Positions 1 to 64,000 of a stretch of 64,000 bases of DNA are shown piece by piece (within the stretch, counting starts at the first letter, position 1; the number at the start of each line of letters is the position of its first letter). The stretch is taken from NCBI RefSeq assembly GCF_004765815.2, contig NZ_ML974127.1:536927-600926 (forward strand), written 5' to 3'. The DNA comes from Halorussus salinus (GTDB taxonomy: Archaea; Halobacteriota; Halobacteria; Halobacteriales; Haladaptataceae). Both the position numbers and the translations under genes were made by a program. The notes under the pieces were generated by a model. It saw only the letters and a program-made list of their open reading frames with translations, was not told the DNA's origin and did no database searches.

Positions 1-88
1 GGGGGGGGGGCCTGTGGTGGGGGGTGGGCGCGTGGGGGCTCGTGGGCGCCCCCCGGGGGGGGGGGCGCCCCCCCCCCCCCCCCCCACG
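1..88. other. Poly-G/poly-C low-complexity tract at the window edge
   Basis: The first 88 bases are almost only G and C homopolymer runs: ten G, then mixed G with short breaks, eleven or more G around 55-65, and more than fifteen C around 68-85. This falls inside the reading frame of scpA, where it would encode implausible poly-glycine/poly-proline. It looks like low-quality sequence at a contig end rather than biology. No feature is claimed within it. Confidence 0.7.
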
Positions 89-341
89 ACTCGGGGGCTT
101 CGGCGGCGTCCCCCTCGCTGTCGCCGAACGGGTCGCCAGATTCGCCCTCGCGTCTCCGTTTCTCCTCGTCGTGGCCCGCGATGTTCAGCGAGAACTCGTC
201 GTCGCCGTCGTCCGCTTCGCCACCGGCGGCCTCTGTATCGCTCGCGGCTTCGCCGCTCGCGTTTCGAGACTCCTTCGGAGTCTCGCTACTCGCGGTTTCA
301 TCGCTCGTGTTCCGAGGTTCCTCCGGAACCTCGCTAGTCAT
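1..341 (-). CDS. scpA: Segregation and condensation protein A (ScpA/kleisin), N-terminal part only
   Basis: ScpA is the kleisin that bridges the Smc head domains in the chromosome-organising condensin complex. The frame opens with ATG at 341, overlapping the last bases of smc (stop at 334-336), so the two are translationally coupled. The visible start is MTSEVPEEPRNTSDE, followed by an acidic low-complexity leader and the motif LNIAGHDEEKRR (around residues 53-64), which resembles the LNLAGHE-type start of haloarchaeal ScpA. The conserved kleisin body (usually beginning PVELLV) is not visible because the frame enters the G/C homopolymer tract at about base 88. The call rests mainly on position after smc plus that short motif. 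The gene is truncated by the window. Confidence 0.75.
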   Translation of the reverse strand, partial: MTSEVPEEPRNTSDETASSETPKESRNASGEAASDTEAAGGEADDGDDEFSLNIAGHDEEKRRREGESGDPFGDSEGDAAEAPESWGGGGGAPPPPGGAHEPPRAHPPPQAPP

Positions 342-3300
342 CCGCGGGCACCTCCTCGTCGCCGTCGCCCAACTGGATGCCGGTCACGGTACTCACGTTG
401 TCGCCCTGCATCGTGACGCCGATGGCGCGCTCCGAACGCTCCATCATCGCCGAGCGGTGGGAGACGACGACGAACTGGGCGTCGCCCGCGAGTTCGTCCA
501 CCATCTCGCCGACGCGCTCGGCGTTCGCGGCGTCGAGGAACGCGTCCACCTCGTCCAGCGCGTAGAACGGCGCGGGGTTGAACCGCTGGATGGCGAAGAT
601 GAAGGCGAGCGCGGTCAGACTCTTCTCGCCGCCCGACATCGCGTCGAGGCGCTGGATGGGCTTGTCGCCCGGTTGGGCTTTCATCGTCAGGCCGCCGTCG
701 AATGGGTCGGCCTCGTCTTCGAGGTGGAGGGTCCCGGTCCCGTTCGACAGACGTTCGAAGATGTCCTCGAACTGCTCGTCGATCGCCTCGTAGGCGTCCA
801 TGAACGTCGCTTTCTTCTGGTCCTCGTAGGAGTCGATGCGCTCGCGGATTCCCTCGCGCTCCTCCACGAGGACCGACTTGCGCTCTTGGAGGTCGTCCAA
901 GTCCGACTTCACGTCGTCGTACTCCTCGATGGCCAGCATGTTGACCGGTTCGAGTTCTTCCATCTGGCGCTCCAGACGCTCGATGTTCTGCTCGACCTCC
1001 TTCAGGTCCGGAATCTCGTCGGCGTCGTACTCGCCGACCTGTGCTTCGAGGTCGGCGATGTCGTCTTCCAGTCGCTCGACGCTCCGACGCAGGCTTTCGA
1101 GGCGGTTCTCGACGGTCTCGACCTCCGACTTCTTCTCGTCGCGGGCCTGTTGGGCCTCCCGTAAGTCGCCCTTCACGTCCTCGCGCTCGTCTTTGAGGTC
1201 CGCGAGTTCGTCTTCGAGTTCCGCGACGGCCTCGCGCTTCTCTTCGAGGAGGGCCTCTTGGTCCTCGATTTTGCCCTCCAACTCCTCGATTCGCTCCTCC
1301 TGTTCGGCCTTGCGGTTCTGGGCCTGCTCGATGTCGTCGTGGAGGTCCTCGATGGCGTCCTCGGCGTACTGCTTTTCGAGTTGAAGTTCGTTGAGTTGGC
1401 CGTCCAACTCGTCCATCTTGCCTTCGAGTTCGTCTATCTCGTCTTCTATCTCCTCGGCCTCGGCGGTGAGTTCCGGAATCCGCGAGTCTTCGAGTTCGGT
1501 CTCCAACGCCGCGATGTCGCCTTCGATTTCGGCGATGGTCTCGTCGCGCTCGTCTATCTCGTCTTCTAACTCCTCCATCTGCTCGTTGACGGCCTCGCGC
1601 TCGGCCTCCATCGCCACGAGTTCGTCTTCGAGGTCGGCGATGCGCTCTTTGGCCGACTCGACTCGCTGTTCGGTCTCCTCGATGTCGGACTCGATGGAAC
1701 GCACTTGGTCGGTCGCGTCGCTCTTGCGGTCGCGGGCGTCGTCGAGTCGGTCGTCCACGTCGCGTAGCTCCTCGCGAATGGACTTGCGTTCGTCCTCCAA
1801 CTCGTTGATGCGCTGGGCGACCCGCTCCAGTTGGCCCTTGCCGGATTTGGAGAAGGAGTAGCGCGACCCGGACTTGGACCCGCCGGTCATCGCGCCGCTC
1901 TTCTCGACCAACTCGCCCGAGAGGGTCACGAGTCGGTAGTCGCCCATCAGGTCGCGGGCGGTCTCCATGTCCTCCACGACCAGCGTGTCGCCGAGGACGT
2001 AGGCGAACACGCCCGCGTACTGGGAATCGAAGTCCACGAGGTTGTACGCGAAGTCCACGACCCCCGGTGCCGAGGGGGCGCTCGGGAGGTTCCGCGTGTG
2101 CATCTCGGTCAGCGGGAGGAACGTCGCGCGCCCGGCGTTCCGGGATTTCAGGTACTCGATGCACGACTGGCCCACGCCGTCGTCGTCCACCACGACGTTG
2201 GCCATCCGGCCGCCAGCCGCGGTCTCGCAGGCGGTCGCGTACTTCTGGTTCACGCCGCCTAACTGGCCGACCGTGCCGTGGACGCCCGGCTTCTCGGCGT
2301 TCAGGACGGTCGAGACCGCCCGGCCGTACGACGAGTCGCCGCTCTGTCCGGCCTTGGCTTCGAGTTCGGCGTACTCCTGCTGTTTGGCCTGAATCTCGTC
2401 CTCGACCGAATCGAGGTCGTCCTGCAACTCGCGTTTCTCCTGCTTGAGGTCGGCGACCACGTCGTCAATCTGGGCGCGGTTGCGCTCGGCCTTGGCCAAC
2501 TCGTCTTCCAAATCGTCCAGTTTCGTCTCCAACTCCGGAATCGACTCGCGGGCCTCGTCTAGCTCCGCCTCCTTCTCGCTCTCGGCGTTCGACCGGCGTC
2601 TGGACTCGTCGATGAGGCGGTCTTTCTCGCGCTGGAGGTCGTTCTTCTCACTCTTCTGGGCTTCCAGCGCCTCCTTCTTCTCGGCGAGTTCGGCCTTCAC
2701 CTCGTCGTACTCGGTGTCGATGGCGTCGATTTCGGCCTCGACCTCCGCTAACTCGGTCTCTTTCTGCTGCACGTCGGCTTTCACCGAGGACTTCTCTATC
2801 TTCAAATCGCGGATGTCCGACTCGAACTCGTCTACGTCCTCCTGCTTGCGGTCTATCTCCACGAACGCCTGTCGGCGCGTGTTCTCGGCGTCCTGAATCT
2901 TCTCGTCGGCCGACTCGATGGCGTCTTCGAGCCGGGAAATCTCGCCTTTGACCTCCTCGATTTCGCTCTTGATACGCAACTGCTCGTCTTCGCCCTTCCG
3001 CTCGATTTCGGCGTTCAGCTCCTCTAGCTCGTCTTCGAGGCGGATGACCGCGCCCTGCTTCTCGTCCAACTCGGCTTGCAGGTCGGCCAGTTCCTCCTCG
3101 CGGTCTTCGACATCCTCGCGGGTGTGCGCGAGGTCTTCGCGCTTCTCCTCTAACTCGGCGGCCTTGAGGTGCCCCTCGTACTCCTGTTTCTCGTCGCGCA
3201 GGCCCTGATATTCGAGGGCGGTCTCGCGCTCGTCGGCCAACTGGTCGAGTCGGTCCTGCTTCTCCTCGATGCGGAGTTCGGCCTCGCTGATGCGCTCTTT

Positions 3301-3915
3301 GACCGTCTCCAACTCTTCGAGTGCGTCCTCTTTCTTGGCGTCGAACTCCGCGACGCCAGCGATTTCGTCGATTATCTGGCGACGCTCGTACGGCGTCATG
3401 TTGATTATCTCGGTCACGTCGCCCTGCATGACGACGTTGTACCCCTCGGGCGTCACTCCGGCCTGCGCCAGCAGGTCTTGGATGTCCGAGAGGTTGACCG
3501 ACCGGCCGTTGAGGTAGTAGTACGAGTAGTAGTTGTCCTCGGTCTCCTTGACCCGACGCTTGATGACGATTTCGTCCACGTCGCCGACGTTCTCCGACCC
3601 GGCGGCGTTGACGACCTGCGCTCGGTCGAGGGTTCCGTCGCTGTTGTCCAACACGACTTCCACGATGGCCTCGCGTGGACCGGAGGACTCCTCGCTCCCG
3701 TCGGCGTGGCCGGGGTTGTAGATGAGGTCGGTCAGTTTCTCGGCGCGGATGCCCCGCGTTCGGGCCAACCCGAGCGCGAACAGGATGCTGTCGATGATGT
3801 TACTCTTGCCAGAGCCGTTCGGGCCGCTAACAGTGGTGAAATCCTCGTAAAATGGGATTTCGGTCCGTCGTCCGAAGCTCTTGAAGTTGTCCAAGACGAG
3901 CTTTTTGATGTGCAT
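334..3915 (-). CDS. smc: Chromosome segregation ATPase Smc
   Basis: This is the 1193-residue Smc protein, a full-length condensin ATPase that dimerises and organises the chromosome together with ScpA. The N-terminal head has Walker A GPNGSGKSN at residues 31-39. Two very long acidic coiled coils (about 170-520 and 690-1010) flank a globular hinge at about 525-685 that contains GAMTGGSKSGSR. The C-terminal head has the ABC signature MSGGEKSLTALAF and Walker B FYALDEVDAF. The start MHIKKLVLDNFKSFG is the canonical Smc beginning. It is second in an operon: a coiled-coil gene ends 21 bases upstream, and scpA overlaps its stop codon. No abnormal residues were seen in the ATPase motifs. Confidence 0.97.
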   Translation of the reverse strand: MHIKKLVLDNFKSFGRRTEIPFYEDFTTVSGPNGSGKSNIIDSILFALGLARTRGIRAEKLTDLIYNPGHADGSEESSGPREAIVEVVLDNSDGTLDRAQVVNAAGSENVGDVDEIVIKRRVKETEDNYYSYYYLNGRSVNLSDIQDLLAQAGVTPEGYNVVMQGDVTEIINMTPYERRQIIDEIAGVAEFDAKKEDALEELETVKERISEAELRIEEKQDRLDQLADERETALEYQGLRDEKQEYEGHLKAAELEEKREDLAHTREDVEDREEELADLQAELDEKQGAVIRLEDELEELNAEIERKGEDEQLRIKSEIEEVKGEISRLEDAIESADEKIQDAENTRRQAFVEIDRKQEDVDEFESDIRDLKIEKSSVKADVQQKETELAEVEAEIDAIDTEYDEVKAELAEKKEALEAQKSEKNDLQREKDRLIDESRRRSNAESEKEAELDEARESIPELETKLDDLEDELAKAERNRAQIDDVVADLKQEKRELQDDLDSVEDEIQAKQQEYAELEAKAGQSGDSSYGRAVSTVLNAEKPGVHGTVGQLGGVNQKYATACETAAGGRMANVVVDDDGVGQSCIEYLKSRNAGRATFLPLTEMHTRNLPSAPSAPGVVDFAYNLVDFDSQYAGVFAYVLGDTLVVEDMETARDLMGDYRLVTLSGELVEKSGAMTGGSKSGSRYSFSKSGKGQLERVAQRINELEDERKSIREELRDVDDRLDDARDRKSDATDQVRSIESDIEETEQRVESAKERIADLEDELVAMEAEREAVNEQMEELEDEIDERDETIAEIEGDIAALETELEDSRIPELTAEAEEIEDEIDELEGKMDELDGQLNELQLEKQYAEDAIEDLHDDIEQAQNRKAEQEERIEELEGKIEDQEALLEEKREAVAELEDELADLKDEREDVKGDLREAQQARDEKKSEVETVENRLESLRRSVERLEDDIADLEAQVGEYDADEIPDLKEVEQNIERLERQMEELEPVNMLAIEEYDDVKSDLDDLQERKSVLVEEREGIRERIDSYEDQKKATFMDAYEAIDEQFEDIFERLSNGTGTLHLEDEADPFDGGLTMKAQPGDKPIQRLDAMSGGEKSLTALAFIFAIQRFNPAPFYALDEVDAFLDAANAERVGEMVDELAGDAQFVVVSHRSAMMERSERAIGVTMQGDNVSTVTGIQLGDGDEEVPADD

Positions 3916-3936
3916 GGTTGCTCGTACGTAGGGACC

Positions 3937-4224
3937 CTAGGCGACGATGATGTCGTCGCCCAACCCGGAATCGTCCCCCGTCTCGTCTTCCTCGTGGGAC
4001 TCTTGGCTTTTAGCCTCGTCGTTTTGCTCGGTTTCGGTCGTCTGCGGTTCGGAGGCTTCCGTCTCGGTCCGTGTCCGAGTCGTCTGCTCGGCGGCGTCGG
4101 TCTCTTCGAGCGTTTCGAGTCGGTCGTGAACTTCGACTAACTCCTCGGTGAGTCCCTGAATCGTCGCTTCGAGTCGCTCGACTTTCGATTCGAGTTCCTC
4201 GACGCGCTCGGCTTGGTCGCTCAT
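3937..4224 (-). CDS. Small coiled-coil protein upstream of smc (DUF7518-like)
   Basis: A 95-residue acidic protein with a heptad-rich N-terminal half (MSDQAERVEELESKVERL and onward to about residue 50), then a low-complexity Glu/Thr/Asp tail ending GDDIIVA. I chose ATG at 4224 rather than an in-frame start 27 bases upstream because the haloarchaeal homologues I recall begin at this position and a TATA-like CGTTTATGG lies about 25 bases further upstream. It is first in the operon with smc and scpA, which suggests a condensin-linked role, but the function is unknown. The family name is recalled, not checked. Confidence 0.75.
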   Translation of the reverse strand: MSDQAERVEELESKVERLEATIQGLTEELVEVHDRLETLEETDAAEQTTRTRTETEASEPQTTETEQNDEAKSQESHEEDETGDDSGLGDDIIVA

Positions 4225-4245
4225 GTCCGTGTTGGCCCACGGCAG

Positions 4246-4256
4246 GACCATAAACG
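4246..4256 (-). promoter_or_regulatory. TATA-like box of the condensin operon
   Basis: On the minus strand the stretch CGTTTATGGTC lies about 22-32 bases before the ATG at 4224. This is the spacing expected for an archaeal TATA box driving a leaderless or nearly leaderless transcript. It is placed by position and AT content only. Confidence 0.45.
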
Positions 4257-4333
4257 TACGTCAGACACGTGTCGATAATATTACTATGTTCCCGGCGCGA
4301 CGACGATTATTTCGCGGATGGTCAGCTTCGGAG

Positions 4334-4347
4334 AGTATAAGTATTTA
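4334..4347 (+). promoter_or_regulatory. TATA-like box before the surface glycoprotein gene
   Basis: The sequence AGTATAAGTATTTA is the clearest TATA element in the divergent region between the condensin operon and the gene starting at 4376. A start site about 25 bases downstream would give a very short leader. Confidence 0.5.
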
Positions 4348-4375
4348 CTACAGGTACCTTCGATACTCTGAACAG

Positions 4376-6157
4376 ATGAACGGGGGTATCGACTCGAAGC
4401 CGCGGCGCTCACCGACGAGGTCGAAGCGGGCGCTCGCGACACTGGCCGTCGTCGGTCTGGTCGTCGCCAGCCTCGCGCCCGCCGTCGGCGTCGCCCTCGC
4501 CGACGGTAGGTCGGGCGTGAACGCACTCCCGACGACCGACGCGACTGGCTCGAACTCCCCGAACGAGACCGCCGAGGAGACCACGACTCACGAGGTCACC
4601 ATGCCGGTCGAGCGGCCGACGAAGACCTCGACCGGGCGCTTCTCGACGACCGAGTCCACCGTCGAGCGGGCCCCGACGACCGACGAGACGACGACCGAAG
4701 CGGGCGACCCCGGAGGCGGACGCGACGGTGGCCGGACCACTCCTCCCGGAGGAGAGCCGCCGGACAGCGGGTCTAACGAAACGTCTCGGAGTCCCGGACC
4801 GCCCGGCGGAGACGGGCCGCCCGACGAGAGCGGACCGCCCGACGAACGCGGTCCCCCCGACCGGAACGGGCCGCCCGGTGGCGACGACTCGTCCACGACC
4901 GAGCGACCGCCCGGTCTCGGCGGCACGCCGGACGTGACCGACCCGAGCGACCCCGACGCGGCCGACCCGCCGGGGCGAGTCGGTGGTGGCCGGACTCCAG
5001 CCGACCGACCCGCAGACCGAGACGAATCGCCGAAGAATCGCGCCGGACCGCCCGCCGACCCGCCCGGCGGTCCGGGCGACGGGAGCGACGCCCCCGGCAA
5101 TCGGTCGTTCGGCGATAACCGGACGCTTCCGGGTAATCGAACGCTTCCGGGCAATCGAACGCTTCCCGGAAACCGGACTCGCTCCGGGAATGCGACCGAA
5201 CGCGGACCGCCGGTTCGCTCCGCCGAGGCTCCGACCGTCAACGTCACCGTCGAGAACGCCTCGGCGAACGAATCGGTGGCGGTGAACGTCTCGGCGTCCC
5301 CGGACCCGAGCCGGAACGTCTCGTTCTCGACGGTGGAAGTGACGCCGACCCGGAACGCGAGTTTCACGCTGAACGTCACCGGGAGCGACCGGCCGATAGC
5401 CGAGAAGACCCCGACCGAACGCCTCTCGAACGGCACCGAACCGTTGGCGTTTCTGAGCGTGGACCACTCGCTCCCGGACAGCAACATCAGTAGCGTCAAC
5501 TTCACCTTCCGGCTCCGGCGAGACCGCGTGAACGCCTCCGAACGCGGCGACATCGCGCTCTATCGGTATCACGACGACTCGTGGAACGAACTCCCGACGA
5601 CGCTGGTCGAGACGACCGCGAACCACTACGTCTACCGCGTCCGCTCGCCCGGCCTCTCGGAGTTCGCGGCCGGGAAGAAGCGCCCGAAGTTCGAGATAAC
5701 CAACGCGACGGTCGACCTCTCGGCGCTCTCCATCGGCGACGCGCTCAAGGTGCAGGTCCGAATCTCGAACGAGGGCGACGCCGACGGGACCTTCACCGCG
5801 AAACTCGTCCTCGGCGACCAATCGGTCGCGAGTCGCCAACTCACCATCGCGGCGGGCGGGATGCGCCAGACGACCTTCGAGCGCACCGTCGCCGAACCCG
5901 GCACCTACGAGGTCTACGTCAACGACTTCCGGGTCGGCGACGTGGCGGTGAACGAGACCGACCCGACCACGGCGGCCGGAGCGACCGACGACGCGACGAG
6001 TGCGGGAGCGACCGACGACGCTACCGACCGCGACGGGACCGTCACCGACGACCGGTCGGACGAGGAGACGACCGCCGGAGCGCCCGGCTTCGGGGGTGGC
6101 GTCGCCATCGTCGCGCTCGTCGGGTCGCTCGCCGTCGCGCGCTGGCGGCGGGACTGA
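4376..6157 (+). CDS. Secreted surface protein with PGF-pre-PGF domain and PGF-CTERM anchor
   Basis: A 593-residue exported protein. ATG at 4376 gives MNGGIDSKPRR, then a basic region and a hydrophobic signal segment (about residues 20-42, ALATLAVVGLVVASLAPAVG). Residues about 70-250 form a Thr/Pro/Gly/Asp-rich stalk, including GPPDE/GPPDR repeats and four tandem copies of a GNRTLP-like hexapeptide whose NRT units are N-glycosylation sequons. Residues about 265-440 match the PGF-pre-PGF domain (VNVTVENAS at its start), followed by a CARDB-like adhesion fold (ATVDLSALSIGDALKVQVRI). The C-terminus PGFGGGVAIVALVGSLA plus WRRD is a PGF-CTERM signal, recognised in this group by archaeosortase ArtA. 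It is inferred to be a lipid-anchored cell-surface glycoprotein; ligand unknown. An in-frame ATG at 4223 is rejected because it lacks a signal peptide. Confidence 0.85.
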   Translation: MNGGIDSKPRRSPTRSKRALATLAVVGLVVASLAPAVGVALADGRSGVNALPTTDATGSNSPNETAEETTTHEVTMPVERPTKTSTGRFSTTESTVERAPTTDETTTEAGDPGGGRDGGRTTPPGGEPPDSGSNETSRSPGPPGGDGPPDESGPPDERGPPDRNGPPGGDDSSTTERPPGLGGTPDVTDPSDPDAADPPGRVGGGRTPADRPADRDESPKNRAGPPADPPGGPGDGSDAPGNRSFGDNRTLPGNRTLPGNRTLPGNRTRSGNATERGPPVRSAEAPTVNVTVENASANESVAVNVSASPDPSRNVSFSTVEVTPTRNASFTLNVTGSDRPIAEKTPTERLSNGTEPLAFLSVDHSLPDSNISSVNFTFRLRRDRVNASERGDIALYRYHDDSWNELPTTLVETTANHYVYRVRSPGLSEFAAGKKRPKFEITNATVDLSALSIGDALKVQVRISNEGDADGTFTAKLVLGDQSVASRQLTIAAGGMRQTTFERTVAEPGTYEVYVNDFRVGDVAVNETDPTTAAGATDDATSAGATDDATDRDGTVTDDRSDEETTAGAPGFGGGVAIVALVGSLAVARWRRD

Positions 6158-6185
6158 AACCTGCTTCCGCCACGGACTCCCGCGG

Positions 6186-7829
6186 TCACTCCTCGCTCGC
6201 GGGTCGCAGGTCCATCCGGACGACCGACCCGCGCGGGTCGTTCTCGGTGAACGAGAGTCGGCCGCCGGAGCGTTCGACGACCCAGTGGACGAGCCACAGG
6301 CCGAGTCCGCTCCCGTGTTCGAGGGCGGTCTCCTCGCCGTCGGTCAGGACCGCGCGCTCGTGGTCGGGGATGCCCGGTCCGTCGTCGGCGACCGCCACGC
6401 GAACCCACTCCTCGCCGTCGTCGGTGACGGAATCGACCGAAATCGACACCGTGGGGTCCGTCGCGTCGTTGTGTTCGACCGCGTTCTCACAGACGTTCTC
6501 GACCGCCGCGTCGAACGCGGGCGTGGTGACCGCGAACTGCCGGTCGGGCGCGTCGACCGACACGTCGGCGGCGGGGTACTCGTCGCGGACCACCGCCGCG
6601 GCGTCGGTGACGACGGCGGCCACGTCGGTCTCGACCGGTTCGGTACCCGACCCTTCCATACCCGCACCGAGTCGACGGGCCTTCTCGCTCAGGTCCACGA
6701 GGTCCCAGCCTCTGGCGGCGATCTTCTCGGCGGCCTCGCTGATTTCGGGGTCGTCGGACTCGTCGGCGACGTACTCGGCGTAGTTCACCACGACGGTCAT
6801 GTCGTTGCGGAGGTTGTGGCGTAAGACGCGGTTGAACACCTGAATCCGCTGTTCGCGCTCGCGGAGTTCGGTCTCGCGGTCGTCCAGCGAGTCGGCGAGG
6901 TCGGCGAACCCCTCGCGTATCTGGTGCCACTCCTCACCCGACGCGAGGTCGGGCGTCCGGTCGTAGTCACCGTCCCGGAGCGCGTCGAAGCCGTCGAGGA
7001 GCTTCTCGGCCTGCCGGATGTTGGCGTTGTACTCCCAGACGGCCACGCCGAGGACCAGCGAGAGGACGAGCGCGAGGCTCCCCGTCTGGAATATCGCCAT
7101 CTCGCGCAGGCGGGCGTCCAGTCCCGCCCGACTTCGACTGACCCGGACGGTCCACCCGGTCGAGGAGACCGTCGCGTTGGCGGCGACCTCGTCGGCGAAC
7201 GACGCCTTCGGCTCGTGGAGCGTCTGATTGCGCGCTTCGACCGCGACCGTCCGCGCGTCGGTCTCCAAGGGCTTGACCATCGTGAGGAACGTGAACTCGT
7301 TGACCGGGACTGCGGCCGCGAGGACGCCGGTTATCCGGCCCTCCTCGAAGATGGGTGCGCTGACGACGACGATGTACTGATTCGTCCCGTTGACGCGCTC
7401 GGGTTCCGTGACGTATATCTCGCCGGTTCGGGCGGGATATTGGACGTAGGTTCGGTCGCCGATGTCGTCGCCGACCGTCTCGCGGCGCACCCCCGACGTT
7501 ACGTCGCCCTCGAAAGCGACGACGGTGCCGTTGGCCGAGACGACCTGTCCGGCGAACATGTACGGGTTGGTCAGGAACTCGCGGAGGAACTCGTCGGACC
7601 GGCTGAAGTTGCTGGCCTGCGGCCGCGACGCGTAGAACCCGACGTAGTCCTTCTGGCGGCGAATCTGGGCGTCTATCTGCTCGGCGGTCTGGACCGCGGT
7701 CTGATCGACGCTCTCCTGCATTCGGGAGACGGACCGGTCTTTGGCCAGTTCGACTTGACCGTACACCACCGCAGTCAGTGCGAGCGTGACCACCAGCATC
7801 AGCACCGCGAACTTCGTCCGGACCTTCAC
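6186..7829 (-). CDS. Membrane sensor histidine kinase with extracytoplasmic sensor domain
   Basis: A 547-residue two-component sensor. GTG at 7829 (VKVRTKFAVLMLVVTLA) puts the first membrane helix at residues about 6-25; an upstream ATG would overlap gatB. Residues about 30-250 form a PDC/Cache-like extracellular domain containing GDDIGDRTYVQYPARTGE. A second helix (SLALVLSLVLGVAVWEY) and a HAMP-like linker follow. The kinase core has an H-box with RHNLRND (His at about 338), N-box VCENAVEHND, G1 DDGPGIPD and G2 GSGLGLWLVHW. It is convergent with the surface protein gene and divergent from gatB. No response regulator is adjacent, which is common for haloarchaeal kinases. The ligand is unknown. 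Confidence 0.88.
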   Translation of the reverse strand: MKVRTKFAVLMLVVTLALTAVVYGQVELAKDRSVSRMQESVDQTAVQTAEQIDAQIRRQKDYVGFYASRPQASNFSRSDEFLREFLTNPYMFAGQVVSANGTVVAFEGDVTSGVRRETVGDDIGDRTYVQYPARTGEIYVTEPERVNGTNQYIVVVSAPIFEEGRITGVLAAAVPVNEFTFLTMVKPLETDARTVAVEARNQTLHEPKASFADEVAANATVSSTGWTVRVSRSRAGLDARLREMAIFQTGSLALVLSLVLGVAVWEYNANIRQAEKLLDGFDALRDGDYDRTPDLASGEEWHQIREGFADLADSLDDRETELREREQRIQVFNRVLRHNLRNDMTVVVNYAEYVADESDDPEISEAAEKIAARGWDLVDLSEKARRLGAGMEGSGTEPVETDVAAVVTDAAAVVRDEYPAADVSVDAPDRQFAVTTPAFDAAVENVCENAVEHNDATDPTVSISVDSVTDDGEEWVRVAVADDGPGIPDHERAVLTDGEETALEHGSGLGLWLVHWVVERSGGRLSFTENDPRGSVVRMDLRPASEE

Positions 7830-7908
7830 GTTTCCTGCATCTGTTCGCTCGGGGGTAATGAACCTTCGTTCGTTAGTCTTTAGCGGCACGACCGCAAACT
7901 GGCGAGTA

Positions 7909-9396
7909 ATGACTGCACAGGCTGTCCAGCGGGAGGACCTCGCGGTCGTCATCGGACTGGAGGTCCACGTTCAACTGGAGACGGACACGAAGATTTTCTG
8001 CGGCTGTTCGACCGACGTGGCCGACGCCGAACCGAACACCCACACCTGTCCGGTGTGTCTCGGCCTGCCGGGCGCGCTCCCGGTCCTGAACGAGGCCGCC
8101 GTCGAGTCGGCGGTCAAGGTCGGGAAGGCCATCGACGCCGACATCCCCGAGGAGACCACGTTCCACCGGAAGAACTACTTCTACCCCGACCTGCCGAAGG
8201 GGTTCCAGATTACCCAGTACGACGCGCCGGTCTGTCAGGACGGCGAACTCGACGTACAGGTGGACGGCGAGCGCCGCACGGTCGGCATCCAGCGCGCCCA
8301 CCTCGAGGAGGACCCCGGAAGCCTCCAGCACGAAGGCGGGAGCATCGACCGCGCAGACTACACGCTGGTCAACTACAACCGCGCGGGCGTCCCGCTGATG
8401 GAGATTGTGACCGACCCCGACTTCCGCGGTGCCGAGGAGGTCCGAGCGTTCCTCGCCAAACTCGAAGAGGTCCTCGAGTACCTCGGCGTGTTCGACAGCC
8501 AGCGCGACGGGAGCCTCCGCATCGACGCCAACCTGAGCGTGGTCCCCGCCGACGAGGTGGGCGAGAACGGCGAGATTAGCGACGAGGCGCTCGAATCGGC
8601 CAACCGGACCGAGGTCAAGAACATCTCCAGCCACAAAGGTGCGGAGAAGGCGCTGGCCTACGAGGCGACCCGTCAGAAGAACTCGATTAAACGAGGGCGG
8701 GAAATCGAGCAGGAGACCCGCCACTGGGACGAGGGCCGCGGCGTCACCGTCTCGATGCGCTCGAAGGAAGAAGAAAAAGACTACCGCTACTTCCGCGAGG
8801 CCGACCTACCGCCGCTCCGAGTCAGCGACTGGAAGCAGAAGCTCGACATCCCGGAGTTGCCCGACGCCCGCCGCGAGCGGTTCCGCGACGAGTACGACCT
8901 GAGCGAGGAGGCCGCCTCGAAACTCACTTCCACGAAGCAGGTCGCGGACTTCTACGAGGACGTGGCTGGCGAGTACGACCCCGACCTCGCGGCGACGTGG
9001 GTCGCCGACAACCTGTTGGGCGAACTCAACTACCGCGACATGGAGATTACCGACGTGGAGGGTCGGCTCGACGAGTTCATGCACCTCATCGAGTTGGTCG
9101 CCGACGACGAGATTACGACCAAGAACGCCGAGGAGGTCGTCCTCCGCGAGATGTTGGACGAGGGCGAAGGCCCCGAGACGGTCATCGACCGCGAGGGGTT
9201 GGGCAAGGCCGACGAGGGTGCCGTCGAGGGTGCGGTCGAGGAGGCCATCGACGAGAACCCCGACGCGGTCGAGGACTACCACGCTGGCGAAGGCGGCGCG
9301 CTGAACTTCCTCGTCGGGCAGGTCATGCAGAAGACCGGCGGGAGCGCCGACCCCGGTTCGGTGAACCAGTTGCTCCGCGAGCGACTGGACGAGTAG
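7909..9396 (+). CDS. gatB: Asp/Glu-tRNA amidotransferase subunit B (GatB)
   Basis: A 495-residue GatB, the kinase-like subunit of the GatCAB amidotransferase that phosphorylates the misacylated tRNA side chain before amidation. Landmarks are GLEVHVQLETDTKIFCGCS (about residues 15-33), the zinc/nucleotide region CPVCLGLPGALPVLN, and KNYFYPDLPKGFQITQYD. The C-terminal YqeY-like tRNA-binding domain ends FLVGQVMQKTGGSADPGSVN. In archaea, where GatDE usually makes Gln-tRNA, GatCAB is mainly associated with Asn-tRNA, which fits the aspS gene further along. Start chosen at MTAQAVQREDLAVVIG; the longer frame runs into the divergent kinase promoter. Confidence 0.96.
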   Translation: MTAQAVQREDLAVVIGLEVHVQLETDTKIFCGCSTDVADAEPNTHTCPVCLGLPGALPVLNEAAVESAVKVGKAIDADIPEETTFHRKNYFYPDLPKGFQITQYDAPVCQDGELDVQVDGERRTVGIQRAHLEEDPGSLQHEGGSIDRADYTLVNYNRAGVPLMEIVTDPDFRGAEEVRAFLAKLEEVLEYLGVFDSQRDGSLRIDANLSVVPADEVGENGEISDEALESANRTEVKNISSHKGAEKALAYEATRQKNSIKRGREIEQETRHWDEGRGVTVSMRSKEEEKDYRYFREADLPPLRVSDWKQKLDIPELPDARRERFRDEYDLSEEAASKLTSTKQVADFYEDVAGEYDPDLAATWVADNLLGELNYRDMEITDVEGRLDEFMHLIELVADDEITTKNAEEVVLREMLDEGEGPETVIDREGLGKADEGAVEGAVEEAIDENPDAVEDYHAGEGGALNFLVGQVMQKTGGSADPGSVNQLLRERLDE

Positions 9397-9619
9397 TCGG
9401 TCCTCGCGGAACGCGAGCGACCGGGGCGAACAGGCGGCGCGTGGCGTTCTCGATTTTTCTCTCCGCGAGGAGCGCGCCGCGCTCCCGCCCGGACTCCTCG
9501 CGGCGGTTCTCAGGTCACGGTCGGGATTCGTCCCGGCTTCCGGTGTAAAGCTTCGCATGCGCCGTCGGCCGATACTTCTACGATTTCTAACTATTCGTCG
9601 GGGATAGAAGCGGAGGGTA

Positions 9620-9660
9620 CTCGTTTAAATTATATCTACAGTAGTTAGAAAAATATTTTA
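9620..9660 (+). promoter_or_regulatory. AT-rich promoter region before the lytic transglycosylase gene
   Basis: The 276-base gap after gatB holds no gene. Its distal part is sharply AT-rich, with two TATA candidates: TTTAAATTATAT around 9624-9635 and AAATATTTTA around 9651-9660. The first would serve the start at 9673, the second the start at 9688. Confidence 0.5.
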
Positions 9661-9672
9661 GCTTGCTCCTCG

Positions 9673-10404
9673 ATGGAAAAATGTAACATGCACTCACGAC
9701 GCGACATGCTCAAGCGTATCGGCGCGACGGGAACGGCGGCGGTCGCCGTCACGGGACTGAGCGGGTCTGCGGCCGCGGCACCCGGTTCCATCCCGTCGAA
9801 CTACCTCAGCGAGTACCGCGCGACGGGCGACGCCTACGGCATCGACTGGACGTATCTGGCGGGCGTCGGCTGGATAGAAACCCAACACGGCACCTACGAG
9901 TCCGGGTGTGCCGAATCGTACGCGGGCGCTCGGGGTCCGATGCAGTTCATGCCCGCGACGTGGGACGCCTACGGCGTGGACGGCGACGGCGACGGCTACG
10001 CCGACATCTGCAACTACAAGGACGCCATCCCCGCCGCGGCGAACTACCTCACCGCCTCGGGCGCGCCCGAGAACTGGGACGACGCGCTGTACGCCTACAA
10101 CCACAGTTGGTCCTACGTCAACGACGTGAAAGACGCCGCGGCGTACTACCGCGACGCCTACGGCGGTGGCGGCGGTGGCGGTACCGGCTTTAGCGAGGGC
10201 GACCAAGTGACCCCGACCGTGGACCTGAACACGCGCAAACAGCCCGGCACCGATTCGACGGTCGTCGCCACGGTCTCGCCCGGCGAGGTCGGCGAAATCG
10301 TGAACGGTCCGACCGCGAAGGACGGCTACACGTGGTGGGGCATGCACTGGCTCGACCGCGACGTGTGGGGCTGGTCCGTCGAGCAGTACCTCGACCTCGC
10401 CTGA
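9673..10404 (+). CDS. Tat-exported lytic transglycosylase (SLT-type) with SH3-like domain
   Basis: A 243-residue secreted enzyme. The start region has SRRDMLKRIG followed by a hydrophobic stretch and ...SAAAAPGS, a Tat signal peptide; translation could begin at 9673 or at 9688 (MHSRRDML). Residues about 45-155 match the goose-lysozyme/SLT fold: AGVGWIETQHG carries the presumed catalytic Glu, GPMQFMPATWDAYG is the diagnostic family motif, then GDGDGYADICNYKDAI and AAANYLTASG. A poly-Gly linker (about residue 162) leads to an SH3b-like domain (VDLNTRKQPGTDSTVV to WGWSVEQYLDLA). The family cleaves the MurNAc-GlcNAc linkage of bacterial murein, which archaea lack. The target may therefore be bacterial walls, or another glycan. 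Likely acquired from bacteria. Confidence 0.85.
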   Translation: MEKCNMHSRRDMLKRIGATGTAAVAVTGLSGSAAAAPGSIPSNYLSEYRATGDAYGIDWTYLAGVGWIETQHGTYESGCAESYAGARGPMQFMPATWDAYGVDGDGDGYADICNYKDAIPAAANYLTASGAPENWDDALYAYNHSWSYVNDVKDAAAYYRDAYGGGGGGGTGFSEGDQVTPTVDLNTRKQPGTDSTVVATVSPGEVGEIVNGPTAKDGYTWWGMHWLDRDVWGWSVEQYLDLA

Positions 10405-10562
10405 GGCGGCGAGGGTAGCGGTTCACCGACGGCGTTCACGCGCCACTTCCACCTGTCATCCACCGGTTGCGCATCCGTGGTCCCTGCGGAACCGCGGACG
10501 TATTCGACAATTTTCAGATACGCCTCGAAATCGTACCGGAGTCTTCGAGATGGGTAGCGTCG

Positions 10563-11990
10563 CTAATCGCCCGGCGTCGCCGTTCCGTCTCTCTCCACGA
10601 CGCCCTCGCGCCAGCGACCGAGACTGAACCACGCGACGCCGACGAGGAACGACCCGATGGCCGAGAACGACCACGCCCACCAGAGACCCTCGACGCCCAC
10701 CGCCAACCCCGCGAGCGGGACGCCAGCGACCGTGACGCTCCACGAGTAGGCGACGACGACTGCGGCGGGAATCCGGAGGAGCCACCGCGAGAGGACCGAC
10801 AGCGCCATCGCGGTCCGGGTGTCGCCCGCGCCCCGGAACCCGCCCTGCACGACCATCAGGCCGCCGAAGAACGCGAGGAACGGACCGATGATGCGCAGGA
10901 ACTCCACGCCCGCCGCGACGACCTCGGCGTCGGCGATGAACACGCGCATGGCTTCGTCGGGGAAGGCGACCATCAGCGCGCCGACGCCGAACAGCACCGC
11001 CATCGTGCCCCCGGTGGCTTTCCACGTCACGGTCGCCGCGCGGTCGGGCGTCTCCGCGCCGAGGTTCTGGCCGACGCCGGTCGCGGTGGCCTGACCGACC
11101 GCTCCCGAGACGGTCCACGACACCGACATCAGGCGGAGACCGATGCCGTAGGCCGCGGTCGGGACCGCGCCGAATCTGGCGACCAGCGCCGCCATCGCCA
11201 CCGCCGCGAAGCTTCTGGCGAGACCGTCGAGCGTACCGGGGTAGCCCACGTCCACGAGTTTCCGGAGGACCGGCCAGTCGGGCCGGAGGTCCGCGACGCG
11301 CAGGCGGACGCCCCAGTCGCCCTTCACGAGGAGACCCACCCCGATGGCGGCCGCCAGAATCCGGGAAATAAGCGTCGCGACCGCGGCCCCGCGGACGCCC
11401 CACGCGGGGAACGGGCCGTAGCCGAGGACGAGAAACGGGTCCAAGACGACGTTGGCACCCGCCGAGAGGACCATCAGCCACATCGCGGTCCGGGTGTCGC
11501 CCGCGCCGCGCAGGACCGCCCGGAAGACGAAAAAGAGGAACGTGAACGGAATCGAGACGAACAGGACCTCGATGTACTGGAGCGAGTAGGCGTAGACCTG
11601 CCCCTCGGCACCGACAAGCGAGAGGAGTGGGTGGCGGAAGACGTAGCCGAACGCCGACAGGACGAGCGCGACCGCGACGGTCAGGATGGTGGTCTGAGCG
11701 ACTACGTTGTCGGCTTTCCGGTCGTCGCCCGCGCCGACGTGCTGGGAGACCAGCGCGACCGACGCCGCGGTCAGGCCCATCGCCACCGAGACGAACATCC
11801 ACGCGGTCGGGAACATCAGCGAGACGGCCGCGACCGCGTTCGGGCCGACGCGACCCACCCAGAACATGTCCGCGAGGTTGTAGAACGTCTGCAGTAAGTT
11901 CCCGGCCACGAGGGGCCACGCGAGGCTCACCAGTTTCGGCGTAATCGCCCCGGTCGTCATATCGACGCGACTGTCCTGTTGGTCCGACAC
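10563..11990 (-). CDS. MATE-family multidrug/organic cation efflux transporter
   Basis: A 475-residue integral membrane protein with about twelve hydrophobic segments in two pseudo-repeats. The N-terminal repeat has LAWPLVAGNLLQTFYNLADM and FWVGRVGPNAVAAVSL; the second repeat has VDVGYPGTLDGLARSFAA. RGAGDTRTAM occurs twice, in equivalent loops of the two halves, as is usual for MATE proteins. These transporters exchange Na+ or H+ for cationic drugs or metabolites; the substrate cannot be read from sequence. The gene is monocistronic, convergent with the transglycosylase gene (about 160 bases between) and divergent from topA. Confidence 0.92.
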   Translation of the reverse strand: MSDQQDSRVDMTTGAITPKLVSLAWPLVAGNLLQTFYNLADMFWVGRVGPNAVAAVSLMFPTAWMFVSVAMGLTAASVALVSQHVGAGDDRKADNVVAQTTILTVAVALVLSAFGYVFRHPLLSLVGAEGQVYAYSLQYIEVLFVSIPFTFLFFVFRAVLRGAGDTRTAMWLMVLSAGANVVLDPFLVLGYGPFPAWGVRGAAVATLISRILAAAIGVGLLVKGDWGVRLRVADLRPDWPVLRKLVDVGYPGTLDGLARSFAAVAMAALVARFGAVPTAAYGIGLRLMSVSWTVSGAVGQATATGVGQNLGAETPDRAATVTWKATGGTMAVLFGVGALMVAFPDEAMRVFIADAEVVAAGVEFLRIIGPFLAFFGGLMVVQGGFRGAGDTRTAMALSVLSRWLLRIPAAVVVAYSWSVTVAGVPLAGLAVGVEGLWWAWSFSAIGSFLVGVAWFSLGRWREGVVERDGTATPGD

Positions 11991-12294
11991 GCTCTCGCCG
12001 GAAGGTCGTGCGTGCGGGTGGTAAACGTGTCCCTTCCGTTCGGGGTTGCCGGATGTCGCACTCGGGAAGAGGAGCTATCTCTCGGGTCACGTACGCGCAC
12101 CGACTTGCGCTCTCGCACGCACGGCGCACGCGCCTTGGACCGCCGCCCGCTTACGATTTTTCGCGGCGAAAGCTTTACCGTTTCACTTGTCCTAGCGGGG
12201 ACACGATGGACGACGAGCGACTCCCGAGCGGCGGGCGACTCCCCCGAGAGCGACCGCGCCGCGCCGGGCACTCCCCCGAAGTCGGAGGTGAGGC
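11991..12294. other. Divergent intergenic region between the MATE gene and topA
   Basis: These 304 bases hold no convincing gene. Near the topA side lies an AT-richer patch (TTACGATTTTTCGCGG and AAAGCTTTACCG, about 12150-12180) that may include a promoter. GGAGGTGA at 12283-12290 is a strong Shine-Dalgarno sequence four bases before the topA ATG, unusual next to the many leaderless genes here. Confidence 0.5.
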
Positions 12295-14832
12295 ATGGAA
12301 CTGATAATCACCGAGAAGGACAACGCGGCCAGACGCATCGCCGACATTCTGAGCGGCGAGTCCGCCGAAGCCGAGCGCAAGAACGGCGTCAACGTCTACA
12401 AGTGGGGCGGCCGCCGGTGCATCGGCCTGTCGGGCCACGTCGTGGGCGTGGACTTCCCCGACGAGTACAACGACTGGCGCGACGTGGAACCGGTCGAACT
12501 CATCGACGCGCCCATCGAGAAGAAGGCCACGAAGGAGAACATCGTCTCGACCCTGCGCCTGCTCGCGCGGAAGGCCGACCAAGTGACCATCGCGACCGAC
12601 TACGACCGCGAGGGCGAACTCATCGGCAAGGAGGCGTGGGAACTCGTCCGCGAGGTCAACGACGAGGTGCCGATTCGCCGGGTCCGGTTCTCCTCGATTA
12701 CGCAGAACGAGGTCACGAACGCCTTCGAGAACCCCGACGAGTTGGACTTCGATTTGGCCGCCGCGGGTGAGGCCCGACAGGAGATCGACCTCATCTGGGG
12801 GGCCGCGCTGACGCGGTTCCTCTCGCTCTCCTCGCGCCAACTGGGCGACGACTTCATCTCGGTCGGCCGCGTCCAGTCGCCGACCCTCAAACTCATCGTG
12901 GACCGCGAGCGCGAAATCGAGGCGTTCGACCCCGAGGAGTACTGGGAACTGTTCGCCGACCTGTTGAAGCGGGCCGACGACGAGAGCGACGAGGGCGAAG
13001 ACGAGTCCGCGGCGTTCGAGGCCCAGTACTTCTACCGCGACGAGGACGGCAACGAGGCCGAGCGCGTCTGGGACGAGGAGACCGCCGAGAGCGTCTTCGA
13101 AGCCCTCGAATCGGCCGCGTCGGCGACCGTCGAGCGCGTCAACCGGCGCACTCGGACCGACGACCCGCCCGCGCCGTTCAACACCACGCAGTTCATCCGG
13201 GCGGCGGGGAGTCTCGGCTACTCCGCACAGCAGGCTATGAGCATCGCGGAAGACCTCTACACCGCGGGGTACATGACCTACCCGCGGACCGACAACACGG
13301 TCTACCCCGACGACTTGGACCCCGAGGAGCTTTTGGACACGTTCTCGGGCAACTACCACTTCGGCGACGACGCCGACGACCTGCTGGAACTGGACGACCT
13401 CGAACCCACCGAGGGCGACGAGGAGACCACCGACCACCCGCCGATTCACCCGACCGAGGACGTGCCGACGAAGGGCGACCTGAGCGACGACGAGTGGGAG
13501 ATATACGAACTCGTCGTCCGGCGCTTCTTCGCTACGGTCGCCGAGTCCGCGACGTGGGAACACCTCAAGGTGGTCACCGCCGTCGAGGCGGCGTCCGGAG
13601 ACGACCACACGCTGAAGTCCAACGGCAAGCGCCTGCTGAAAGAGGGTTACCACGCGGTCTACCCCTACTTCAACACCTCCGAGAACTACGTCCCCGACGT
13701 GGCCGAGGGCGAGGAGTTAGCGGTCACGGACACCCGCATCGAGGACAAGGAGACCCAACCGCCCCGAAGATACGGTCAGTCGCGGCTCATCGAGACGATG
13801 GAGCAGATGGGCATCGGGACGAAGGCGACGAGACACGAGACCATCGAAAAGCTCTACGACCGCGGCTACGTCGAGAGCGACCCGCCGCGCCCGACCCAAC
13901 TCGCCAAGGCGGTGGTCGAGGCGGCCGAGAAGTTCGCGGAGTTGGTCGTCAGCGAGGAGATGACCGCGGACCTCGAAGCGGACATGACCGCCATCGCGGA
14001 GGGCGAGGCCGACCTGAGCGAGGTGGCCGACGAGTCCCGCGAGTATCTGGAGCAGGTGTTCGACGAGTTGCGCGACTCGCGCGAGGAGGTCGGGGACCTT
14101 CTACAGGAGTCGCTGAAAGCCGACAAGAAACTGGGTCCCTGCCCCGAGTCGGACCACGAACTGCTGGTCCGCCAGAGCCGGAACGGCTCGTACTTCGTCG
14201 GCTGTGACGGCTACCCGGACTGCGAGTACACCCTGCCGCTCCCGAACAAGGGCAAGCCGCTCATCTTGGACGAGGAGTGCGACGAACACGGCCTGCGCCA
14301 CGTCAAGATGCTGGCGGGACGCCAGACGTTCGTCCACGGCTGTCCGCTCTGCAAGGCCGAGGAGGCCGACGAGCAGGAGGACGAAGTGATTGGCGTCTGT
14401 CCCGAATGCGGTGAGGAAGAAGGCGGCGAACTCGCAATCAAGCACCTCCAAAACGGGTCCAGACTCGTCGGCTGTACGCGCTACCCCGACTGCGACTACT
14501 CGCTCCCGCTCCCGCGCCGGGGCGACATCGAGGTCACCGACGAGCGGTGCGAGGAACACGACCTGCCGGAATTGGTCGTCCACAACGGCGACGAGCCGTG
14601 GGAACTGGGCTGTCCCATCTGCAACTATCGGGAGTTTCAGGCCCGCGAGAGCGAGTCGGGGAGCGACCTCGAATCGCTGGACGGCATCGGCTCGAAGACC
14701 GCCGAGAAGCTTTCGGCGGCCGGTATCGAGGACATCGAGGACCTGAAAGACGCCGAGGTCGAGACCGTGGCGTCGGAGGTGCAGGGCGTGAGCGAGGACC
14801 GGCTTCGGGGCTGGCAGGCGAAGGCCGACTGA
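12295..14832 (+). CDS. topA: DNA topoisomerase I (type IA)
   Basis: An 845-residue type IA topoisomerase that relaxes negative supercoils by single-strand passage. The Toprim domain starts at once (MELIITEKDNAARRIADIL) and includes ATDYDREGELIGKEAW. The family motifs SVGRVQSPTLKLIV and YMTYPRTDNTVYP follow; the catalytic Tyr is residue 329. The C-terminus carries four zinc-ribbon-like modules (about 610-785), such as CPESDHELLVRQSRNGSYF, VGCDGYPDCEY and CPECGEEEGGELAI, then a helix-hairpin-helix (SLDGIGSKTAEKLSAAGIED). Start is fixed by GGAGGTGA four bases upstream. Confidence 0.96.
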   Translation: MELIITEKDNAARRIADILSGESAEAERKNGVNVYKWGGRRCIGLSGHVVGVDFPDEYNDWRDVEPVELIDAPIEKKATKENIVSTLRLLARKADQVTIATDYDREGELIGKEAWELVREVNDEVPIRRVRFSSITQNEVTNAFENPDELDFDLAAAGEARQEIDLIWGAALTRFLSLSSRQLGDDFISVGRVQSPTLKLIVDREREIEAFDPEEYWELFADLLKRADDESDEGEDESAAFEAQYFYRDEDGNEAERVWDEETAESVFEALESAASATVERVNRRTRTDDPPAPFNTTQFIRAAGSLGYSAQQAMSIAEDLYTAGYMTYPRTDNTVYPDDLDPEELLDTFSGNYHFGDDADDLLELDDLEPTEGDEETTDHPPIHPTEDVPTKGDLSDDEWEIYELVVRRFFATVAESATWEHLKVVTAVEAASGDDHTLKSNGKRLLKEGYHAVYPYFNTSENYVPDVAEGEELAVTDTRIEDKETQPPRRYGQSRLIETMEQMGIGTKATRHETIEKLYDRGYVESDPPRPTQLAKAVVEAAEKFAELVVSEEMTADLEADMTAIAEGEADLSEVADESREYLEQVFDELRDSREEVGDLLQESLKADKKLGPCPESDHELLVRQSRNGSYFVGCDGYPDCEYTLPLPNKGKPLILDEECDEHGLRHVKMLAGRQTFVHGCPLCKAEEADEQEDEVIGVCPECGEEEGGELAIKHLQNGSRLVGCTRYPDCDYSLPLPRRGDIEVTDERCEEHDLPELVVHNGDEPWELGCPICNYREFQARESESGSDLESLDGIGSKTAEKLSAAGIEDIEDLKDAEVETVASEVQGVSEDRLRGWQAKAD

Positions 14833-15077
14833 CGGATTCGGTTCGGCTTCGGGGGTCGTCTCGGCTCCGGGAGTCGTCTTTTCGTGGGTCTCCGTTTCCC
14901 AGTTCGTCGTTTCGCAGTTCGGCTTTCGGCGGTTCTCCGCCGGAGCGTTCGCCGATTTCGGTTCTGCGTCTAAAGTGGTGTTCGAGTCGTTCGACTAGTC
15001 TCGACCCGTGAACCGGCGAAAGCTACGCTTTCGGCTAGATTCCCTAATTTTAAGGCATGTCGAGTGCAACGACAAAA
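14833..15077. other. Intergenic region with a palindrome and TATA box before the acidic small-protein gene
   Basis: No gene is seen after topA until the leader at 15078. A perfect inverted repeat CGAAAGC-tac-GCTTTCG lies at 15017-15033, and a TATA-like CCTAATTTTAAGG at about 15043-15055. The palindrome sits just upstream of the TATA box, a plausible operator position. A 36-codon ORF starting at 15057 crosses the leader, but its ATG precedes the predicted transcription start and I do not call it. Confidence 0.5.
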
Positions 15078-15141
15078 CACGACACTCGGCTCGTCACTGC
15101 AAAAGGTGACAGGGTGCGGACACACCCTGCCGGGTGTCGTG
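15078..15141 (+). promoter_or_regulatory. Potentially structured 5' leader (three-way-junction-like fold)
   Basis: The outer arms 15078-15090 (CACGACACTCGGC) and 15129-15141 (GCCGGGTGTCGTG) pair over 13 positions with one G-U wobble. Inside are two further inverted repeats: TCAC/GTGA at 15094-15109 and CAGGGTG/CACCCTG at 15110-15129 (touching the outer stem by one base). The TATA-like box at about 15043-15055 places transcription start at the foot of the outer stem, and the ATG of the next gene is 16 bases after the stem closes. This could be a regulatory leader RNA or a protein-binding site. No known riboswitch class was recognised. Confidence 0.4.
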
Positions 15142-15156
15142 GCGGACCCCACGACA

Positions 15157-15510
15157 ATGACAGATGAAAATTCCCACCAAGATAGTAGTATCGAATCCGA
15201 AGACGCTAGCGTTGAAGCCGAGGAGGACGCGCACGTCTCGCCGGAAATTCTCGCGGAGTCGATTCGGAGCAAGACCGACGCCCTCCACGCGCAGGGCTTC
15301 GACCTCGCCGACCAGTTGGAGCGCATGGCCGAGGCCGAGGAGGACGAGGCTGGGACCGATACGGTCGAGGCTGGGGCCGACGACGACCACGACGAGGAGA
15401 CCGAGGTGAACCTCGCGGGCATGATGACCGAACTGTTGGAGACCGCCAGCGACCTCGTGGAGGTGGCCCACGCGATAGAGGAGGCTCGGTTGCGAGACCG
15501 GTCGGAGTAG
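15157..15510 (+). CDS. Small acidic protein of unknown function
   Basis: A 117-residue, strongly acidic protein starting MTDENSHQDSSIESED. Residues about 1-30 and 70-90 are low-complexity Glu/Asp; between and after them are amphipathic helices (SPEILAESIRSKTDALHAQG, AGMMTELLETASDLVEVAHA). No signal peptide, membrane segment, cysteine or catalytic motif is visible, and I do not recognise the family. I chose ATG at 15157 over an in-frame ATG at 15064 because the extra residues lie in the hairpin leader and look unlike the rest of the protein. Confidence 0.65.
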   Translation: MTDENSHQDSSIESEDASVEAEEDAHVSPEILAESIRSKTDALHAQGFDLADQLERMAEAEEDEAGTDTVEAGADDDHDEETEVNLAGMMTELLETASDLVEVAHAIEEARLRDRSE

Positions 15511-15672
15511 TCCGGGCGGGCCGGACGCGAGGAGTCGGTCGGAGTTACCCGACGACTCCCCGACCGCCTGACGGCGGCCGAGAGGGTCGCTCTGCCTTCG
15601 AGAACGGCTCGCAAACGAAGCCCGAAATTACTACCGAAGGGGTTTTACTCGCCGGTTTTGATTACACTGATA

Positions 15673-16395
15673 ATGAGTACATCGTGGGCCGACTGGGACC
15701 ACATCGTCAAACTGGACCCGGACAAGACGCTGGTGGAGGGCGAGACTTTCGAGGACGTGTGCGCGACCGGCACCGACGCCCTCGAAATCGGGGGCACCCT
15801 CGACATGACCCAAGCGAAGATGCAACGGGTCATCGACGCCTGCGCGAAGTACGATGTCCCGCTGTATCAGGAACCGAGCAACCCCGCGGTCGTGGTCGAG
15901 GACGACGACCTCGACGGCTACCTCGTGCCGGTCGTGATGAACGCTGGCGCGGTGTCGTGGATTACCGGCGCGCACAAAGAGTGGGTACGCATGGACGACG
16001 TGGAGTGGGAGCGCACCACCACCGAGGCGTACATCATCATGAACCCCGACGCGAGCGTCGCCCAACTCACCGAGGCCGACTGCAACCAGTCGCCCGAGGA
16101 GGTCGCGGCCTACGCCGAGGTCGCCGAGGAGATGTTCGGCCAAGAAATCGTCTACGTCGAGTACTCGGGTACCTTCGGCGACCCCGAGGTGGTCGAAGCG
16201 GCCGCGGACGCGCTCGAAGACGCGACCCTGTTCTACGGCGGCGGCATCCACGACTACGAGTCCGCCCGGACGATGGCAGAACACGCGGATACCGTCGTCG
16301 TCGGCGACTTGGTTCACGACGAAGGATGCGAGGCGGTCCGCGAGACCGTCGAAGGTGCGAAAGACGCGAAGAAGACGCCCGCCGAGTCGGTCTGA
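15673..16395 (+). CDS. Geranylgeranylglyceryl phosphate synthase (GGGP synthase)
   Basis: A 240-residue TIM-barrel enzyme of the PcrB/GGGPS family. It joins geranylgeranyl diphosphate to sn-glycerol 1-phosphate, the first ether bond of archaeal membrane lipids. Visible motifs include the N-terminal [29 protein letters not shown] (phosphate-side loop), [29 protein letters not shown] and, at the C-terminus, [20 protein letters not shown] followed by VVVGDLVHD, the standard phosphate-binding loops. [11 protein letters not shown] at 15673 is preferred over the ATG 15 bases upstream. It stands alone, convergent with the HalOD1 gene one base past its stop. Confidence 0.93.
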
Positions 16396-16396
16396 C

Positions 16397-16744
16397 TCAC
16401 TGCGGTTCGTAGACCGATACCCACCCCTCGCTGTTGACGGCGACCCCCAACTCGCCGTACCGAAACGTAAAGACGCTCTCCTCGTCGCGCCCTTCCCGGC
16501 CGGTTCGCTCGGTCTCGGTCCCGGTCGGTCCGAACAGGGTCTCCTCGATGGACTCGGCGTCCGCGAACTCGTACAGCGGCGGCATCGACTCGTAGTCGAG
16601 GGGGTCGACGCCCCGCGCCGCCGCGATGGCTTCGACCACCACGGTGGCGAGGTCCGCGTCGCCCTCCGGGTCGTAGACGCGCTGTTCGACCTGCCGCCAG
16701 TCGTCGCTTATCGAGTCGCCGCCGTCGAAGGTCTCCCCGCTCAT
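16397..16744 (-). CDS. HalOD1 output-domain protein
   Basis: A 115-residue protein starting MSGETFDGGDSISDDW, dominated by a HalOD1 domain: VVEAIAAARGVDPLDYESM, then PPLYEFADAESIEETLFG and the final strand pair FTFRYGELGVAV and GWVSVYEPQ. HalOD1 is a haloarchaea-specific domain that often occurs in signalling proteins; its biochemical role is not established. Its ATG overlaps the stop of the upstream HTH gene (ATGA), so the two are translationally coupled. It may be a partner or effector of that regulator, which is inference from context. Confidence 0.8.
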   Translation of the reverse strand: MSGETFDGGDSISDDWRQVEQRVYDPEGDADLATVVVEAIAAARGVDPLDYESMPPLYEFADAESIEETLFGPTGTETERTGREGRDEESVFTFRYGELGVAVNSEGWVSVYEPQ

Positions 16745-17202
16745 GGTTGCTCGTCTTCGCTGGCGTGTGCCTCTTGTCGAGCGTCGAGTTCCGTCCCGGC
16801 CCCGTGGAGGACCGCCTCGACCTGCTCGGTGTTCTCTGCGCGGACGATGACCTCCTTGTCGGCGTCGTACGACAGCACCCCGAGGTCCGCGAGTTTCGGG
16901 ACGTGACTGTGGTACAGCGACGCCTGTACTCGCTTGCGCCGCTCGTCGGTCACCTCGTCCGTCGAAACGTCGTCTTCCCACGCCGCGATTTTCGTCGCCA
17001 ACTCGGTGAGCGTCTCCTCGTCGCTCCCCTCGACGAGCGTGTAGACGAGGTAGCGACGCCGCGGATTGTTGAGCGCCGCGAACACGTCGTCCAGTTCGAG
17101 AACCGAGCGCAGACCGTCGTCCGAGCGTGGTGTCGAGGTCGGTTCCGTCTCGCCGCGGTCGGTCGAATCGCTGTAGCTCCGTGGCGGTGAGTCGTCTTCC
17201 AT
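16741..17202 (-). CDS. Winged-helix transcriptional regulator (DUF7344-like)
   Basis: A 153-residue DNA-binding protein. After an acidic, Ser/Thr-rich N-terminus, residues about 42-135 show the haloarchaeal winged-helix pattern: DDVFAALNNPRRRYLVYTLV, then ETLTELATKIAAWED and KRVQASLYHSHVPKLADLGV followed by LSYDADKEVIVRA. The SLYHSHVPKLADLG recognition-helix region is typical of the DUF7344 group. ATG at 17202 is preferred because a TATA box lies about 40-50 bases upstream; the longer frame starts inside the promoter. It heads a two-gene operon with the HalOD1 gene. Target genes are unknown. Confidence 0.85.
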   Translation of the reverse strand: MEDDSPPRSYSDSTDRGETEPTSTPRSDDGLRSVLELDDVFAALNNPRRRYLVYTLVEGSDEETLTELATKIAAWEDDVSTDEVTDERRKRVQASLYHSHVPKLADLGVLSYDADKEVIVRAENTEQVEAVLHGAGTELDARQEAHASEDEQP

Positions 17203-17240
17203 CGATTTTACATAGCCGTCCGAGCATGATATAGATTGGC

Positions 17241-17253
17241 GGTATTTATACTG
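17241..17253 (-). promoter_or_regulatory. TATA box of the HTH/HalOD1 operon
   Basis: On the minus strand CAGTATAAATACC is a near-consensus archaeal TATA element. It would place transcription start near 17215-17220 and give a leader of roughly 15-20 bases before the ATG at 17202. Confidence 0.6.
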
Positions 17254-17383
17254 ACAGCCGCTTCTTAATTGAATCACGGCGGGGACGGGGACTCGAAGTC
17301 GAACGCGAGACGTACTGCGACTGCTCGTGAACGAATAACCGAACCATTCATCTATTCACAGGACGAAGACCCTACGTGAAGCC

Positions 17384-18358
17384 ATGACCGCCATCCAGAC
17401 ACGCGGCCTGACGAAGTACTACGGCGACACCCGCGGCATCGACGACCTCTCCATCGAGGTACGGGAGGGCGAGGTGTTCGGCTTCCTCGGGCCGAACGGC
17501 GCGGGCAAGACCACGACCATCCGGACGCTACTGGGGTTCGTCGCGCCGACCGGCGGGTCGGCGACCCTGCTCGGACGGGACGTGACCGACGAGGAGGCCC
17601 TCCTCGACGCCAAGCGCCACATCGGCTACCTGCCGAGCGACCCCGGCTTGGACGAGGGCGTCACCGGCGAGCGCCTGATTCGGTACCACGCCGCCCTGAA
17701 GGGCGACGAGCGGAGCGGGGACCTCCTCGAACGCTTCGACCCGCCGGTAGAGCGTGAAGTGGGCGAGTACTCGACCGGCAACAAGCAGAAACTCGCGCTC
17801 GTGCTGGCGTTCATGCACGACCCCGATTTGGTCATCATGGACGAACCGACCTCGGGGCTGGACCCCCTGATGCAGGAACGACTCTACGAGTTCATCGAGG
17901 AGGAACGCGCCCGCGGCACGACGTTCTTCTTCTCCAGTCACGTCCTCAGCGAAGTCCGGCGCGTCTGTGACCGCGTGGGCATCATCCGGGACGGGCGACT
18001 CGTCGCGATGGAGGGCGTCGAGGAGCTACTGGACCGGTCGGGCAAGCGCGTCCGCGTCGGCGTCGAATCGACCATCGACCCCGCGGACTTCGACATCGAA
18101 GGCGTCCACGACCTCGACGCCAGCGACGGCGACGCCTCGTTCATGTTCACCGGCGAGTACGACGCCCTGCTGGACCACCTCCGAAACTACCACGTCGTGG
18201 ACCTCGATATCGAGGAGGCCCCGCTCGAAGACGTGTTCATGAAGTTCTACGACGACGCTCCGGCAGACGCCGCCGGGGAGAGCGCCGAGGCGCGACCGGG
18301 GTCCGGTCCCGGAGCCGCCGAGACCGCCGCCTCCGCGGGAGGCGAGACCGATGCTTGA
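17384..18358 (+). CDS. ABC transporter ATP-binding protein (drug/lipid exporter type)
   Basis: A 324-residue ATPase subunit. Walker A GPNGAGKTTT (about residues 38-47), a degenerate ABC signature EYSTGNKQKLALVLAF, Walker B LVIMDEPTSGLDP and H-loop SSHVLSEVRR are all present. The YSTGNKQ form of the signature is usual in ABC-2 exporters of the CcmA/DrrA type. Residues beyond about 230 form a regulatory tail that becomes a Pro/Ala/Glu-rich stretch. Its stop overlaps the start of the permease gene by eight bases. With that permease it should form an exporter; substrate unknown. Confidence 0.93.
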   Translation: MTAIQTRGLTKYYGDTRGIDDLSIEVREGEVFGFLGPNGAGKTTTIRTLLGFVAPTGGSATLLGRDVTDEEALLDAKRHIGYLPSDPGLDEGVTGERLIRYHAALKGDERSGDLLERFDPPVEREVGEYSTGNKQKLALVLAFMHDPDLVIMDEPTSGLDPLMQERLYEFIEEERARGTTFFFSSHVLSEVRRVCDRVGIIRDGRLVAMEGVEELLDRSGKRVRVGVESTIDPADFDIEGVHDLDASDGDASFMFTGEYDALLDHLRNYHVVDLDIEEAPLEDVFMKFYDDAPADAAGESAEARPGSGPGAAETAASAGGETDA

Positions 18359-19151
18359 CATCGCCACCTACGAGTCCGAGCGCCGGATTCGCGGCGCGCT
18401 CGTGTTGGCGGTCTTGCTGGCCCTGCTGTCGCTCCTCTTCGTCGCGCTGTTCCCGTCCATCGCCTCCTCGGGCGCGGACTTGGACGCGTACATGGAGAGC
18501 CTGCCGCCCGCGATGCAGGCGGCGTTCGGCGCGACCGGCGCGTTCTCCATCGCCACCATCGAGGGCTTTCTGGCGGTCGAACTCTACCAGTTCTTCTGGC
18601 TCCTGTTGCTCGGCATCTACACGGCCTACGTCGCGGGCGGTCTCGTCGCTGGCGACGTGGAGCGGGGCCGGATGGACGTGTTGCTCGCCGCGCCGGTCTC
18701 CCGGCGGCGCGTCGTGGTCGAGAAGTTCGCCTCGCTGGTGCCGGTCGTGGTCGCGGTCAACCTCGTCGTCGGCGTCGTGGTCTACGCCACCGTCCTCGCA
18801 ATCGGCGAGTCCATCCCGCTCGCTGACCTCGCGGCGGTCCACCTGCTGTCGATTCCGTACCTGCTCGCCTGCGGCGCTATCGGTCTCCTCCTGTCGGTCG
18901 CCTTCGACCAGTCGGACGTGGCCAAGCGCGGCGGACTGGGAGCCATCTTCGCGCTGTTCCTGCTGGAGACGGTCAGCCAGTCGGCCGACGCGGGGTGGCT
19001 CGGCGCGATTAGCCCGACGCGGTACTACGACCCGACCGCCGTCTTGGTCTCGGGCGAGTACGACTGGGTTGGCGCGCTCGTCCTGCTGGCGGGCACCGCG
19101 CTCCTCGTCGCGGTCAGCGCGGCGTGGTTCCGGAGGAAAGATATCGCGTGA
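18351..19151 (+). CDS. ABC-2 type transporter permease
   Basis: A 266-residue membrane protein starting MLDIATYESERRIRGALVLA with six hydrophobic segments: about 18-40, 75-100, 105-130 region, 145-175, 180-200 and 235-258. This arrangement, with a soluble loop (YMESLPPAMQAAFG) after the first helix, is characteristic of ABC-2 permeases. RGRMDVLLAAPVSRRRVVVE is the usual coupling-loop motif that contacts the ATPase. It overlaps the ATPase gene and precedes a TetR regulator by 20 bases, so the three genes are one operon. Confidence 0.9.
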   Translation: MLDIATYESERRIRGALVLAVLLALLSLLFVALFPSIASSGADLDAYMESLPPAMQAAFGATGAFSIATIEGFLAVELYQFFWLLLLGIYTAYVAGGLVAGDVERGRMDVLLAAPVSRRRVVVEKFASLVPVVVAVNLVVGVVVYATVLAIGESIPLADLAAVHLLSIPYLLACGAIGLLLSVAFDQSDVAKRGGLGAIFALFLLETVSQSADAGWLGAISPTRYYDPTAVLVSGEYDWVGALVLLAGTALLVAVSAAWFRRKDIA

Positions 19152-19171
19152 AACCCCAAGGGGGAGACTGA

Positions 19172-19837
19172 ATGCGAGGCTTCGACGCCGACGAGCGCGA
19201 GCGCATCCGCGACTCGCTCCGGGAGACCGGCCGAGAGCTGTTCGCGCGCTACGGACTCGACAAGACGACCATCGCCGACCTCACCGACCCCGCCGACATC
19301 GCCAACGGGACGTTCTATCGGTTCTACGACTCGAAGGAAGCACTCTACTTCGAGATTCTGCGCGAGGAGGGCGAACGTCTCGCCGCCGACATCCTCGCCG
19401 AGTCCTTCGAGCGCGTCGGCGCTGGCGCGGGTGAAGGCGACAACGGGAACGAGAACGGAGAAGCCCTCACCCCCGAGGAGGGCATCGTCGCGTTCCTCAC
19501 CCTGCTGTGCGACGAGATAGAGACCAATCCCCTCGTGCGCCGACTGGTCGTGGACGACGACCTCTCGCGGCTGATGGCCCAATTCAGCGACGAGGAGTTG
19601 CGCGAGGAGCAGGCCCAGTCGCTGAGCTACGTCGTCCCCTACGTCGAACGCTGGCAGGCCGACGGACTCCTCCGGCAGGGCGACCCGGAAGTCCTCGCGG
19701 CCGCGATGGGCGTCGTGAAGTTCGTCGCCTACCACAGCGACGACTTCCACGACGAGACCTTCTACCGGTCGGTCCGCGACGCACTCATCGAAGTCGTCGC
19801 GTCGGGATTGACCACTCCCGAGAGTTCAAAGAAATAG
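19172..19837 (+). CDS. TetR/AcrR-family transcriptional regulator
   Basis: A 221-residue repressor. Residues about 8-60 form the TetR DNA-binding domain: [37 protein letters not shown] and [18 protein letters not shown]. The rest is an all-helical ligand-binding domain with an acidic insertion around residues 90-105. As the last gene of the ABC exporter operon it probably represses that operon and responds to an exported compound. TetR proteins are mainly bacterial, so acquisition of the whole three-gene unit is possible. Confidence 0.9.
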
Positions 19838-19872
19838 GCGATTTTAAGACTTCTCCTGTGCAACCCGAGTGC

Positions 19873-21174
19873 ATGCGAGACCGCACCTACGCCGCGGACG
19901 CCGAACCGGGCGAGACCGCGACCATCGCCGGGTGGGCACACGAGGTCCGGGACCTCGGGGGCATCGCCTTTCTCCTCCTGCGGGACGCCACCGGGAAGAT
20001 TCAGGTCAAGTTCGAGAAAGAGGTGATGGACGACGACCTCGTGGCGACCGGCACGGAGGTCAACCGCGAGAGCGTCGTGCGCGTCACGGGGAGCGTCGAG
20101 GAGGAAGACCGCGCCCCGACCGGCGTCGAAATCGTGCCAGAGTCGGTCGAGGTCGTCGCCGAGGCCGCCCCGGAACTCCCGCTGGACCCCTCCGGGAAAG
20201 TGGACGCCGACCTCTCGACGCGGCTGGACAACCGCACCCTCGACCTCCGGAAAGACGAGTCGAAGGCCGTCTTCGAGATTCGCGCCGAGGTCCTGCGGTC
20301 GGTCCGCGAGGCGTTCCGCGAACTGAACTGCACCGAAATCAACACGCCAAAAATCGTGGCCACGGGCACCGAGGGCGGCACCGAACTGTTTCCCATCACC
20401 TACTTCGGGCAGGAGGCGTTCATGAACCAGTCGCCCCAACTGTTCAAGCAGTTGATGGTCGGCTCCGGGCTAGAACGCGTCTTCGAAATCGGTCCCATCT
20501 TCCGCGCGGAAGAACACAACACGCCGCGCCACCTCAACGAAGCAACCTCCATCGACTTCGAGAGCGCCTTTTTCGACCATCACGAGGCGATGGACGCCTG
20601 CGAGGAGGTCGTCCGGGCGGGCTACGAGGGCGTCGCCGACAACTGCGAGGACCAACTCGAAACGCTGGGCTACGACGACTTCGAGGTCCCCGACGGCGAG
20701 TTCCCGCGACTCGCCTACGACGAGGCCATCGAGCGCATCAACGCGACCGGCGAACTCGACGCGCAACTGGTGTGGGGCGACGACCTGCCGACCGAGGGCG
20801 AGAAGGCGCTCGGCGAGGACGTTGGGAGTCACTACTTCGTCACCGACTGGCCGAGCGAGATCAAACCCTTCTACATCAAGGACCACGACGACGACCCCGA
20901 CCTCTCGACGGGCTTCGACCTCATGCACCCGAGCATGGAACTGGTTTCCGGCGGCCAGCGCGAACACCGCTACGAGAGACTTGTCGAGGGCTTCGAGCAA
21001 CAGGGACTCGACCCCGCGGCGTTCGACTACTACACGAAGATGTTCCGGTACGGCATGCCGCCACACGCCGGGTGGGGCCTCGGCGGCGAACGCCTCGTGA
21101 TGACGATGCTCGGCTTGGAGAACATCCGCGAGGCCGTCCTCTTCCCGCGGGACCGTCAGCGGCTGTCGCCGTAG
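19873..21174 (+). CDS. aspS: Aspartyl-tRNA synthetase
   Basis: A 433-residue class IIb synthetase of the archaeal type. An OB-fold anticodon-binding domain occupies residues about 15-105 ([20 protein letters not shown]). The catalytic domain has motif 2 [19 protein letters not shown] and motif 3 [20 protein letters not shown], with LFPRD at the end. Archaeal AspRS of this short type often also charges tRNA-Asn; with GatB in the same window this would feed Asn-tRNA formation, but the discriminating residues were not assessed. The ATG at 19873 follows the TetR stop by 35 bases, with a TATA-like GATTTTAAG between. Confidence 0.96.
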
Positions 21175-21179
21175 GTAGC

Positions 21180-21722
21180 TCAGTCGCTCCTCGCGGCTTC
21201 TTCGACCAGTTCGTAGGCTTTCTCACGGAGTTCGCCCGTCATGTGGAGACCGTGGCTATCGACTCGCCGAACGAGGTCTTTGCCGTCCTCCTCGGTCATG
21301 TCCCGTTCTTCGACGGCACGGGCGAGGAGACCGACCGTTCCGGTAACAGTTACGCCGAGACCTCGCACAACGGTTCGGACGCGGTTGTCGTCCGAGATTA
21401 CGCCGAAATCTTCGTGGTGGTCGTCGCTCAGTATCGCGGCTAGTATCTGTACGTCCCCGTTGGCCTCGTCTTCCCCGAGAATCTGTTTCGCTTCCGGGTA
21501 CTCCGAGGCGTCCCCTGTGGCATCGGTAACTCGGCTCACGTCGGGCGCTTCGTGACGGTCCAAGAAGTTCTCCAGATTCGTGTTCGCCGGTTCGGTCGTC
21601 ACCTCGGTTTCTACCTCCGGAACGACGTGGATTTTCCCATCGACGCACGTGAGCAAGTCGAGTTCTCCGATTCGGCCGAGGGCGATGAGGGTCGTCCCAT
21701 CGACCAGAATCCGCGTTCTCAT
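21180..21722 (-). CDS. PIN-domain toxin (DUF3368-like)
   Basis: A 180-residue PIN-fold protein, the toxin of a type II toxin-antitoxin pair and a probable Mg2+-dependent RNase. The N-terminus MRTRILVDGTTLIALGRIGE carries the first acidic residue (Asp 8) in the DUF3368-type DxxTLIALxxIG context. Further acidic positions occur in VPEVETEV, NGDVQILAAIL and FGVISDDNRVR. Its ATG overlaps the antitoxin stop (ATGA). The C-terminal helix region (MTGELREKAYELVEEAARSD) completes the domain. Activity is inferred. Confidence 0.8.
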   Translation of the reverse strand: MRTRILVDGTTLIALGRIGELDLLTCVDGKIHVVPEVETEVTTEPANTNLENFLDRHEAPDVSRVTDATGDASEYPEAKQILGEDEANGDVQILAAILSDDHHEDFGVISDDNRVRTVVRGLGVTVTGTVGLLARAVEERDMTEEDGKDLVRRVDSHGLHMTGELREKAYELVEEAARSD

Positions 21723-22021
21723 AGCTCACGGGCCGCGTCCGCGTCGGCTTCCAAGTCCTCGGGAGATTGTTGGGAAGTCAAGTTTCGCTCGCGGGCGATT
21801 TCGAACCACTCGCCGAGCGACACGCCAGCGATGCGGGCCGCTTCGTTGACCGAGACCTCGCCCGACTGGTACCGTTCGATTGCGACCCGGACCCGGAGGT
21901 CGTACAGTCCCTGATGGAGCGCCTTTCGGATGGTCGTACTCTTGTCTTCTTCCAGCAAATCGGCGACCTCTTCGAGAGCTTTCTCCTCGTCGTCGGGAAT
22001 GCGGGCGCTTATCGACGGCAT
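21719..22021 (-). CDS. UPF0175-like antitoxin
   Basis: A 100-residue protein that precedes and overlaps the PIN toxin gene. The N-terminal half (SISARIPDDEEKALEEVADL, then EDKSTTIRKALHQGLYDLRV) looks like a ribbon-helix-helix DNA-binding domain. The second half (YQSGEVSVNEAARIAGVSLG, EWFEIARERNL) is the helical UPF0175 region that typically pairs with DUF3368 toxins. Such antitoxins usually repress their own operon. The start at 22021 coincides with a palindromic stretch that could be the operator. Confidence 0.82.
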   Translation of the reverse strand: MPSISARIPDDEEKALEEVADLLEEDKSTTIRKALHQGLYDLRVRVAIERYQSGEVSVNEAARIAGVSLGEWFEIARERNLTSQQSPEDLEADADAAREL

Positions 22022-22038
22022 GTATACAGTGTACTACA
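22021..22038. promoter_or_regulatory. Candidate operator of the toxin-antitoxin operon
   Basis: The stretch TGTATACAGTGTACTACA contains the perfect palindrome TGTATACA and a second GTAC core, directly abutting the antitoxin start codon. Ribbon-helix-helix antitoxins commonly bind such short repeated palindromes to autoregulate. It is identified by symmetry only. Confidence 0.35.
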
Positions 22039-22136
22039 GCGTAATCACTTATCAATCTATGGAGAGTGACGGTCAGCGAGTAGCGTTACGAAAATAAGTA
22101 CCGAGCCGATGGTGCCCGGTTTCGGTGGCTACGACC

Positions 22137-22820
22137 TCAACACCCGCAGGCTTCGCAACAGGGCGTGACGTAGCCGGGGAACTGGTGACAGCATCCCACG
22201 ACCCATCCAACGTCACAACCGCTGTCTTCGCAACACTCGACCTCGTAAATCTTGTAGTTGCCAGTGTTGTCGTCGCAGAGTTCGTTGTCACACACCTGCG
22301 CGGTGATGCACCGCTCCTGAATCGTCACGCCGTCCTGCGAGTCGTAGTCGAGGCGCTGGACGGTCTCGTCGCGGTCGAGGTAGCCGTACGTCCGGCCAGC
22401 CTCGGGTTGGACGATGACGTGGAGGTCGTACTCGTCGGTGCGGTACGCGAGGTCGATGTGGGCGGTCAGGCCGTCGTCGCCCGACACCGCGCCGACGTTG
22501 ACGCTCCGGTCGCTCCGGAGGTGTTCGCCCGTCCCCTTCGGTTCGGTCACGAGGTCCGCGGGGTCGGCGCTCTCGACCAGTCCCTCGGCTTCGAGCGCGG
22601 CGAGGAACTCGCCCGCCTGCTCGGCGACGCTCTCGCGGACGACCTCCTCGGTGTCGTACCGGGCGCGGACCTGCTCTTTCTGGGCCATGCTCGCGTACCC
22701 CGCGGCGTCCGCGGCACTGGCGGTTCCCGCGCCCGCCGCGGCGACGGACCCCGCCGCGACTCCTTTCAGAAGGCTTCGTCGGCTTCCGTTCACGTCGTCG
22801 GTCTGGTCGTCTCGGAACAT
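22137..22820 (-). CDS. Tat-exported protein with C-terminal 12-cysteine domain (halocin-like precursor candidate)
   Basis: A 227-residue secreted protein. The N-terminus has NGSRRSLLKGVAAGSVAAAG, a twin-arginine signal, with cleavage likely near residue 37 (TASAAD). Residues about 45-165 form an acidic domain without cysteines (EEVVRESVAEQAGEFLAALE). Residues 171-227 hold twelve cysteines, at 171, 177, 182, 196, 197, 202, 210, 211, 221, 222, 225 and 227, ending TPCCEACGC. The layout (Tat signal, Cys-free middle, Cys-rich small C-terminal domain) recalls the halocin C8 precursor, where the middle part is the immunity protein and the C-terminus the antimicrobial peptide. I see no clear sequence identity to halocin C8, so the role is a hypothesis. 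A very AT-rich promoter lies immediately upstream, suggesting a leaderless transcript. Confidence 0.75.
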   Translation of the reverse strand: MFRDDQTDDVNGSRRSLLKGVAAGSVAAAGAGTASAADAAGYASMAQKEQVRARYDTEEVVRESVAEQAGEFLAALEAEGLVESADPADLVTEPKGTGEHLRSDRSVNVGAVSGDDGLTAHIDLAYRTDEYDLHVIVQPEAGRTYGYLDRDETVQRLDYDSQDGVTIQERCITAQVCDNELCDDNTGNYKIYEVECCEDSGCDVGWVVGCCHQFPGYVTPCCEACGC

Positions 22821-22825
22821 GCACG

Positions 22826-22858
22826 CATAGTTTACAATTATTTAATACTTAATTTAAT
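22826..22858 (-). promoter_or_regulatory. AT-rich promoter of the cysteine-rich protein gene
   Basis: The minus strand reads TTAAATTAAGTATTAAATAA within these bases, ending about 10 bases before the ATG at 22820. It is one of the most AT-rich spots in the window and contains several overlapping TATA-like elements. Confidence 0.5.
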
Positions 22859-22958
22859 GGCTAGATAACTAGTACCGGGGTTCGCCCGAGCGGAGCGCGG
22901 GGTCCCCGCGCCGACGAATAGTACAAACGTTATACGGACCGACTCGCAAGAGTCGCGC

Positions 22959-23795
22959 ATGACCGACGACTCGTCGCGCTACTTCGTGCCGGGCCACGTC
23001 ACCGGCTTCTTCAGCGTCCACGAGGCCGACGACCCCGAGCAAGCTGGCTCGCGCGGCGCGGGACTGACCCTCTCGAAAGGCGTAACCGCCGAAGTCGAAC
23101 CCGCTGCCGAGACTTCGATGCAACTGAACGACGAACCGGCCGCAATCGAGGCGGTGACGCGCGTCTTGGACGCACTCGACGTTGACGCCTCCGTCCGGGC
23201 GGAGACCGACCTGCCGGTCGGCGCGGGCTTCGGCGTCTCGGGGGCGGCCGCGCTCGGGACCGCCTTGGCCGCGAACCGGACCTTCGACTGCGGGCGCTCG
23301 GAGAACGAACTCGTCTCCATCGCCCACGCCGCAGAGGTCCGCGCCGGGACCGGACTCGGCGACGTGGTGGCCCAAGCCCGCGGGGGCGTCCCCATCCGGC
23401 TCGACCCCGGCGCACCCGAGTACAACCGACTCGACGGCGTGCCCGAGCGAACCCGCGTCGAGTACCTGACGCTGGGCGAACGCTCGACCTCGGCGGTCCT
23501 CTCGGGGAACACCGACCGCCTCTCGGAGGTCGGCGTGGACCAACTCGTCCGACTGGTCGAGGAGCCCACCCTCTCGACGCTGATGGCCTCCTCGCGGGAG
23601 TTCGCCCGCGAGGCCGACCTGCTGACGCCCGAGGTCGAGGAGGTCTTGGCGGAGGTCGAGGCGGTCGGCGGCGAGGCCGCGATGGCGATGCTCGGCGAGA
23701 CCGTCTTCGCACTGGGCAACGGCCTCTCGCGGGCGGGCTACGACCCCGAGACCTGCGAGACCCACCCCGCGGGCGCGACGCTGAAGCTGGACTGA
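22959..23795 (+). CDS. Pantoate kinase (archaeal CoA biosynthesis)
   Basis: A 278-residue GHMP-family kinase that phosphorylates pantoate to 4-phosphopantoate, the first step of the archaeal replacement for the bacterial pantothenate route. Motifs: FVPGHVTGFFSVHEADDPEQ at the N-terminus, the GHMP phosphate loop PVGAGFGVSGAAALGTALA (about residues 88-106), and a C-terminal THPAGATLKLD. GTGLGDVVAQARGGVPIRLD also fits. Translation starts with ATG at 22959, with TTATACGG about 25 bases upstream as a TATA box. The second enzyme of the pathway lies 1.2 kb downstream. Confidence 0.9.
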   Translation: MTDDSSRYFVPGHVTGFFSVHEADDPEQAGSRGAGLTLSKGVTAEVEPAAETSMQLNDEPAAIEAVTRVLDALDVDASVRAETDLPVGAGFGVSGAAALGTALAANRTFDCGRSENELVSIAHAAEVRAGTGLGDVVAQARGGVPIRLDPGAPEYNRLDGVPERTRVEYLTLGERSTSAVLSGNTDRLSEVGVDQLVRLVEEPTLSTLMASSREFAREADLLTPEVEEVLAEVEAVGGEAAMAMLGETVFALGNGLSRAGYDPETCETHPAGATLKLD

Positions 23796-23843
23796 GGAAA
23801 CGACTTAGTGGCCCCGGTTCGTCTCGCCGAACAACTCGCTACG

Positions 23844-24464
23844 ATGTCACGACGAACCATCACCGCGGACGCCACCGGACGACGCTCCGTGCCGCCCGAG
23901 CGAGCGACGGTCGAACTGAAGGTGACGGGCGACGGCGACTCGCCCACCGCCGCCCGGCGGACCGTCGCCGACCGAGCCGCGACCCTTCGAGCGTCGCTGA
24001 CCGACGAAGTGCCGTCGGCCGACCGCGTCGCCACCGTCGAACTTCGCGTCTCGGACTCCTCGAAGGCGTTCGACCCCGCGACGGACGCGCCGTACTTCGC
24101 CGTCGAACGACTGCACGTGGACTGTGCGCCCGAGACCGCCTCGGAGGTCGCCGTGGTAGCGACCGAGAGCGGAGCCACGGTCCCGGATGTGCAGTTCCGA
24201 TTGGACGAGACCGTTCACCGTCGGTTGCAGGACGAGGCGCTCGCCGACGCGATGGCGCGGGCCAGAGCGAAGGCCGACCGGCTCGCGGCCGCCGAGGAGC
24301 TATCGGTCGGCCGGGTCCGGGAGGTGACGACCGAGACGAGCGACGACGCGATGTCGGACATCGTCGAGGAGGCGCTCGCCAACGGTCCGGAGACCGACCT
24401 GAGTCCGGAACCCATCGCTGTCTCCGAGACGGTGGAAGTCGTCTACGAACTGGCCGACGACTGA
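23844..24464 (+). CDS. SIMPL-domain (DUF541) protein
   Basis: A 206-residue protein starting MSRRTITADATGRRSVPPER. The body fits the SIMPL/DUF541 fold: an N-terminal strand region (ATVELKVTGDGDSPTAARRT), the repeated helix-strand unit, and the characteristic C-terminal helix QDEALADAMARARAKADRLA followed by ELSVGRVREV and AVSETVEVVYEL. Bacterial members are usually periplasmic; this copy has no signal peptide and appears cytosolic. It sits between the two archaeal CoA genes. The ATG at 23844 is preferred to one 36 bases upstream because it is where similarity to the fold begins. Confidence 0.8.
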   Translation: MSRRTITADATGRRSVPPERATVELKVTGDGDSPTAARRTVADRAATLRASLTDEVPSADRVATVELRVSDSSKAFDPATDAPYFAVERLHVDCAPETASEVAVVATESGATVPDVQFRLDETVHRRLQDEALADAMARARAKADRLAAAEELSVGRVREVTTETSDDAMSDIVEEALANGPETDLSPEPIAVSETVEVVYELADD

Positions 24465-24470
24465 CTCGGC

Positions 24471-24577
24471 CGACGACCCCCCGCGTACAGTCGCTCCGGA
24501 CGCGCCACCGAATCGAGGAGGGCGTCACGAGCAAGCAGGACTCGTCGCGCAGGGCCGCGGCGAGGCCTGCGACCACC
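24471..24577 (+). pseudogene. Decayed duplicate of the 5' end of the phosphopantoate-beta-alanine ligase gene
   Basis: Bases 24471-24577 align with 24974-25095, the start of the intact ligase gene, over about 107 bases with roughly six substitutions. Relative to the intact copy there is a 12-base deletion, a 2-base gap near the start and a single-base deletion that breaks the frame. The fragment begins a few bases after the SIMPL stop codon (24462-24464), where the intact gene would be expected to start. It appears to be the original gene start, left behind when the segment 24578-24959 entered and the ligase 5' end was duplicated. Confidence 0.85.
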
Positions 24578-24598
24578 CCTAAGATATATCACGCGACC

Positions 24599-24650
24599 GA
24601 ATAATTTTTATCTCACCAGCATAGCATAAATAATGCCGATACAAATCGGC
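24599..24650 (+). promoter_or_regulatory. AT-rich promoter and hairpin leader of the small-peptide gene
   Basis: GAATAATTTTTATC at about 24599-24612 is a TATA-like element in AT-rich sequence. An inverted repeat GCCGAT-acaa-ATCGGC (24635-24650) lies in the predicted leader, ending 11 bases before the ATG at 24662. Confidence 0.45.
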
Positions 24651-24661
24651 GGATAACAATC

Positions 24662-24907
24662 ATGATTCGCAAATCGATGTTCATCGGACTCGCCGCAGTC
24701 GTGCTTCTCGCCGGAATGACGGGCGCTACGGCCGCCACGGACACCGAGACCGTCCAGCAGACGCCAGTCGAAGACGACCGCCTCACGGAACTCAGCGTCG
24801 TTACCATGAACGACGACTGCGTGAACTTGTCGGGCACCGTCTCGGTTCAGTGCGGTGGTGGTGATTACTGCGTCGGTGAACCCGGATCGAACTGCGGTTG
24901 GCTCTGA
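24662..24907 (+). CDS. Small secreted four-cysteine peptide precursor
   Basis: An 81-residue precursor. Residues 1-25 are a Sec signal peptide (MIRKSMFIGLAAVVLLAGMT, then GATAA). Residues about 26-50 are an acidic spacer (TDTETVQQTPVEDDRLTELS). Residues 52-81 are a compact Gly/Cys-rich core with cysteines at 53, 64, 70 and 78 that ends GSNCGWL. Base composition is less GC-rich than the neighbours and the gene lies in a 382-base insert between the decayed and intact copies of the ligase 5' end, so recent acquisition is likely. I do not recognise the family. Possibilities are a disulfide-stabilised antimicrobial or signalling peptide, or a modified peptide precursor; no processing enzyme is adjacent. 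Confidence 0.7.
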   Translation: MIRKSMFIGLAAVVLLAGMTGATAATDTETVQQTPVEDDRLTELSVVTMNDDCVNLSGTVSVQCGGGDYCVGEPGSNCGWL

Positions 24908-24959
24908 CGGAAGCGCCGAATCGGACTCTTTTTTCACGTCACGGTGCCGACCAAGGGGT

Positions 24960-25709
24960 ATGACCGAGATTCCCGACGACCACCCCCGCGCCCAGTCGCT
25001 CCGGACCCGCCACCGAATCGAGGAGGGCGTCGAGTTGGGCATCACGAGCAAGCAGGGACTCATCGCGCAGGGCCGCGGCGAGGCCTACGACTACCTGCTC
25101 GGCGAGGAGACCACGCCGAGCGCCGACCGCGCGGAGCGGGCCGCGGCCGCGCAGTTGCTCCTCGCGGACCACCCCGTCCTCTCGGTGAACGGGAACGTCG
25201 CCGCGCTCGTCCCCGGCGAGATGGTCGCGCTGGCAGAAGCGACCGGCGCGGACCTCGAAGTCAACCTCTTCAACCGGACCGACGAGCGAATGCAGGCCAT
25301 CGCCGACCACCTGCGCGACCACGGCGCGGAAGACGTGAAGGGTCTCGCCGCGGACGGCCGGATTCCGGGGCTGGACCACGAGCGCGCGAAGGTGGACGCC
25401 GACGGCATCGGCGACGCCGACGTGGTGGTCGTCCCGCTGGAGGACGGCGACCGCGCGGAGGCGCTGGCCGAGATGGGTAAGACCGAGATAGTCATCGACC
25501 TGAATCCGATGTCCCGCTCGGCCCAGACGGCCGCGATTCCCATCATCGACAACATCGTCCGAGCGATTCCGAACGTGACGAAACACGCCGAGGAGTTGCG
25601 CGAGCGGGGCGCGAGCCGAGACGAGTTAGAAGCCATCGTCGCCGACTTCGACCGCGAGGAGGCCCTCCGAGCCGCCGAGGAGACGATTCGGCAGGGCGAG
25701 TTGGACTGA
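24960..25709 (+). CDS. 4-phosphopantoate-beta-alanine ligase (phosphopantothenate synthetase)
   Basis: A 249-residue enzyme of the archaeal DUF137 family, which condenses 4-phosphopantoate with beta-alanine to give 4-phosphopantothenate for CoA. Start MTEIPDDHPRAQSLRTRHRI at 24960. Other landmarks are GVELGITSKQGLIAQGRGEA, PVLSVNGNVAALVPGEMVAL, VNLFNRTDERMQAI, VVVPLEDGDRAEAL and DLNPMSRSAQTAAI followed by PIIDNIVRAIPN. It works with the pantoate kinase at 22959. Its 5' end is duplicated upstream (24471-24577), and its present promoter lies within or downstream of the inserted peptide cassette, so its expression may have changed. Confidence 0.93.
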   Translation: MTEIPDDHPRAQSLRTRHRIEEGVELGITSKQGLIAQGRGEAYDYLLGEETTPSADRAERAAAAQLLLADHPVLSVNGNVAALVPGEMVALAEATGADLEVNLFNRTDERMQAIADHLRDHGAEDVKGLAADGRIPGLDHERAKVDADGIGDADVVVVPLEDGDRAEALAEMGKTEIVIDLNPMSRSAQTAAIPIIDNIVRAIPNVTKHAEELRERGASRDELEAIVADFDREEALRAAEETIRQGELD

Positions 25710-25763
25710 CCGACCGCCGCGGTTCCGCTATCTTTTTATTTTCCGAACAGAACTACGCCACGA

Positions 25764-28403
25764 TTGCATGACTCGACGGAGTTCGCTCGCGCGGGTGACG
25801 ACGCCGTGACCGAGTACGAAGTGCGGTACGTGGACCGGACGCTCCCCGACCCCGAGACCGTCCGCGACGCCCTCTCGACGGTGGACGACGCGCTCGGAGA
25901 CGAGCGACTGGTCAGGCTGTGTCGGCTCCTCTATCCGGTTCACAGGGTCCGAATCGCGTACACGCCGCCCGGCGACCCCGGCGCGGTCGCCGGACGCGCC
26001 GACGTGCTGGCGGACGGCCGCGGGGCGGGCCGCGACGCCGACCTCGCCCCTTTCGCCGAGAAGTGCGCCTCGCCGGTCCCGGTCTCGCTGGTCGGACGCT
26101 ACCGACTCGGCACCCACGCCGGGCCCGAGTCGGCGATTCCCCTCGACTTCGAACGCGACAAGCGGTCGGTCAGAGGCGAGGTCGCCGAACGGCTCCGGGA
26201 CGCCGACGCCGACTCGGTGGGACGACTCAGGGACCGCTACGGCCTGCCCGACGAGTTCGACCCCGAGGGAGCGGTCGAAATCGCGGACGTGACTCGCCTC
26301 TACCTCCCGTTCTGGCTCGCGGAGTTCGGCGGCGACGCGGGCGGCGGGCGACTGGTCGCGTTCCGCGACGCCAAGTGGATAACCGACGACGAGACCCGCA
26401 AGGGCGGGTGGCTCTCCGAACACGTCGCGGGAGACGACGCGCTCCTCGGGCGAGTTCGGGACGTGGCGACGCTGGCGACGTGGCGCGAGCGCCGCGGACC
26501 GCGCGACGGGACCGCGGCGTCCGACTCGCCGACCCGAACCGGCGACAGTTCCGGGGGTCCGATTCGTGACGCCCTCTCCTCGGCCGACGAATCGGTCGAA
26601 TCCGGCAAATCCGGTGAGTCGGTCGAACCAAGTGACTCCGCCAACTCCAGCGAAGCGGTCGATTCGGGTGACGAGGAGGGAACCGGCGACGACGCGCAAC
26701 CCGACGAAATCACGGTCCCCGACGACGTGGACCTGTCGGTCCGGTCCATCGTGGAGACGAACCCGGACCGCGACTTCGCCGACGTGGGCGGGATGGCCGA
26801 CCTCAAGACGACGCTGACGGAGTTGGTCGTGGACCCGCTCGAAGACCCCGAGACCTACGAGCGATACGGTCTCGGCGTGACCGACGGCGTGTTGCTCTAC
26901 GGTCCGCCGGGGTGCGGGAAGACGTACGTGGCTGGCGCGCTGGCGGGGGAACTCGACCGCCACTTCCTCTCCATCTCGCCGAGCGACCTGACGAGCAAGT
27001 TCGTCGGCGAGGCCGCGGACAACGTGGCCGACCTGTTCGAGGTCGCGCGAGCGAACGCGCCCTGTCTGGTGTTCATCGACGAGATAGACGCCGTGGCCAG
27101 CGACCGGAGCGGCGAGATGACCAACACCGAACAGCAGATGGTCAATCAACTCCTCGCCGAACTGGAGGGGTCCAGCGACGACGACGTGGTGGTGATGGCC
27201 GCGACGAACCTCCTCGAAGACGTAGACGACGCGGTGTTGCGCTCGGGCCGGTTCGACGAGCGCGTCGAAGTCGGGCCGCCGGACGCCGACGCGCGCGAGG
27301 CCATCCTCGGGGTCCACCTTGACGGGCGACCGACGGCCGACGACCTCGCGCTCGCCGAGGCGGTCGAACGAACCGCGGGCCACGCCGCCAGCGACCTCGA
27401 ACTCGTCGCGGAGCGAGCGGCGCGGGCGGCGCTCGCCGACGAGGCCGACATCCGAGCGGAACACCTGCTGGCGGCCGCCGAGGAGGTCGAGACGAGCATC
27501 CCGGCGTGGCTGGACGAGTACGACGTGGCGGCGACCGGCGAGGCCGACGAGGACGGCGTCCGGCAACCGCCGGGCGTCTCGCTGGACGCGGGCGAGTTGC
27601 TGGACGCGCCCCCCGACCGCGACTTCGCGGCGATGCCCGGCATGGCGGGACCGGCGACCGCCCTCCGCGAGCGCGTCCTCGACCAACTCCGCAATGCCGA
27701 CGAGTACGCCGACTACGGACTCGACTCGCCCGAGGGCGTCCTCCTGTACGGCCCGCCCGAGTGCGGGAAGACGTACCTGAGCCGCGCTGTCGCGGGGGAA
27801 CTCGACCGGCCGTACCTCCGGGTGACGCCGACCGAACTCGCCGTCGAGTGGGACGGCTCGCCCACAGAAAACCTCGCCGACGCCTTCGAAATCGCGCGAG
27901 CCAACGCGCCCTGCGTCGTGTTCGTGGACGACTTGGACGCGCTGACGCCGGGCGGTCCGGCAGCGGCCGACCGCGCGCTGACCCATCGGCTCGTCGCCGA
28001 ACTCGCCGCGACGCCGCCGGACGTGTTCGTCGTCGGCGCGACCCACCTCGTGGAGGACGTTGCCGATTCGGTCCGCCACGCCGACTGTTTCGCCGAGCGC
28101 GTCGAGGTCCCGCTCCCCGACGCCGACACCCGCGAGGCGGTCCTGCGGGCGACGTTAGACGACAGGCTCCTCGGCGACGTGGACTGGGACGAAGTGGTCG
28201 AGGCGTCGGCGGGCGACACCGTGGGCGACCTCCGACTGGTCGCGGAGAGCGCGGCCCGGAGCGCGCTCCGGGAAGACGAGGAAGTAGACACCGACCGCCT
28301 GCGCTCGGCGCTGGCGACGGTCGGCCGGAGCGTCGAAGACTGGAACGAGCGCAGTCGCTACGCCGACAGCGAGTACGGCTCGGACCTGCGGAGCGTGCGC
28401 TGA
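25764..28403 (+). CDS. Tandem AAA ATPase (Cdc48-like) with degenerate second ATPase domain
   Basis: About 879 residues: a unique N-terminal domain (about 1-240), an acidic Ser/Glu linker (about 250-320), then two AAA modules. D1 is complete: Walker A GPPGCGKT (380-387), Walker B CLVFIDEIDA, sensor 1 MAATNLLE and arginine-finger context LRSGRFDERVE. D2 keeps Walker A as GPPECGKT (663-670) but has Walker B VVFVDDLDA (Glu to Asp), ATHLVE in place of the ATN sensor, and HADCFAERVE lacking the SGRF arginine. D2 is therefore probably structural or binds nucleotide without hydrolysis. The start is uncertain: TTG at 25764 or GTG at 25806 (VTEYEVRYVDRTLPDP). A TATA-like CTTTTTATTTTCC lies at about 25731-25743. 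Substrate unknown. Confidence 0.85.
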   Translation: MHDSTEFARAGDDAVTEYEVRYVDRTLPDPETVRDALSTVDDALGDERLVRLCRLLYPVHRVRIAYTPPGDPGAVAGRADVLADGRGAGRDADLAPFAEKCASPVPVSLVGRYRLGTHAGPESAIPLDFERDKRSVRGEVAERLRDADADSVGRLRDRYGLPDEFDPEGAVEIADVTRLYLPFWLAEFGGDAGGGRLVAFRDAKWITDDETRKGGWLSEHVAGDDALLGRVRDVATLATWRERRGPRDGTAASDSPTRTGDSSGGPIRDALSSADESVESGKSGESVEPSDSANSSEAVDSGDEEGTGDDAQPDEITVPDDVDLSVRSIVETNPDRDFADVGGMADLKTTLTELVVDPLEDPETYERYGLGVTDGVLLYGPPGCGKTYVAGALAGELDRHFLSISPSDLTSKFVGEAADNVADLFEVARANAPCLVFIDEIDAVASDRSGEMTNTEQQMVNQLLAELEGSSDDDVVVMAATNLLEDVDDAVLRSGRFDERVEVGPPDADAREAILGVHLDGRPTADDLALAEAVERTAGHAASDLELVAERAARAALADEADIRAEHLLAAAEEVETSIPAWLDEYDVAATGEADEDGVRQPPGVSLDAGELLDAPPDRDFAAMPGMAGPATALRERVLDQLRNADEYADYGLDSPEGVLLYGPPECGKTYLSRAVAGELDRPYLRVTPTELAVEWDGSPTENLADAFEIARANAPCVVFVDDLDALTPGGPAAADRALTHRLVAELAATPPDVFVVGATHLVEDVADSVRHADCFAERVEVPLPDADTREAVLRATLDDRLLGDVDWDEVVEASAGDTVGDLRLVAESAARSALREDEEVDTDRLRSALATVGRSVEDWNERSRYADSEYGSDLRSVR

Positions 28404-28483
28404 GCGGAGGCTCCTCGGTGTCGTCGTGTTAGTTCTCGCAAAAATCGCAATCTGGCGTCGCGCTGTGCGACGTGAGTTTCGAT

Positions 28484-28678
28484 TTAAGCGCGGACGACGT
28501 TCGTCGCGCGCGGGCCCTTGGGGGCGTCTTCGATGTCGAATTCGATGTCAGTGCCTTCTTCGAGGTCGGGGCCGCCAACGTCCTCCATGTGGAAGAATAC
28601 GTCGTCGTCAGAGTCCTCGGTCGCGATGAAGCCGTAACCGCCTGTGTCGTTGAAGAAATCAACAGTTCCGTTTGCCAT
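28484..28678 (-). CDS. cspA: Cold-shock protein (CspA family)
   Basis: A 64-residue single-domain nucleic-acid-binding protein with both RNP motifs: GYGFIAT (RNP1-like) and DVFFHMEDV (RNP2-like). MANGTVDFFNDTGGYGFIAT is the standard haloarchaeal beginning, and GPRATNVVRA the standard end. Members bind single-stranded RNA/DNA and act as RNA chaperones. It is monocistronic; the leader on the minus strand appears about 50 bases long, with an AT-rich GAATTTTAGGTTTAG near 28750-28765 as a possible TATA region. Confidence 0.95.
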   Translation of the reverse strand: MANGTVDFFNDTGGYGFIATEDSDDDVFFHMEDVGGPDLEEGTDIEFDIEDAPKGPRATNVVRA

Positions 28679-28893
28679 TACAATTATCTAATGGCCCCCG
28701 TCACGGATAACACTTCCGAGGGTCGCGGTATCACGGCTGTCGGCCGCTCTAAACCTAAAATTCTACCGCGTACGGGTGCGTTCGGCTTTAAGTCGGGTGT
28801 TCGCGTCGATTCCGCGGAAACGAGTCGAACGTGACGAGGCTCTTCGCGCCCGAGTTCGACACTTCTTAGAATCGCAACTAATACCCACAGTTT

Positions 28894-29571
28894 ATGAAGA
28901 GAGCGTACACGCGCCGCGTCCTTCTCGGAAGCGCGGTCGCGTGGTTCGGCGCGGCGAGTGGTTGTTCGTCCCCCCGCGACGACCAGACGGGGACCGAGCG
29001 GACTCAGCCTACCGCGACCCGAACGCCCGAGACGACGAGTCGAGTGAGGACGAGTCGGAGCGATACCGTGACGACTACCGCCGAGACGACCGCTCGAAGC
29101 CGAACGATGGAGTACACGGCGAGAGAGACGGGACGCGAGGTCGTCGCCGACCTCCGATACGCCTCGGCCGAGAGGATTCACGGCGGGGCGCTCCTGACCT
29201 CGACGGACGAACTCCGTCGGGTTCGAGCGGAGGTCGCCGAGACGGAAATCGGGCGCTTCGTCCGCGAGACGAACTTCGACGACAGCTACCTGTTGATACT
29301 GCGAACGACGCTTCCCAGTGCCGGACGGTTCCTCCTCGAAGGGATAGAGAGGACCGACGACGAGACCGTTCGGGCGGTCGCCGAGGCCGAGAGCCTACCC
29401 GGACCCAGCGCCGAGACCACGAAGACGGTGGTAGTGCGCGTGATGGGCGCATCAGCGCCCTCGACGGCGATCGTAACGGTGATTCACCCGTCCTTCGAAG
29501 AAGGCGAGACGGTCCGATTCACTGTCAGTGACGAAGGAAGTCGGTCGAGAGCCGGAACTTCGACGGCCTGA
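28894..29571 (+). CDS. Tat-exported lipoprotein of unknown function
   Basis: A 225-residue protein with a Tat lipoprotein signal: MKRAYTRRVLLGSAVAWFGA then ASGCSS, where the Cys is the lipidated residue. A Thr/Arg-rich low-complexity linker (about 30-75) precedes a compact domain (about 78-215) with TGREVVADLRYASAERIHGG, VRETNFDDSYLLILRTTLPS and a C-terminal VVVRVMGASAPSTAIVTVIH plus GETVRFTVSD. I do not recognise the domain. Expected on the outer face of the membrane. The gene is monocistronic. Confidence 0.78.
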   Translation: MKRAYTRRVLLGSAVAWFGAASGCSSPRDDQTGTERTQPTATRTPETTSRVRTSRSDTVTTTAETTARSRTMEYTARETGREVVADLRYASAERIHGGALLTSTDELRRVRAEVAETEIGRFVRETNFDDSYLLILRTTLPSAGRFLLEGIERTDDETVRAVAEAESLPGPSAETTKTVVVRVMGASAPSTAIVTVIHPSFEEGETVRFTVSDEGSRSRAGTSTA

Positions 29572-29671
29572 GCGTCGCCATTCTCCAACCGCGTTGGCGT
29601 AACACGAACTGTTCGTCGCCAGCGAATCGAATCGGGGTCCGAGTCGAAACGGTGACGCGAAGCGTCCGTGA

Positions 29672-30655
<984 letters not shown>

Positions 30656-30673
30656 CCACTTTTTACTTCGTCG

Positions 30674-30786
30674 GGTTCCCTCGCTCACTTCGTTCGCTAC
30701 GGGAACCACTCCTCGCAAAAACTTGGGGAAAAACCTCCCGGACGCTCGCTCCGCTCGCGTCCGGTGAACCACGCGCCTCCGGCGCG
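30674..30786. repeat. Cluster of three inverted repeats after thi4
   Basis: Three hairpin-forming repeats follow one another between thi4 and the next gene: GGTTCCC/GGGAACC (30674-30707), CCGGACGC/GCGTCCGG (30738-30764) and CGCGCC/GGCGCG (30772-30786). The first loop contains the CTCGCTCACTTCGTTCGC sequence that is common in haloarchaeal intergenic repeats. They may help 3'-end formation or be REP-like elements. They are not followed by clean T-runs, so I do not call them terminators. Confidence 0.55.
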
Positions 30787-30860
30787 CGGATGCTTGAACC
30801 GCAGGTCGTCGTGGTCGCTACAACCACAACGTGTTTTATCGAGTGGTACAACAGACGAAT

Positions 30861-31646
30861 ATGGCCGGGAAGATTACGCTCTACCGCGCGCCGACCACCG
30901 TCGCTGACGCCGAGGAGATAGCTGACTGGCTCCGCGAGCGCCTCGCCGCCGACGTGGCGGTCCGCGAGCGATTTCTGGACGCGCATCGCTCCGACGACGG
31001 CGGCGCTCCCAGCACCGAGGAGCTAGCCGAACAGTTCGCCGAGGCGCGGGTCTCCTCGCCCTACGAGCGCGAGACGGGCAACACGATGCTCGGTATCCGC
31101 CGGTACGAGGAGCGCACACTCGACCACCCCGAGCGCGCGGGCGGCGTCCTCTACGACGGCGTGGGCGTCCAGCGCGCGCTCAACGCCGCGATTCCCGAGA
31201 GCGAGCGACCGCTCGACCACCTCCACGTCGCCCTGCTGGACCGCGCTATCGGGACGTGGGGCGACCACGACGCGAGGTGGCACAAGCGGGTGAACCTCCT
31301 CGGTCAGCCAGCCATCGTCTCGGTGCCGGGGCTGTACGAAGCGCCAGCCAAGCCCGAGCAGTACTACGAGGAGAAACAGAAGACGGCGTTGCTGTCGGGC
31401 GACGCGCCGCCCCGCGAGGTGCTGGAGAGCGAAGTCGAGGGCGAGTTTCTGGTCGCCGACGACCCGCGGACGACCGAGGCGCTGAAAGGCTACGTCCTGC
31501 AGGCGGTCCACTGCTGGCGGACCGGCGAGGGGTTCTGCGAGGAGGAGATTTGTCGGCTCTCGAACCCGCATCGCCAACCGGGAGTGGTCGAGGCCCAACT
31601 CCGCGACCCCGAGTTCTGCGAGGCCCACGCCGAGTCCTACGAGTAG
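30861..31646 (+). CDS. Conserved haloarchaeal protein, DUF6775-like putative metallopeptidase
   Basis: A 261-residue soluble protein beginning MAGKITLYRAPTTVADAEEI. It contains ADWLRERLAADVAVRERFLD, a His-rich central segment (DHLHVALLDRAIGTWGDHDA, then RWHKRVNLLGQPAIVSVPGL), and a C-terminal Cys/His segment (LQAVHCWRTGEGFCEEEICR and PEFCEAHAESYE). The layout matches the family I recall as DUF6775, annotated as putative metallopeptidases; no classical HExxH is present, so enzymatic activity is unproven. A TATA-like GTGTTTTATCG sits about 25-30 bases before the ATG. The longer in-frame start at 30831 would overlap this box. Confidence 0.6.
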   Translation: MAGKITLYRAPTTVADAEEIADWLRERLAADVAVRERFLDAHRSDDGGAPSTEELAEQFAEARVSSPYERETGNTMLGIRRYEERTLDHPERAGGVLYDGVGVQRALNAAIPESERPLDHLHVALLDRAIGTWGDHDARWHKRVNLLGQPAIVSVPGLYEAPAKPEQYYEEKQKTALLSGDAPPREVLESEVEGEFLVADDPRTTEALKGYVLQAVHCWRTGEGFCEEEICRLSNPHRQPGVVEAQLRDPEFCEAHAESYE

Positions 31647-31667
31647 CGCGACGAGTGGGGTCGGCGG

Positions 31668-32108
31668 TCACTCCTCGGACCGCAGGTCCTGCACCGTCAC
31701 GACGAGGCCGACGGCGAGCGACGCCGCCGCGAGACTCGCCAACCACGTCCAGTCGCCGAGGTTGCTCGCCCAGACGTTCCCGTCGGCGAAGCCCGCGGTC
31801 GAGCGCGACCGTACCGCGAGCCACCACAGCGCGCCCGCCCAGCAACAACCCAGCGGCCCGTTCGCGCGACCGAGTCGGTCCAGTGCGGCCGCGTCCGCGG
31901 CGAGTGCGACGCCGTGCCCGACTGCGACGAGGCCGACCAGCAGGAACAACCGCTCTTCGAGCAGGAGCGCCATCTCGCCGGTCGCGCCGACCAGCGCGTA
32001 CCCGCCGGTCGCGACGCCGAGGAGTCCCGCGAGGCTCCTCGTGGTGGTCCGCGTCGCTGGCGGAGTTACCGTGGGTTCGGCCGACCCGGTGGAGGAGTCG
32101 GTCGGCAT
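31668..32108 (-). CDS. Small integral membrane protein of unknown function
   Basis: A 146-residue protein starting MPTDSSTGSAEPTVTPP with four hydrophobic helices: around residues 26-47, 50-68, 82-100 and 118-137. Short loops contain RLGRANGPLGCCW. No conserved motif was recognised. It converges with the DUF6775-like gene (21 bases between stops). The ATG at 32108 gives a reasonable Thr/Ser-rich N-terminus; an upstream in-frame ATG at 32165 adds a basic stretch and cannot be excluded. Confidence 0.65.
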   Translation of the reverse strand: MPTDSSTGSAEPTVTPPATRTTTRSLAGLLGVATGGYALVGATGEMALLLEERLFLLVGLVAVGHGVALAADAAALDRLGRANGPLGCCWAGALWWLAVRSRSTAGFADGNVWASNLGDWTWLASLAAASLAVGLVVTVQDLRSEE

Positions 32109-32349
32109 CGTCCGGAAAAACTGGCGACGCGAGTTGTAGGCTTTCTGTTCGGCAGACCGAACCACGAAGTGCGAGCTATGGCTCTCGCCCCGGTCTGACA
32201 GACCACGGTGTCTGATGGACTCGGTTTATTCTATCGGCGCACCACTATCGAAGTGACGACATTGCGACTCTGGCAGTCAGTATCTGTCGTCCGGGGCTGG
32301 TATCCCCCACCACTACCCAAACTGGACCCTTCTGGCGCGAGACCGCTCG

Positions 32350-33027
32350 TCAAGCTACGCGTCCGCCCGTAATCCGAACCACGCCCAGTGCGCGTTCGCT
32401 GTGGGTCGTCTCGATGGCGCGCGCTCTGAGCGCCCGCCGAGCCGCCGCCACGCGGTCGTCTAACATCGTCCACGGCGGTTCGTCGTAGGCGTCCATCCCG
32501 GTCGGCGACGAGGCGACGACGAGGCCGCGGAACGCCTGATTCACCGGCCAGCCGAACCACCGCGTCGTCTGCGCGGCGTCCAGTAGCGCGAGTCGCCCGC
32601 CGGGCGCGAGGAGGTCGGCCCACCGCTCGACCTCGGCGGCGGGGTCGGCGAGCATCCCGACGACGAACGTCGCGAGGAGGGCGTCCGGTGGCTCGCGGAA
32701 CTCGACTTCGGTGGCGTCCGCGCGGACGCAGTGGACGTTGGGCCACTCCTCGCGCTCGACGCGCTCGCGGGCGCGGGCGAGCATCCCCTGCGTGAAGTCC
32801 ACGCCGACGACCCGACCGGTCGGACCGACGCGCTCGCGGAGGTGCGGGAAGTTCGCGCCCGTGCCACACCCCATCTCGACCACGGTGTCGCCGGGGTCGA
32901 GCGCGAGCGCGTCGGCTGCACGCGCTCGCAGGTTCCCGAGACCGGGCGTCGAACGCGCGAGGAGGTCGTAGAAGTCGGCCCACCGGCCGTAGAACTGCTG
33001 TGCCGCGGCGGTCGCGTCGCGTGACAT
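32350..33027 (-). CDS. Class I SAM-dependent methyltransferase
   Basis: A 225-residue methyltransferase of the UbiE/Methyltransf_11 type. Motif I is VVEMGCGTGANFPHLRERVG (about residues 49-68), motif II/acidic loop VVGVDFTQGMLARARERV, then HCVRADATEVEF and LLAPGGRLALLDA (post-motif region). Substrate cannot be told; homologues act on quinones, lipids and small molecules. The gene is monocistronic, divergent from the transducer gene. The 240 bases between its stop and the next upstream gene hold nothing recognisable. Confidence 0.88.
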   Translation of the reverse strand: MSRDATAAAQQFYGRWADFYDLLARSTPGLGNLRARAADALALDPGDTVVEMGCGTGANFPHLRERVGPTGRVVGVDFTQGMLARARERVEREEWPNVHCVRADATEVEFREPPDALLATFVVGMLADPAAEVERWADLLAPGGRLALLDAAQTTRWFGWPVNQAFRGLVVASSPTGMDAYDEPPWTMLDDRVAAARRALRARAIETTHSERALGVVRITGGRVA

Positions 33028-33183
33028 GTCGGTTCGTACGACCGCCGAGAACTAAACGTCTGAGGTCGAAATCGGAATCGCGGTGACGGATACGCGGATA
33101 GAACGACCAAATTTCAGATACATTCTCTTACGTTACCTATATAGTCTTAGGTTTTAAGAAGGGTGGGTGGAGAGTTCCGGCCG

Positions 33184-36045
33184 ATGAAGGATACCGACAG
33201 ATGGTACCAGCGACTCGGTATATCAAATTTTGTACCCGATTCGATACGAAAGCGATACGCACGCAAGTTCTTCGTCGGCGTGCTGGTCGTCATGCTGGTC
33301 ACCGGGAGCGTCGGTGCGTTCGGGTACGCGAGTACCCAAGGGGAACTGGAGTCGGAGGTCCGCAACCAACTCACCTCGACGGCGGAGTTGCAGGCCGACG
33401 GGCTGAACGGGTGGATTCGGGGACTCGAACGCCAGACGCGCACGCTCTCGCAGGCAAAGCAGTTCCAGAACGGGAACGTCGAGGAGATCGGTCTCTACCT
33501 GCTGGGCCAACAGCGGTCGCTCGGCGAGAGCATCGTCGCGGTCCACTACGTCGAAGTGAGTTCCGGGGCCGTGTTGGCCAGCACGTCCCGCGAGGTCGTG
33601 AACCGGAACATGTCCGACCTCGGAGCGACGTGGGACGTGGCCACGGTGGACGCGAAGACGAACGAACAGTCCTACGTCCACGTCACGAGCGACCCGTACG
33701 TCAGTCCGGTCTCCGGCGAGAAGGCCATCGCGTTCGTGAGTTCGCCGCCCAAGAACACCCAGCACGCCGTCGTCGTGGTCGCCAGCCTGAGCGTGCGGGC
33801 GAACAACTTCCACCAGACCATCGACGGCGGCGAGACGCTGGTCGTGGACGGCGCGGGCGAGACGGTGTTGGACACCAGCGAGAACGCCTCCGAGTCCTTC
33901 GACGCCGCCGCGCTGGCCGAGCGTGCCGATAGGAACGCGTCCCGCGAGTCGGACGGTTCCGCGGGCGACGCCGCCAACGCCACCGCGTCGGGATTCGCGT
34001 CCACCGAGTCGTCGGTCGTCGGCTACGCGCCGGTCGAGGGCACCGACTGGGTGGTGCTGAGTCACGCGCCGAAGCGGGCCGCCTACGCGATGCGCGACAG
34101 CGTCGGAACGAGCCTCGCCGCGATGATACTGGCGACCATCGCGGTGCTGGGGGTCGCGGCGGTCGGGTTCGGCCGCCGACAGACGCGGACGCTCGAATCG
34201 CTCACCGAGTCCGCCGAGGAGATGGAGCGTGGCAACCTCGACGTGACGCTCGAAACCCGGCGCATCGACGAGTTCGGTCGTCTCTACGACGCCTTCGGCG
34301 CGATGCGAGACTCGTTGCGCGAGCAGATAGCCACCGCCGAGACCGCCCGCGAGGAGGCCGAGCGGGCGAAGGAGGACGCCGAGGAGGCCCGCGCGGAGGT
34401 CGAACGCGAGCGCCGCGAGGCCGAGCGCGCCCGCGCCGACGCAGAGCGCCTCGGCGACCGCCTCGAAGCGACCGCCGCGGCGTTCGGCGAGACGATGGCC
34501 GACTGCGCCGACGGCGACCTGACCCGCAGACTGGACGACGAGGCCGACAGCGAGGCGATGGCCGAAGTCGCGCGGGCGTTCAACGAGATGGTGGACGAGT
34601 GGGAGGCGACCCTGCGGTCGGTCCGGACGTTCGGCGAGACGGTCGCCGACGAGAGCGAACTCGTGGACGAGACCGTCTCGGACGTAACCGCGACCAGCGC
34701 CGACGTGAGCGAGTCGGTCCAACGGATTTCGGAGGGCGCGGCCGAGCAGAGCGACGACCTCCAGTCGGTCGTCGGCGAGATGAACGACCTGACCGCGACG
34801 GTCGAGGAGGTGTCGGCCGCCGCCGACGACGCGGCCGACCGTGCCGAGCGCGTCGCCCGGCGCGGCGAGCAAGGCCGCGAATCGGCCGCTTCGGCGGTCG
34901 AAGAACTCGACGCCATCGAGACGCAGACCGAGGAGACCGTCGAGGCGGTCGAGGAGTTGCGCGAACTGGTGGCCGACATCGAGGACGTGACCGAGTTCAT
35001 CACCGATATCGCCGAGCAGACCAACATGCTCGCGCTCAACGCCTCCATCGAGGCCGCCCGCGCCGGGGAGGCCGGAAGCGGGTTCGCGGTCGTCGCCGAC
35101 GAGGTGAAGGAACTCGCCGACCAGACCCGCGACGCGACCGCGGACATCGAGGAGTCCATCGACCGCGTGCGCGCCCAGACCGACGACGCCGCCGCGGGCA
35201 TCCACGAGACCCGCCGGAAGGTCTCGGACGGCGCGGAGACGGTGACGGAAGCGGTCGAAGCCTTCGAGGTGGTCGTGGACGGCGTGACCGAGACCAACGA
35301 GGACATCCAAGCGATGAGCGGTGCGACCGAGCGACAGGCCGAGTCGGCCCGCGAGGTCGTCTCGATGGTCGAGGCGGTCGCGGCCATCAGCGACGAGACC
35401 ACCGCCGAGGCCCAGACCGTCGCGGCCGCCGCCGAGGAGCAGACCGCCGCCCTCGGCGAGGCGGCCGACGGCGTGACCGAGTTGGCCGAGCGCGCCGACG
35501 AGTTGCGCGGTCTCCTCGAATCGTTCGAGACCGACGACGAGGCGGACGGCGACGGGCGCGACGACGAGAACTCGGACGACGAGACCACAGCTACCGAGAC
35601 GGCCGACTCCGAGCCGACCGAGGTCGCGACCTCCGACTCCGACACCACCGACACCGCGACTTCCGACTCCGACACCACCGACGCCACGCCTACCGGTACG
35701 GAGACGAGCGACAGCGAAACGACCGACGACGGTACCGGGACCGAAACGACCGACGACGATAGCGGGGCTGAATCGACCGACGACGATACCGAGGTCGAAA
35801 CGACCCGCGATACTGACACCGAAGCGACTGGCGACGAACTCACCAACCCGGAAACCGCGGATGCGGACGAACTCCATCCGAAGGAAATCGTCGCCGACGA
35901 CGTGGCGACAGACGACGCGTCGGACGAGGGCAAGAAAGACGAGAGCGGCCGGGACGAGACCGAGCGGGACGAGGAGCCAACGCCGAGTGACGAATCCGAC
36001 GAAGAGTCCGACGATGGCGACCGCGACGAACTCCCCGCGCCGTAG
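33184..36045 (+). CDS. Methyl-accepting chemotaxis (halobacterial transducer) protein
   Basis: A 953-residue membrane transducer. TM1 ([20 protein letters not shown], about 32-51) and TM2 ([20 protein letters not shown]) bracket an extracytoplasmic Cache-like sensor domain of about 250 residues. HAMP and coiled-coil segments follow, then the signalling hairpin with [20 protein letters not shown] and [20 protein letters not shown], the CheA/CheW contact tip. Residues about 780-953 form an extremely acidic Thr/Ser/Asp tail with repeats such as TSDSDTTD, unusual in length for the family. ATG at 33184 is chosen; the region upstream has CTATATAGTC as a TATA element. Ligand unknown. Confidence 0.93.
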
Positions 36046-36118
36046 CAGTGACCGCTCGTCGCCAGTCGCCCGCCAGCGGCCGTTGCGCTCAAGGACGAGA
36101 CCGTCCTACCGTGCGGGC

Positions 36119-36361
36119 ATGACAGTCGCGCTCACGGAAGACGAGGAGGACAAGACAGTCGTGGACGCCGACGGCAACGACATCGGGACTGTAGTCGATA
36201 TTCACCACGGCGCGGCCCACGTCAGCGCCGACGAGGAGACCGTCGAGAAGATGCAGACCCGACTCCCACAGGGCGGCATCGACGACCGGACCTACGCGGT
36301 CCACGACGAGAGCGTCGCCGAGATAACCGACGACCGCCTCGTCCTCGATGTCGAAGTGTAG
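36119..36361 (+). CDS. Small PRC-barrel-like protein
   Basis: An 80-residue acidic protein starting MTVALTEDEEDKTVVDADGN. The pattern VVDADGNDIGTVVDIHHGAA, then VSADEETVEKM and a C-terminal RTYAVHDESVAEITDDRL resembles a minimal PRC-barrel beta fold, common in haloarchaea and linked elsewhere to RNA processing or photosynthetic and signalling complexes. No specific role is evident. It lies 73 bases after the transducer gene in the same orientation. Larger in-frame extensions upstream overlap the transducer and are basic, so they are rejected. Confidence 0.7.
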   Translation: MTVALTEDEEDKTVVDADGNDIGTVVDIHHGAAHVSADEETVEKMQTRLPQGGIDDRTYAVHDESVAEITDDRLVLDVEV

Positions 36362-36496
36362 CCGAGTGGGAGTTTCGTGGCTCCTCGTCGGCTTTTTACA
36401 TTCCGATAGTTGTCTTTAAAATATTTTTATCGTTGTCTAAGTGGGGCATAGGTTGCTTTGACCAGTAGCTGTCGGTTCGTCTCGGTACGACTCGGA
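36362..36496. other. AT-rich start of the intergenic region before ppsA
   Basis: This is the first part of a 557-base gap. Around 36400-36440 there is an AT-rich patch with TTAAAATATTTTTAT, which could be a promoter or transcription end for the preceding small gene. No gene is visible. Confidence 0.4.
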
Positions 36497-36579
36497 ACCG
36501 CACAGCACCGCCACCGCATCCGCAACGCGACCTGATGCCGACGCCCATCAGACCGCAACCGCCGACCGCACAGCACCGC
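36497..36579. repeat. Two copies of a 15-base dispersed repeat (ACCGCACAGCACCGC)
   Basis: The 15-mer ACCGCACAGCACCGC occurs at 36497-36511 and 36565-36579. Its reverse complement occurs at 60037-60051 in another intergenic region, with neighbouring CAACCGCC also shared. This suggests a dispersed repeat family. Confidence 0.6.
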
Positions 36580-36606
36580 ATCCGCGCCCCGAACCTCCCC
36601 GCGTGC

Positions 36607-36644
36607 GTCTGCGCTCGCGCGGAACCGCGAGTGCGAGCGCAGAC
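36607..36644. repeat. Perfect 12-base inverted repeat (hairpin)
   Basis: GTCTGCGCTCGC (36607-36618) and GCGAGCGCAGAC (36633-36644) are perfect reverse complements around a loop that itself contains GCGG-aa-CCGC. The hairpin is very stable on paper and lies near the dispersed 15-mer repeats. Confidence 0.65.
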
Positions 36645-36680
36645 ACGGCGCATCCTCTGGGTTGTGTCATCGAGCGTCTG

Positions 36681-36788
36681 TCCGTGGTTGGCGTCGCCGA
36701 GTGTTCGTCCGTGGTTGGCGTCGCCGAGTGTTCGTCCGTGGTTGGCGTCGCCGAGCGTCCATCCGCAGTCGGCGTCACCGAGTGCATC
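36681..36788. repeat. Tandem array of a 27-base repeat
   Basis: The unit TCCGTGGTTGGCGTCGCCGA plus GTGTTCG (27 bases) is present as two identical copies (36681-36707, 36708-36734), a near-identical third (36735-36761) and a more divergent fourth (36762-36788); decayed traces may extend on both sides. The period is a multiple of three, but no convincing gene covers it: the frames give basic or Cys/Val-rich peptides. Confidence 0.7.
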
Positions 36789-36840
36789 CCGTCGAACGTC
36801 TCACCGAGCGCGTCCCGAATCCGACGGCTCAAAACCAAAT

Positions 36841-36874
36841 CCGGTTACGAGTTAATATTCAGCCCGCTAACCGG
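36841..36874. promoter_or_regulatory. Palindromic operator candidate upstream of ppsA
   Basis: CCGGTTA (36841-36847) and TAACCGG (36868-36874) form perfect arms around an AT-rich centre with TTAATATT. A TATA-like TTCTTTATTC at about 36890-36900 follows, about 20-28 bases before the ppsA ATG. The position suggests control of ppsA; the binding protein is unknown. Confidence 0.4.
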
Positions 36875-36918
36875 TCGGAACATTCTTTATTCGCCTTCTT
36901 GTTCTCCCACATGCACCA

Positions 36919-39306
36919 ATGGCTGTACTCTGGCTGGACGAAATCACCGCGGACGACCTCGAACTGGTCGGCGGGAAGGGCGCGTCGCTGGGGGAACTCA
37001 CCGGCGCGGGCCTGCCGGTCCCCTCGGGGTTCGTGGTTTCGGCTGGCACCTACCGCTCGTTCATCGAGGAGACCGGCATCGACGAGGAACTGTTCGCGGC
37101 CGTTGAGGTGGACACCGAGGACTCGAAGGCGCTCGCGGAGGCCCAGTCTCGGGCCAAGGAACTGATTCTGGAGACCGAGATGCCCGACGAGATTCGCCAA
37201 GAAATCTACGACTCCTACGACGAGTTGGGGGACGGCGAGGAGTTCGTGGCGGTTCGTTCCTCCGCGACCGCCGAGGACCTGCCGGACGCCTCGTTCGCGG
37301 GCCAACAGGAGACGTTCCTCAACGTCACCCGCGAGGACCTCGTGGACCGCGTCAAGCGATGCTGGGCGTCGCTGTTCACCCAACGCGCTATCTACTATCG
37401 ACAGGAGAAGGGCTTCGCCCACGACAAGGTAGACATCGCGGTCGTCGTCCAGCGGATGGTGGACGCCGAGAAATCGGGCGTGATGTTCACCAGCCACCCC
37501 TCGACCGGCGCGTCGAAGATCATCATCGAGGCGGCGTGGGGTCTCGGCGAGGCGGTCGTCTCCGGCTCTGTATCGCCCGACAACTACGTCGTGGACCGCG
37601 AGTCGGGCGCGGTCGAGGAGGTCACCATCGCCGACAAGAAGACGATGATGGAGAAAGACGAGGCGACCGGCGAGACCGTCGAGCGCGAGGTCCCCGACGA
37701 CCTGCGGGAGGCGCAAGTGCTGGACGAGCGCGACATCGAGCGCCTCGTGGAACTCGGCGAGCGTGTCGAGGACCACTACGGGAACCCGCAGGACGTGGAG
37801 TGGGCCGTCGTGGACGGCGAGGTCTTCATGCTCCAGTCCCGGCCCATCACGACCATCGACGACGAGAGCGAAATCGAGACCGACGACGGCGCGGGTACCA
37901 ACGGCGCGAGCGCGGACGCCAGCGGCCCCGGCGCGAACGCGAGCGGCGCAAGCGCGGACGGCATCGCCGACGGGAGCGGCGCGGTCGAGACCGCCAGCGG
38001 TGCGAGTGGCGGAACCGACACGAACGAGGCCAACGGCGATGTCCTCGTCTCGGGACTCGGCGCGAGTCCCGGCATCGCCTCGGGCGCGGTCCGCATCGTG
38101 GACCAACTCGACCAACTCGACAAGGTGAGCGAGGGCGACATCATCGTCACCGAAATGACCACCCCCGACATGGTGCCCGCGATGAAGCGCGCGGCGGGCA
38201 TCGCCACCGACGAGGGCGGGATGACCTCCCACGCCGCCATCGTCTCGCGCGAACTCGGCGTCCCGGCGGTCGTCGGCTGTACCGACGCCACGACGACGCT
38301 GACCGACGACCAGCGCATCTCTATCGACGGCGACAAGGGCACCATCACGGAGGGTCGCAAAGAGACCACCGAGGAGCGCGAACCCATCGAGGAGGCCCGC
38401 CCGAAGACCCCGGTCAAGCCGATGACCGCGACCGAGGTCAAGGTCAACGTCTCCATCCCGGAGGCCGCCGAACGCGCCGCCGCCACGGGCGCGGACGGCG
38501 TGGGTCTCCTCCGGATGGAACACATGATTCTCTCGACCAACAAGACGCCCGCGAAGTACCTCGAAGACCACGGCGTGGACGCCTACGTCAACGAAATCGT
38601 GGAGGGCGTCCGCGGCGTCGCCGACGAGTTCTACCCCCGGCCGGTCCGCGTGCGGACCCTCGACGCGCCGACCGACGAGTTCCGCCAGTTGCAGGGCGGC
38701 GAGGACGAACCCGACGAACACAACCCGATGCTGGGCTACCGGGGCATCCGCCGGAGCCTCGACCGGCCCGAGGTGTTCAAGCACGAACTCGAAGCGTTCG
38801 CCCGCCTCTACGAGATGGGCTACGACAACGTCGAAATCATGTTCCCGCTGGTCAACGACGCCGAGGACGTGATTCGAGCGCGCAACCTGCTGGAGGAGTC
38901 GGGCATCGACCCCGACAAGCGCACGTGGGGCGTGATGATAGAGACGCCCGCCTCGGCGCTCGGCGTCGGGAAGATGGCCGAGCAGGGCATCGACTTCGCC
39001 TCGTTCGGCACGAACGACCTGACCCAGTACACCCTCGCGGTGGACCGGAACAACGGGAACGTCGCCGACCGGTTCGACGAACTCCACCCCTCGGTCCTGC
39101 AACTCATCAGCCAGACAATCGCTACCTGCCGCGAACACGACGTTGACACCTCCATCTGCGGGCAGGCTGGCTCGAAGCCCCAGATGGTCCAGCACCTCGT
39201 GGACGAGGGCGTCTCGTCCATCTCGGCCAACATCGACGCGGTTCGGGACGTACAGCACGAGGTCAAGCGCGTCGAGCAGAGTTTGCTTCTGGACTCGGTG
39301 CGCTGA
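36919..39306 (+). CDS. ppsA: Phosphoenolpyruvate synthase
   Basis: A 795-residue PEP synthase, which converts pyruvate, ATP and water to PEP, AMP and phosphate in gluconeogenesis. The N-terminal nucleotide-binding domain begins MAVLWLDEITADDLELVGGK and includes VRSSATAEDLPDASFAGQQE. The swivelling domain has the phosphoryl-carrier His 438 in GGMTSHAAIVSRELGVP. The C-terminal PEP/pyruvate barrel has MIETPASALGVGKMAEQG, FASFGTNDLTQYTLAVDRN and the catalytic SICGQAG. A low-complexity Gly/Ala/Ser/Asp linker of about 55 residues (about 320-375) before the swivelling domain makes the protein slightly longer than typical. Likely regulated through the upstream palindrome. Works opposite to pyruvate kinase at 54937-56703. 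Confidence 0.96.
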   Translation: MAVLWLDEITADDLELVGGKGASLGELTGAGLPVPSGFVVSAGTYRSFIEETGIDEELFAAVEVDTEDSKALAEAQSRAKELILETEMPDEIRQEIYDSYDELGDGEEFVAVRSSATAEDLPDASFAGQQETFLNVTREDLVDRVKRCWASLFTQRAIYYRQEKGFAHDKVDIAVVVQRMVDAEKSGVMFTSHPSTGASKIIIEAAWGLGEAVVSGSVSPDNYVVDRESGAVEEVTIADKKTMMEKDEATGETVEREVPDDLREAQVLDERDIERLVELGERVEDHYGNPQDVEWAVVDGEVFMLQSRPITTIDDESEIETDDGAGTNGASADASGPGANASGASADGIADGSGAVETASGASGGTDTNEANGDVLVSGLGASPGIASGAVRIVDQLDQLDKVSEGDIIVTEMTTPDMVPAMKRAAGIATDEGGMTSHAAIVSRELGVPAVVGCTDATTTLTDDQRISIDGDKGTITEGRKETTEEREPIEEARPKTPVKPMTATEVKVNVSIPEAAERAAATGADGVGLLRMEHMILSTNKTPAKYLEDHGVDAYVNEIVEGVRGVADEFYPRPVRVRTLDAPTDEFRQLQGGEDEPDEHNPMLGYRGIRRSLDRPEVFKHELEAFARLYEMGYDNVEIMFPLVNDAEDVIRARNLLEESGIDPDKRTWGVMIETPASALGVGKMAEQGIDFASFGTNDLTQYTLAVDRNNGNVADRFDELHPSVLQLISQTIATCREHDVDTSICGQAGSKPQMVQHLVDEGVSSISANIDAVRDVQHEVKRVEQSLLLDSVR

Positions 39307-39509
39307 CCCGCGAGAACGCCTCGGCGTGACCGATTCGCGCCGACCGTTTCACCCTAACTCGTCTCCTCGAACTGGCTCCTCCGAACGCTCCGTTTCGGGG
39401 ACGCCGCCGGAGTAGGCGGCACTTAGTTTTCATAACTGGTTGCTAATCCCGAAAACGTGGCGGCACGAAGCCGTCTGTTTATGGGTCCGGGCGTCGGAGT
39501 CGAAGAGAA

Positions 39510-40646
39510 ATGGCGTCACGCAGAGTCGCGCTCGTCGTCGTGGGTCTCGTCCTTCTGGCCGGATGCACCGGCGGCGGGTCCGCGCCGAGTACGACGACGG
39601 CCTCGCCTACAGTCGATTCGCCGACGACCTCGCCCCCGAACGGGTCGGCCGCAAACGGGTCGGCTGCGGACGGCGCGGCGACCGACACCGCGACGACCGC
39701 GGGCGGCGCGAGGAACGACTCGACGGCGAACTCGTCGCTCCCGCCGGGAGTGAACGCCACGGGCGTCGAGGACGCCGAGGAGTTGGTCGGCGCTCACCAG
39801 CGCGCGCTGAACGACACCAGCTTCGCGTTCCGGTTCCGGGCGAACGTCTCGGTCGGCCCCGCCAGCCAGTGGACGCTCCAGTACGGGAGCGTCGGTGAGG
39901 GTCTCTCGCCGCTGGTCGTCCACTCCAACAGCGTCCGGGAGTTCGACGGCGGGACCTCCTCGACGGCGACCGACCTCTGGGCGAACGAGACCGCGGTAGT
40001 CGTCCAGTATAGCGGCGAGAACCGGACCGAACTCCGGCGGTACAACCGCTCGGGCGGAAACGTCGGCGACGAGACGTGGGCCCACCTCCCGCGGGCCGAC
40101 CTCGACTCGCAGGTCACCCAAGCGTGGCTCCTCGAACTCGCGCTGACCGCCGGGGACTACGAGCGCGTCCGGACCGACGAGGCCGCCGACCGGGCGACCG
40201 ACAACCGAACCACCGCCGACCGGGCGGCGGACGACCGGACCGCCGACGACCGAACGAGCGACGACCGGACGAGCGACGACCGAACGAGCGACGACCGGAC
40301 GATGACGGTCCTACGCGCGACCGAACCGGTCGCCGCCGCCAACTACACCGACCTGCGCTCGACGGTCCGCGTTGACTCGTCGGGCCGGGTCCACTCGCTG
40401 TCGCTGACCGCGACCTACGAGGGCGACAACGAGACCAGAATCCACTACGAGTTCGAGTTGACCGAGGTCGGCAACGTCTCCGTCGAGCGCCCGACGTGGG
40501 TCGGTGCCGCGACCCCGCCGACGACCCGACCGGCGACCACGACCGCGGAGAACGCGACGACGACGGTGCCGGGTGAGACGACGACAGTGCCAGCGAAGAC
40601 GACCGCAGAAAACGCGACAGCCGCGACGGCTACGACCGAGAGCTGA
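39510..40646 (+). CDS. Haloarchaeal lipoprotein (DUF7537-like)
   Basis: A 378-residue surface lipoprotein. Residues 1-20 are a signal with lipobox (ALVVVGLVLLAGCTGG). A Thr/Ser/Ala stalk (about 20-75) leads to the conserved domain, with LPPGVNATGVEDAEELVGAH and NDTSFAFRFRANVSV at its start, a pattern I associate with DUF7537. An in-frame tandem repeat of 15 bases (around 40240-40302) encodes a run of DDRTS units inside the domain, probably a local slippage expansion. A second Thr-rich stalk ends the protein. Several N-glycosylation sequons are visible. Function unknown. A TATA-like CTGTTTATGG is about 30 bases before the ATG. Confidence 0.75.
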   Translation: MASRRVALVVVGLVLLAGCTGGGSAPSTTTASPTVDSPTTSPPNGSAANGSAADGAATDTATTAGGARNDSTANSSLPPGVNATGVEDAEELVGAHQRALNDTSFAFRFRANVSVGPASQWTLQYGSVGEGLSPLVVHSNSVREFDGGTSSTATDLWANETAVVVQYSGENRTELRRYNRSGGNVGDETWAHLPRADLDSQVTQAWLLELALTAGDYERVRTDEAADRATDNRTTADRAADDRTADDRTSDDRTSDDRTSDDRTMTVLRATEPVAAANYTDLRSTVRVDSSGRVHSLSLTATYEGDNETRIHYEFELTEVGNVSVERPTWVGAATPPTTRPATTTAENATTTVPGETTTVPAKTTAENATAATATTES

Positions 40647-40738
40647 GCCGAATTTTCCTCCGAGTCGAATCGCTCCTCGCCGTCGCACGATTCGACACAT
40701 CCGCCACGTTCAAGCCGTCACGATGCGAGCCTGCAATT

Positions 40739-41905
40739 ATGACACGCTCTGTCTGGCTCAAGGCCGACGACGCGGTCGGCGACTGGGACGACCGCCGGAA
40801 GCGAATCACGGCAGGACTCGAAGCGGGGGTCGATTGGGTGCTGGTAGACGCCGCCGACGTGGGTCGGGTGCGCGAACTCGGCGACGTGAACGTCGCGGCC
40901 TTCTCGGACGGCGACGCGCAGGTAATCGACGAGGCCGAGGAGCGTCCGGCGGCCGACGCCTACGTCGTCGGCAAGGACGGCGAGGGCGACGGCACCGTGG
41001 ACCTTCCGAACGACTTCTCGGGGTCGGCGGACCTCACGACGCTCCGGCGCGGCGACGACCGGGCGGACGGCGCGTACGTCCGTATCTTGAGCGAGGAGTA
41101 CGAGGCGTTCGCCGAGGAGGCCGCCGAGGAGGCCGACTACACCATCGTCGTCGGCGAGGACTGGACCATCATCCCGCTGGAGAACCTCATCGCGCGCATC
41201 GGCGACGAGACCGAACTCGTCGCTGGCGTCACCTCCGCCGACGAGGCCAAGACCGCGTTCGAGACGCTGGAAATCGGGAGCGACGCGGTCCTGCTGGACA
41301 CCGACGACCCCGACGAGATTCGCCGGACAGTCGAGGTCCGCGACGAGGCCGAGCGCGAGCAGTTGGAGTTCGAGTGGGCCGAGGTGAAGACCGTCGAGCG
41401 CACCGGGAGCGCCGACCGCGTCTGCGTCGATACGGGGAGCCTGATGGACCACGACGAGGGAATGTTGGTCGGGTCGATGTCCCGCGGCCTCTTTTTCGTC
41501 CACGCCGAGACCGCCGAGTCGCCCTACGTCGCCTCCCGGCCGTTCCGGGTCAACGCTGGCGCGGTCCACGCCTACGTCCGGACGCCCGACGGCGGCACGA
41601 AGTACCTCTCGGAACTCCAGTCGGGCGACACCGTACAGGTCGTGGACACCGAGGGCCACACCCGCGAGGCGACGGTCGGCCGCGTGAAGATAGAGAAGCG
41701 CCCGATGTTCCGCGTCGTCGCCGAGTTCGAGGACGGCGATAGAGTCGAGACGCTCCTCCAGAACGCAGAGACCATCAAGGTCGCCACCGGCGAGGGCCGC
41801 AAGGCGGTCACGGACCTCGAAGCGGGCGACGACCTCAGAGTCTACCGCGAGGGCGGCGCTCGGCACTTCGGCGAAGCGGTCGAGGAGAGCATCATCGAGA
41901 AGTAG
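40739..41905 (+). CDS. aroB': 3-dehydroquinate synthase II (archaeal shikimate pathway)
   Basis: A 388-residue archaeal-type enzyme that forms 3-dehydroquinate from the product of the alternative aldolase step (2-amino-3,7-dideoxy-D-threo-hept-6-ulosonate), replacing the bacterial DAHP route. It starts MTRSVWLKADDAVGDWDDRR. Conserved segments include YTIVVGEDWTIIPLENLIAR, DAVLLDTDDPDEIRR, ADRVCVDTGSLMDHDEGMLV and SRGLFFVHAETAESPYVASR followed by PFRVNAGAVHAYVRTPDG, all diagnostic for the family. aroD, the next step, is encoded nearby on the opposite strand. Confidence 0.93.
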   Translation: MTRSVWLKADDAVGDWDDRRKRITAGLEAGVDWVLVDAADVGRVRELGDVNVAAFSDGDAQVIDEAEERPAADAYVVGKDGEGDGTVDLPNDFSGSADLTTLRRGDDRADGAYVRILSEEYEAFAEEAAEEADYTIVVGEDWTIIPLENLIARIGDETELVAGVTSADEAKTAFETLEIGSDAVLLDTDDPDEIRRTVEVRDEAEREQLEFEWAEVKTVERTGSADRVCVDTGSLMDHDEGMLVGSMSRGLFFVHAETAESPYVASRPFRVNAGAVHAYVRTPDGGTKYLSELQSGDTVQVVDTEGHTREATVGRVKIEKRPMFRVVAEFEDGDRVETLLQNAETIKVATGEGRKAVTDLEAGDDLRVYREGGARHFGEAVEESIIEK

Positions 41906-41950
41906 CGGCTGGCTCGATTCGGACTGATTTTCGGCCAGTCGGCGTCCGAG

Positions 41951-42403
41951 TTACCGCGAAATAGCGTTGCCTTCCGTCGGCCCGTTGGGACCCTCGCGCT
42001 CGGGCAGCGGCGTCGTACACCACTGACAGAAGTCCAGTTCCTCGTCCACGGGCTTGCCGCAGTGGGGACACTGCTCGCCTTCGTCCTCCTCGGGGTCGTC
42101 CTGAAGCGCGAGCCAGTAGGCGTCCACGGCGCTGAACAGGCGCACGACCCAGATCGGGAGCAGTTCCTGCCAACTCAGCCCCTGCGTCGCCTCCATCGCG
42201 GCGTCGAACGCGGCCGAGACGCTTCCCGAGGCCGCCGCTCCCGTCTCGGGCAACGGGACGAACAGCAGCACGGCGCTGACCGCGAACGCGAACCACATCG
42301 CCGAGCGAAGCCACTCCCGGACGTAGACGTGTCCGAGTCCGGGGAGGAAAAACGACAGCAGTGCGCCCAGCCACGGGCGCTTCTGGGAGTTCGTGCGAGT
42401 CAC
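41951..42403 (-). CDS. Membrane protein with C-terminal zinc ribbon
   Basis: A 150-residue protein with two or three membrane helices (LGALLSFFLPGLGHVYV, then MWFAFAVSAVLLFVPL and a weaker one around residues 80-95) followed by a zinc-ribbon module CPHCGKPVDEELDFCQWCTT. The first part resembles the DUF5683/TM2-like small membrane family. No function known. It is convergent with aroB' and downstream of aroD on the same strand, about 70 bases from it. Confidence 0.75.
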   Translation of the reverse strand: MTRTNSQKRPWLGALLSFFLPGLGHVYVREWLRSAMWFAFAVSAVLLFVPLPETGAAASGSVSAAFDAAMEATQGLSWQELLPIWVVRLFSAVDAYWLALQDDPEEDEGEQCPHCGKPVDEELDFCQWCTTPLPEREGPNGPTEGNAISR

Positions 42404-42476
42404 TACTCGGCGCTAACCGACCGACGTTAATAAATGCTGTCCCACGAGACCACCGCAATTCATCAATACAGGCGCT

Positions 42477-43148
42477 CTATTTTAAATATTCCACTAACCG
42501 CGACAGCGTTTCGAGGTCGTACTGCCCCGGCGCGGTGGCGTCCGCGGGCTCGACCGGCGCATAACCTATTTTCGAGCCGTAGAGCGGTGCTACCGCCCGC
42601 GAGTGGCGTCCGGGTTCGCCCATCGCCATCGTGGCCACGCACTCGCCCGCGGCGTCGAACTCGTGGGTGACCGCCAGCAGGTCCAGCACGTCGCTCCGAC
42701 TCTCGGCCGTGACCGCGAGTTTCCCCACGTCCGCGACCTCGGTGGCGGTTTCGAGGTCGCCGCGCAACTCGGGTTTCGGCGGCGTGCGCTCGAAGTCGTG
42801 GACCGACGCGACGACGCTCGTCCCCGTCCGGCGCGCGCGCTCGGCGACGCGCTCGCCCTCGCCCGCGGTGAGGCTCTTCAGTTCCACGTCCACCGCGCCC
42901 ACGCAGGCGAGTTCGGCGGCCTCGGCGAGGACGGCGAGTCGGTCCTCGTCGTCCTCGGCTTCGCCGCCCTCCCAGACCGCGCGGTTGGTGGCCAGAACCG
43001 GTAGCTCGCCGTCGTACTCCCGGAGTTCGGCGAGCGGGTCGCTGGCGAGGTCCATCCGGAACTCCACGGCGTCGGCGTGGTCGCGGGCGCGGGGTTCGGC
43101 GTCGAGGTCGGCGAGACTGGCGGTGAGGACGAACTCCTCGAAGTCCAT
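42477..43148 (-). CDS. aroD: 3-dehydroquinate dehydratase, type I
   Basis: A 223-residue class I (Schiff-base) dehydroquinase for the third shikimate step. Landmarks are HADAVEFRMDLASDPLAELR, ELPVLATNRAVWEGGEAEDD, VGAVDVELKSL, SVVASVHDFERTPP (His of the catalytic pair) and VGKLAVTAESRSDVLDLL, where Lys is the Schiff-base residue. ATMAMGEPGRHSRAVAPLYG completes the family pattern. It is transcribed towards the zinc-ribbon gene and away from the DNA methyltransferase, 135 bases downstream of it on the same strand. Confidence 0.93.
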   Translation of the reverse strand: MDFEEFVLTASLADLDAEPRARDHADAVEFRMDLASDPLAELREYDGELPVLATNRAVWEGGEAEDDEDRLAVLAEAAELACVGAVDVELKSLTAGEGERVAERARRTGTSVVASVHDFERTPPKPELRGDLETATEVADVGKLAVTAESRSDVLDLLAVTHEFDAAGECVATMAMGEPGRHSRAVAPLYGSKIGYAPVEPADATAPGQYDLETLSRLVEYLK

Positions 43149-43283
43149 GTGTAGGCGTTGGCGGGGGCGTGGAAAAGTGTACTCGTTGGGGGGATTTCTG
43201 TAGGTAGTAGCGGGGCGTATCGAGGAGAACCGTAGTCGCGGCGCGCCGTCACCGACGCACGCGAATCGAGTTCGTCAGTTCGC

Positions 43284-44312
43284 TCACCCGTCGAACGGCC
43301 GGTGGGAGACGACGTAGCGGTCGCCGTCCCGGCGGTACTCCTCGACCGTGTACAACTGCAACTCGCGCTCCTGCTTGGTCTTGACCTGAAAGTCGTAGTT
43401 CTCGGCCTCGTAGCCGAGTTGCTGGCCCGCCGCGAACTCCCGGTGGGCGTCGAGTCGGTCGCGGGCTTTTTCGTCGGCGAACTCCTCGATTTCGGCGAGG
43501 CGGTCGTCGAACACCTCCCGGAACTCCGTGCTGAGTTCGTAGCCCACCGAGTCGCGCCCGGCGACCATCGCCGCGAGCGTGGTCGTTCCGGTCCCCCAGA
43601 AGGGGTCTAACACCGTGTCGCCGTACACCGAGTACATGTTCACGAGTCGGTAGGGCACCTCGAAGGGGAACGCCGCCGAGCGCGTCCGGAGGTCGTCGTG
43701 GTCCAACTGCTGGCCCTCGCCCTGCACGTCGGTCCAGAGGTCCGAGAACCAGTCGTTTCGCTCCTCCCAAAAGTAGGCGGCCTCGTAACGGCGCTCGGCC
43801 CCGGTCTCGAACGACCGTCGGTCGCCCCCGTTCCGGAAGAGGAGAACGTACTCGTGTTCCAGCGTCGTGTAGGCGTTGGGCGGCACCATCCCCGACCCCA
43901 TGAACTTCGTGAGGCTGTTGACCGGCTTGCGCCACAGCACGTCCGGCAGGAGGTCGAAGCCCCGCTCGCGGAATCTGGTGATGAGTTCGGCGTGGTTCGG
44001 GTAGAGTTGGAAGCCGTCGCCGACGCTTCTGGTGGCGTCGCCGACGTTGACGGCGGCGACGCCGCCGTCCACGAGGACGCGCGAGAGTTCGTCCCAGACG
44101 GGGTTGAGCGCGGTGTGCATCGCCTCGAAGGCGGCCTCGCCGTCGCCGTCGGCCAGTAACTCCTCGATTTCGTCGTCCAACTCCGCGAACAGGTCGTCCC
44201 ACATCGCTATCATGGGATACGGCGGCGAGGTCACGACGAGTTCGACCGAGTCGTCGCCCAGCGCGGTCATCTCGCGGGCGTCGCCGACGTGAATCCGGTG
44301 TTCGGTCTCCAT
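43284..44312 (-). CDS. Orphan site-specific DNA methyltransferase (beta class, probable m4C, Zim-like)
   Basis: A 342-residue amino-methyltransferase with motif order IV then I (beta class). Motif IV is VVTSPPYPMIAMWDDLFAEL (TSPPYP at about 28-33); motif I is VLDPFWGTGTTTLAAMVAGR (Asp 236), with VGYELSTEF next. TSPPY is typical of N4-cytosine methyltransferases. Length, class and isolation from any restriction gene fit the conserved haloarchaeal orphan enzyme Zim, which modifies CTAG; the specificity is inferred. The start METEHRIHVGDAREM at 44312 is preferred over an ATG 33 bases upstream. Confidence 0.83.
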   Translation of the reverse strand: METEHRIHVGDAREMTALGDDSVELVVTSPPYPMIAMWDDLFAELDDEIEELLADGDGEAAFEAMHTALNPVWDELSRVLVDGGVAAVNVGDATRSVGDGFQLYPNHAELITRFRERGFDLLPDVLWRKPVNSLTKFMGSGMVPPNAYTTLEHEYVLLFRNGGDRRSFETGAERRYEAAYFWEERNDWFSDLWTDVQGEGQQLDHDDLRTRSAAFPFEVPYRLVNMYSVYGDTVLDPFWGTGTTTLAAMVAGRDSVGYELSTEFREVFDDRLAEIEEFADEKARDRLDAHREFAAGQQLGYEAENYDFQVKTKQERELQLYTVEEYRRDGDRYVVSHRPFDG

Positions 44313-44434
44313 CCGCTCTGTAAGGCGTCTCTGTGGGCTATACAATTCTCTTTCGGTTCGAAACGGTGTGTAACTAGAAACGTTTTCGGAGTCGGGCGGC
44401 CGTCACACCGACTGTGCCGTGCGGACCCGACGAA

Positions 44435-45403
44435 TCAGGCCATCGCGGGGGCCTCTTCGGCCTCCAGCAGTTCGTGGTAGCGGTTGCGGATGGTGACCTC
44501 GCTGATGTCCGCGACTTCGCTGACTTCCGCCTGCGTGGTCTTCTCGTTGGTCAGGAGCGCGGCGGCGTAGACGGCGGCCGCGGCCAGTCCGACCGGCGAC
44601 TTGCCGCTGTGGACGCCCTTTTCCTTCGCGGTCTTGAGGAGTTCGCGGGCGCGGTGTTCGGCCTCGTCCGAGAGTTCGAGTCCGGAGGCGAACCGCGGGA
44701 CGTAGCTCTCGGGGTCGGCGGGCTTGACCTCCAGATTCAGTTCGCGGACGACGTAGCGGTACGTCCGGGCGACCTCGCTCTTCTCGACGCGGCTCACGTC
44801 GGCGATTTCGTCCAGACTGCGCGGGACGCCAGCCTGTCGGGCGGCCGCGTAGACGCAGGCCGTCGAGACGCCCTCGATGGAGCGACCCGGCAGGAGGTCC
44901 TCGTCCAGTGCGCGCCGGTAGATGACCGAGGCGGTCTCGCGGACGTTGTTCGGCAGACCGAGCGCGGAGGCCATGCGGTCGATTTCGCCGAGCGCCTGCT
45001 TGAGGTTGCGCTCCTTGGAGTCGCGGGTGCGGAACCGCTCGTTCCACTTGCGCAGGCGCTGCATCTTCTCGCGCTGGCGCGACCCCAGCGAGTTGCCGTA
45101 GGCGTCCTTGTTCCGCCAGTCGATGTTGGTCGAGAGGCCCTTGTCGTGCATCGTGTTCGTCGTCGGCGCGCCGACGCGGGACTTCTCGTTCTTCTCTTTG
45201 GAGTCGAACGCGCGCCACTCGGGCCCGCGGTCGACTTGGTCTTCGTCCACGACCAGACCGCACTCCTCGCAGACGGTCTCGCCGTGTTCGGTGTCCGAGA
45301 TGATGTTGCCGCCACACTCGGGGCAGGCGGTCGACTGCTCGGACTCTTCTTCTACCTCTTCCTCTGCTTCCGTTCGCTTGACTCGCGTAGTTACGTCTGA
45401 CAT
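44435..45403 (-). CDS. tfb: Transcription initiation factor TFB (TFIIB)
   Basis: A 322-residue general transcription factor that joins TBP at the TATA/BRE and recruits RNA polymerase. After a short acidic leader, the zinc ribbon ACPECGGNIISDTEHGETVC and EECGLVVDED is followed by the B-finger/linker region (GPEWRAFDSKEKNEKSRVGA). Two cyclin folds follow (about 125-215 and 220-315). The C-terminal helix-turn-helix (VSEVADISEVTIRNRYHELL) recognises the BRE. Haloarchaea usually carry several TFBs, so the paralogue type is not assigned. Confidence 0.96.
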   Translation of the reverse strand: MSDVTTRVKRTEAEEEVEEESEQSTACPECGGNIISDTEHGETVCEECGLVVDEDQVDRGPEWRAFDSKEKNEKSRVGAPTTNTMHDKGLSTNIDWRNKDAYGNSLGSRQREKMQRLRKWNERFRTRDSKERNLKQALGEIDRMASALGLPNNVRETASVIYRRALDEDLLPGRSIEGVSTACVYAAARQAGVPRSLDEIADVSRVEKSEVARTYRYVVRELNLEVKPADPESYVPRFASGLELSDEAEHRARELLKTAKEKGVHSGKSPVGLAAAAVYAAALLTNEKTTQAEVSEVADISEVTIRNRYHELLEAEEAPAMA

Positions 45404-45587
45404 TGTTACTCCTCGTTACGGAGATGGCGCGGGCTACCGGGCAGGGAAAACCTGAAAAACCCGGCCTCAGTTCCTTGACCTTCGATTCTTCCGAAAGGTA
45501 TTTAGTATTTTCGGATTTGTATTCACCGGGTATCGTGAACGGTACACATACCCCGATGAGACGGCGGTCTCGGGCGACCGTCGGAAA

Positions 45588-45637
45588 AATTTAAGTCGGG
45601 TCTCGTCGGTCCGAGTCCGGGGCGGACGATTTAACCT
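45588..45637 (+). promoter_or_regulatory. Two TATA-like boxes before the cobalamin-binding protein gene
   Basis: AATTTAAG at about 45590-45597 and GATTTAACC at about 45628-45636 are both TATA-like. The second is about 25-30 bases before the ATG at 45661 and would give a leaderless transcript; the first would give a short leader. Confidence 0.4.
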
Positions 45638-45660
45638 GCCGGACTTCGAAGGCTCGGTCG

Positions 45661-46440
45661 ATGGCAGTCCAGACCGACCGCGTTGCGGCCCGAGTCGTCT
45701 CTTTGGCTCCGAGCGCGACTGAGACCCTCCGGGAACTCGGCGCGACCGACCGCCTCGTCGGCGCGACCTACCACTGCGAGGCCGAGGTCCCGGCAGTCGG
45801 CGGGTGGCTCAACCCCGACTACGACGCCGTCGCCGAACGGGACCCCGACCTCGTGTTGACCGCCGACGACCTACAGGCCGACGTGACCGCCGACCTGCGC
45901 GACAGGGGCTACGACGTGTTCCACGCCGACCCGACCACGCTGGACGAAGTAATCGAATCGTTCGCCGACCTCGGCGCGGCCATGGGGATGGCCGAGGAGG
46001 GCGCGGAACTCGCCAAACGAGCCAGAACCCGCCTCGACCGCGTTCGGCGGTGCGTCTCGGACGCCGACCCCGACGAGCGGCCCGTGGTCTACTGCGAGGA
46101 GTGGTCCGAACCGCCGATGGTCGCGGGCAACTGGGTGCCCGAGGTGGTCGAAGTCGCGGGCGGGCGCTACCCGTTCGTCGCCCCCGGCGAACGCTCCCGC
46201 GAAATCTCTGGCACCGAAGTCGAGACCGCCGACCCCGACCACGTGGTCATCCACGTCTGCGGCCACGGGGCCTGCGCGGACCCCGAGGCCGTCACCGACC
46301 GCGACTGGGACCTCTCGGCGGTTGCCCGCGACGACGTTCACGTCGTGGACGACTCGCTTCTGAACCAGCCCAGTCCGCTCCTCGTGGCGGGCGTCGAACG
46401 ACTCGCGGCGCTCCTCTACCCCGACGTATTCGACGCCTGA
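45661..46440 (+). CDS. btuF: Cobalamin-binding protein (BtuF-type helical-backbone receptor), without signal peptide
   Basis: A 259-residue protein of the class III substrate-binding fold. Typical features are RVVSLAPSATETLRELGATD, LVGATYHCEAEVPAVGGWLN, NPDYDAVAERDPDLVLTAD, then DPTTLDEVIESFADLGAAMG and the C-terminal NQPSPLLVAGVERLAALLYP. Family members bind cobalamin or other chelates for an ABC importer. This copy begins directly with the fold and shows no export signal or lipobox, so it may be cytosolic, or the export signal may be missing from this start. No BtuC/BtuD genes are next to it. A tandem repeat follows its stop codon. Confidence 0.85.
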   Translation: MAVQTDRVAARVVSLAPSATETLRELGATDRLVGATYHCEAEVPAVGGWLNPDYDAVAERDPDLVLTADDLQADVTADLRDRGYDVFHADPTTLDEVIESFADLGAAMGMAEEGAELAKRARTRLDRVRRCVSDADPDERPVVYCEEWSEPPMVAGNWVPEVVEVAGGRYPFVAPGERSREISGTEVETADPDHVVIHVCGHGACADPEAVTDRDWDLSAVARDDVHVVDDSLLNQPSPLLVAGVERLAALLYPDVFDA

Positions 46441-46465
46441 GCGCGTCGAGACCGCAGGCGTCGAA

Positions 46466-46540
46466 ACCGAATTCGCCGAGGCCGAATCCGTCGAGGCCGA
46501 ATCCGTCGAGGCCGAATCCGTCGAAACCGAGTGCATCGAG
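46466..46540. repeat. Tandem 15-base repeat after btuF
   Basis: Five consecutive 15-base units run from 46466 to 46540; the three central ones (46481-46525) are nearly identical copies of GCCGAATCCGTCGAG. In one frame, offset by one base from btuF, they encode acidic EAESV pentapeptides, typical of haloarchaeal protein composition. The repeat may be a former C-terminal tail or simple slippage. Confidence 0.65.
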
Positions 46541-46572
46541 AGAGTATGTTTCGTCTGCTACCGACGACCGAC

Positions 46573-46923
46573 TCACCGGTACGCGACCGCGACGGCGAGG
46601 AGACTCCCGACCCCGCCGCCGAGCGCGATACCGACGACGAGGGCGTCGCTCGCACCGACCCAGAGGGCCGGAGCGAGCGGGAGAACAAGGAGTCCCGACA
46701 GCATCGCGGCCGCCCCGAGTCGGCCGCCCGTCTCGCGGTCCACGTCGGGCGTCGTCAGGAGGTCTCGCCGGTCGCGGTAGCGAATCAGCCAGCCGAGCGC
46801 GACGCACGCGCCCGCGGCGACGACCACCGTGGCCGTCCCGAGAACTCGGTCCGACACGTCGGCGACCAGCGCGACTCCGAGCGCCGCGACGAGTCCGGCG
46901 GCGACGACCGTCCGCTCGTCCAT
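46573..46923 (-). CDS. Small membrane protein of unknown function
   Basis: A 116-residue protein starting MDERTVVAAGLVAALGVALV with four hydrophobic helices (about 6-22, 28-46, 68-86 and 90-112) and short polar loops such as YRDRRDLLTTPDVDRETGG. It ends GVGSLLAVAVAYR. No family was recognised. Its start is divergent from the DUF84 gene (96 bases between). The longer in-frame ORF upstream overlaps that gene antisense and is rejected. Confidence 0.7.
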   Translation of the reverse strand: MDERTVVAAGLVAALGVALVADVSDRVLGTATVVVAAGACVALGWLIRYRDRRDLLTTPDVDRETGGRLGAAAMLSGLLVLPLAPALWVGASDALVVGIALGGGVGSLLAVAVAYR

Positions 46924-47019
46924 GTTCGGTGGTTTCCCTCCTCGGTGATAAATGTCGGCCGAGAGCGCGCCGTCCGGGAGAACGCAATCGCCAAGTCGGC
47001 CGGGCGTCTCCACCCACGC

Positions 47020-47538
47020 ATGCGCGTCGGTGTCGGAAGCACGAACCCCGTGAAGCGCGCGGCAACCGAGTCCGCCCTGACCGACTTCTCCGGTGCGGTC
47101 GTCGAGTCGGTCGCCGTCGAGTCGGGCGTGAGCGAGCAACCCGTCGGCGAGCGCGAGACGGTCGCCGGGGCGGAGAACCGCGCGCGTAACGTCCTCGACG
47201 CGGGCGACTACGACCTCGGCGTCGGACTGGAGGGCGGCGTCGCCGAAGTCGAGGGCACGGACGGCCTCTTTCTGGTCATGTGGGCGGCCGCGACCGACGG
47301 CGAGCAGGTCGGCCACGGCGCGGGACCGCGGCTTCGGCTTCCCGAGTCCATCGCGGGTCGGGTCCGCGACGGCGAGGAGTTAGGCCCGGTCATGGACGAC
47401 GTGCTGGACATGGCGAACGTGGCTAAAAAGCAGGGCGCGGCGGGCGCGCTGACCGGCCACGTCATCGACCGCGAGGGCGCGTTAGAGCAGGCGCTGGCGG
47501 GTGCGCTCGGTCCGTTCGTGACCGAGCTGTACGAGTGA
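47020..47538 (+). CDS. DUF84/YjjX-type inosine/xanthosine triphosphatase
   Basis: A 172-residue house-cleaning phosphatase of the YjjX/DUF84 family, which removes ITP and XTP from the nucleotide pool. Motifs: MRVGVGSTNPVKRAATESAL at the start, SGVSEQPVGERETVAGAENR, YDLGVGLEGGVAEVEG and GAAGALTGHVIDREGALEQA near the C-terminus. The start MRVGVGSTNP at 47020 is fixed by the family beginning. Confidence 0.88.
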   Translation: MRVGVGSTNPVKRAATESALTDFSGAVVESVAVESGVSEQPVGERETVAGAENRARNVLDAGDYDLGVGLEGGVAEVEGTDGLFLVMWAAATDGEQVGHGAGPRLRLPESIAGRVRDGEELGPVMDDVLDMANVAKKQGAAGALTGHVIDREGALEQALAGALGPFVTELYE

Positions 47539-47580
47539 GCGAACGTCGGCGGACGCCGACCGAGCGAGGTCGGTGGCCAC

Positions 47581-47964
47581 TCACTCGTGGGCGCGCTCGG
47601 TCTCGCGCTCACCGACCTGCTCGAAATCGAGGTCGCGGTCGAGGGTCACGTCCTCGGTCTCGACCAGATTGCTCATTCGACGTTCGAACTCCTCGTCGGT
47701 GAGTTCCCCGCGAGCGTACCGTCCCTTGAGTTCGGCCAGCGGGTCGGCCGTCGAGTCTTCCGCTTCGCGTTCGTCGCTCGACCCCCGGACGGCGGGCAGT
47801 ATCTCCTCGCCGACCAAGGTTATCGTCGGAACGAGGAGTAACCAACCGACGACGAAGACGACGGCCGATAGCTTCCAGCCGACGAAGAGGGCTGTGAGAA
47901 TACCGAGCGGGAGCGTGGCGACGGCAACGAGACCGGAGAGGAGAGCCGGTAAGTCGCTGGACAT
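47581..47964 (-). CDS. Membrane protein with SHOCT domain
   Basis: A 127-residue protein starting MSSDLPALLSGLVAVATLPL, with two adjacent hydrophobic helices (about 7-30 and 36-58) and a cytosolic C-terminal SHOCT module: DPLAELKGRYARGELTDEEF then ERRMSNLVETED. SHOCT is a short oligomerisation motif common at the ends of small haloarchaeal membrane proteins. It lies 80 bases downstream of aglD on the same strand and may share its transcript. Role unknown. Confidence 0.82.
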   Translation of the reverse strand: MSSDLPALLSGLVAVATLPLGILTALFVGWKLSAVVFVVGWLLLVPTITLVGEEILPAVRGSSDEREAEDSTADPLAELKGRYARGELTDEEFERRMSNLVETEDVTLDRDLDFEQVGERETERAHE

Positions 47965-48044
47965 GCCTCTCGGTTGTCGGACGAGAATGATAATTATTGT
48001 GACTGCACCGTCGAAGCCGACGCCGAGAAGCGGGCCGCGCGGGG

Positions 48045-49889
48045 TCAGTCGTCGGTCGGTTCCGCCGCGGCCCGCGCGTCCTTGCTCTCCTCGACGGCCG
48101 TGGTCAGCGAGACGTTCAGCCAGAACATCGAAGCGACCCCGCCGACGAGCGTCACGACGTTCTTGACGGCGTGGTCGAGGATGGCCGCGCCCAGCGCGAT
48201 GCTCCAGCCGATGGGCGTCAGGCCGACCACGAGAAGCGTAAAGGCTCCCTCGTAGAGACCGACGCCGCCGGGCGACAGCGGCAGGACCTTCGCGAGGTTG
48301 CCGACACTGACCGCGAAGAAACACACCCCGAGCAGAAGCGGAATCGGGAGCGAGACGCTCGGGAACGCGACCAACACCAGCAAGGCCGTCAGCACGTCGA
48401 GCGTCCAGATGGCGAGACTCGACGCGCCGACCGTGAGGAAGGCGCTCCGGTTGCCCGCGACGGTCTGCACGTCGCCGGTGAACCGCTCGATGACGCCAGC
48501 CACGTAGTCGGCGTACGAGTCGTTGCTGAGTCCCGAGACGACGCCGCGGACGAGGTTGCGGTCCGAGCGCGCGCTCAGGACGATGACGCCCACCGCGAGG
48601 ATGGCCGCGAGACCGACGCCGCCAGCGACGTAGAGGGCGGTCTGTCCGGCCGCGCCGTACTCGCCGCTCGACTCGGCTCCCGCGGGTGCGGACCCGAACA
48701 GCGTCGATTCGAGGCCGCCGGTCGCGCCGGTCAGCGCGAGACCGACGAGGACGACGCCCGCGAGCATCGTGATGGTCAGCAGGTCGAAGACGCGCTCGAC
48801 CGCCAGCGAGGCGAAGCCCGTCGGGTAGGGAATCGACCGGCGGGCCTTCACGACGTAGGCCCGCACCGCGTCACCGGCTCGCGCGGGGAACACGAGGTTG
48901 CCGGTCTGACTGACGAATATCGCCCCCGTGAGGAAGTTCGCGTCCTCGGTGTAGCCCAGTTCTTCGAGGATGTCGCGGTAACGGGTCCCGCGCAGGGGCC
49001 ACGAGAGGACGTAGACCAGCGCGGCGAGACCGACCAGCATCGGGTCGGCCTGACTCATCTGGTTCAGGACTTTGTTCAGCGGGAGGTACTGGCCCATCAG
49101 CAGGACCGCGACGGCGGTCAGGAAGACGCCCGCCGCGATGGAGACCCGTTTCGTGATGCGCGGTTGGACGGAGAACTCCCACCAACAGCGCATGATTTGG
49201 CTTCCCATTCCGAACACGTCCCGGACGATATCGACCTTCGAGTCGCCCTTCGGTTCCCAATCGACCGCGAACTCGTGGATGTCGTAGCCCCGGCGCTGTG
49301 CGCGCACGAGGACCTCGGTGTCCCAGAACCAGTGTTCGTCCTCGACCTCGCTCAACACGTCGAAGAGCGCGGTCCGGTCGAAGGCCTTGAATCCGCACTG
49401 GTGGTCGCGCATCTCCGACCCGAGGAAGGTTCTGGTCAGTCCGTTGAACCCCCTGCTGGCAACGTCGCGTTTCGCCGGTCGGTCGGCCGTCTCGCCCGGC
49501 ATCCAGCGCGACCCGGTGGCGAAGTCGTACTCGCCCGACCGGACGCTCTCGACCAGTTCTTCGAGGTGGCGCATGTCGGTGGCGAGGTCGGTGTCGAAGT
49601 ACACCAGCGTCTCGCCGTCCGCGGCCTCGAAGGCGCGATTCAAAGCTCCGCCGCGGCCCAACCGCTCGTCGCTGTGGTAGTGGCGGACCCGCTCGTCCTC
49701 TGCCGCCATCCGGTCGGCGATGTCGGGGGTGCGGTCCTCGCACCCGTCCTCGGCGACGATGACTTCGAAGGTTCCCGCGGGGAGGAATTCGTCTAGCGTG
49801 GCGAGCGTCGTCTCGACCGTGTTCTCGATGGTGGCCTCCTCGTTGTAGGCCGGAAGGACGACACTCACCTCTACTCCACGACCGCTCAT
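48045..49889 (-). CDS. aglD: Dolichol-phosphate glycosyltransferase with flippase-like membrane domain (AglD)
   Basis: A 614-residue two-domain protein. Residues about 7-240 are a GT2 glycosyltransferase: VSVVLPAYNEEATIENTVET, AEDGCEDRTPDIADRMA, YFDTDLATDMRHLEELVESV with the DxD, then DHQCGFKAFDR and FWDTEVLVRAQRRGYDI. The rest is a multi-helix LPG-synthase/UPF0104-type membrane domain with NLVFPARAGDAVRAYVVKAR and KVLPLSPGGVGLYEGAFTLL. This architecture is that of haloarchaeal AglD, which charges dolichol phosphate with the final hexose of the S-layer N-glycan. The substrate sugar is assumed from that family. Start MSGRGVEVSVVLPAY at 49889. Confidence 0.9.
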   Translation of the reverse strand: MSGRGVEVSVVLPAYNEEATIENTVETTLATLDEFLPAGTFEVIVAEDGCEDRTPDIADRMAAEDERVRHYHSDERLGRGGALNRAFEAADGETLVYFDTDLATDMRHLEELVESVRSGEYDFATGSRWMPGETADRPAKRDVASRGFNGLTRTFLGSEMRDHQCGFKAFDRTALFDVLSEVEDEHWFWDTEVLVRAQRRGYDIHEFAVDWEPKGDSKVDIVRDVFGMGSQIMRCWWEFSVQPRITKRVSIAAGVFLTAVAVLLMGQYLPLNKVLNQMSQADPMLVGLAALVYVLSWPLRGTRYRDILEELGYTEDANFLTGAIFVSQTGNLVFPARAGDAVRAYVVKARRSIPYPTGFASLAVERVFDLLTITMLAGVVLVGLALTGATGGLESTLFGSAPAGAESSGEYGAAGQTALYVAGGVGLAAILAVGVIVLSARSDRNLVRGVVSGLSNDSYADYVAGVIERFTGDVQTVAGNRSAFLTVGASSLAIWTLDVLTALLVLVAFPSVSLPIPLLLGVCFFAVSVGNLAKVLPLSPGGVGLYEGAFTLLVVGLTPIGWSIALGAAILDHAVKNVVTLVGGVASMFWLNVSLTTAVEESKDARAAAEPTDD

Positions 49890-50324
49890 TATCGAAGAGA
49901 GTCTGTCCGGCCTCGTAAGTACCTTCTGCTCCGTTCCAGCCAGTACACGCCCGTAGGCCGGACCTTGTGGCGTCGTTCACGCCGAAAAGCTCTCGTGGAA
50001 ACGAGTCGTGCCGACGTTACGCTCGGTAATCCGGGCTTACCGACGAGCGGACGCGGAACGTCGGTCGGCCGCCGAGTTCGCCGTGGTCGCTCGCCGTCCG
50101 TCGCGGTCCGCCGCGAACTCGTCGCAGTTCGCGAGGGTCCGGCCGGTCGTACCGGCGAGTCGGTCGAACGTTCTCTGGAAACTCCAGATTAACCAGCCGT
50201 ACCAACAGTCCCCTCGGGGGTGGTTTAGTTCAAGTAAAAACTGATTGAAATCGCAAGACGGCGCGGTGTTAACTCCACGTACCAAATCCCCTAAGGTGGC
50301 TTCGGTCGAAGGTGTGAGTAAGGT
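49890..50324. other. Intergenic region between aglD and the DUF7123 gene
   Basis: These 435 bases contain no convincing gene on either strand; the open frames are short, basic and not acidic like true genes here. The last 110 bases are AT-richer (TTCAAGTAAAAACTGATTG at about 50229-50248) and probably hold the promoter of the gene starting at 50325. Confidence 0.5.
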
Positions 50325-50567
50325 ATGAGCACGACCGCAACTGCTGGCACGACAACCCTGACCGACAAACAACAGCGCATCCTCCAGTACCTCCGGGAGA
50401 AAGGGCAGATGAAGACGTACTTCAAGTCCCGACTCATCGGCGACGAACTCGGGATGACCGCCAAGGAGGTCGGCGCGAACATGACCGCCATCGCCGAAGG
50501 CGAGTTCGACGTGGACGTAGAGAAGTGGGGCTACTCGTCCTCGACGACGTGGAAGGTCACGGCCTGA
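50325..50567 (+). CDS. Small winged-helix-like protein (DUF7123-like)
   Basis: An 80-residue protein starting MSTTATAGTTTLTDKQQRIL. KQQRILQYLREKGQMKTYFK, RLIGDELGMTAKEVGANMTA and VEKWGYSSSTTWKVTA are highly conserved features of a small haloarchaeal family that I recall as DUF7123. The arrangement resembles a winged helix and suggests DNA binding. No partner gene is adjacent. Confidence 0.82.
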   Translation: MSTTATAGTTTLTDKQQRILQYLREKGQMKTYFKSRLIGDELGMTAKEVGANMTAIAEGEFDVDVEKWGYSSSTTWKVTA

Positions 50568-50727
50568 CGCGGACACCGACACGACGCGAGCGCCACGAGG
50601 AGCGCCGAGACACTGCGCCGCGTTGCCCGTCGTAGAGCGCCGCCACGCCCGAGACGCGAACGCTGCTGGCACGTGCTCGGGGAGTGGGATTTCCGCCGTC
50701 GGTTCGGTCCCCGTTTTGCTTTTGCGA

Positions 50728-51597
50728 CTACTCGCGCCACGACCGCGTTGCCGACCAGCCGAGCAGTTGCTCGGCCTTGCTCGCGTCGATTAGCCGTTCG
50801 TACCCCTCGAACGACCGACGGACCTCGGCGTCGTAGAGTTCGGCCAGTTCCGAACTCGGTGCCTCGACGGTCGTGTCCTCGGCGGCACCGAAGAAGACCT
50901 CGTGACCCGCGAAGTCGGCTTTCAGCGCCCGCAGTGTGAGGTCCACCGCGTCTGCGACATGGAGGTACGCGAACAGCGTCTTGCGCGCCTTCTCGAAGAA
51001 CCCGGCGTCTCGAATCCCGGCCAGCGAGCGGTCGGCCTCGGCGAAGACGGTCCGTAACTCGTCGTCGGTCACTACGAGCGGGAACCGGAGCGACGCGACG
51101 GTGGTCGGCGCGCCCTCCCTGCGACCGAACCCGTCGGCGACGACTTCCGCGACCTGTTTGCCGAGACCGTAGGGGTTCGAGGGCGTCAGCGGGTGGGCTT
51201 CGTCCACGGGTAGGTACTCGACGCTCACTTCGTCCTCGAAGCCCGCACCCATCGCCGAGAGGCTAGACGCGAGTACCACCGTCTCGATTCCGAGGTTCTG
51301 GGCGGCTTCGAGGAGGTGGTACGTCGTCTGGGCGTTGCTCCGGAAGGTGACGTGACCGGGCGATTGGTCGGGGCGGGGAATCGTCCCGAAGTGGGCCACG
51401 GCGTCGGGGTCCTCGCGGGCGAGCGACCCGTAGACCTCGCCGGGGTCCAGCAGGTCGGTCCGGAGGTACCGGTCGGCGACTCGCTCTCGGCGGTCTCCTC
51501 GGCTCAGGTTGACGGTTCGGTAGCCCCGGTTGGCGAGCGCCGAGAGGAGCGCCGCGCCTAACTCGCCGTTCCCGCCGGTGACTGCCACGGTGTCCAT
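50728..51597 (-). CDS. NAD-dependent epimerase/dehydratase (extended SDR)
   Basis: A 289-residue Rossmann-fold enzyme. The cofactor motif is AVTGGNGELGAALLSALANR (GGxGxxG at residues about 8-14), then VAHFGTIPRP, VLASSLSAMGAGFE and the active-site YxxxK as NPYGLGKQVAEVVADGF. Members act on nucleotide sugars or other alcohols; the substrate is not evident. The upstream regulator gene on the same strand is 31 bases away, suggesting co-transcription. Confidence 0.88.
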   Translation of the reverse strand: MDTVAVTGGNGELGAALLSALANRGYRTVNLSRGDRRERVADRYLRTDLLDPGEVYGSLAREDPDAVAHFGTIPRPDQSPGHVTFRSNAQTTYHLLEAAQNLGIETVVLASSLSAMGAGFEDEVSVEYLPVDEAHPLTPSNPYGLGKQVAEVVADGFGRREGAPTTVASLRFPLVVTDDELRTVFAEADRSLAGIRDAGFFEKARKTLFAYLHVADAVDLTLRALKADFAGHEVFFGAAEDTTVEAPSSELAELYDAEVRRSFEGYERLIDASKAEQLLGWSATRSWRE

Positions 51598-51628
51598 GAG
51601 AGAAGACGGACGGGGAGCGACCGAAAAA

Positions 51629-52240
51629 CTACGGGTCGAACGAGATGAACCCGTCGGCTTCGGCCGCGAACTCCGCGGCGGTCTCGCCGAACGAGTCGGC
51701 GTACCTGACGAGCAACGTGATGACCGTCTCGGGGTTCTGGACCGCGTAGCCCTCCTCGCGGTCCAGCAGGCCCGCGTCCTCGAGGTCGGCGGCGTACTTG
51801 CTCACGGTCGGTCTCGATACGTCCAGCGCGTCGGCGAGGTCGCTACCGGTCGCCGAGGGGTCGCGCAGTAGCTCGACGAGCATCCCCCGCGGCGTCTCCC
51901 GGCGGAGGTAGCCCAGTGCGACCTGCTCGAACGAGGAGAACTGTTCGGCCGGGTAGAACCGCCGATAGTCACCGTCGCGTCGGCTCTCGACCACGCCCGC
52001 GTCGAGGAGCTGTCGGAGGTGGTGCTGTGCTTCGCCCGTTCCCAGTTTCAGGTCGTCGCGGACCTTCGAGAAGTGCGCGCCCGGCGTCGTCGCGACGTAG
52101 CCCGCTATCGCGTCGCGGGCTTCGCTCTCGCCGCTGTCGGCCTCGGCGCGGAACGAAGCCAACGGCGTCGCGGCCCCCAAGACCGCGAACCGGCGGAGCG
52201 TCGCCCGCTTATTTTCATCCACTTCGGAACGCTCAACCAT
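51629..52240 (-). CDS. Double winged-helix transcriptional regulator with signal-like N-terminus
   Basis: A 203-residue protein with two winged-helix units: about 45-105 (GYVATTPGAHFSKVRDDLKL, GTGEAQHHLRQLLDAGVVES) and about 112-170 (VELLRDPSATGSDLADALDV, SRPTVSKYAADLEDAGLLDR). The N-terminus RATLRRFAVLGAATPLASF resembles a Tat or membrane-anchor segment but is short; it may be a vestige, or the true start may lie further in. It is the first gene before the SDR gene on the same strand and may regulate it. Target unknown. Confidence 0.83.
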   Translation of the reverse strand: MVERSEVDENKRATLRRFAVLGAATPLASFRAEADSGESEARDAIAGYVATTPGAHFSKVRDDLKLGTGEAQHHLRQLLDAGVVESRRDGDYRRFYPAEQFSSFEQVALGYLRRETPRGMLVELLRDPSATGSDLADALDVSRPTVSKYAADLEDAGLLDREEGYAVQNPETVITLLVRYADSFGETAAEFAAEADGFISFDP

Positions 52241-52636
52241 CTACGATAGAAGGGTCGGTGTGGAGGATTAAAACACCTTCGGCTTGCGAGTCGGTCGCAC
52301 GGCCGAGAGGTCGGCGTCGGTCGGAAGCGTCGCCGTGCGGTCGGTCGCGGAGCGGTTCGGAATCGTCGTCTCCGGGAGCTATCACGATTCGCGTCGGCGT
52401 CGAGGGACGAACATCCGACAGAAATTTTCGGAATAGGTCGGCGCGGCCGTCGCTCGATAGTCGGCCTTTCGGTACTCGATTCGCGCCTCGAAGCGTGTGC
52501 CGGCGGTCGGAAACCGGCGCAACTCGGCACCGCCGCACGACCGTCTCGTCTCGGACCACCTACTTGTACGTTTCCGAAATCTCCAGAGAGATTCGTCTTA
52601 TCGAGGCGAGCGGCGCGAAAAAGCGGGCGGGTTCGG
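52241..52636. other. Intergenic region between the regulator and SPFH genes
   Basis: These 396 bases hold no supported gene. A 108-codon frame on the minus strand (52233-52559) is Arg-rich and overlaps the regulator start; it does not resemble haloarchaeal coding sequence. No repeat or hairpin stood out. Confidence 0.5.
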
Positions 52637-53794
52637 TTACTTTTCGAGTTCGGCGTCCATCTCGGCTTCCATCTCGTCTACGTCCGGGGCGTCTTCGTCC
52701 ATCTCCTCGATGACCTCGTCGGCGCTCTTGATGTTCGCGGGGTCCTCGCCCTCCTTGATGGCTTGGGCCTCCTGCTCCATCGCTTCCACGTCCATCTCGG
52801 CCTCCTCGTCTATCTGGCCGAGAATCTCCTCGATGTTGTCGAGACCGATGAGTTCGCGGGTCTCCTCGTCGAAGTCGAGGCTGTCGAGTTCGCCGTTGTC
52901 CTCTTTCACGTCGCTCCCGGTGAGATGCTTGCCGTAGCGGCCGAGCATCGAGGACAGTTCCTGCGGGAGGACGAAGGTCGTGGATTCGCCCTGACCGATG
53001 GATTCGAGCGTCTCCATGCCTTTGTCGATGACGGCGCGCTCGCCCATCGACTCGGCGGATTTGGCGCGGAGGACGGTCGAAACTGCGTCACCCTGCGCTT
53101 CGAGAATCTGGCTCTGTTTCTCACCCTGCGCGCGGATGATGTTGGACTGCTTGTCACCTTCCGCGGTCTCGATGGCGCTCCGGCGCTCACCCTGCGCTTC
53201 CAGAATCATGGCGCGGCGTTTGCGCTCTGCGGAGGTCTGTTGCTCCATCGCCTGCTGAACGTCCTTGCTCGGGTTGACCTCCCGGACCTCGACGCTCTCG
53301 ACGCGAATGCCCCACTCGTCGGTGGGTTCGTCCAGTTCGCGTCGGATTTTGGCGTTTATCTCTTGGCGCTTGTTCAGCGTGTCGTCCAGTTCCATGTCGC
53401 CCAGCACTGCACGGAGCGTCGTCTGGGCGAGGTTCGAGACCGCGCGCTTGTAGTCCTCGACTTCGAGGAACGCCTTCTTGGCGTCCATGACCTTGATGTA
53501 GACCACGGCGTCGGCCGTCACCGGCGAGTTGTCGCGGGTGATGGCCTCTTGGCGCGGCACGTCCAACGTCTGCGTTCGCATGTCGAAGCGGTGGGTCGCG
53601 CTCACGAACGGCGGTACGAAGTTGATACCGGGTTCGAGGAGTTTCCGGTACTCGCCGAACACCGTCAGCGCACGCTTCTCCGTCGCGTCGACGATCTCGA
53701 CCGACTGCCAGATGGTGATGACCGCCAGCGCGAGGACCAATAGCGCGACTACCGTGAAGCCCCCGACCGCGGAGGCCTGTAGTGGAACCAACAT
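52637..53794 (-). CDS. SPFH/Band 7 (stomatin-like) membrane protein
   Basis: A 385-residue membrane-organising protein. One N-terminal helix (FTVVALLVLALAVITIWQSV, about 13-32) is followed by the SPFH domain (ALTVFGEYRKLLEPGINFVP, FDMRTQTLDVPRQEAITRDN, SPVTADAVVYIKVMDAKKAF) to about residue 200. A flotillin-type coiled coil has repeated Glu-Ala-rich units around EAQGERRSAIETAEGDKQ. A long acidic tail (about 300-385, Glu/Asp/Met-rich) ends MEAEMDAELEK. It is the second gene after nfeD on the same strand, the standard pairing for this family. Confidence 0.93.
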   Translation of the reverse strand: MLVPLQASAVGGFTVVALLVLALAVITIWQSVEIVDATEKRALTVFGEYRKLLEPGINFVPPFVSATHRFDMRTQTLDVPRQEAITRDNSPVTADAVVYIKVMDAKKAFLEVEDYKRAVSNLAQTTLRAVLGDMELDDTLNKRQEINAKIRRELDEPTDEWGIRVESVEVREVNPSKDVQQAMEQQTSAERKRRAMILEAQGERRSAIETAEGDKQSNIIRAQGEKQSQILEAQGDAVSTVLRAKSAESMGERAVIDKGMETLESIGQGESTTFVLPQELSSMLGRYGKHLTGSDVKEDNGELDSLDFDEETRELIGLDNIEEILGQIDEEAEMDVEAMEQEAQAIKEGEDPANIKSADEVIEEMDEDAPDVDEMEAEMDAELEK

Positions 53795-53894
53795 ACTCGG
53801 ACTGTTAGCAAGAACGAATGTTAAGCGTTCCCCTCATCGTCGGTGGGAGGGCGGCGAAATTTTGTCAATCGGCGGTGACGGTTGGGGCGCGAGT

Positions 53895-54458
53895 TCAAAT
53901 CTCTTCGGTGTCGGTCTCGCGGTCTTCCGCCAGTTCGCGGTCGATGGGGTCGTCGTCCCGACCTTTCGCCAACTCGCGGTCGATGGGGTCCTCGATGGCC
54001 TCCAGCGCCTCGACGGTGACGACGTTGCCGCCGCCGGGGTCCACGACCATCACCTCGGTCCCCTCGGGAATCTCGCCCCGCATCGTCCGGGCGGCGTAGT
54101 AGGGGTTGAACCCGCCCTCGTGGAGCTTTATCTGGCCCTCCTCGGGCGTGACGCGTTCGGTGACGCGACCGGTCTCGCCCTTCAGCGAGTCGGAGTCGCG
54201 GGTGCGTGCGACGCCTTTCCCGCCGTAGAGGTCCAACTCCCGGTACGCGTACAGCGACGCCGCGCCGAAGCCCAATACCAGCGCGGCCAACACGAGCGGC
54301 GAGGCGGCCGGTCCGAGCAGTAGTCCGACGGCTCCCGCGAGCGCGAGCGCGACCCCGAGGACGATGAAGTGTGCGCCCGGAATCAGCGCCTCGGCGATGG
54401 CGAGTCCGATGCCAGCGACGAGGAGCAACAGCGGGAGCGAGTCCAACAGCGGTGCCAT
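53895..54458 (-). CDS. nfeD: NfeD-family membrane protein
   Basis: A 187-residue protein: a hydrophobic N-terminal half with three or four helices (LLLLVAGIGLAIAEALIPGA, HFIVLGVALALAGAVGLLLG and LVLAALVLGFGAASLYAY) and a soluble OB-fold NfeD domain (about 90-155, with LKGETGRVTERVTPEEGQIK and VMVVDPGGGNVVTVEALEA). The C-terminus holds two copies of a DPIDRELA unit. NfeD proteins work with SPFH partners in membrane domains or proteolysis; the SPFH gene follows 100 bases downstream. Confidence 0.9.
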   Translation of the reverse strand: MAPLLDSLPLLLLVAGIGLAIAEALIPGAHFIVLGVALALAGAVGLLLGPAASPLVLAALVLGFGAASLYAYRELDLYGGKGVARTRDSDSLKGETGRVTERVTPEEGQIKLHEGGFNPYYAARTMRGEIPEGTEVMVVDPGGGNVVTVEALEAIEDPIDRELAKGRDDDPIDRELAEDRETDTEEI

Positions 54459-54686
54459 ACCAACGTCTTGGGATTCGGACCGGTTAACGTTTTGCAGTCT
54501 CGGAGACGACGACCGCCGAGTGTTCCGGGAGTCGAGCGAGAGGAGGGCCGCCCGTAGGAACTTTGCTGTCGTTCTTTAAGAAATCTATACGTTGTCGAAG
54601 GCATTATAGAAGTACGTCGGCGGCGTCTCCCGACAGCACTGCCCGTCCGCCGACCGCGCCCCTCGCCTTCGCGCCGACAGCGCCGC

Positions 54687-54869
54687 TTATCCACCCGCCG
54701 AGAGGACGACGCGAGCGAAGATGAACAGCGTCGTAGCGATGCCGAGGAGGACGAAGAACGTGTTCTCCAGCGTCGGCGACCCCGGCTCTATCGGCGGAAC
54801 GTCGTCCGCCTGCTCGGGTTCGTAGCCGTCTTCGCCGACTTCGTCGGTATCGTACTTCCAGTCCGACAT
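54687..54869 (-). CDS. Small single-pass membrane protein (DUF7312-like)
   Basis: A 60-residue protein starting MSDWKYDTDEVGEDGYEPEQ, with an acidic soluble N-terminus and one C-terminal helix (ENTFFVLLGIATTLFIFARV). It matches a small haloarchaeal family recalled as DUF7312. It lies 67 bases downstream of pyruvate kinase on the same strand. The ATG at 54869 was chosen over one 27 bases upstream because the family begins MSDW. Function unknown. Confidence 0.7.
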   Translation of the reverse strand: MSDWKYDTDEVGEDGYEPEQADDVPPIEPGSPTLENTFFVLLGIATTLFIFARVVLSAGG

Positions 54870-54936
54870 AGCCGAGCGTACGCAGGCCACCGCCAAAAGG
54901 CTGGCTACCAGCGTCGAAGCAACGCAACGACGAGCT

Positions 54937-56703
54937 TCAGATTCGCTCGCGCTCCTCGTGGGTCACGTCGCCCTCGTAGACCACGCCGCGCTCGGCGTCG
55001 AGCGTGATGGTGTCGCCGTCCCGAATAGTGGGGTCCAGCGGCGCGCCGCTGATCATCGGGATGTCGAGTTCGCGGGCGACCATCGCGGGGTAGCCCGTCA
55101 TCCCCGGACGGGCGTCCACGACGCCCAGCAGTTTCGAGGCGTCGCCGTCGAACTCGCCGTCGAACTCGGGGTCGAGTGCGAGAATCGACCCTTCGGGCAC
55201 CTCCGAGAGGTCGCCGTCGGCGGTCCGGGCGACCGGCCCGGCGACTCGCCCGCGGACGACGCTCCGGCCCGTGGCGATGGTCTCGGCCGCGACGTGGACC
55301 TTGAGCATGTTGGTCGTGCTGGTGCCCTCCAGTTCCGACATCATGCCGGAGACGACGACCACCGTGTCGCCGCTGTCGGCCACGCCAGCGTCGAGGGCGG
55401 CCTGTACCGAGTCGTCGATGATGGTGTCCACGCCCTCCGCGAGCGGCGTGTACTGGGGGTTGACGCCCCACGAGAGCGCGAGTTCCCGGCGCACCTCGTC
55501 GTTGGGCGTCGTGGCGACGACCGGGACCTGTGGCCGGAACTTCGAGACCTTGAGCGCGGTGTAGCCGGATTCGCTGGCCGCCACGATGGCCGACGCGCCG
55601 ATGTCCCGCGCCAGATAGCGGGCCGACCGGGCCAGCGCGTCGGTCCGGGCGTCCTCGGCGGCGGGGACGCGCTGTTCGCGAATCTCGTCGTACTCGCCGC
55701 TCTCTTCTACCTCGCGGACGATGCGGTCCATCGTCTCCACGACCCGCACCGGGTCGTCGCCGATGGCGGTCTCGCCCGACAGCATCACCGCGTCGGTGCC
55801 GTCTAACACCGCATTCGCCACGTCAGAGGCCTCCGCGCGGGTGGGTCTGCGGGCGTGGACCATCGAGTCGAGCATCTCGGTCGCGGTGATGACCGGCGTG
55901 CCGGTCTGTTGGCACTCGCGGATGATGCGCTTTTGAATCATCGGCACGTCTTCCAGTGGACACTCGACGCCGAGGTCGCCGCGCGCGACCATCACGCCGT
56001 AGGCGGCGTCCACGATTTCGTCCAGATTCTCCACCGCGCCCCGGCGCTCTATCTTGGCGACGATGGGGATGTCCGCGCCCAACTCCTCTAACACCTCGTT
56101 GACCGCCAGCACGTCCGCGGCGCTCCGGACGAAACTCGCAGCCACGAAGTCGGCCTGCTTCTCGGCGGCGAGTTCGAGGTCGCGGCGGTCCTTCTCGGTC
56201 ACTACGTCGAGGTCCAAGTCCACGCCGGGCACGTTGACGCCCTTCCGACTGCTTAGGTCGCCGCCGCTCGCGACGCGCGCGACGACGACGCCCTCGCCGT
56301 CGTCGTCCTCGACTTCCTCCACGACGGTCTCGATGCGACCGTCGTCCAACAGCACCTTGTCGCCGGGTTCGACGTTCGTGATGGAGTAGCTCAGGCCGAC
56401 CTCCTCGGGCGTGGCGGTGTCGCCCTTCACGAAGCGAACCGTCGAATCGGTTTCGAGGTGGACCGGTTCGTCGGTCTCGGCGGTTCGAATCTCGGGGCCT
56501 TGCAGGTCCACCATCACCGCGAGGGGGTCGGCGGTGGTCTCGTCCACGTGCCGGACGTGGTCCACGAGTTCGGCGCGGTCCTCGCGGGACCCGTGACTCG
56601 CGTTGAGTCGAGCGACGGTCATCCCCGCGTCGGCCAGTTCCCGGATTGTTCGCTGGGAGTCCGAGGCCGGACCCAGCGTACAGACGATTTTCGCGTTTCT
56701 CAT
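54937..56703 (-). CDS. pyk: Pyruvate kinase with C-terminal PEP-utiliser-like domain
   Basis: A 588-residue glycolytic enzyme converting PEP and ADP to pyruvate and ATP. The catalytic barrel has KIVCTLGPASDSQRTIREL, VARLNASHGSREDRAELV, MVARGDLGVECPLEDVPMIQ and TATEMLDSMVHARRPTRAEA; the allosteric C-domain runs to about residue 480. An extra C-terminal domain (about 490-588) resembles the swivelling domain of PEP synthase. In place of the phosphorylated His (GGMTSHAA in PpsA here) it reads PGMTGYPAMVARELDIPM, so the domain cannot accept phosphate in the usual way. It is upstream of the DUF7312-like gene on the same strand. Confidence 0.95.
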   Translation of the reverse strand: MRNAKIVCTLGPASDSQRTIRELADAGMTVARLNASHGSREDRAELVDHVRHVDETTADPLAVMVDLQGPEIRTAETDEPVHLETDSTVRFVKGDTATPEEVGLSYSITNVEPGDKVLLDDGRIETVVEEVEDDDGEGVVVARVASGGDLSSRKGVNVPGVDLDLDVVTEKDRRDLELAAEKQADFVAASFVRSAADVLAVNEVLEELGADIPIVAKIERRGAVENLDEIVDAAYGVMVARGDLGVECPLEDVPMIQKRIIRECQQTGTPVITATEMLDSMVHARRPTRAEASDVANAVLDGTDAVMLSGETAIGDDPVRVVETMDRIVREVEESGEYDEIREQRVPAAEDARTDALARSARYLARDIGASAIVAASESGYTALKVSKFRPQVPVVATTPNDEVRRELALSWGVNPQYTPLAEGVDTIIDDSVQAALDAGVADSGDTVVVVSGMMSELEGTSTTNMLKVHVAAETIATGRSVVRGRVAGPVARTADGDLSEVPEGSILALDPEFDGEFDGDASKLLGVVDARPGMTGYPAMVARELDIPMISGAPLDPTIRDGDTITLDAERGVVYEGDVTHEERERI

Positions 56704-56857
56704 GGGTCCGGGTAGGTCCGACCGCGCTAAAAACCCCCGGTGATTCGCCCGGATTCACTCGGCTCCGAGTTGTCCCTCTCGTCCCGGTGGCGTCGCGCAG
56801 TCGGCCGTCGTTTCGCGGGCCACAATCCCTTATTGTATCGCTCCCCAACGAGGAGAT

Positions 56858-57142
56858 ATGCCCGAGTACGCCTCCCTCGTGGACGTGCGGATGGACTTCC
56901 AGAACGCCCAAGAACTCACGTCGGTCTGGGGGAACATCCGGTCGGACCTCGAAGAACAGGACGCCGACCTCAAGCACACCTACGCCATCCTCGGGGAGTA
57001 CGACTTCCTCGTCGTGATGGAGGCACCCGACCGCGACGCGGCGTATCAGGCCGGGGTCGCCTTGGAACGTCACGGTCTCGACGCCCAGACGATGGAGATA
57101 ATTCCGACCGAGGAGCTAGCCAACGTCGTGGACGACCTCTGA
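56858..57142 (+). CDS. GYD-domain protein
   Basis: A 94-residue protein MPEYASLVDVRMDFQNAQEL with LKHTYAILGEYDFLVVMEAP and DRDAAYQAGVALERHGLDAQ. The GEYD motif and ferredoxin-like arrangement are those of the GYD domain, found in small stress-related and unknown proteins. It is divergent from pyruvate kinase. A TATA-like CCTTATTGTATC lies about 20-30 bases before the ATG. Confidence 0.82.
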   Translation: MPEYASLVDVRMDFQNAQELTSVWGNIRSDLEEQDADLKHTYAILGEYDFLVVMEAPDRDAAYQAGVALERHGLDAQTMEIIPTEELANVVDDL

Positions 57143-57313
57143 GTCGGTTCTCGGACGTGCGTCGTAGCGTCGGAGGCAGAACGAACGCGGCGAACTCGAA
57201 CAGGGGAAGGCCGAGATGGCGTGAGGAGATAACTTCACGCGATAGCTCCCATCTCGGGTCGCGGAGGGAACGGCTTCCCGCTACCGGTAGCTCTGTCTGG
57301 TGAGTACGACCGT

Positions 57314-57335
57314 AACCCACCGCAGTGGGTTCTTT
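57314..57335 (+). terminator. Hairpin followed by short T-run after the GYD gene
   Basis: AACCCAC-cgca-GTGGGTT (57314-57331) is a perfect seven-base hairpin followed by CTTT, 170 bases after the GYD stop. It could end that transcript, though the distance is large and the T-run short. A second small inverted repeat GGAAC/GTTCC lies at 57391-57407, just past the metG stop. Confidence 0.4.
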
Positions 57336-57416
57336 ATAGTTCGACGTAAAATACTTTTTGACTAACTAGTCCGGGAGTAATTTTTGCGGGGGAACGACGT
57401 TAGTTCCGGAGCGTCG

Positions 57417-59549
57417 TCACTTGACCTTCGTGCCCGGAACGCTGTCGCCGTGAGTCGTCAGCAGGTCGGCCTCCTCGCCCGCCGCCAGCACCATCCCGTT
57501 GCTCTCGACGCCGAACAGTTCGGCCTGTTCGAGGTTCGCCACGACGACCACCTTCGTCCCCGGCAGTTCGTCCAAGTCGTGGAGTTGCTTGATGCCCGCG
57601 ACGATTTGGCGGGTCTCGACGCCGATGTCCACTTCGAGGCGCGCGAGGTCGTCGGCCCCCTCGATTGGCTCGGCGACTTCGATTTCGCCGACGCGAACGT
57701 CGAGGTCTTGGAACTCCTCGAAGCTGATGCGGTCCTCGGCGATGGGTTGGATGTCGGATTCGTCGGTCATGGATTCCTCGTCGGTTTCGTCGGCTTCGTC
57801 CTCGTCGTCCGTAGCCGCTTCGATTCGCTCTTCTAACTTCTCGTTCAGTTCCTCGACGCGCTCGTCCTCTATTTTCTCGAACAGCTCGTCGGGTTCGCCG
57901 AACTCGTCGGCCGGGGGTTCGAGGGCCGCGTCGAGGGCGGCGTCGTGGACCGACCCCTCCTCGCCGAGTTGGTTCCACAGCTCTTGGGCCTTGCCGGGCA
58001 GGATGGGAGCCGAGAGGACCGCGACGGCCTTGGCGACCTGCACGCAGTCGTAGATGACCTGCTCGGCGCGTTCGGGTTCTTCGCCCGTGAGGTTCCACGG
58101 CTCGTTGCGCTGGATGTACTCGTTGCCGAACCCGGCCAGCGACACCGCGGCCTCGCCCGCCTGCTTCAGCGAGTAGTCGTTGACCGCGGCCTCGAACTCC
58201 GCGATGGCCTCGTCGATTCGGTCGGCGACCTCCTCGGAGGTGGTCGCGTCCGGGGTGCCGTCGTAGTTCCGGGCCGCGAACAGCAGGCTCCGGTAGGCGA
58301 AGTTGCCGAGCGTCCCGACCAACTCGCCGTTGACGCGCTCTTGGAACTTCTCCCACGAGAAGTCCACGTCCTGCTGGAAGCCGCCCGTCGTGGTCAGGTA
58401 GTAGCGCACGAGGTCCGGGTCGAAGCCCTCGTCGAGGTAGTCGTCGGCCCAGACCGCGCGGTTGCGACTGGTCGAGAACGCCTGCCCGTCGAGGTTGACG
58501 AAGCCGCTGGCCATGACCGCGCGCGGTTCGTTGTAGCCCGCGCCGCGGAGCATCGACGGCCAGAAGACGGTGTGGTGCTGGATGATGTCCCGACCGATGA
58601 CGTGGACGATTTCGCCCGTGTCGGCGTCTGCCCACGTCTCGTCGTCGGCCGCCGCGGGGTCGTCGGGCGCGGGTGCGCCGTCTTTCCAGACCGCTTCCCA
58701 GTCGTAGGTGTCGGCACCGACGCGCTCGGTGTACTGCTTGGTCGAGGAGACGTACTCGATGGGCGCGTCAACCCAGACGTAGAGGACGAGGTCTTCCTTG
58801 CCTTCACCCGGATAGTCGATGCCCCAATCCATGTCGCGGGTGATACAGAGGTCCTGTAGCTCGCCTTCTATCCACTCTTTGGGCTGATTGCGCGCGTTCG
58901 AGGTGCCTTCGAGGCGGTCGATGAAGCCCGCCAGATACTCCTGAAAGTCCGAGAGGCGCAGGAACTCGTGTTCGCGGGTGCGGTACTCGGCGGGGTTCCC
59001 GGTCAGCGTCGAGCGCGGGTCCTCGATTTCGCCGGGTTCGAGGTGGCGCTGACACCCCTCGTCGCACTCGTCGCCGCGGGCTTTGGCACCGCAGTACGGG
59101 CAGGTCCCCTCGACGTAGCGGTCGGGGAGGGGCTGGTCGGCCTCGGGGTCCCACGCGACCTGAATCTCCTTCTCGAAGACGTGGCCCTCGTCTATCCACG
59201 ACCGGACGAACTCTTGGGTCAACTCGGTGTTCGTCTCGTCGTGGGTGTGGCCGTAGTTGTCGAACTCGACGTTGAACCGGGGGAACGTCTCCTCGTAGGT
59301 CTCGTGGTGACGGAGCGCGAACTCCTCGGGGGAGACGCCCTCCTTCTCGGCGTTGACCGCGACCGGGGTCCCGTGCATGTCCGACCCGGAGACGAACGCG
59401 GTCTCTTGGCCGAGTTTCTCCAGCGAGCGCGCGTAGGCGTCGCCGCTGACGTACGTCCGGAGGTGACCGATGTGCAGGTCGCCGTTGGCGTAGGGCAACC
59501 CGCAGGTCACCACCGCTGGCTCGTCTGTGGGGAAGTCGTCGTGGCTCAT
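57417..59549 (-). CDS. metG: Methionyl-tRNA synthetase with C-terminal tRNA-binding domain
   Basis: A 710-residue class I synthetase. The HIGH region is LPYANGDLHIGHLRTYVSGD; the zinc knuckle is CPYCGAKARGDECDEGCQRH; the KMSKS-equivalent is AFSTSRNRAVW, a weak form of the loop. The anticodon-binding helical domain ends at about residue 560, then an acidic linker (DDEDEADETDEESMTDESD) leads to an EMAP/Arc1p-type tRNA-binding domain (about 600-710, FQDLDVRVGEIEVAEPIEGA, with VVVVANLEQAELFGVES). MSHDDFPTDEPAVVTCG at 59549 is chosen over an upstream in-frame start in non-coding sequence. Confidence 0.96.
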   Translation of the reverse strand: MSHDDFPTDEPAVVTCGLPYANGDLHIGHLRTYVSGDAYARSLEKLGQETAFVSGSDMHGTPVAVNAEKEGVSPEEFALRHHETYEETFPRFNVEFDNYGHTHDETNTELTQEFVRSWIDEGHVFEKEIQVAWDPEADQPLPDRYVEGTCPYCGAKARGDECDEGCQRHLEPGEIEDPRSTLTGNPAEYRTREHEFLRLSDFQEYLAGFIDRLEGTSNARNQPKEWIEGELQDLCITRDMDWGIDYPGEGKEDLVLYVWVDAPIEYVSSTKQYTERVGADTYDWEAVWKDGAPAPDDPAAADDETWADADTGEIVHVIGRDIIQHHTVFWPSMLRGAGYNEPRAVMASGFVNLDGQAFSTSRNRAVWADDYLDEGFDPDLVRYYLTTTGGFQQDVDFSWEKFQERVNGELVGTLGNFAYRSLLFAARNYDGTPDATTSEEVADRIDEAIAEFEAAVNDYSLKQAGEAAVSLAGFGNEYIQRNEPWNLTGEEPERAEQVIYDCVQVAKAVAVLSAPILPGKAQELWNQLGEEGSVHDAALDAALEPPADEFGEPDELFEKIEDERVEELNEKLEERIEAATDDEDEADETDEESMTDESDIQPIAEDRISFEEFQDLDVRVGEIEVAEPIEGADDLARLEVDIGVETRQIVAGIKQLHDLDELPGTKVVVVANLEQAELFGVESNGMVLAAGEEADLLTTHGDSVPGTKVK

Positions 59550-59855
59550 ACTATCTTCTCCTCCGTGGCGGGTGTAAAACCCGCCGATTTCCGTGTTCGT
59601 GCATGACTGTGGTCGCGTGATTTCGCAGGAACGACTGGCTGGCGATTCGACCGAGGAGTCGGGTTTCGCCGCCAAAACCCGTCCGCGGGCCACGGTCCGG
59701 GCGACTCCTCCCGACGCTACGCATCGCTCCGCATGCGCATAGCGCGGGCGAGTGCCGAGGAGTACGAGGAGCTTCGACGGAGGCCCCGGACCGTGCGTGA
59801 CACGATTCTGGATTTGGCGGCTCGATATTTAAGGGTTCGTCTGGGTTGCTACCTT
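59550..59855. other. Intergenic region upstream of metG, ending in a strong TATA box
   Basis: No gene is visible. GATATTTAAGG at about 59824-59834 is a near-consensus archaeal TATA element on the plus strand, although the next supported plus-strand coding gene is more than 3 kb away. It may drive the hairpin-rich transcript annotated next. Confidence 0.5.
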
Positions 59856-60110
59856 CTCACACGCTGGATGCAGTCGGCGCGTGCTGGCGCGGCTTCATGC
59901 CGCGCCATCAGCACGCGAGGGATGAGGACCGCAGGCCGGAGTCCTCGTGAGCGAAGCGAACGAGGGCACGGAAGACGCGGGTTGTCTTCCGGCGGCCGAG
60001 GACCGCAGTCGGTTGGGGAGGGCGTGGCCCGCGGTTGCGGTGCTGTGCGGTGGCGGTTGACTCCTGTGCGTCGGCGAGAGTGCGGTTCGCGGTTACGGTG
60101 TCGTGCGGTT
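59856..60110 (+). ncRNA. Candidate non-coding RNA with consecutive hairpins
   Basis: Downstream of the TATA box at about 59824-59834 come three hairpins: a long stem 59878-59893 with 59899-59917 (GCGCGGC-ttcat-GCCGCGC core, three-base bulge), GAGGAC/GTCCTC at 59924-59946, and the perfect CGGAAGAC/GTCTTCCG at 59969-59991. CTCGT/ACGAG (59944-59964) could compete with the second. GAGGACCGCAG is directly repeated (59924, 59998), and GCGGTGCTGTGCGGT (60037-60051) recurs at 36.5 kb, with a variant at 60095-60109. Coding frames here are basic and unlike haloarchaeal proteins. I recognise no known RNA class; the boundaries are guesses. Confidence 0.35.
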
Positions 60111-60264
60111 TGAGATGCTCAAGCTCGAAGCTAGCTTCTTGGGCCAACTCACGGACAACAAACTCCGAACGTTCCACCTGCCAACGCTCCACCGGGCGAT
60201 TTCACACCCGACGCTATCTATCGCTGAAGAACTGAGAATTCAGAATCGCAGAACTACGAACCGA
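60111..60264. other. Non-coding stretch between the hairpin region and the coiled-coil gene
   Basis: Less GC-rich sequence with no recognisable gene; it lies downstream of the coiled-coil gene stop (60265) and may hold its 3' end. Confidence 0.4.
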
Positions 60265-61128
60265 CTACAGGAGTCCCGTCTTCTGGAGCTTCATGAGGTC
60301 CTCGGTGTCGAGGGTCTCGCCTTCCTTGAACTGCTGGTAGATCTCCTCGGCCTCTTCTTTGGCCTCTTCGCGCTCCTTCTCCTTCTCGGACTTGCGCTCT
60401 TCTTCTTCCTGCTTGTCGAGTTCGCGCAGGCGCTTCTGGACGCGCACGAAGTCCTCGTGGTGCTGGTCGGCCGACTCCTGAGCCTCGACGAAGCTCTCGT
60501 GCATCTCGTCGGCCTCGTCGCGGATTTCGTCGGCTTCGCGGTAGGCCTCGATCATCTGGTTGTGATGCTCTTGGGCCTTGTCCGCGAGTTCCGTGACCTT
60601 CTCGTGGTGACGGCTCGCTTCGGCGCGAACCTCCTCGGCCTCCTCGACGAGTCCTTCGAGGTCCTCGCTCTCCTCGAGCTTCTCCTTGCGGGCCGCCAGT
60701 TTCTCGCGCTTCTCTTCGATCTTCTCGATGAGTTCGCGCTCGTCCTCAGTCGAGAGGACCTCGGTCTGCTGCTTGAACTCGAGGTCTTCGATTTCGGATT
60801 CGAGCTCCTCGATGTCCTTGCCCTCGTCGAGTTCGAGGTCGGACTTCTTCTCCTCGACCTCGTCGAACAGCTCGTTGGCCTTGGCGTTGAGCTCGTTGCG
60901 CTGCTCTTTGTGTTCCTGAACCTGCTCGTTGAGCTCGTCGCGCTTCTCGCGGTGTTCCTGAGCCTCGTCGACCTTCTCGCGGGTCTCGGCGTTCAGGTCG
61001 TCACGCTTGGACGCGCGCTTGCTGGCCTTCTGGTTCAGCTCGTTTCGTCGGTCTCGGAGCTGGCCTGCGAGTTTGATTAGTTCGCCTTTCGACTTGTTCT
61101 GGAGTTCCTCTTCTGTTACACTTACCAT
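60265..61128 (-). CDS. Conserved haloarchaeal coiled-coil protein (DUF7121-like)
   Basis: A 287-residue, almost wholly coiled-coil protein starting MVSVTEEELQNKSKGELIKL. The segments LAGQLRDRRNELNQKASKRA, KQQTEVLSTEDERELIEKIE and HHEKVTELADKAQEHHNQMI are very strongly conserved in haloarchaeal homologues as I recall them, as is the C-terminus GETLDTEDLMKLQKTGLL. No enzymatic motif, signal peptide or membrane segment is present. The conservation implies an important structural or RNA/ribosome-linked role, which is unproven. A long AT-richer leader with hairpins and two TATA boxes lies upstream. Confidence 0.85.
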   Translation of the reverse strand: MVSVTEEELQNKSKGELIKLAGQLRDRRNELNQKASKRASKRDDLNAETREKVDEAQEHREKRDELNEQVQEHKEQRNELNAKANELFDEVEEKKSDLELDEGKDIEELESEIEDLEFKQQTEVLSTEDERELIEKIEEKREKLAARKEKLEESEDLEGLVEEAEEVRAEASRHHEKVTELADKAQEHHNQMIEAYREADEIRDEADEMHESFVEAQESADQHHEDFVRVQKRLRELDKQEEEERKSEKEKEREEAKEEAEEIYQQFKEGETLDTEDLMKLQKTGLL

Positions 61129-61526
61129 GCTTAGTTAAACCTCGATTCCATGCCCGCCGTGGCGTTCGGCAGTCCAGAGCGACAGCAATCGCTGTATGCA
61201 ACTGGCAATCGACCGGTGACAATAGTCCCATGTCATTTGTCGCACGATGCTTGCCGAACGCTCGTGGCGTTCTGGTATCAGCAAATATTCGCCGTGGCCA
61301 TATAAATGTTCCGCCTAGTCGTGTAGTGGAAACGGTTCACACGCCCGCTAACGGCCGTGTAAGCCGTTCCCACACTTCTCAGGGGGATATAAAGAACCGC
61401 CGACGAAACGCCGGACGAACGGCCGAGGAGCCCCCGACCGAATCGCCCGCCGACGGTTCCTTGCGAGCGGTACGACCGACGGTGGACCGACCGACGACGC
61501 TCCGAGCGACAGCGCCTCGAAGCGAG
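61129..61526 (-). promoter_or_regulatory. Long leader/promoter region of the coiled-coil gene with hairpin
   Basis: This 398-base gap has no gene. On the minus strand there are two TATA candidates: CTTTATATCC at about 61386-61396 and CATTTATATGG at about 61297-61307. An imperfect 16-base inverted repeat lies at 61328-61343 and 61356-61371 (GGAAACGGTTCACACG against CGTGTAAGCCGTTCCC), right where the first TATA box would start transcription. GTTCGGCA near 61257 and TGCCGAAC near 61168 could form a longer-range stem in the leader. Confidence 0.45.
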
Positions 61527-63422
61527 CTACAGCGGATAGACGTTCCGGACGCCGCCGTCGGTCCCGCCGAACGACAGTTCGACGCGGTCGGCGTCTCCGG
61601 GGACGGTCAGCGTGCCCGCCTCCTCGTTGCCGAGGGCGTCGACCGCTACGTCGCTCCCGCCGGTCTGTCCGCCCGCGGTCCACGAGACGGTCCCGGAGAC
61701 GGCTTCGGGCGTGTCGTTGACCACGACGAGCGTTCGGGTGTCGCCGGGCGCGGGGTAGGCGTCCAAGACGACCTGTACGGGTTCCAGCGACGAGGCCATC
61801 GCCTCGTAGCCAGCCTTCTCGGTCCCGTCGGCCGACAGCACGCCCATGCCCGCGCCGTCGTCGGTGTCTCGGAGCGCGTCGGCCGCGAGGAGACCGCTCC
61901 GCCGTCGCCGAAGCGTCTCGGTCACGCTCTTGAGGACGCGAGCCTGATAGGCTTGGGAGGCCTCGACCGGCGACTCGTCGTCGGACGCTCCGCCGGACGC
62001 GCCACCGGACCCGACGTACGACCCGTGTGCGTCGGCGTCGAACCCGGCCGCGTCGTGACCGTCGTCGGTGACGAGCGACCCCGCGCCGAACGCGCCGACC
62101 GCGCCGTCGCAGTCGTACTTGTCCAGTACCCAGTTGGTATCGCCGGGCGTACCGAACTGCCAGCCGGGGTACACGTGGGTCGCGTCGGCGTCGATCCCCG
62201 GTTCGCCGGAGACCGGGAAGACCGGCGTTCCGTCGGGGAACTTCTCGGCGATTTCGTGGTCCGCGGCGTCGTCGTAGCTCGCGCGCCACGCCCGCCAGCG
62301 GACTTTGTAGCGCGCGAGTCGCGAGGGGCCGACGCCAGCGAGGTGGTCGGTCGGGTCGGCCCGGACGCCGAACGCGGCCACGCAGGGGTGGCGCTCGACC
62401 GCCGAGGAGACCGCCCCGGCCAGCGCCGACGCCTCGTCGGGGTCGGCCGCGGCGGGTCCCACGAGCGGGAGGTCCTGCCAGACCAACACGCCCGCGTCGG
62501 CCGCGGCCTCGTAGAACTCCGCGGACGGGACGTGACCGTACGCGCGCACGAGGTTCGCGTTGGCGTTCGCGGCGCGCTCTACGTCCCACGTCGGGTCGCC
62601 CGTCGGGAGGAGAGAGAACCCGCGGGCCGGGACGCGCTGGCCGTTGACGACGAGACCGTCGTGGTCGTCTCCGTCGCTGACATCGCAGAGGCCGGTCTGG
62701 ACGACACGCTCGGAGTTGCCGAGTTTCGCCCGGACCGCGTACTGATGCTGAGGACCGAACCCCGCGGGCCACCAGTAGGCCGGGTCGCGGAGTTCGAGGG
62801 TCTTCGTGACCGTGGTGCGCTCGGGACCGTCGGTCTCGACTTTCGCGCGCTCCATCACGCCGCCGCCCCGGAACCCCTGCGGGCGGACCGACAGCGAGAT
62901 GCGGTCGTCCAGCGGTTCGCCCGCCTCGACCGCGATTTCGGCGTCCACGACCGCGCCCTCGTCGGTCCGCCGAGGAGTGAGCGAGAGGTCGTCAACGAAC
63001 GTCTCGGGGTGGGTTTCGAGGTCCGCGCCCCACCAGATGCCGGGCACGGCGCGCTCGTCGGGCACGCGGTCGGTCGCGTAGACGCCGCCGAACTCGTCGG
63101 GAGCGCGACACTCCACGACCAGTTCGTTGTCGGCGTCGAGGTCCAGCTCGTATCTCGCAGGGCAAAAGTACGTCTCGTGTTCGCCAAGCAGGTCGCCGTT
63201 CAGCCAGATGCGGGCCTGCGCGAACAGACCGCGGAGTTCGAGGGTCGCGCGCTCGTCGCCGTCGCGGGGGTCGCCGAACTCGGTCCGGTAGGCCACGCAG
63301 TCGGCGTCGGCGAACCGCTCGGGGCGGCCCGGCACGTCCACGGGGTGCCACTCGTCGGGGGCGGGTGGCTCGTCGCCCGCGGACGGGGCGACTGCCGCGC
63401 CCGTCCAGTCGGTCAGGGACAT
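61527..63422 (-). CDS. Glycoside hydrolase family 2-like protein lacking catalytic glutamates
   Basis: A 631-residue soluble protein with GH2 architecture. An N-terminal jelly roll (RGLFAQARIWLNGDLLGEHE, then VPGIWWGADLETHPETFVDD) and an Ig-like domain precede a TIM-barrel part (RGFSLLPTGDPTWDVERA, LVRAYGHVPSAEFYEAAADA, GVLVWQDLPLVG, RHPCVAAFGVRADPTDHLAG). Active GH2 enzymes have a ..GN/NE acid-base after the HPxV strand and a ..SEFG nucleophile; here these read FGVRADP and GAFGAGSLV, so both glutamates appear to be missing. It may be a non-catalytic sugar-binding paralogue. Start MSLTDWTGAAVAP at 63422. No signal peptide. Confidence 0.83.
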   Translation of the reverse strand: MSLTDWTGAAVAPSAGDEPPAPDEWHPVDVPGRPERFADADCVAYRTEFGDPRDGDERATLELRGLFAQARIWLNGDLLGEHETYFCPARYELDLDADNELVVECRAPDEFGGVYATDRVPDERAVPGIWWGADLETHPETFVDDLSLTPRRTDEGAVVDAEIAVEAGEPLDDRISLSVRPQGFRGGGVMERAKVETDGPERTTVTKTLELRDPAYWWPAGFGPQHQYAVRAKLGNSERVVQTGLCDVSDGDDHDGLVVNGQRVPARGFSLLPTGDPTWDVERAANANANLVRAYGHVPSAEFYEAAADAGVLVWQDLPLVGPAAADPDEASALAGAVSSAVERHPCVAAFGVRADPTDHLAGVGPSRLARYKVRWRAWRASYDDAADHEIAEKFPDGTPVFPVSGEPGIDADATHVYPGWQFGTPGDTNWVLDKYDCDGAVGAFGAGSLVTDDGHDAAGFDADAHGSYVGSGGASGGASDDESPVEASQAYQARVLKSVTETLRRRRSGLLAADALRDTDDGAGMGVLSADGTEKAGYEAMASSLEPVQVVLDAYPAPGDTRTLVVVNDTPEAVSGTVSWTAGGQTGGSDVAVDALGNEEAGTLTVPGDADRVELSFGGTDGGVRNVYPL

Positions 63423-63499
63423 ACTCGGTGAACGAAACCCACACCAGATAGGTTTTGCGTCCCGCGGACGACCACTTTCACTTTCACCGCGGCCTTGGC

Positions 63500-63512
63500 A
63501 CAATTTAAGTAG
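63500..63512 (+). promoter_or_regulatory. TATA-like box of the 50-residue zinc-finger-like gene
   Basis: CACAATTTAAGTA at about 63500-63512 lies 24-35 bases before the ATG at 63535, the expected spacing for a leaderless archaeal transcript. Confidence 0.5.
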
Positions 63513-63534
63513 GATGGCGGGACGACCCTCCGTC

Positions 63535-63687
63535 ATGCTCGAAGACCTACGGTGCGTCTGCGACGGTCGGAACTGCGAGCGAACCCTCGGCGAGAACGAG
63601 TTGATGCTCCGGATGACGACCGACGCGGGCGAGCGCCGCGCCTACGAGTGCGCCTGCGGCGCGGTCACGGTGACGGTGGTCCGGTAG
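63535..63687 (+). CDS. Small CxC zinc-finger-like protein (50 residues)
   Basis: ATG at 63535 opens a 50-residue frame ending TAG at 63685-63687: it begins MLEDLRCVCDGRNCERTLGE and ends YECACGAVTVTVVR. Cysteines at 7, 9, 14 and a second CxC near residues 40-42 suggest a small zinc-binding fold, a class that is abundant in haloarchaea. A well-placed TATA box supports that it is a real leaderless gene. Function unknown. Confidence 0.65.
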   Translation: MLEDLRCVCDGRNCERTLGENELMLRMTTDAGERRAYECACGAVTVTVVR

Positions 63688-63696
63688 CGGTTCGGC

Positions 63697-63764
63697 GGTC
63701 CGGTAACGCCGACGCCGGAGGTTCGGTAACGCCGACGCCGGTGGACCGGTAACGCCGAACCGGA
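63697..63764. repeat. Three tandem copies of a 23-base repeat
   Basis: GGTCCGGTAACGCCGACGCC plus GGA (63697-63719) is followed by a near-identical copy (63720-63742) and a shortened third (63743-63764). The array lies between the small zinc-finger-like gene and the flavin reductase gene and does not belong to either reading frame. Confidence 0.65.
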
Positions 63765-63810
63765 CCGCGGAGTCGCAGACTCTTTGTTCTCTCCTCGGCA
63801 AGCGACACGC

Positions 63811-64000
63811 ATGGACGGAACCGAAGTCGCGGTCCGCTCGGTCGAGACGGTCGGCACCGACACCATCGCGCTCACGCTGGAGACGCCCCCGGAGTTCGAC
63901 GCCCGTCCGGGCCAGTTCGTCCAGTTGGCCGCGACGATAGACGGCGAGGAGGTCACGCGCCACTACACGCTCTCGTCGCCCGACGTGGGCGAGACGTTCG
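63811..64000 (+). CDS. Flavin-dependent oxidoreductase of the ferredoxin-NADP reductase type (partial)
   Basis: ATG at 63811 opens a frame that runs off the window end. The 63 visible residues begin MDGTEVAVRSVETVGTDTIA and include the FAD-binding-domain pattern FDARPGQFVQLAATIDGEEV followed by RHYTLSSPD. The PGQFV and RxYTLSSP motifs are the flavin-contacting elements of ferredoxin reductase-type enzymes. The NAD(P)-binding half is outside the window, so the electron partner cannot be told. Confidence 0.8.
   Translation, partial: MDGTEVAVRSVETVGTDTIALTLETPPEFDARPGQFVQLAATIDGEEVTRHYTLSSPDVGETF

Follow-up and report, generated by a model that had tools for sequence, protein, structure and literature searches.

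In the haloarchaeon Halorussus salinus, the gene for 4-phosphopantoate--beta-alanine ligase (PPS) is preceded by a decayed copy of its own 5' region, and the two are separated by a short insert carrying the gene of a predicted secreted four-cysteine peptide. To judge from the gene orders found in related species, this broken copy (referred to as the stub) is probably a recombination scar between two junction haplotypes, with one end joined homologously and the other illegitimately. The simplest reading of the sequence suggests an ordinary scar at a variable gene junction and no new kind of mobile element. The features of the locus, which lies in a 64,000-nucleotide stretch of DNA (the window), are collected in Table 1. 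Because sampling was one genome per species, all comparisons below are between species.

Table 1. Features of the PoK-PPS locus (window coordinates) and the evidence for each.
Feature	Position	Strand	Evidence
Pantoate kinase (PoK), the conserved gene to the left of the variable junction	22959..23795	+	NCBIfam panto_kin_Meth, E 8e-54, below the model cut-off
SIMPL (DUF541) gene	23844..24464	+	Pfam PF04402, E 1e-21
Decayed PPS stub (gene bases 14-136)	24470..24577	+	Alignment; polarisation of mismatches; best match is the PPS of the same genome
AT-rich region preceding the peptide gene	24578..24661	+	TATA-like AATTTTTATC; putative promoter, from sequence
Four-cysteine peptide of 81 aa, predicted Sec-like signal	24662..24907	+	Sequence; no Pfam or NCBIfam family
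Spacer with presumed PPS promoter	24908..24959	+	TTTTTTC about 30 bases before the ATG
Intact 4-phosphopantoate--beta-alanine ligase (PPS)	24960..25709	+	NCBIfam NF041123, E 1e-94, above cut-off; Pfam PF02006, E 2e-74

Local alignment of the stub with the repeated stretch inside the intact gene (24973-25095) gave 83% identity over 123 columns, with 102 identities, 6 mismatches and gaps of 2, 12 and 1 bases, and its score of 159 compares with a maximum of 33 in 300 shuffles. By blastn within the window the same match had an E value of 3e-32, against 0.006 for the second-ranked match. A preliminary description of this DNA had reported a broken ligase copy with about six substitutions and these three gaps, placed directly behind the SIMPL stop; both points are confirmed, the stub beginning 5 bases downstream of that stop. 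It had also called the repeat a copy of the first 120 or so bases of the ligase gene, which is right as to the 5' region but not as to the start, since the position of the PPS ATG means that the repeat covers gene bases 14-136 and excludes the start codon and the very first bases. The stub is frameshifted and carries neither a start codon nor the PPS promoter. Assembly error is an unlikely source of the repeat, as the two copies differ at 6 sites and by 3 gaps and lie on a 1.6-Mb contig.

At the six mismatched sites the base in the intact gene is the one common among relatives, and that in the stub is rare or absent there; judged by this polarisation, the substitutions fell on the stub side. 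When the stub was searched against 28 genomes of the family at the DNA level, the top match was the intact PPS of its own genome (128 bits), followed by that of G017 (119 bits); all strong matches were to intact PPS genes, and no second PPS copy was found in the other genomes. The stub shares many variable sites with the PPS of its own genome, and a tree of the repeat leaves its placement unresolved. With the own-genome PPS as its closest sequence, the stub was probably copied from a PPS of the same lineage or of a close relative.

The stub also appears to be young. Its divergence amounts to 6 substitutions in 108 sites (0.06), whereas the fourfold-site divergence between this genome and the sister species G014 is 0.26, or about 0.13 per lineage. 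Allowing for Poisson error on six changes, the stub would therefore have arisen after or around the split from G014, which is the nearest sampled species in a tree of PoK plus PPS (support 99/98) and the closest one along the entire length of both genes. Sequence comparison thus supports a repeat structure that is lineage-specific and young, about as old as the separation from G014 or younger.

The junction between PoK and PPS is variable throughout the genus, while its flanks are conserved. In the nearest congeners PoK is 87-93% identical to that of the window and stands upstream of PPS every time. Five species, namely the sister G014, G017, G022 (H. ruber), G012 (H. aquaticus) and G020, have a gap of 33 bp between the two genes; three others (G013, G023 and G011) show the order PoK-SIMPL-PPS; G026 has a gene for an 81-aa four-cysteine peptide between PoK and PPS, with no SIMPL and no repeat; and in G019 (H. 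marinus) and G021 the junction contains different material. In the window the two known orders stand in series, PoK-SIMPL-PPS' followed by peptide-PPS. A repeated PPS 5' end was found in none of the 105 other loci compared (1/106 counting the window itself), and no congener among them has the duplication alone. The alignment of relatives' SIMPL-ligase junctions that had been proposed as a check on recent insertion accordingly shows that duplicate and peptide are not universal, and duplicates standing without cargo, which would have spoken against it, were absent from the same 105 loci. The stub, its decay, the occurrence of both orders in relatives and the absence of the combined structure elsewhere are all direct observations.

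The SIMPL orthologues at the PoK-PPS junction of the three relatives are about 58% identical to the window SIMPL and 65-74% identical to one another, so that the window copy is the most divergent of the four; outside these junction orthologues its best match in the family is only 37% identical. In G011 (H. amylolyticus; L021, L037) the SIMPL gene between PoK and PPS has its middle deleted. Spacer exchange between conserved flanks is seen in the pair G026 and G012, which group by PoK plus PPS with 100/99 support and short branches yet match at only 23 of the 46 bases before the PPS ATG. Over the same 46 bases the window matches G026 at 31 and its sister G014 at 26. The resemblance to G026 is short (75% over 36 bases, E 0.02), and the similarity between the two left cassette edges is not significant (p 0.25).

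Further variation surrounds the junction. In the window aspS lies upstream of PoK, and between them on the minus strand are two overlapping small genes (21180-22021) that, by sequence, look like a PIN-type toxin and its antitoxin; the pair is present in G026, G012 and G023, with none in the regions read of G014, G013 and G017. Also on the minus strand (22137-22820) is a gene for a protein of 227 aa whose N-terminus is twin-arginine-like and whose C-terminal end is very rich in cysteine; it had no family match apart from weak hits to the TAT region and is 87% identical in G014, where it adjoins PoK. Searches of G015 and G018 (L161, L160; given as 99% complete) found neither PPS (PF02006) nor a bacterial-type pantoate ligase (PF02569), and the sole PoK candidate in each is a PoK-like gene of 44-45% identity.

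The insert (24578-24959) has a GC content of about 50-64%, against about 70%, in keeping with the AT-richer segment noted earlier, and the 100 bases upstream of the peptide ATG fall to 44%. As also noted earlier, it holds a single ORF, the peptide gene. A palindrome (GCCGAT-ACAA-ATCGGC, 24635-24650) lies 11 bases upstream of the peptide ATG and is a possible operator or hairpin. The encoded peptide starts with a hydrophobic segment and contains an AxA site and four cysteines. Searches of Pfam and NCBIfam with it returned no family, the lone NCBIfam hit, an autotransporter model, scoring 18 bits against a cut-off of 1459. An AlphaFold2 model built from the 7 family rows (pLDDT 47, pTM 0.13) was set aside, as were the matches that two related peptides gave to an NCBIfam model for a Brevibacillus bacteriocin, which cover the signal region and fall far below the cut-off.

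By these searches the peptide is one of a family that is undescribed, patchy in its distribution and confined to Halorussus, with seven genes in 5 of 18 genomes of the genus and no clear member outside it at E 1e-4 among 293 Halobacteriales genomes, where the few weaker hits were partial or within longer ORFs. All seven members have a Sec-like N-terminus, four cysteines and, three positions ahead of the second of these, a Ser or Thr. The window peptide is most similar (53 and 47% identity) to the products of two tandem genes directly 3' of aspS in G015, where PoK and PPS are missing; identity to the G026 peptide is 25%. In G014 and G020 the peptide genes occupy a different site common to both, adjoining a histidine-kinase-like gene, and H. 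salinus itself has a second four-cysteine member elsewhere (G000:C6:13451-13678; L156 1480-1728, minus strand). Family members are present at or near the PoK-PPS locus in two species besides H. salinus. Given that a peptide gene sits in the same PoK-PPS slot in G026 and that homologues adjoin aspS in G015, the cargo is not foreign to the locus.

The recombination scar can be sketched as follows. From the two starting orders found in Halorussus, PoK-SIMPL-PPS and PoK-peptide-PPS, incoming DNA of a close relative would have been joined to the chromosome on one side through homologous exchange in PPS or PoK, while the opposite end would have been closed by an illegitimate joint near codon 45 of a PPS copy. 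This would give PoK-SIMPL-PPS'(stub)-peptide-PPS, in which the complete PPS would remain functional and the stub, deprived of promoter and start, would decay. Both putative parental orders exist in congeners, and the flanks stay nearest to the sister G014 up to the joints. Because PoK-SIMPL-PPS is a real order in three relatives, the sequence supports the stub as best read as the remnant of a PPS that once stood downstream of SIMPL. The recombination mechanism itself, the closeness of the donor, a single event and the parent strains are what we infer from this arrangement. In view of the short similarity before PPS and the 25% peptide identity, a G026-like donor is not claimed for the cassette, and with the window peptide closer to those of G015, the order with the peptide may not go back to a single inherited haplotype. 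At the SIMPL-stub joint the SIMPL-PPS spacer seen in relatives and the first 13 bases of PPS are missing, so that a further deletion or a second event is needed.

That missing spacer also fits a history of two successive events, in which a genome of PoK-PPS order first took up a peptide-PPS segment within its resident PPS and SIMPL later entered the gap between PoK and the stub, removing the promoter and first bases of the latter. The sister G014 has neither SIMPL nor peptide at this junction, and the divergence of the window SIMPL (58% against 65-74%) would agree with separate entry; however, SIMPL followed by PPS in three relatives makes a SIMPL-PPS' half acquired in one piece the simpler assumption, and the two-step history is improbable. 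Somewhat better placed, although still unlikely, is a tandem duplication in place of the 5' region of PPS, for instance between polyploid chromosome copies, after which the peptide gene would have been inserted independently between the copies and the upstream one would have decayed. The PPS of its own genome as closest match of the stub, and the many variable sites that the two share, speak for such a duplication, but two or more independent events would be required within a short time, the insert begins at the end of the stub and finishes with the PPS promoter, and the duplication alone is found in no congener.

The preliminary description had favoured a small cargo entering at the gene start and restoring the gene with a second 5' end. 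Integrative elements are known to restore the end of their target gene at tRNA genes and also at some protein genes. A site-specific element of this kind would target the PPS 5' end and restore the gene with its own copy, and the succession of old 5' end, cargo and new 5' end with PPS left intact is the geometry expected of it. Visual inspection of the genes about 12 kb to each side, and their comparison with relatives, brought up no recognisable integrase or transposase, and the earlier text had itself remarked that no integrase was visible; the insert is one small gene, the G026 peptide occupies the same slot without a repeat, and peptide genes at other loci lack flanking repeated gene ends. 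The proposed search for duplicated ligase 5' ends around different cargo came back empty in the 105 other loci, which argues against a class of such elements. The likeness to tRNA-gene elements is therefore unsupported, and an integrative element is very improbable here; what survives of the insertion at the gene start is a young, lineage-specific structure with the stub of a SIMPL-following PPS, shorn of the gene-restoring mechanism. Rare imprecise recombination explains the repeat with no dedicated mechanism required.

On this recombination reading, small genes can come and go at a conserved junction of biosynthetic genes with no dedicated mobile element involved, and the scar left behind is readable, roughly dateable and archaeal. 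If the scar alone is real, it has little importance beyond the PoK-PPS locus. The undescribed peptide family, together with peptide-type genes near PPS in several species, offers a handle on secreted peptides of haloarchaea. From its form and patchy distribution, the peptide might be a secreted antagonistic or signalling peptide, a tentative assignment. Peptide-type genes around aspS-PoK-PPS comprise four-cysteine peptides in three species and a LanM-LanA-like pair in H. ruber, where L034 (5228-8720, minus strand) encodes a LanM-size LANC_like protein and a 50-aa precursor-like peptide just downstream of PPS. A more doubtful proposal is that the four-cysteine peptides form a new family specific to the genus, secreted and possibly antagonistic, and that peptide-type genes recurrently land in aspS-PoK-PPS, spread by recombination anchored in the conserved flanks.

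The four-cysteine peptides resemble the archalans, precursors of haloarchaeal class II lanthipeptides (PMC10105419), in being small and having Ser/Thr and Cys near the C-terminus, but differ in their Sec-like signal and in having no LanM neighbour. LANC_like proteins occur in 5/5 genomes with the family, where most are LanM-sized, and in 6/13 others (11/18 in the genus; p 0.054), a co-occurrence kept only as a lead. Six are encoded by H. salinus, all located elsewhere, the nearest on the same contig about 73 kb from the peptide. Precursor-like peptides adjacent to LanM are about 38-65 aa long and mostly without a signal sequence, and HMM matches between them and the four-cysteine family are weak, reaching at best E 2e-4 with a small set searched. 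Being neither LanM-adjacent nor similar to those precursors in leader and core, the family is not filed under class II lanthipeptide precursors. Halocins are likewise secreted haloarchaeal peptides, some with multiple cysteines; they differ in that no halocin profile model matched the four-cysteine peptide.

As for the structure, gene-end-restoring integrative elements share with it a target gene end present twice with cargo between, and they differ from it in that here no integrase was recognised, no second case was found, the repeat is 123 columns of coding sequence and the cargo is a single small gene. Closer is homology-facilitated illegitimate recombination. Illegitimate joining that is aided by homology on one side is described for competent bacteria and E. 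coli (PMC3240628), and in Vibrio cholerae it has been proposed to leave orphan genes, in the form of displaced effector-immunity genes (PMC5361080); haloarchaea are described as highly recombinogenic (PMC3988388). The present case would have in common with these reports (PMC3240628, PMC5361080) one homologous and one illegitimate end, and a truncated or orphan copy of the resident gene that can remain beside an acquired small gene. It differs in being archaeal, in involving a biosynthetic gene and in that the process is read from one structure.
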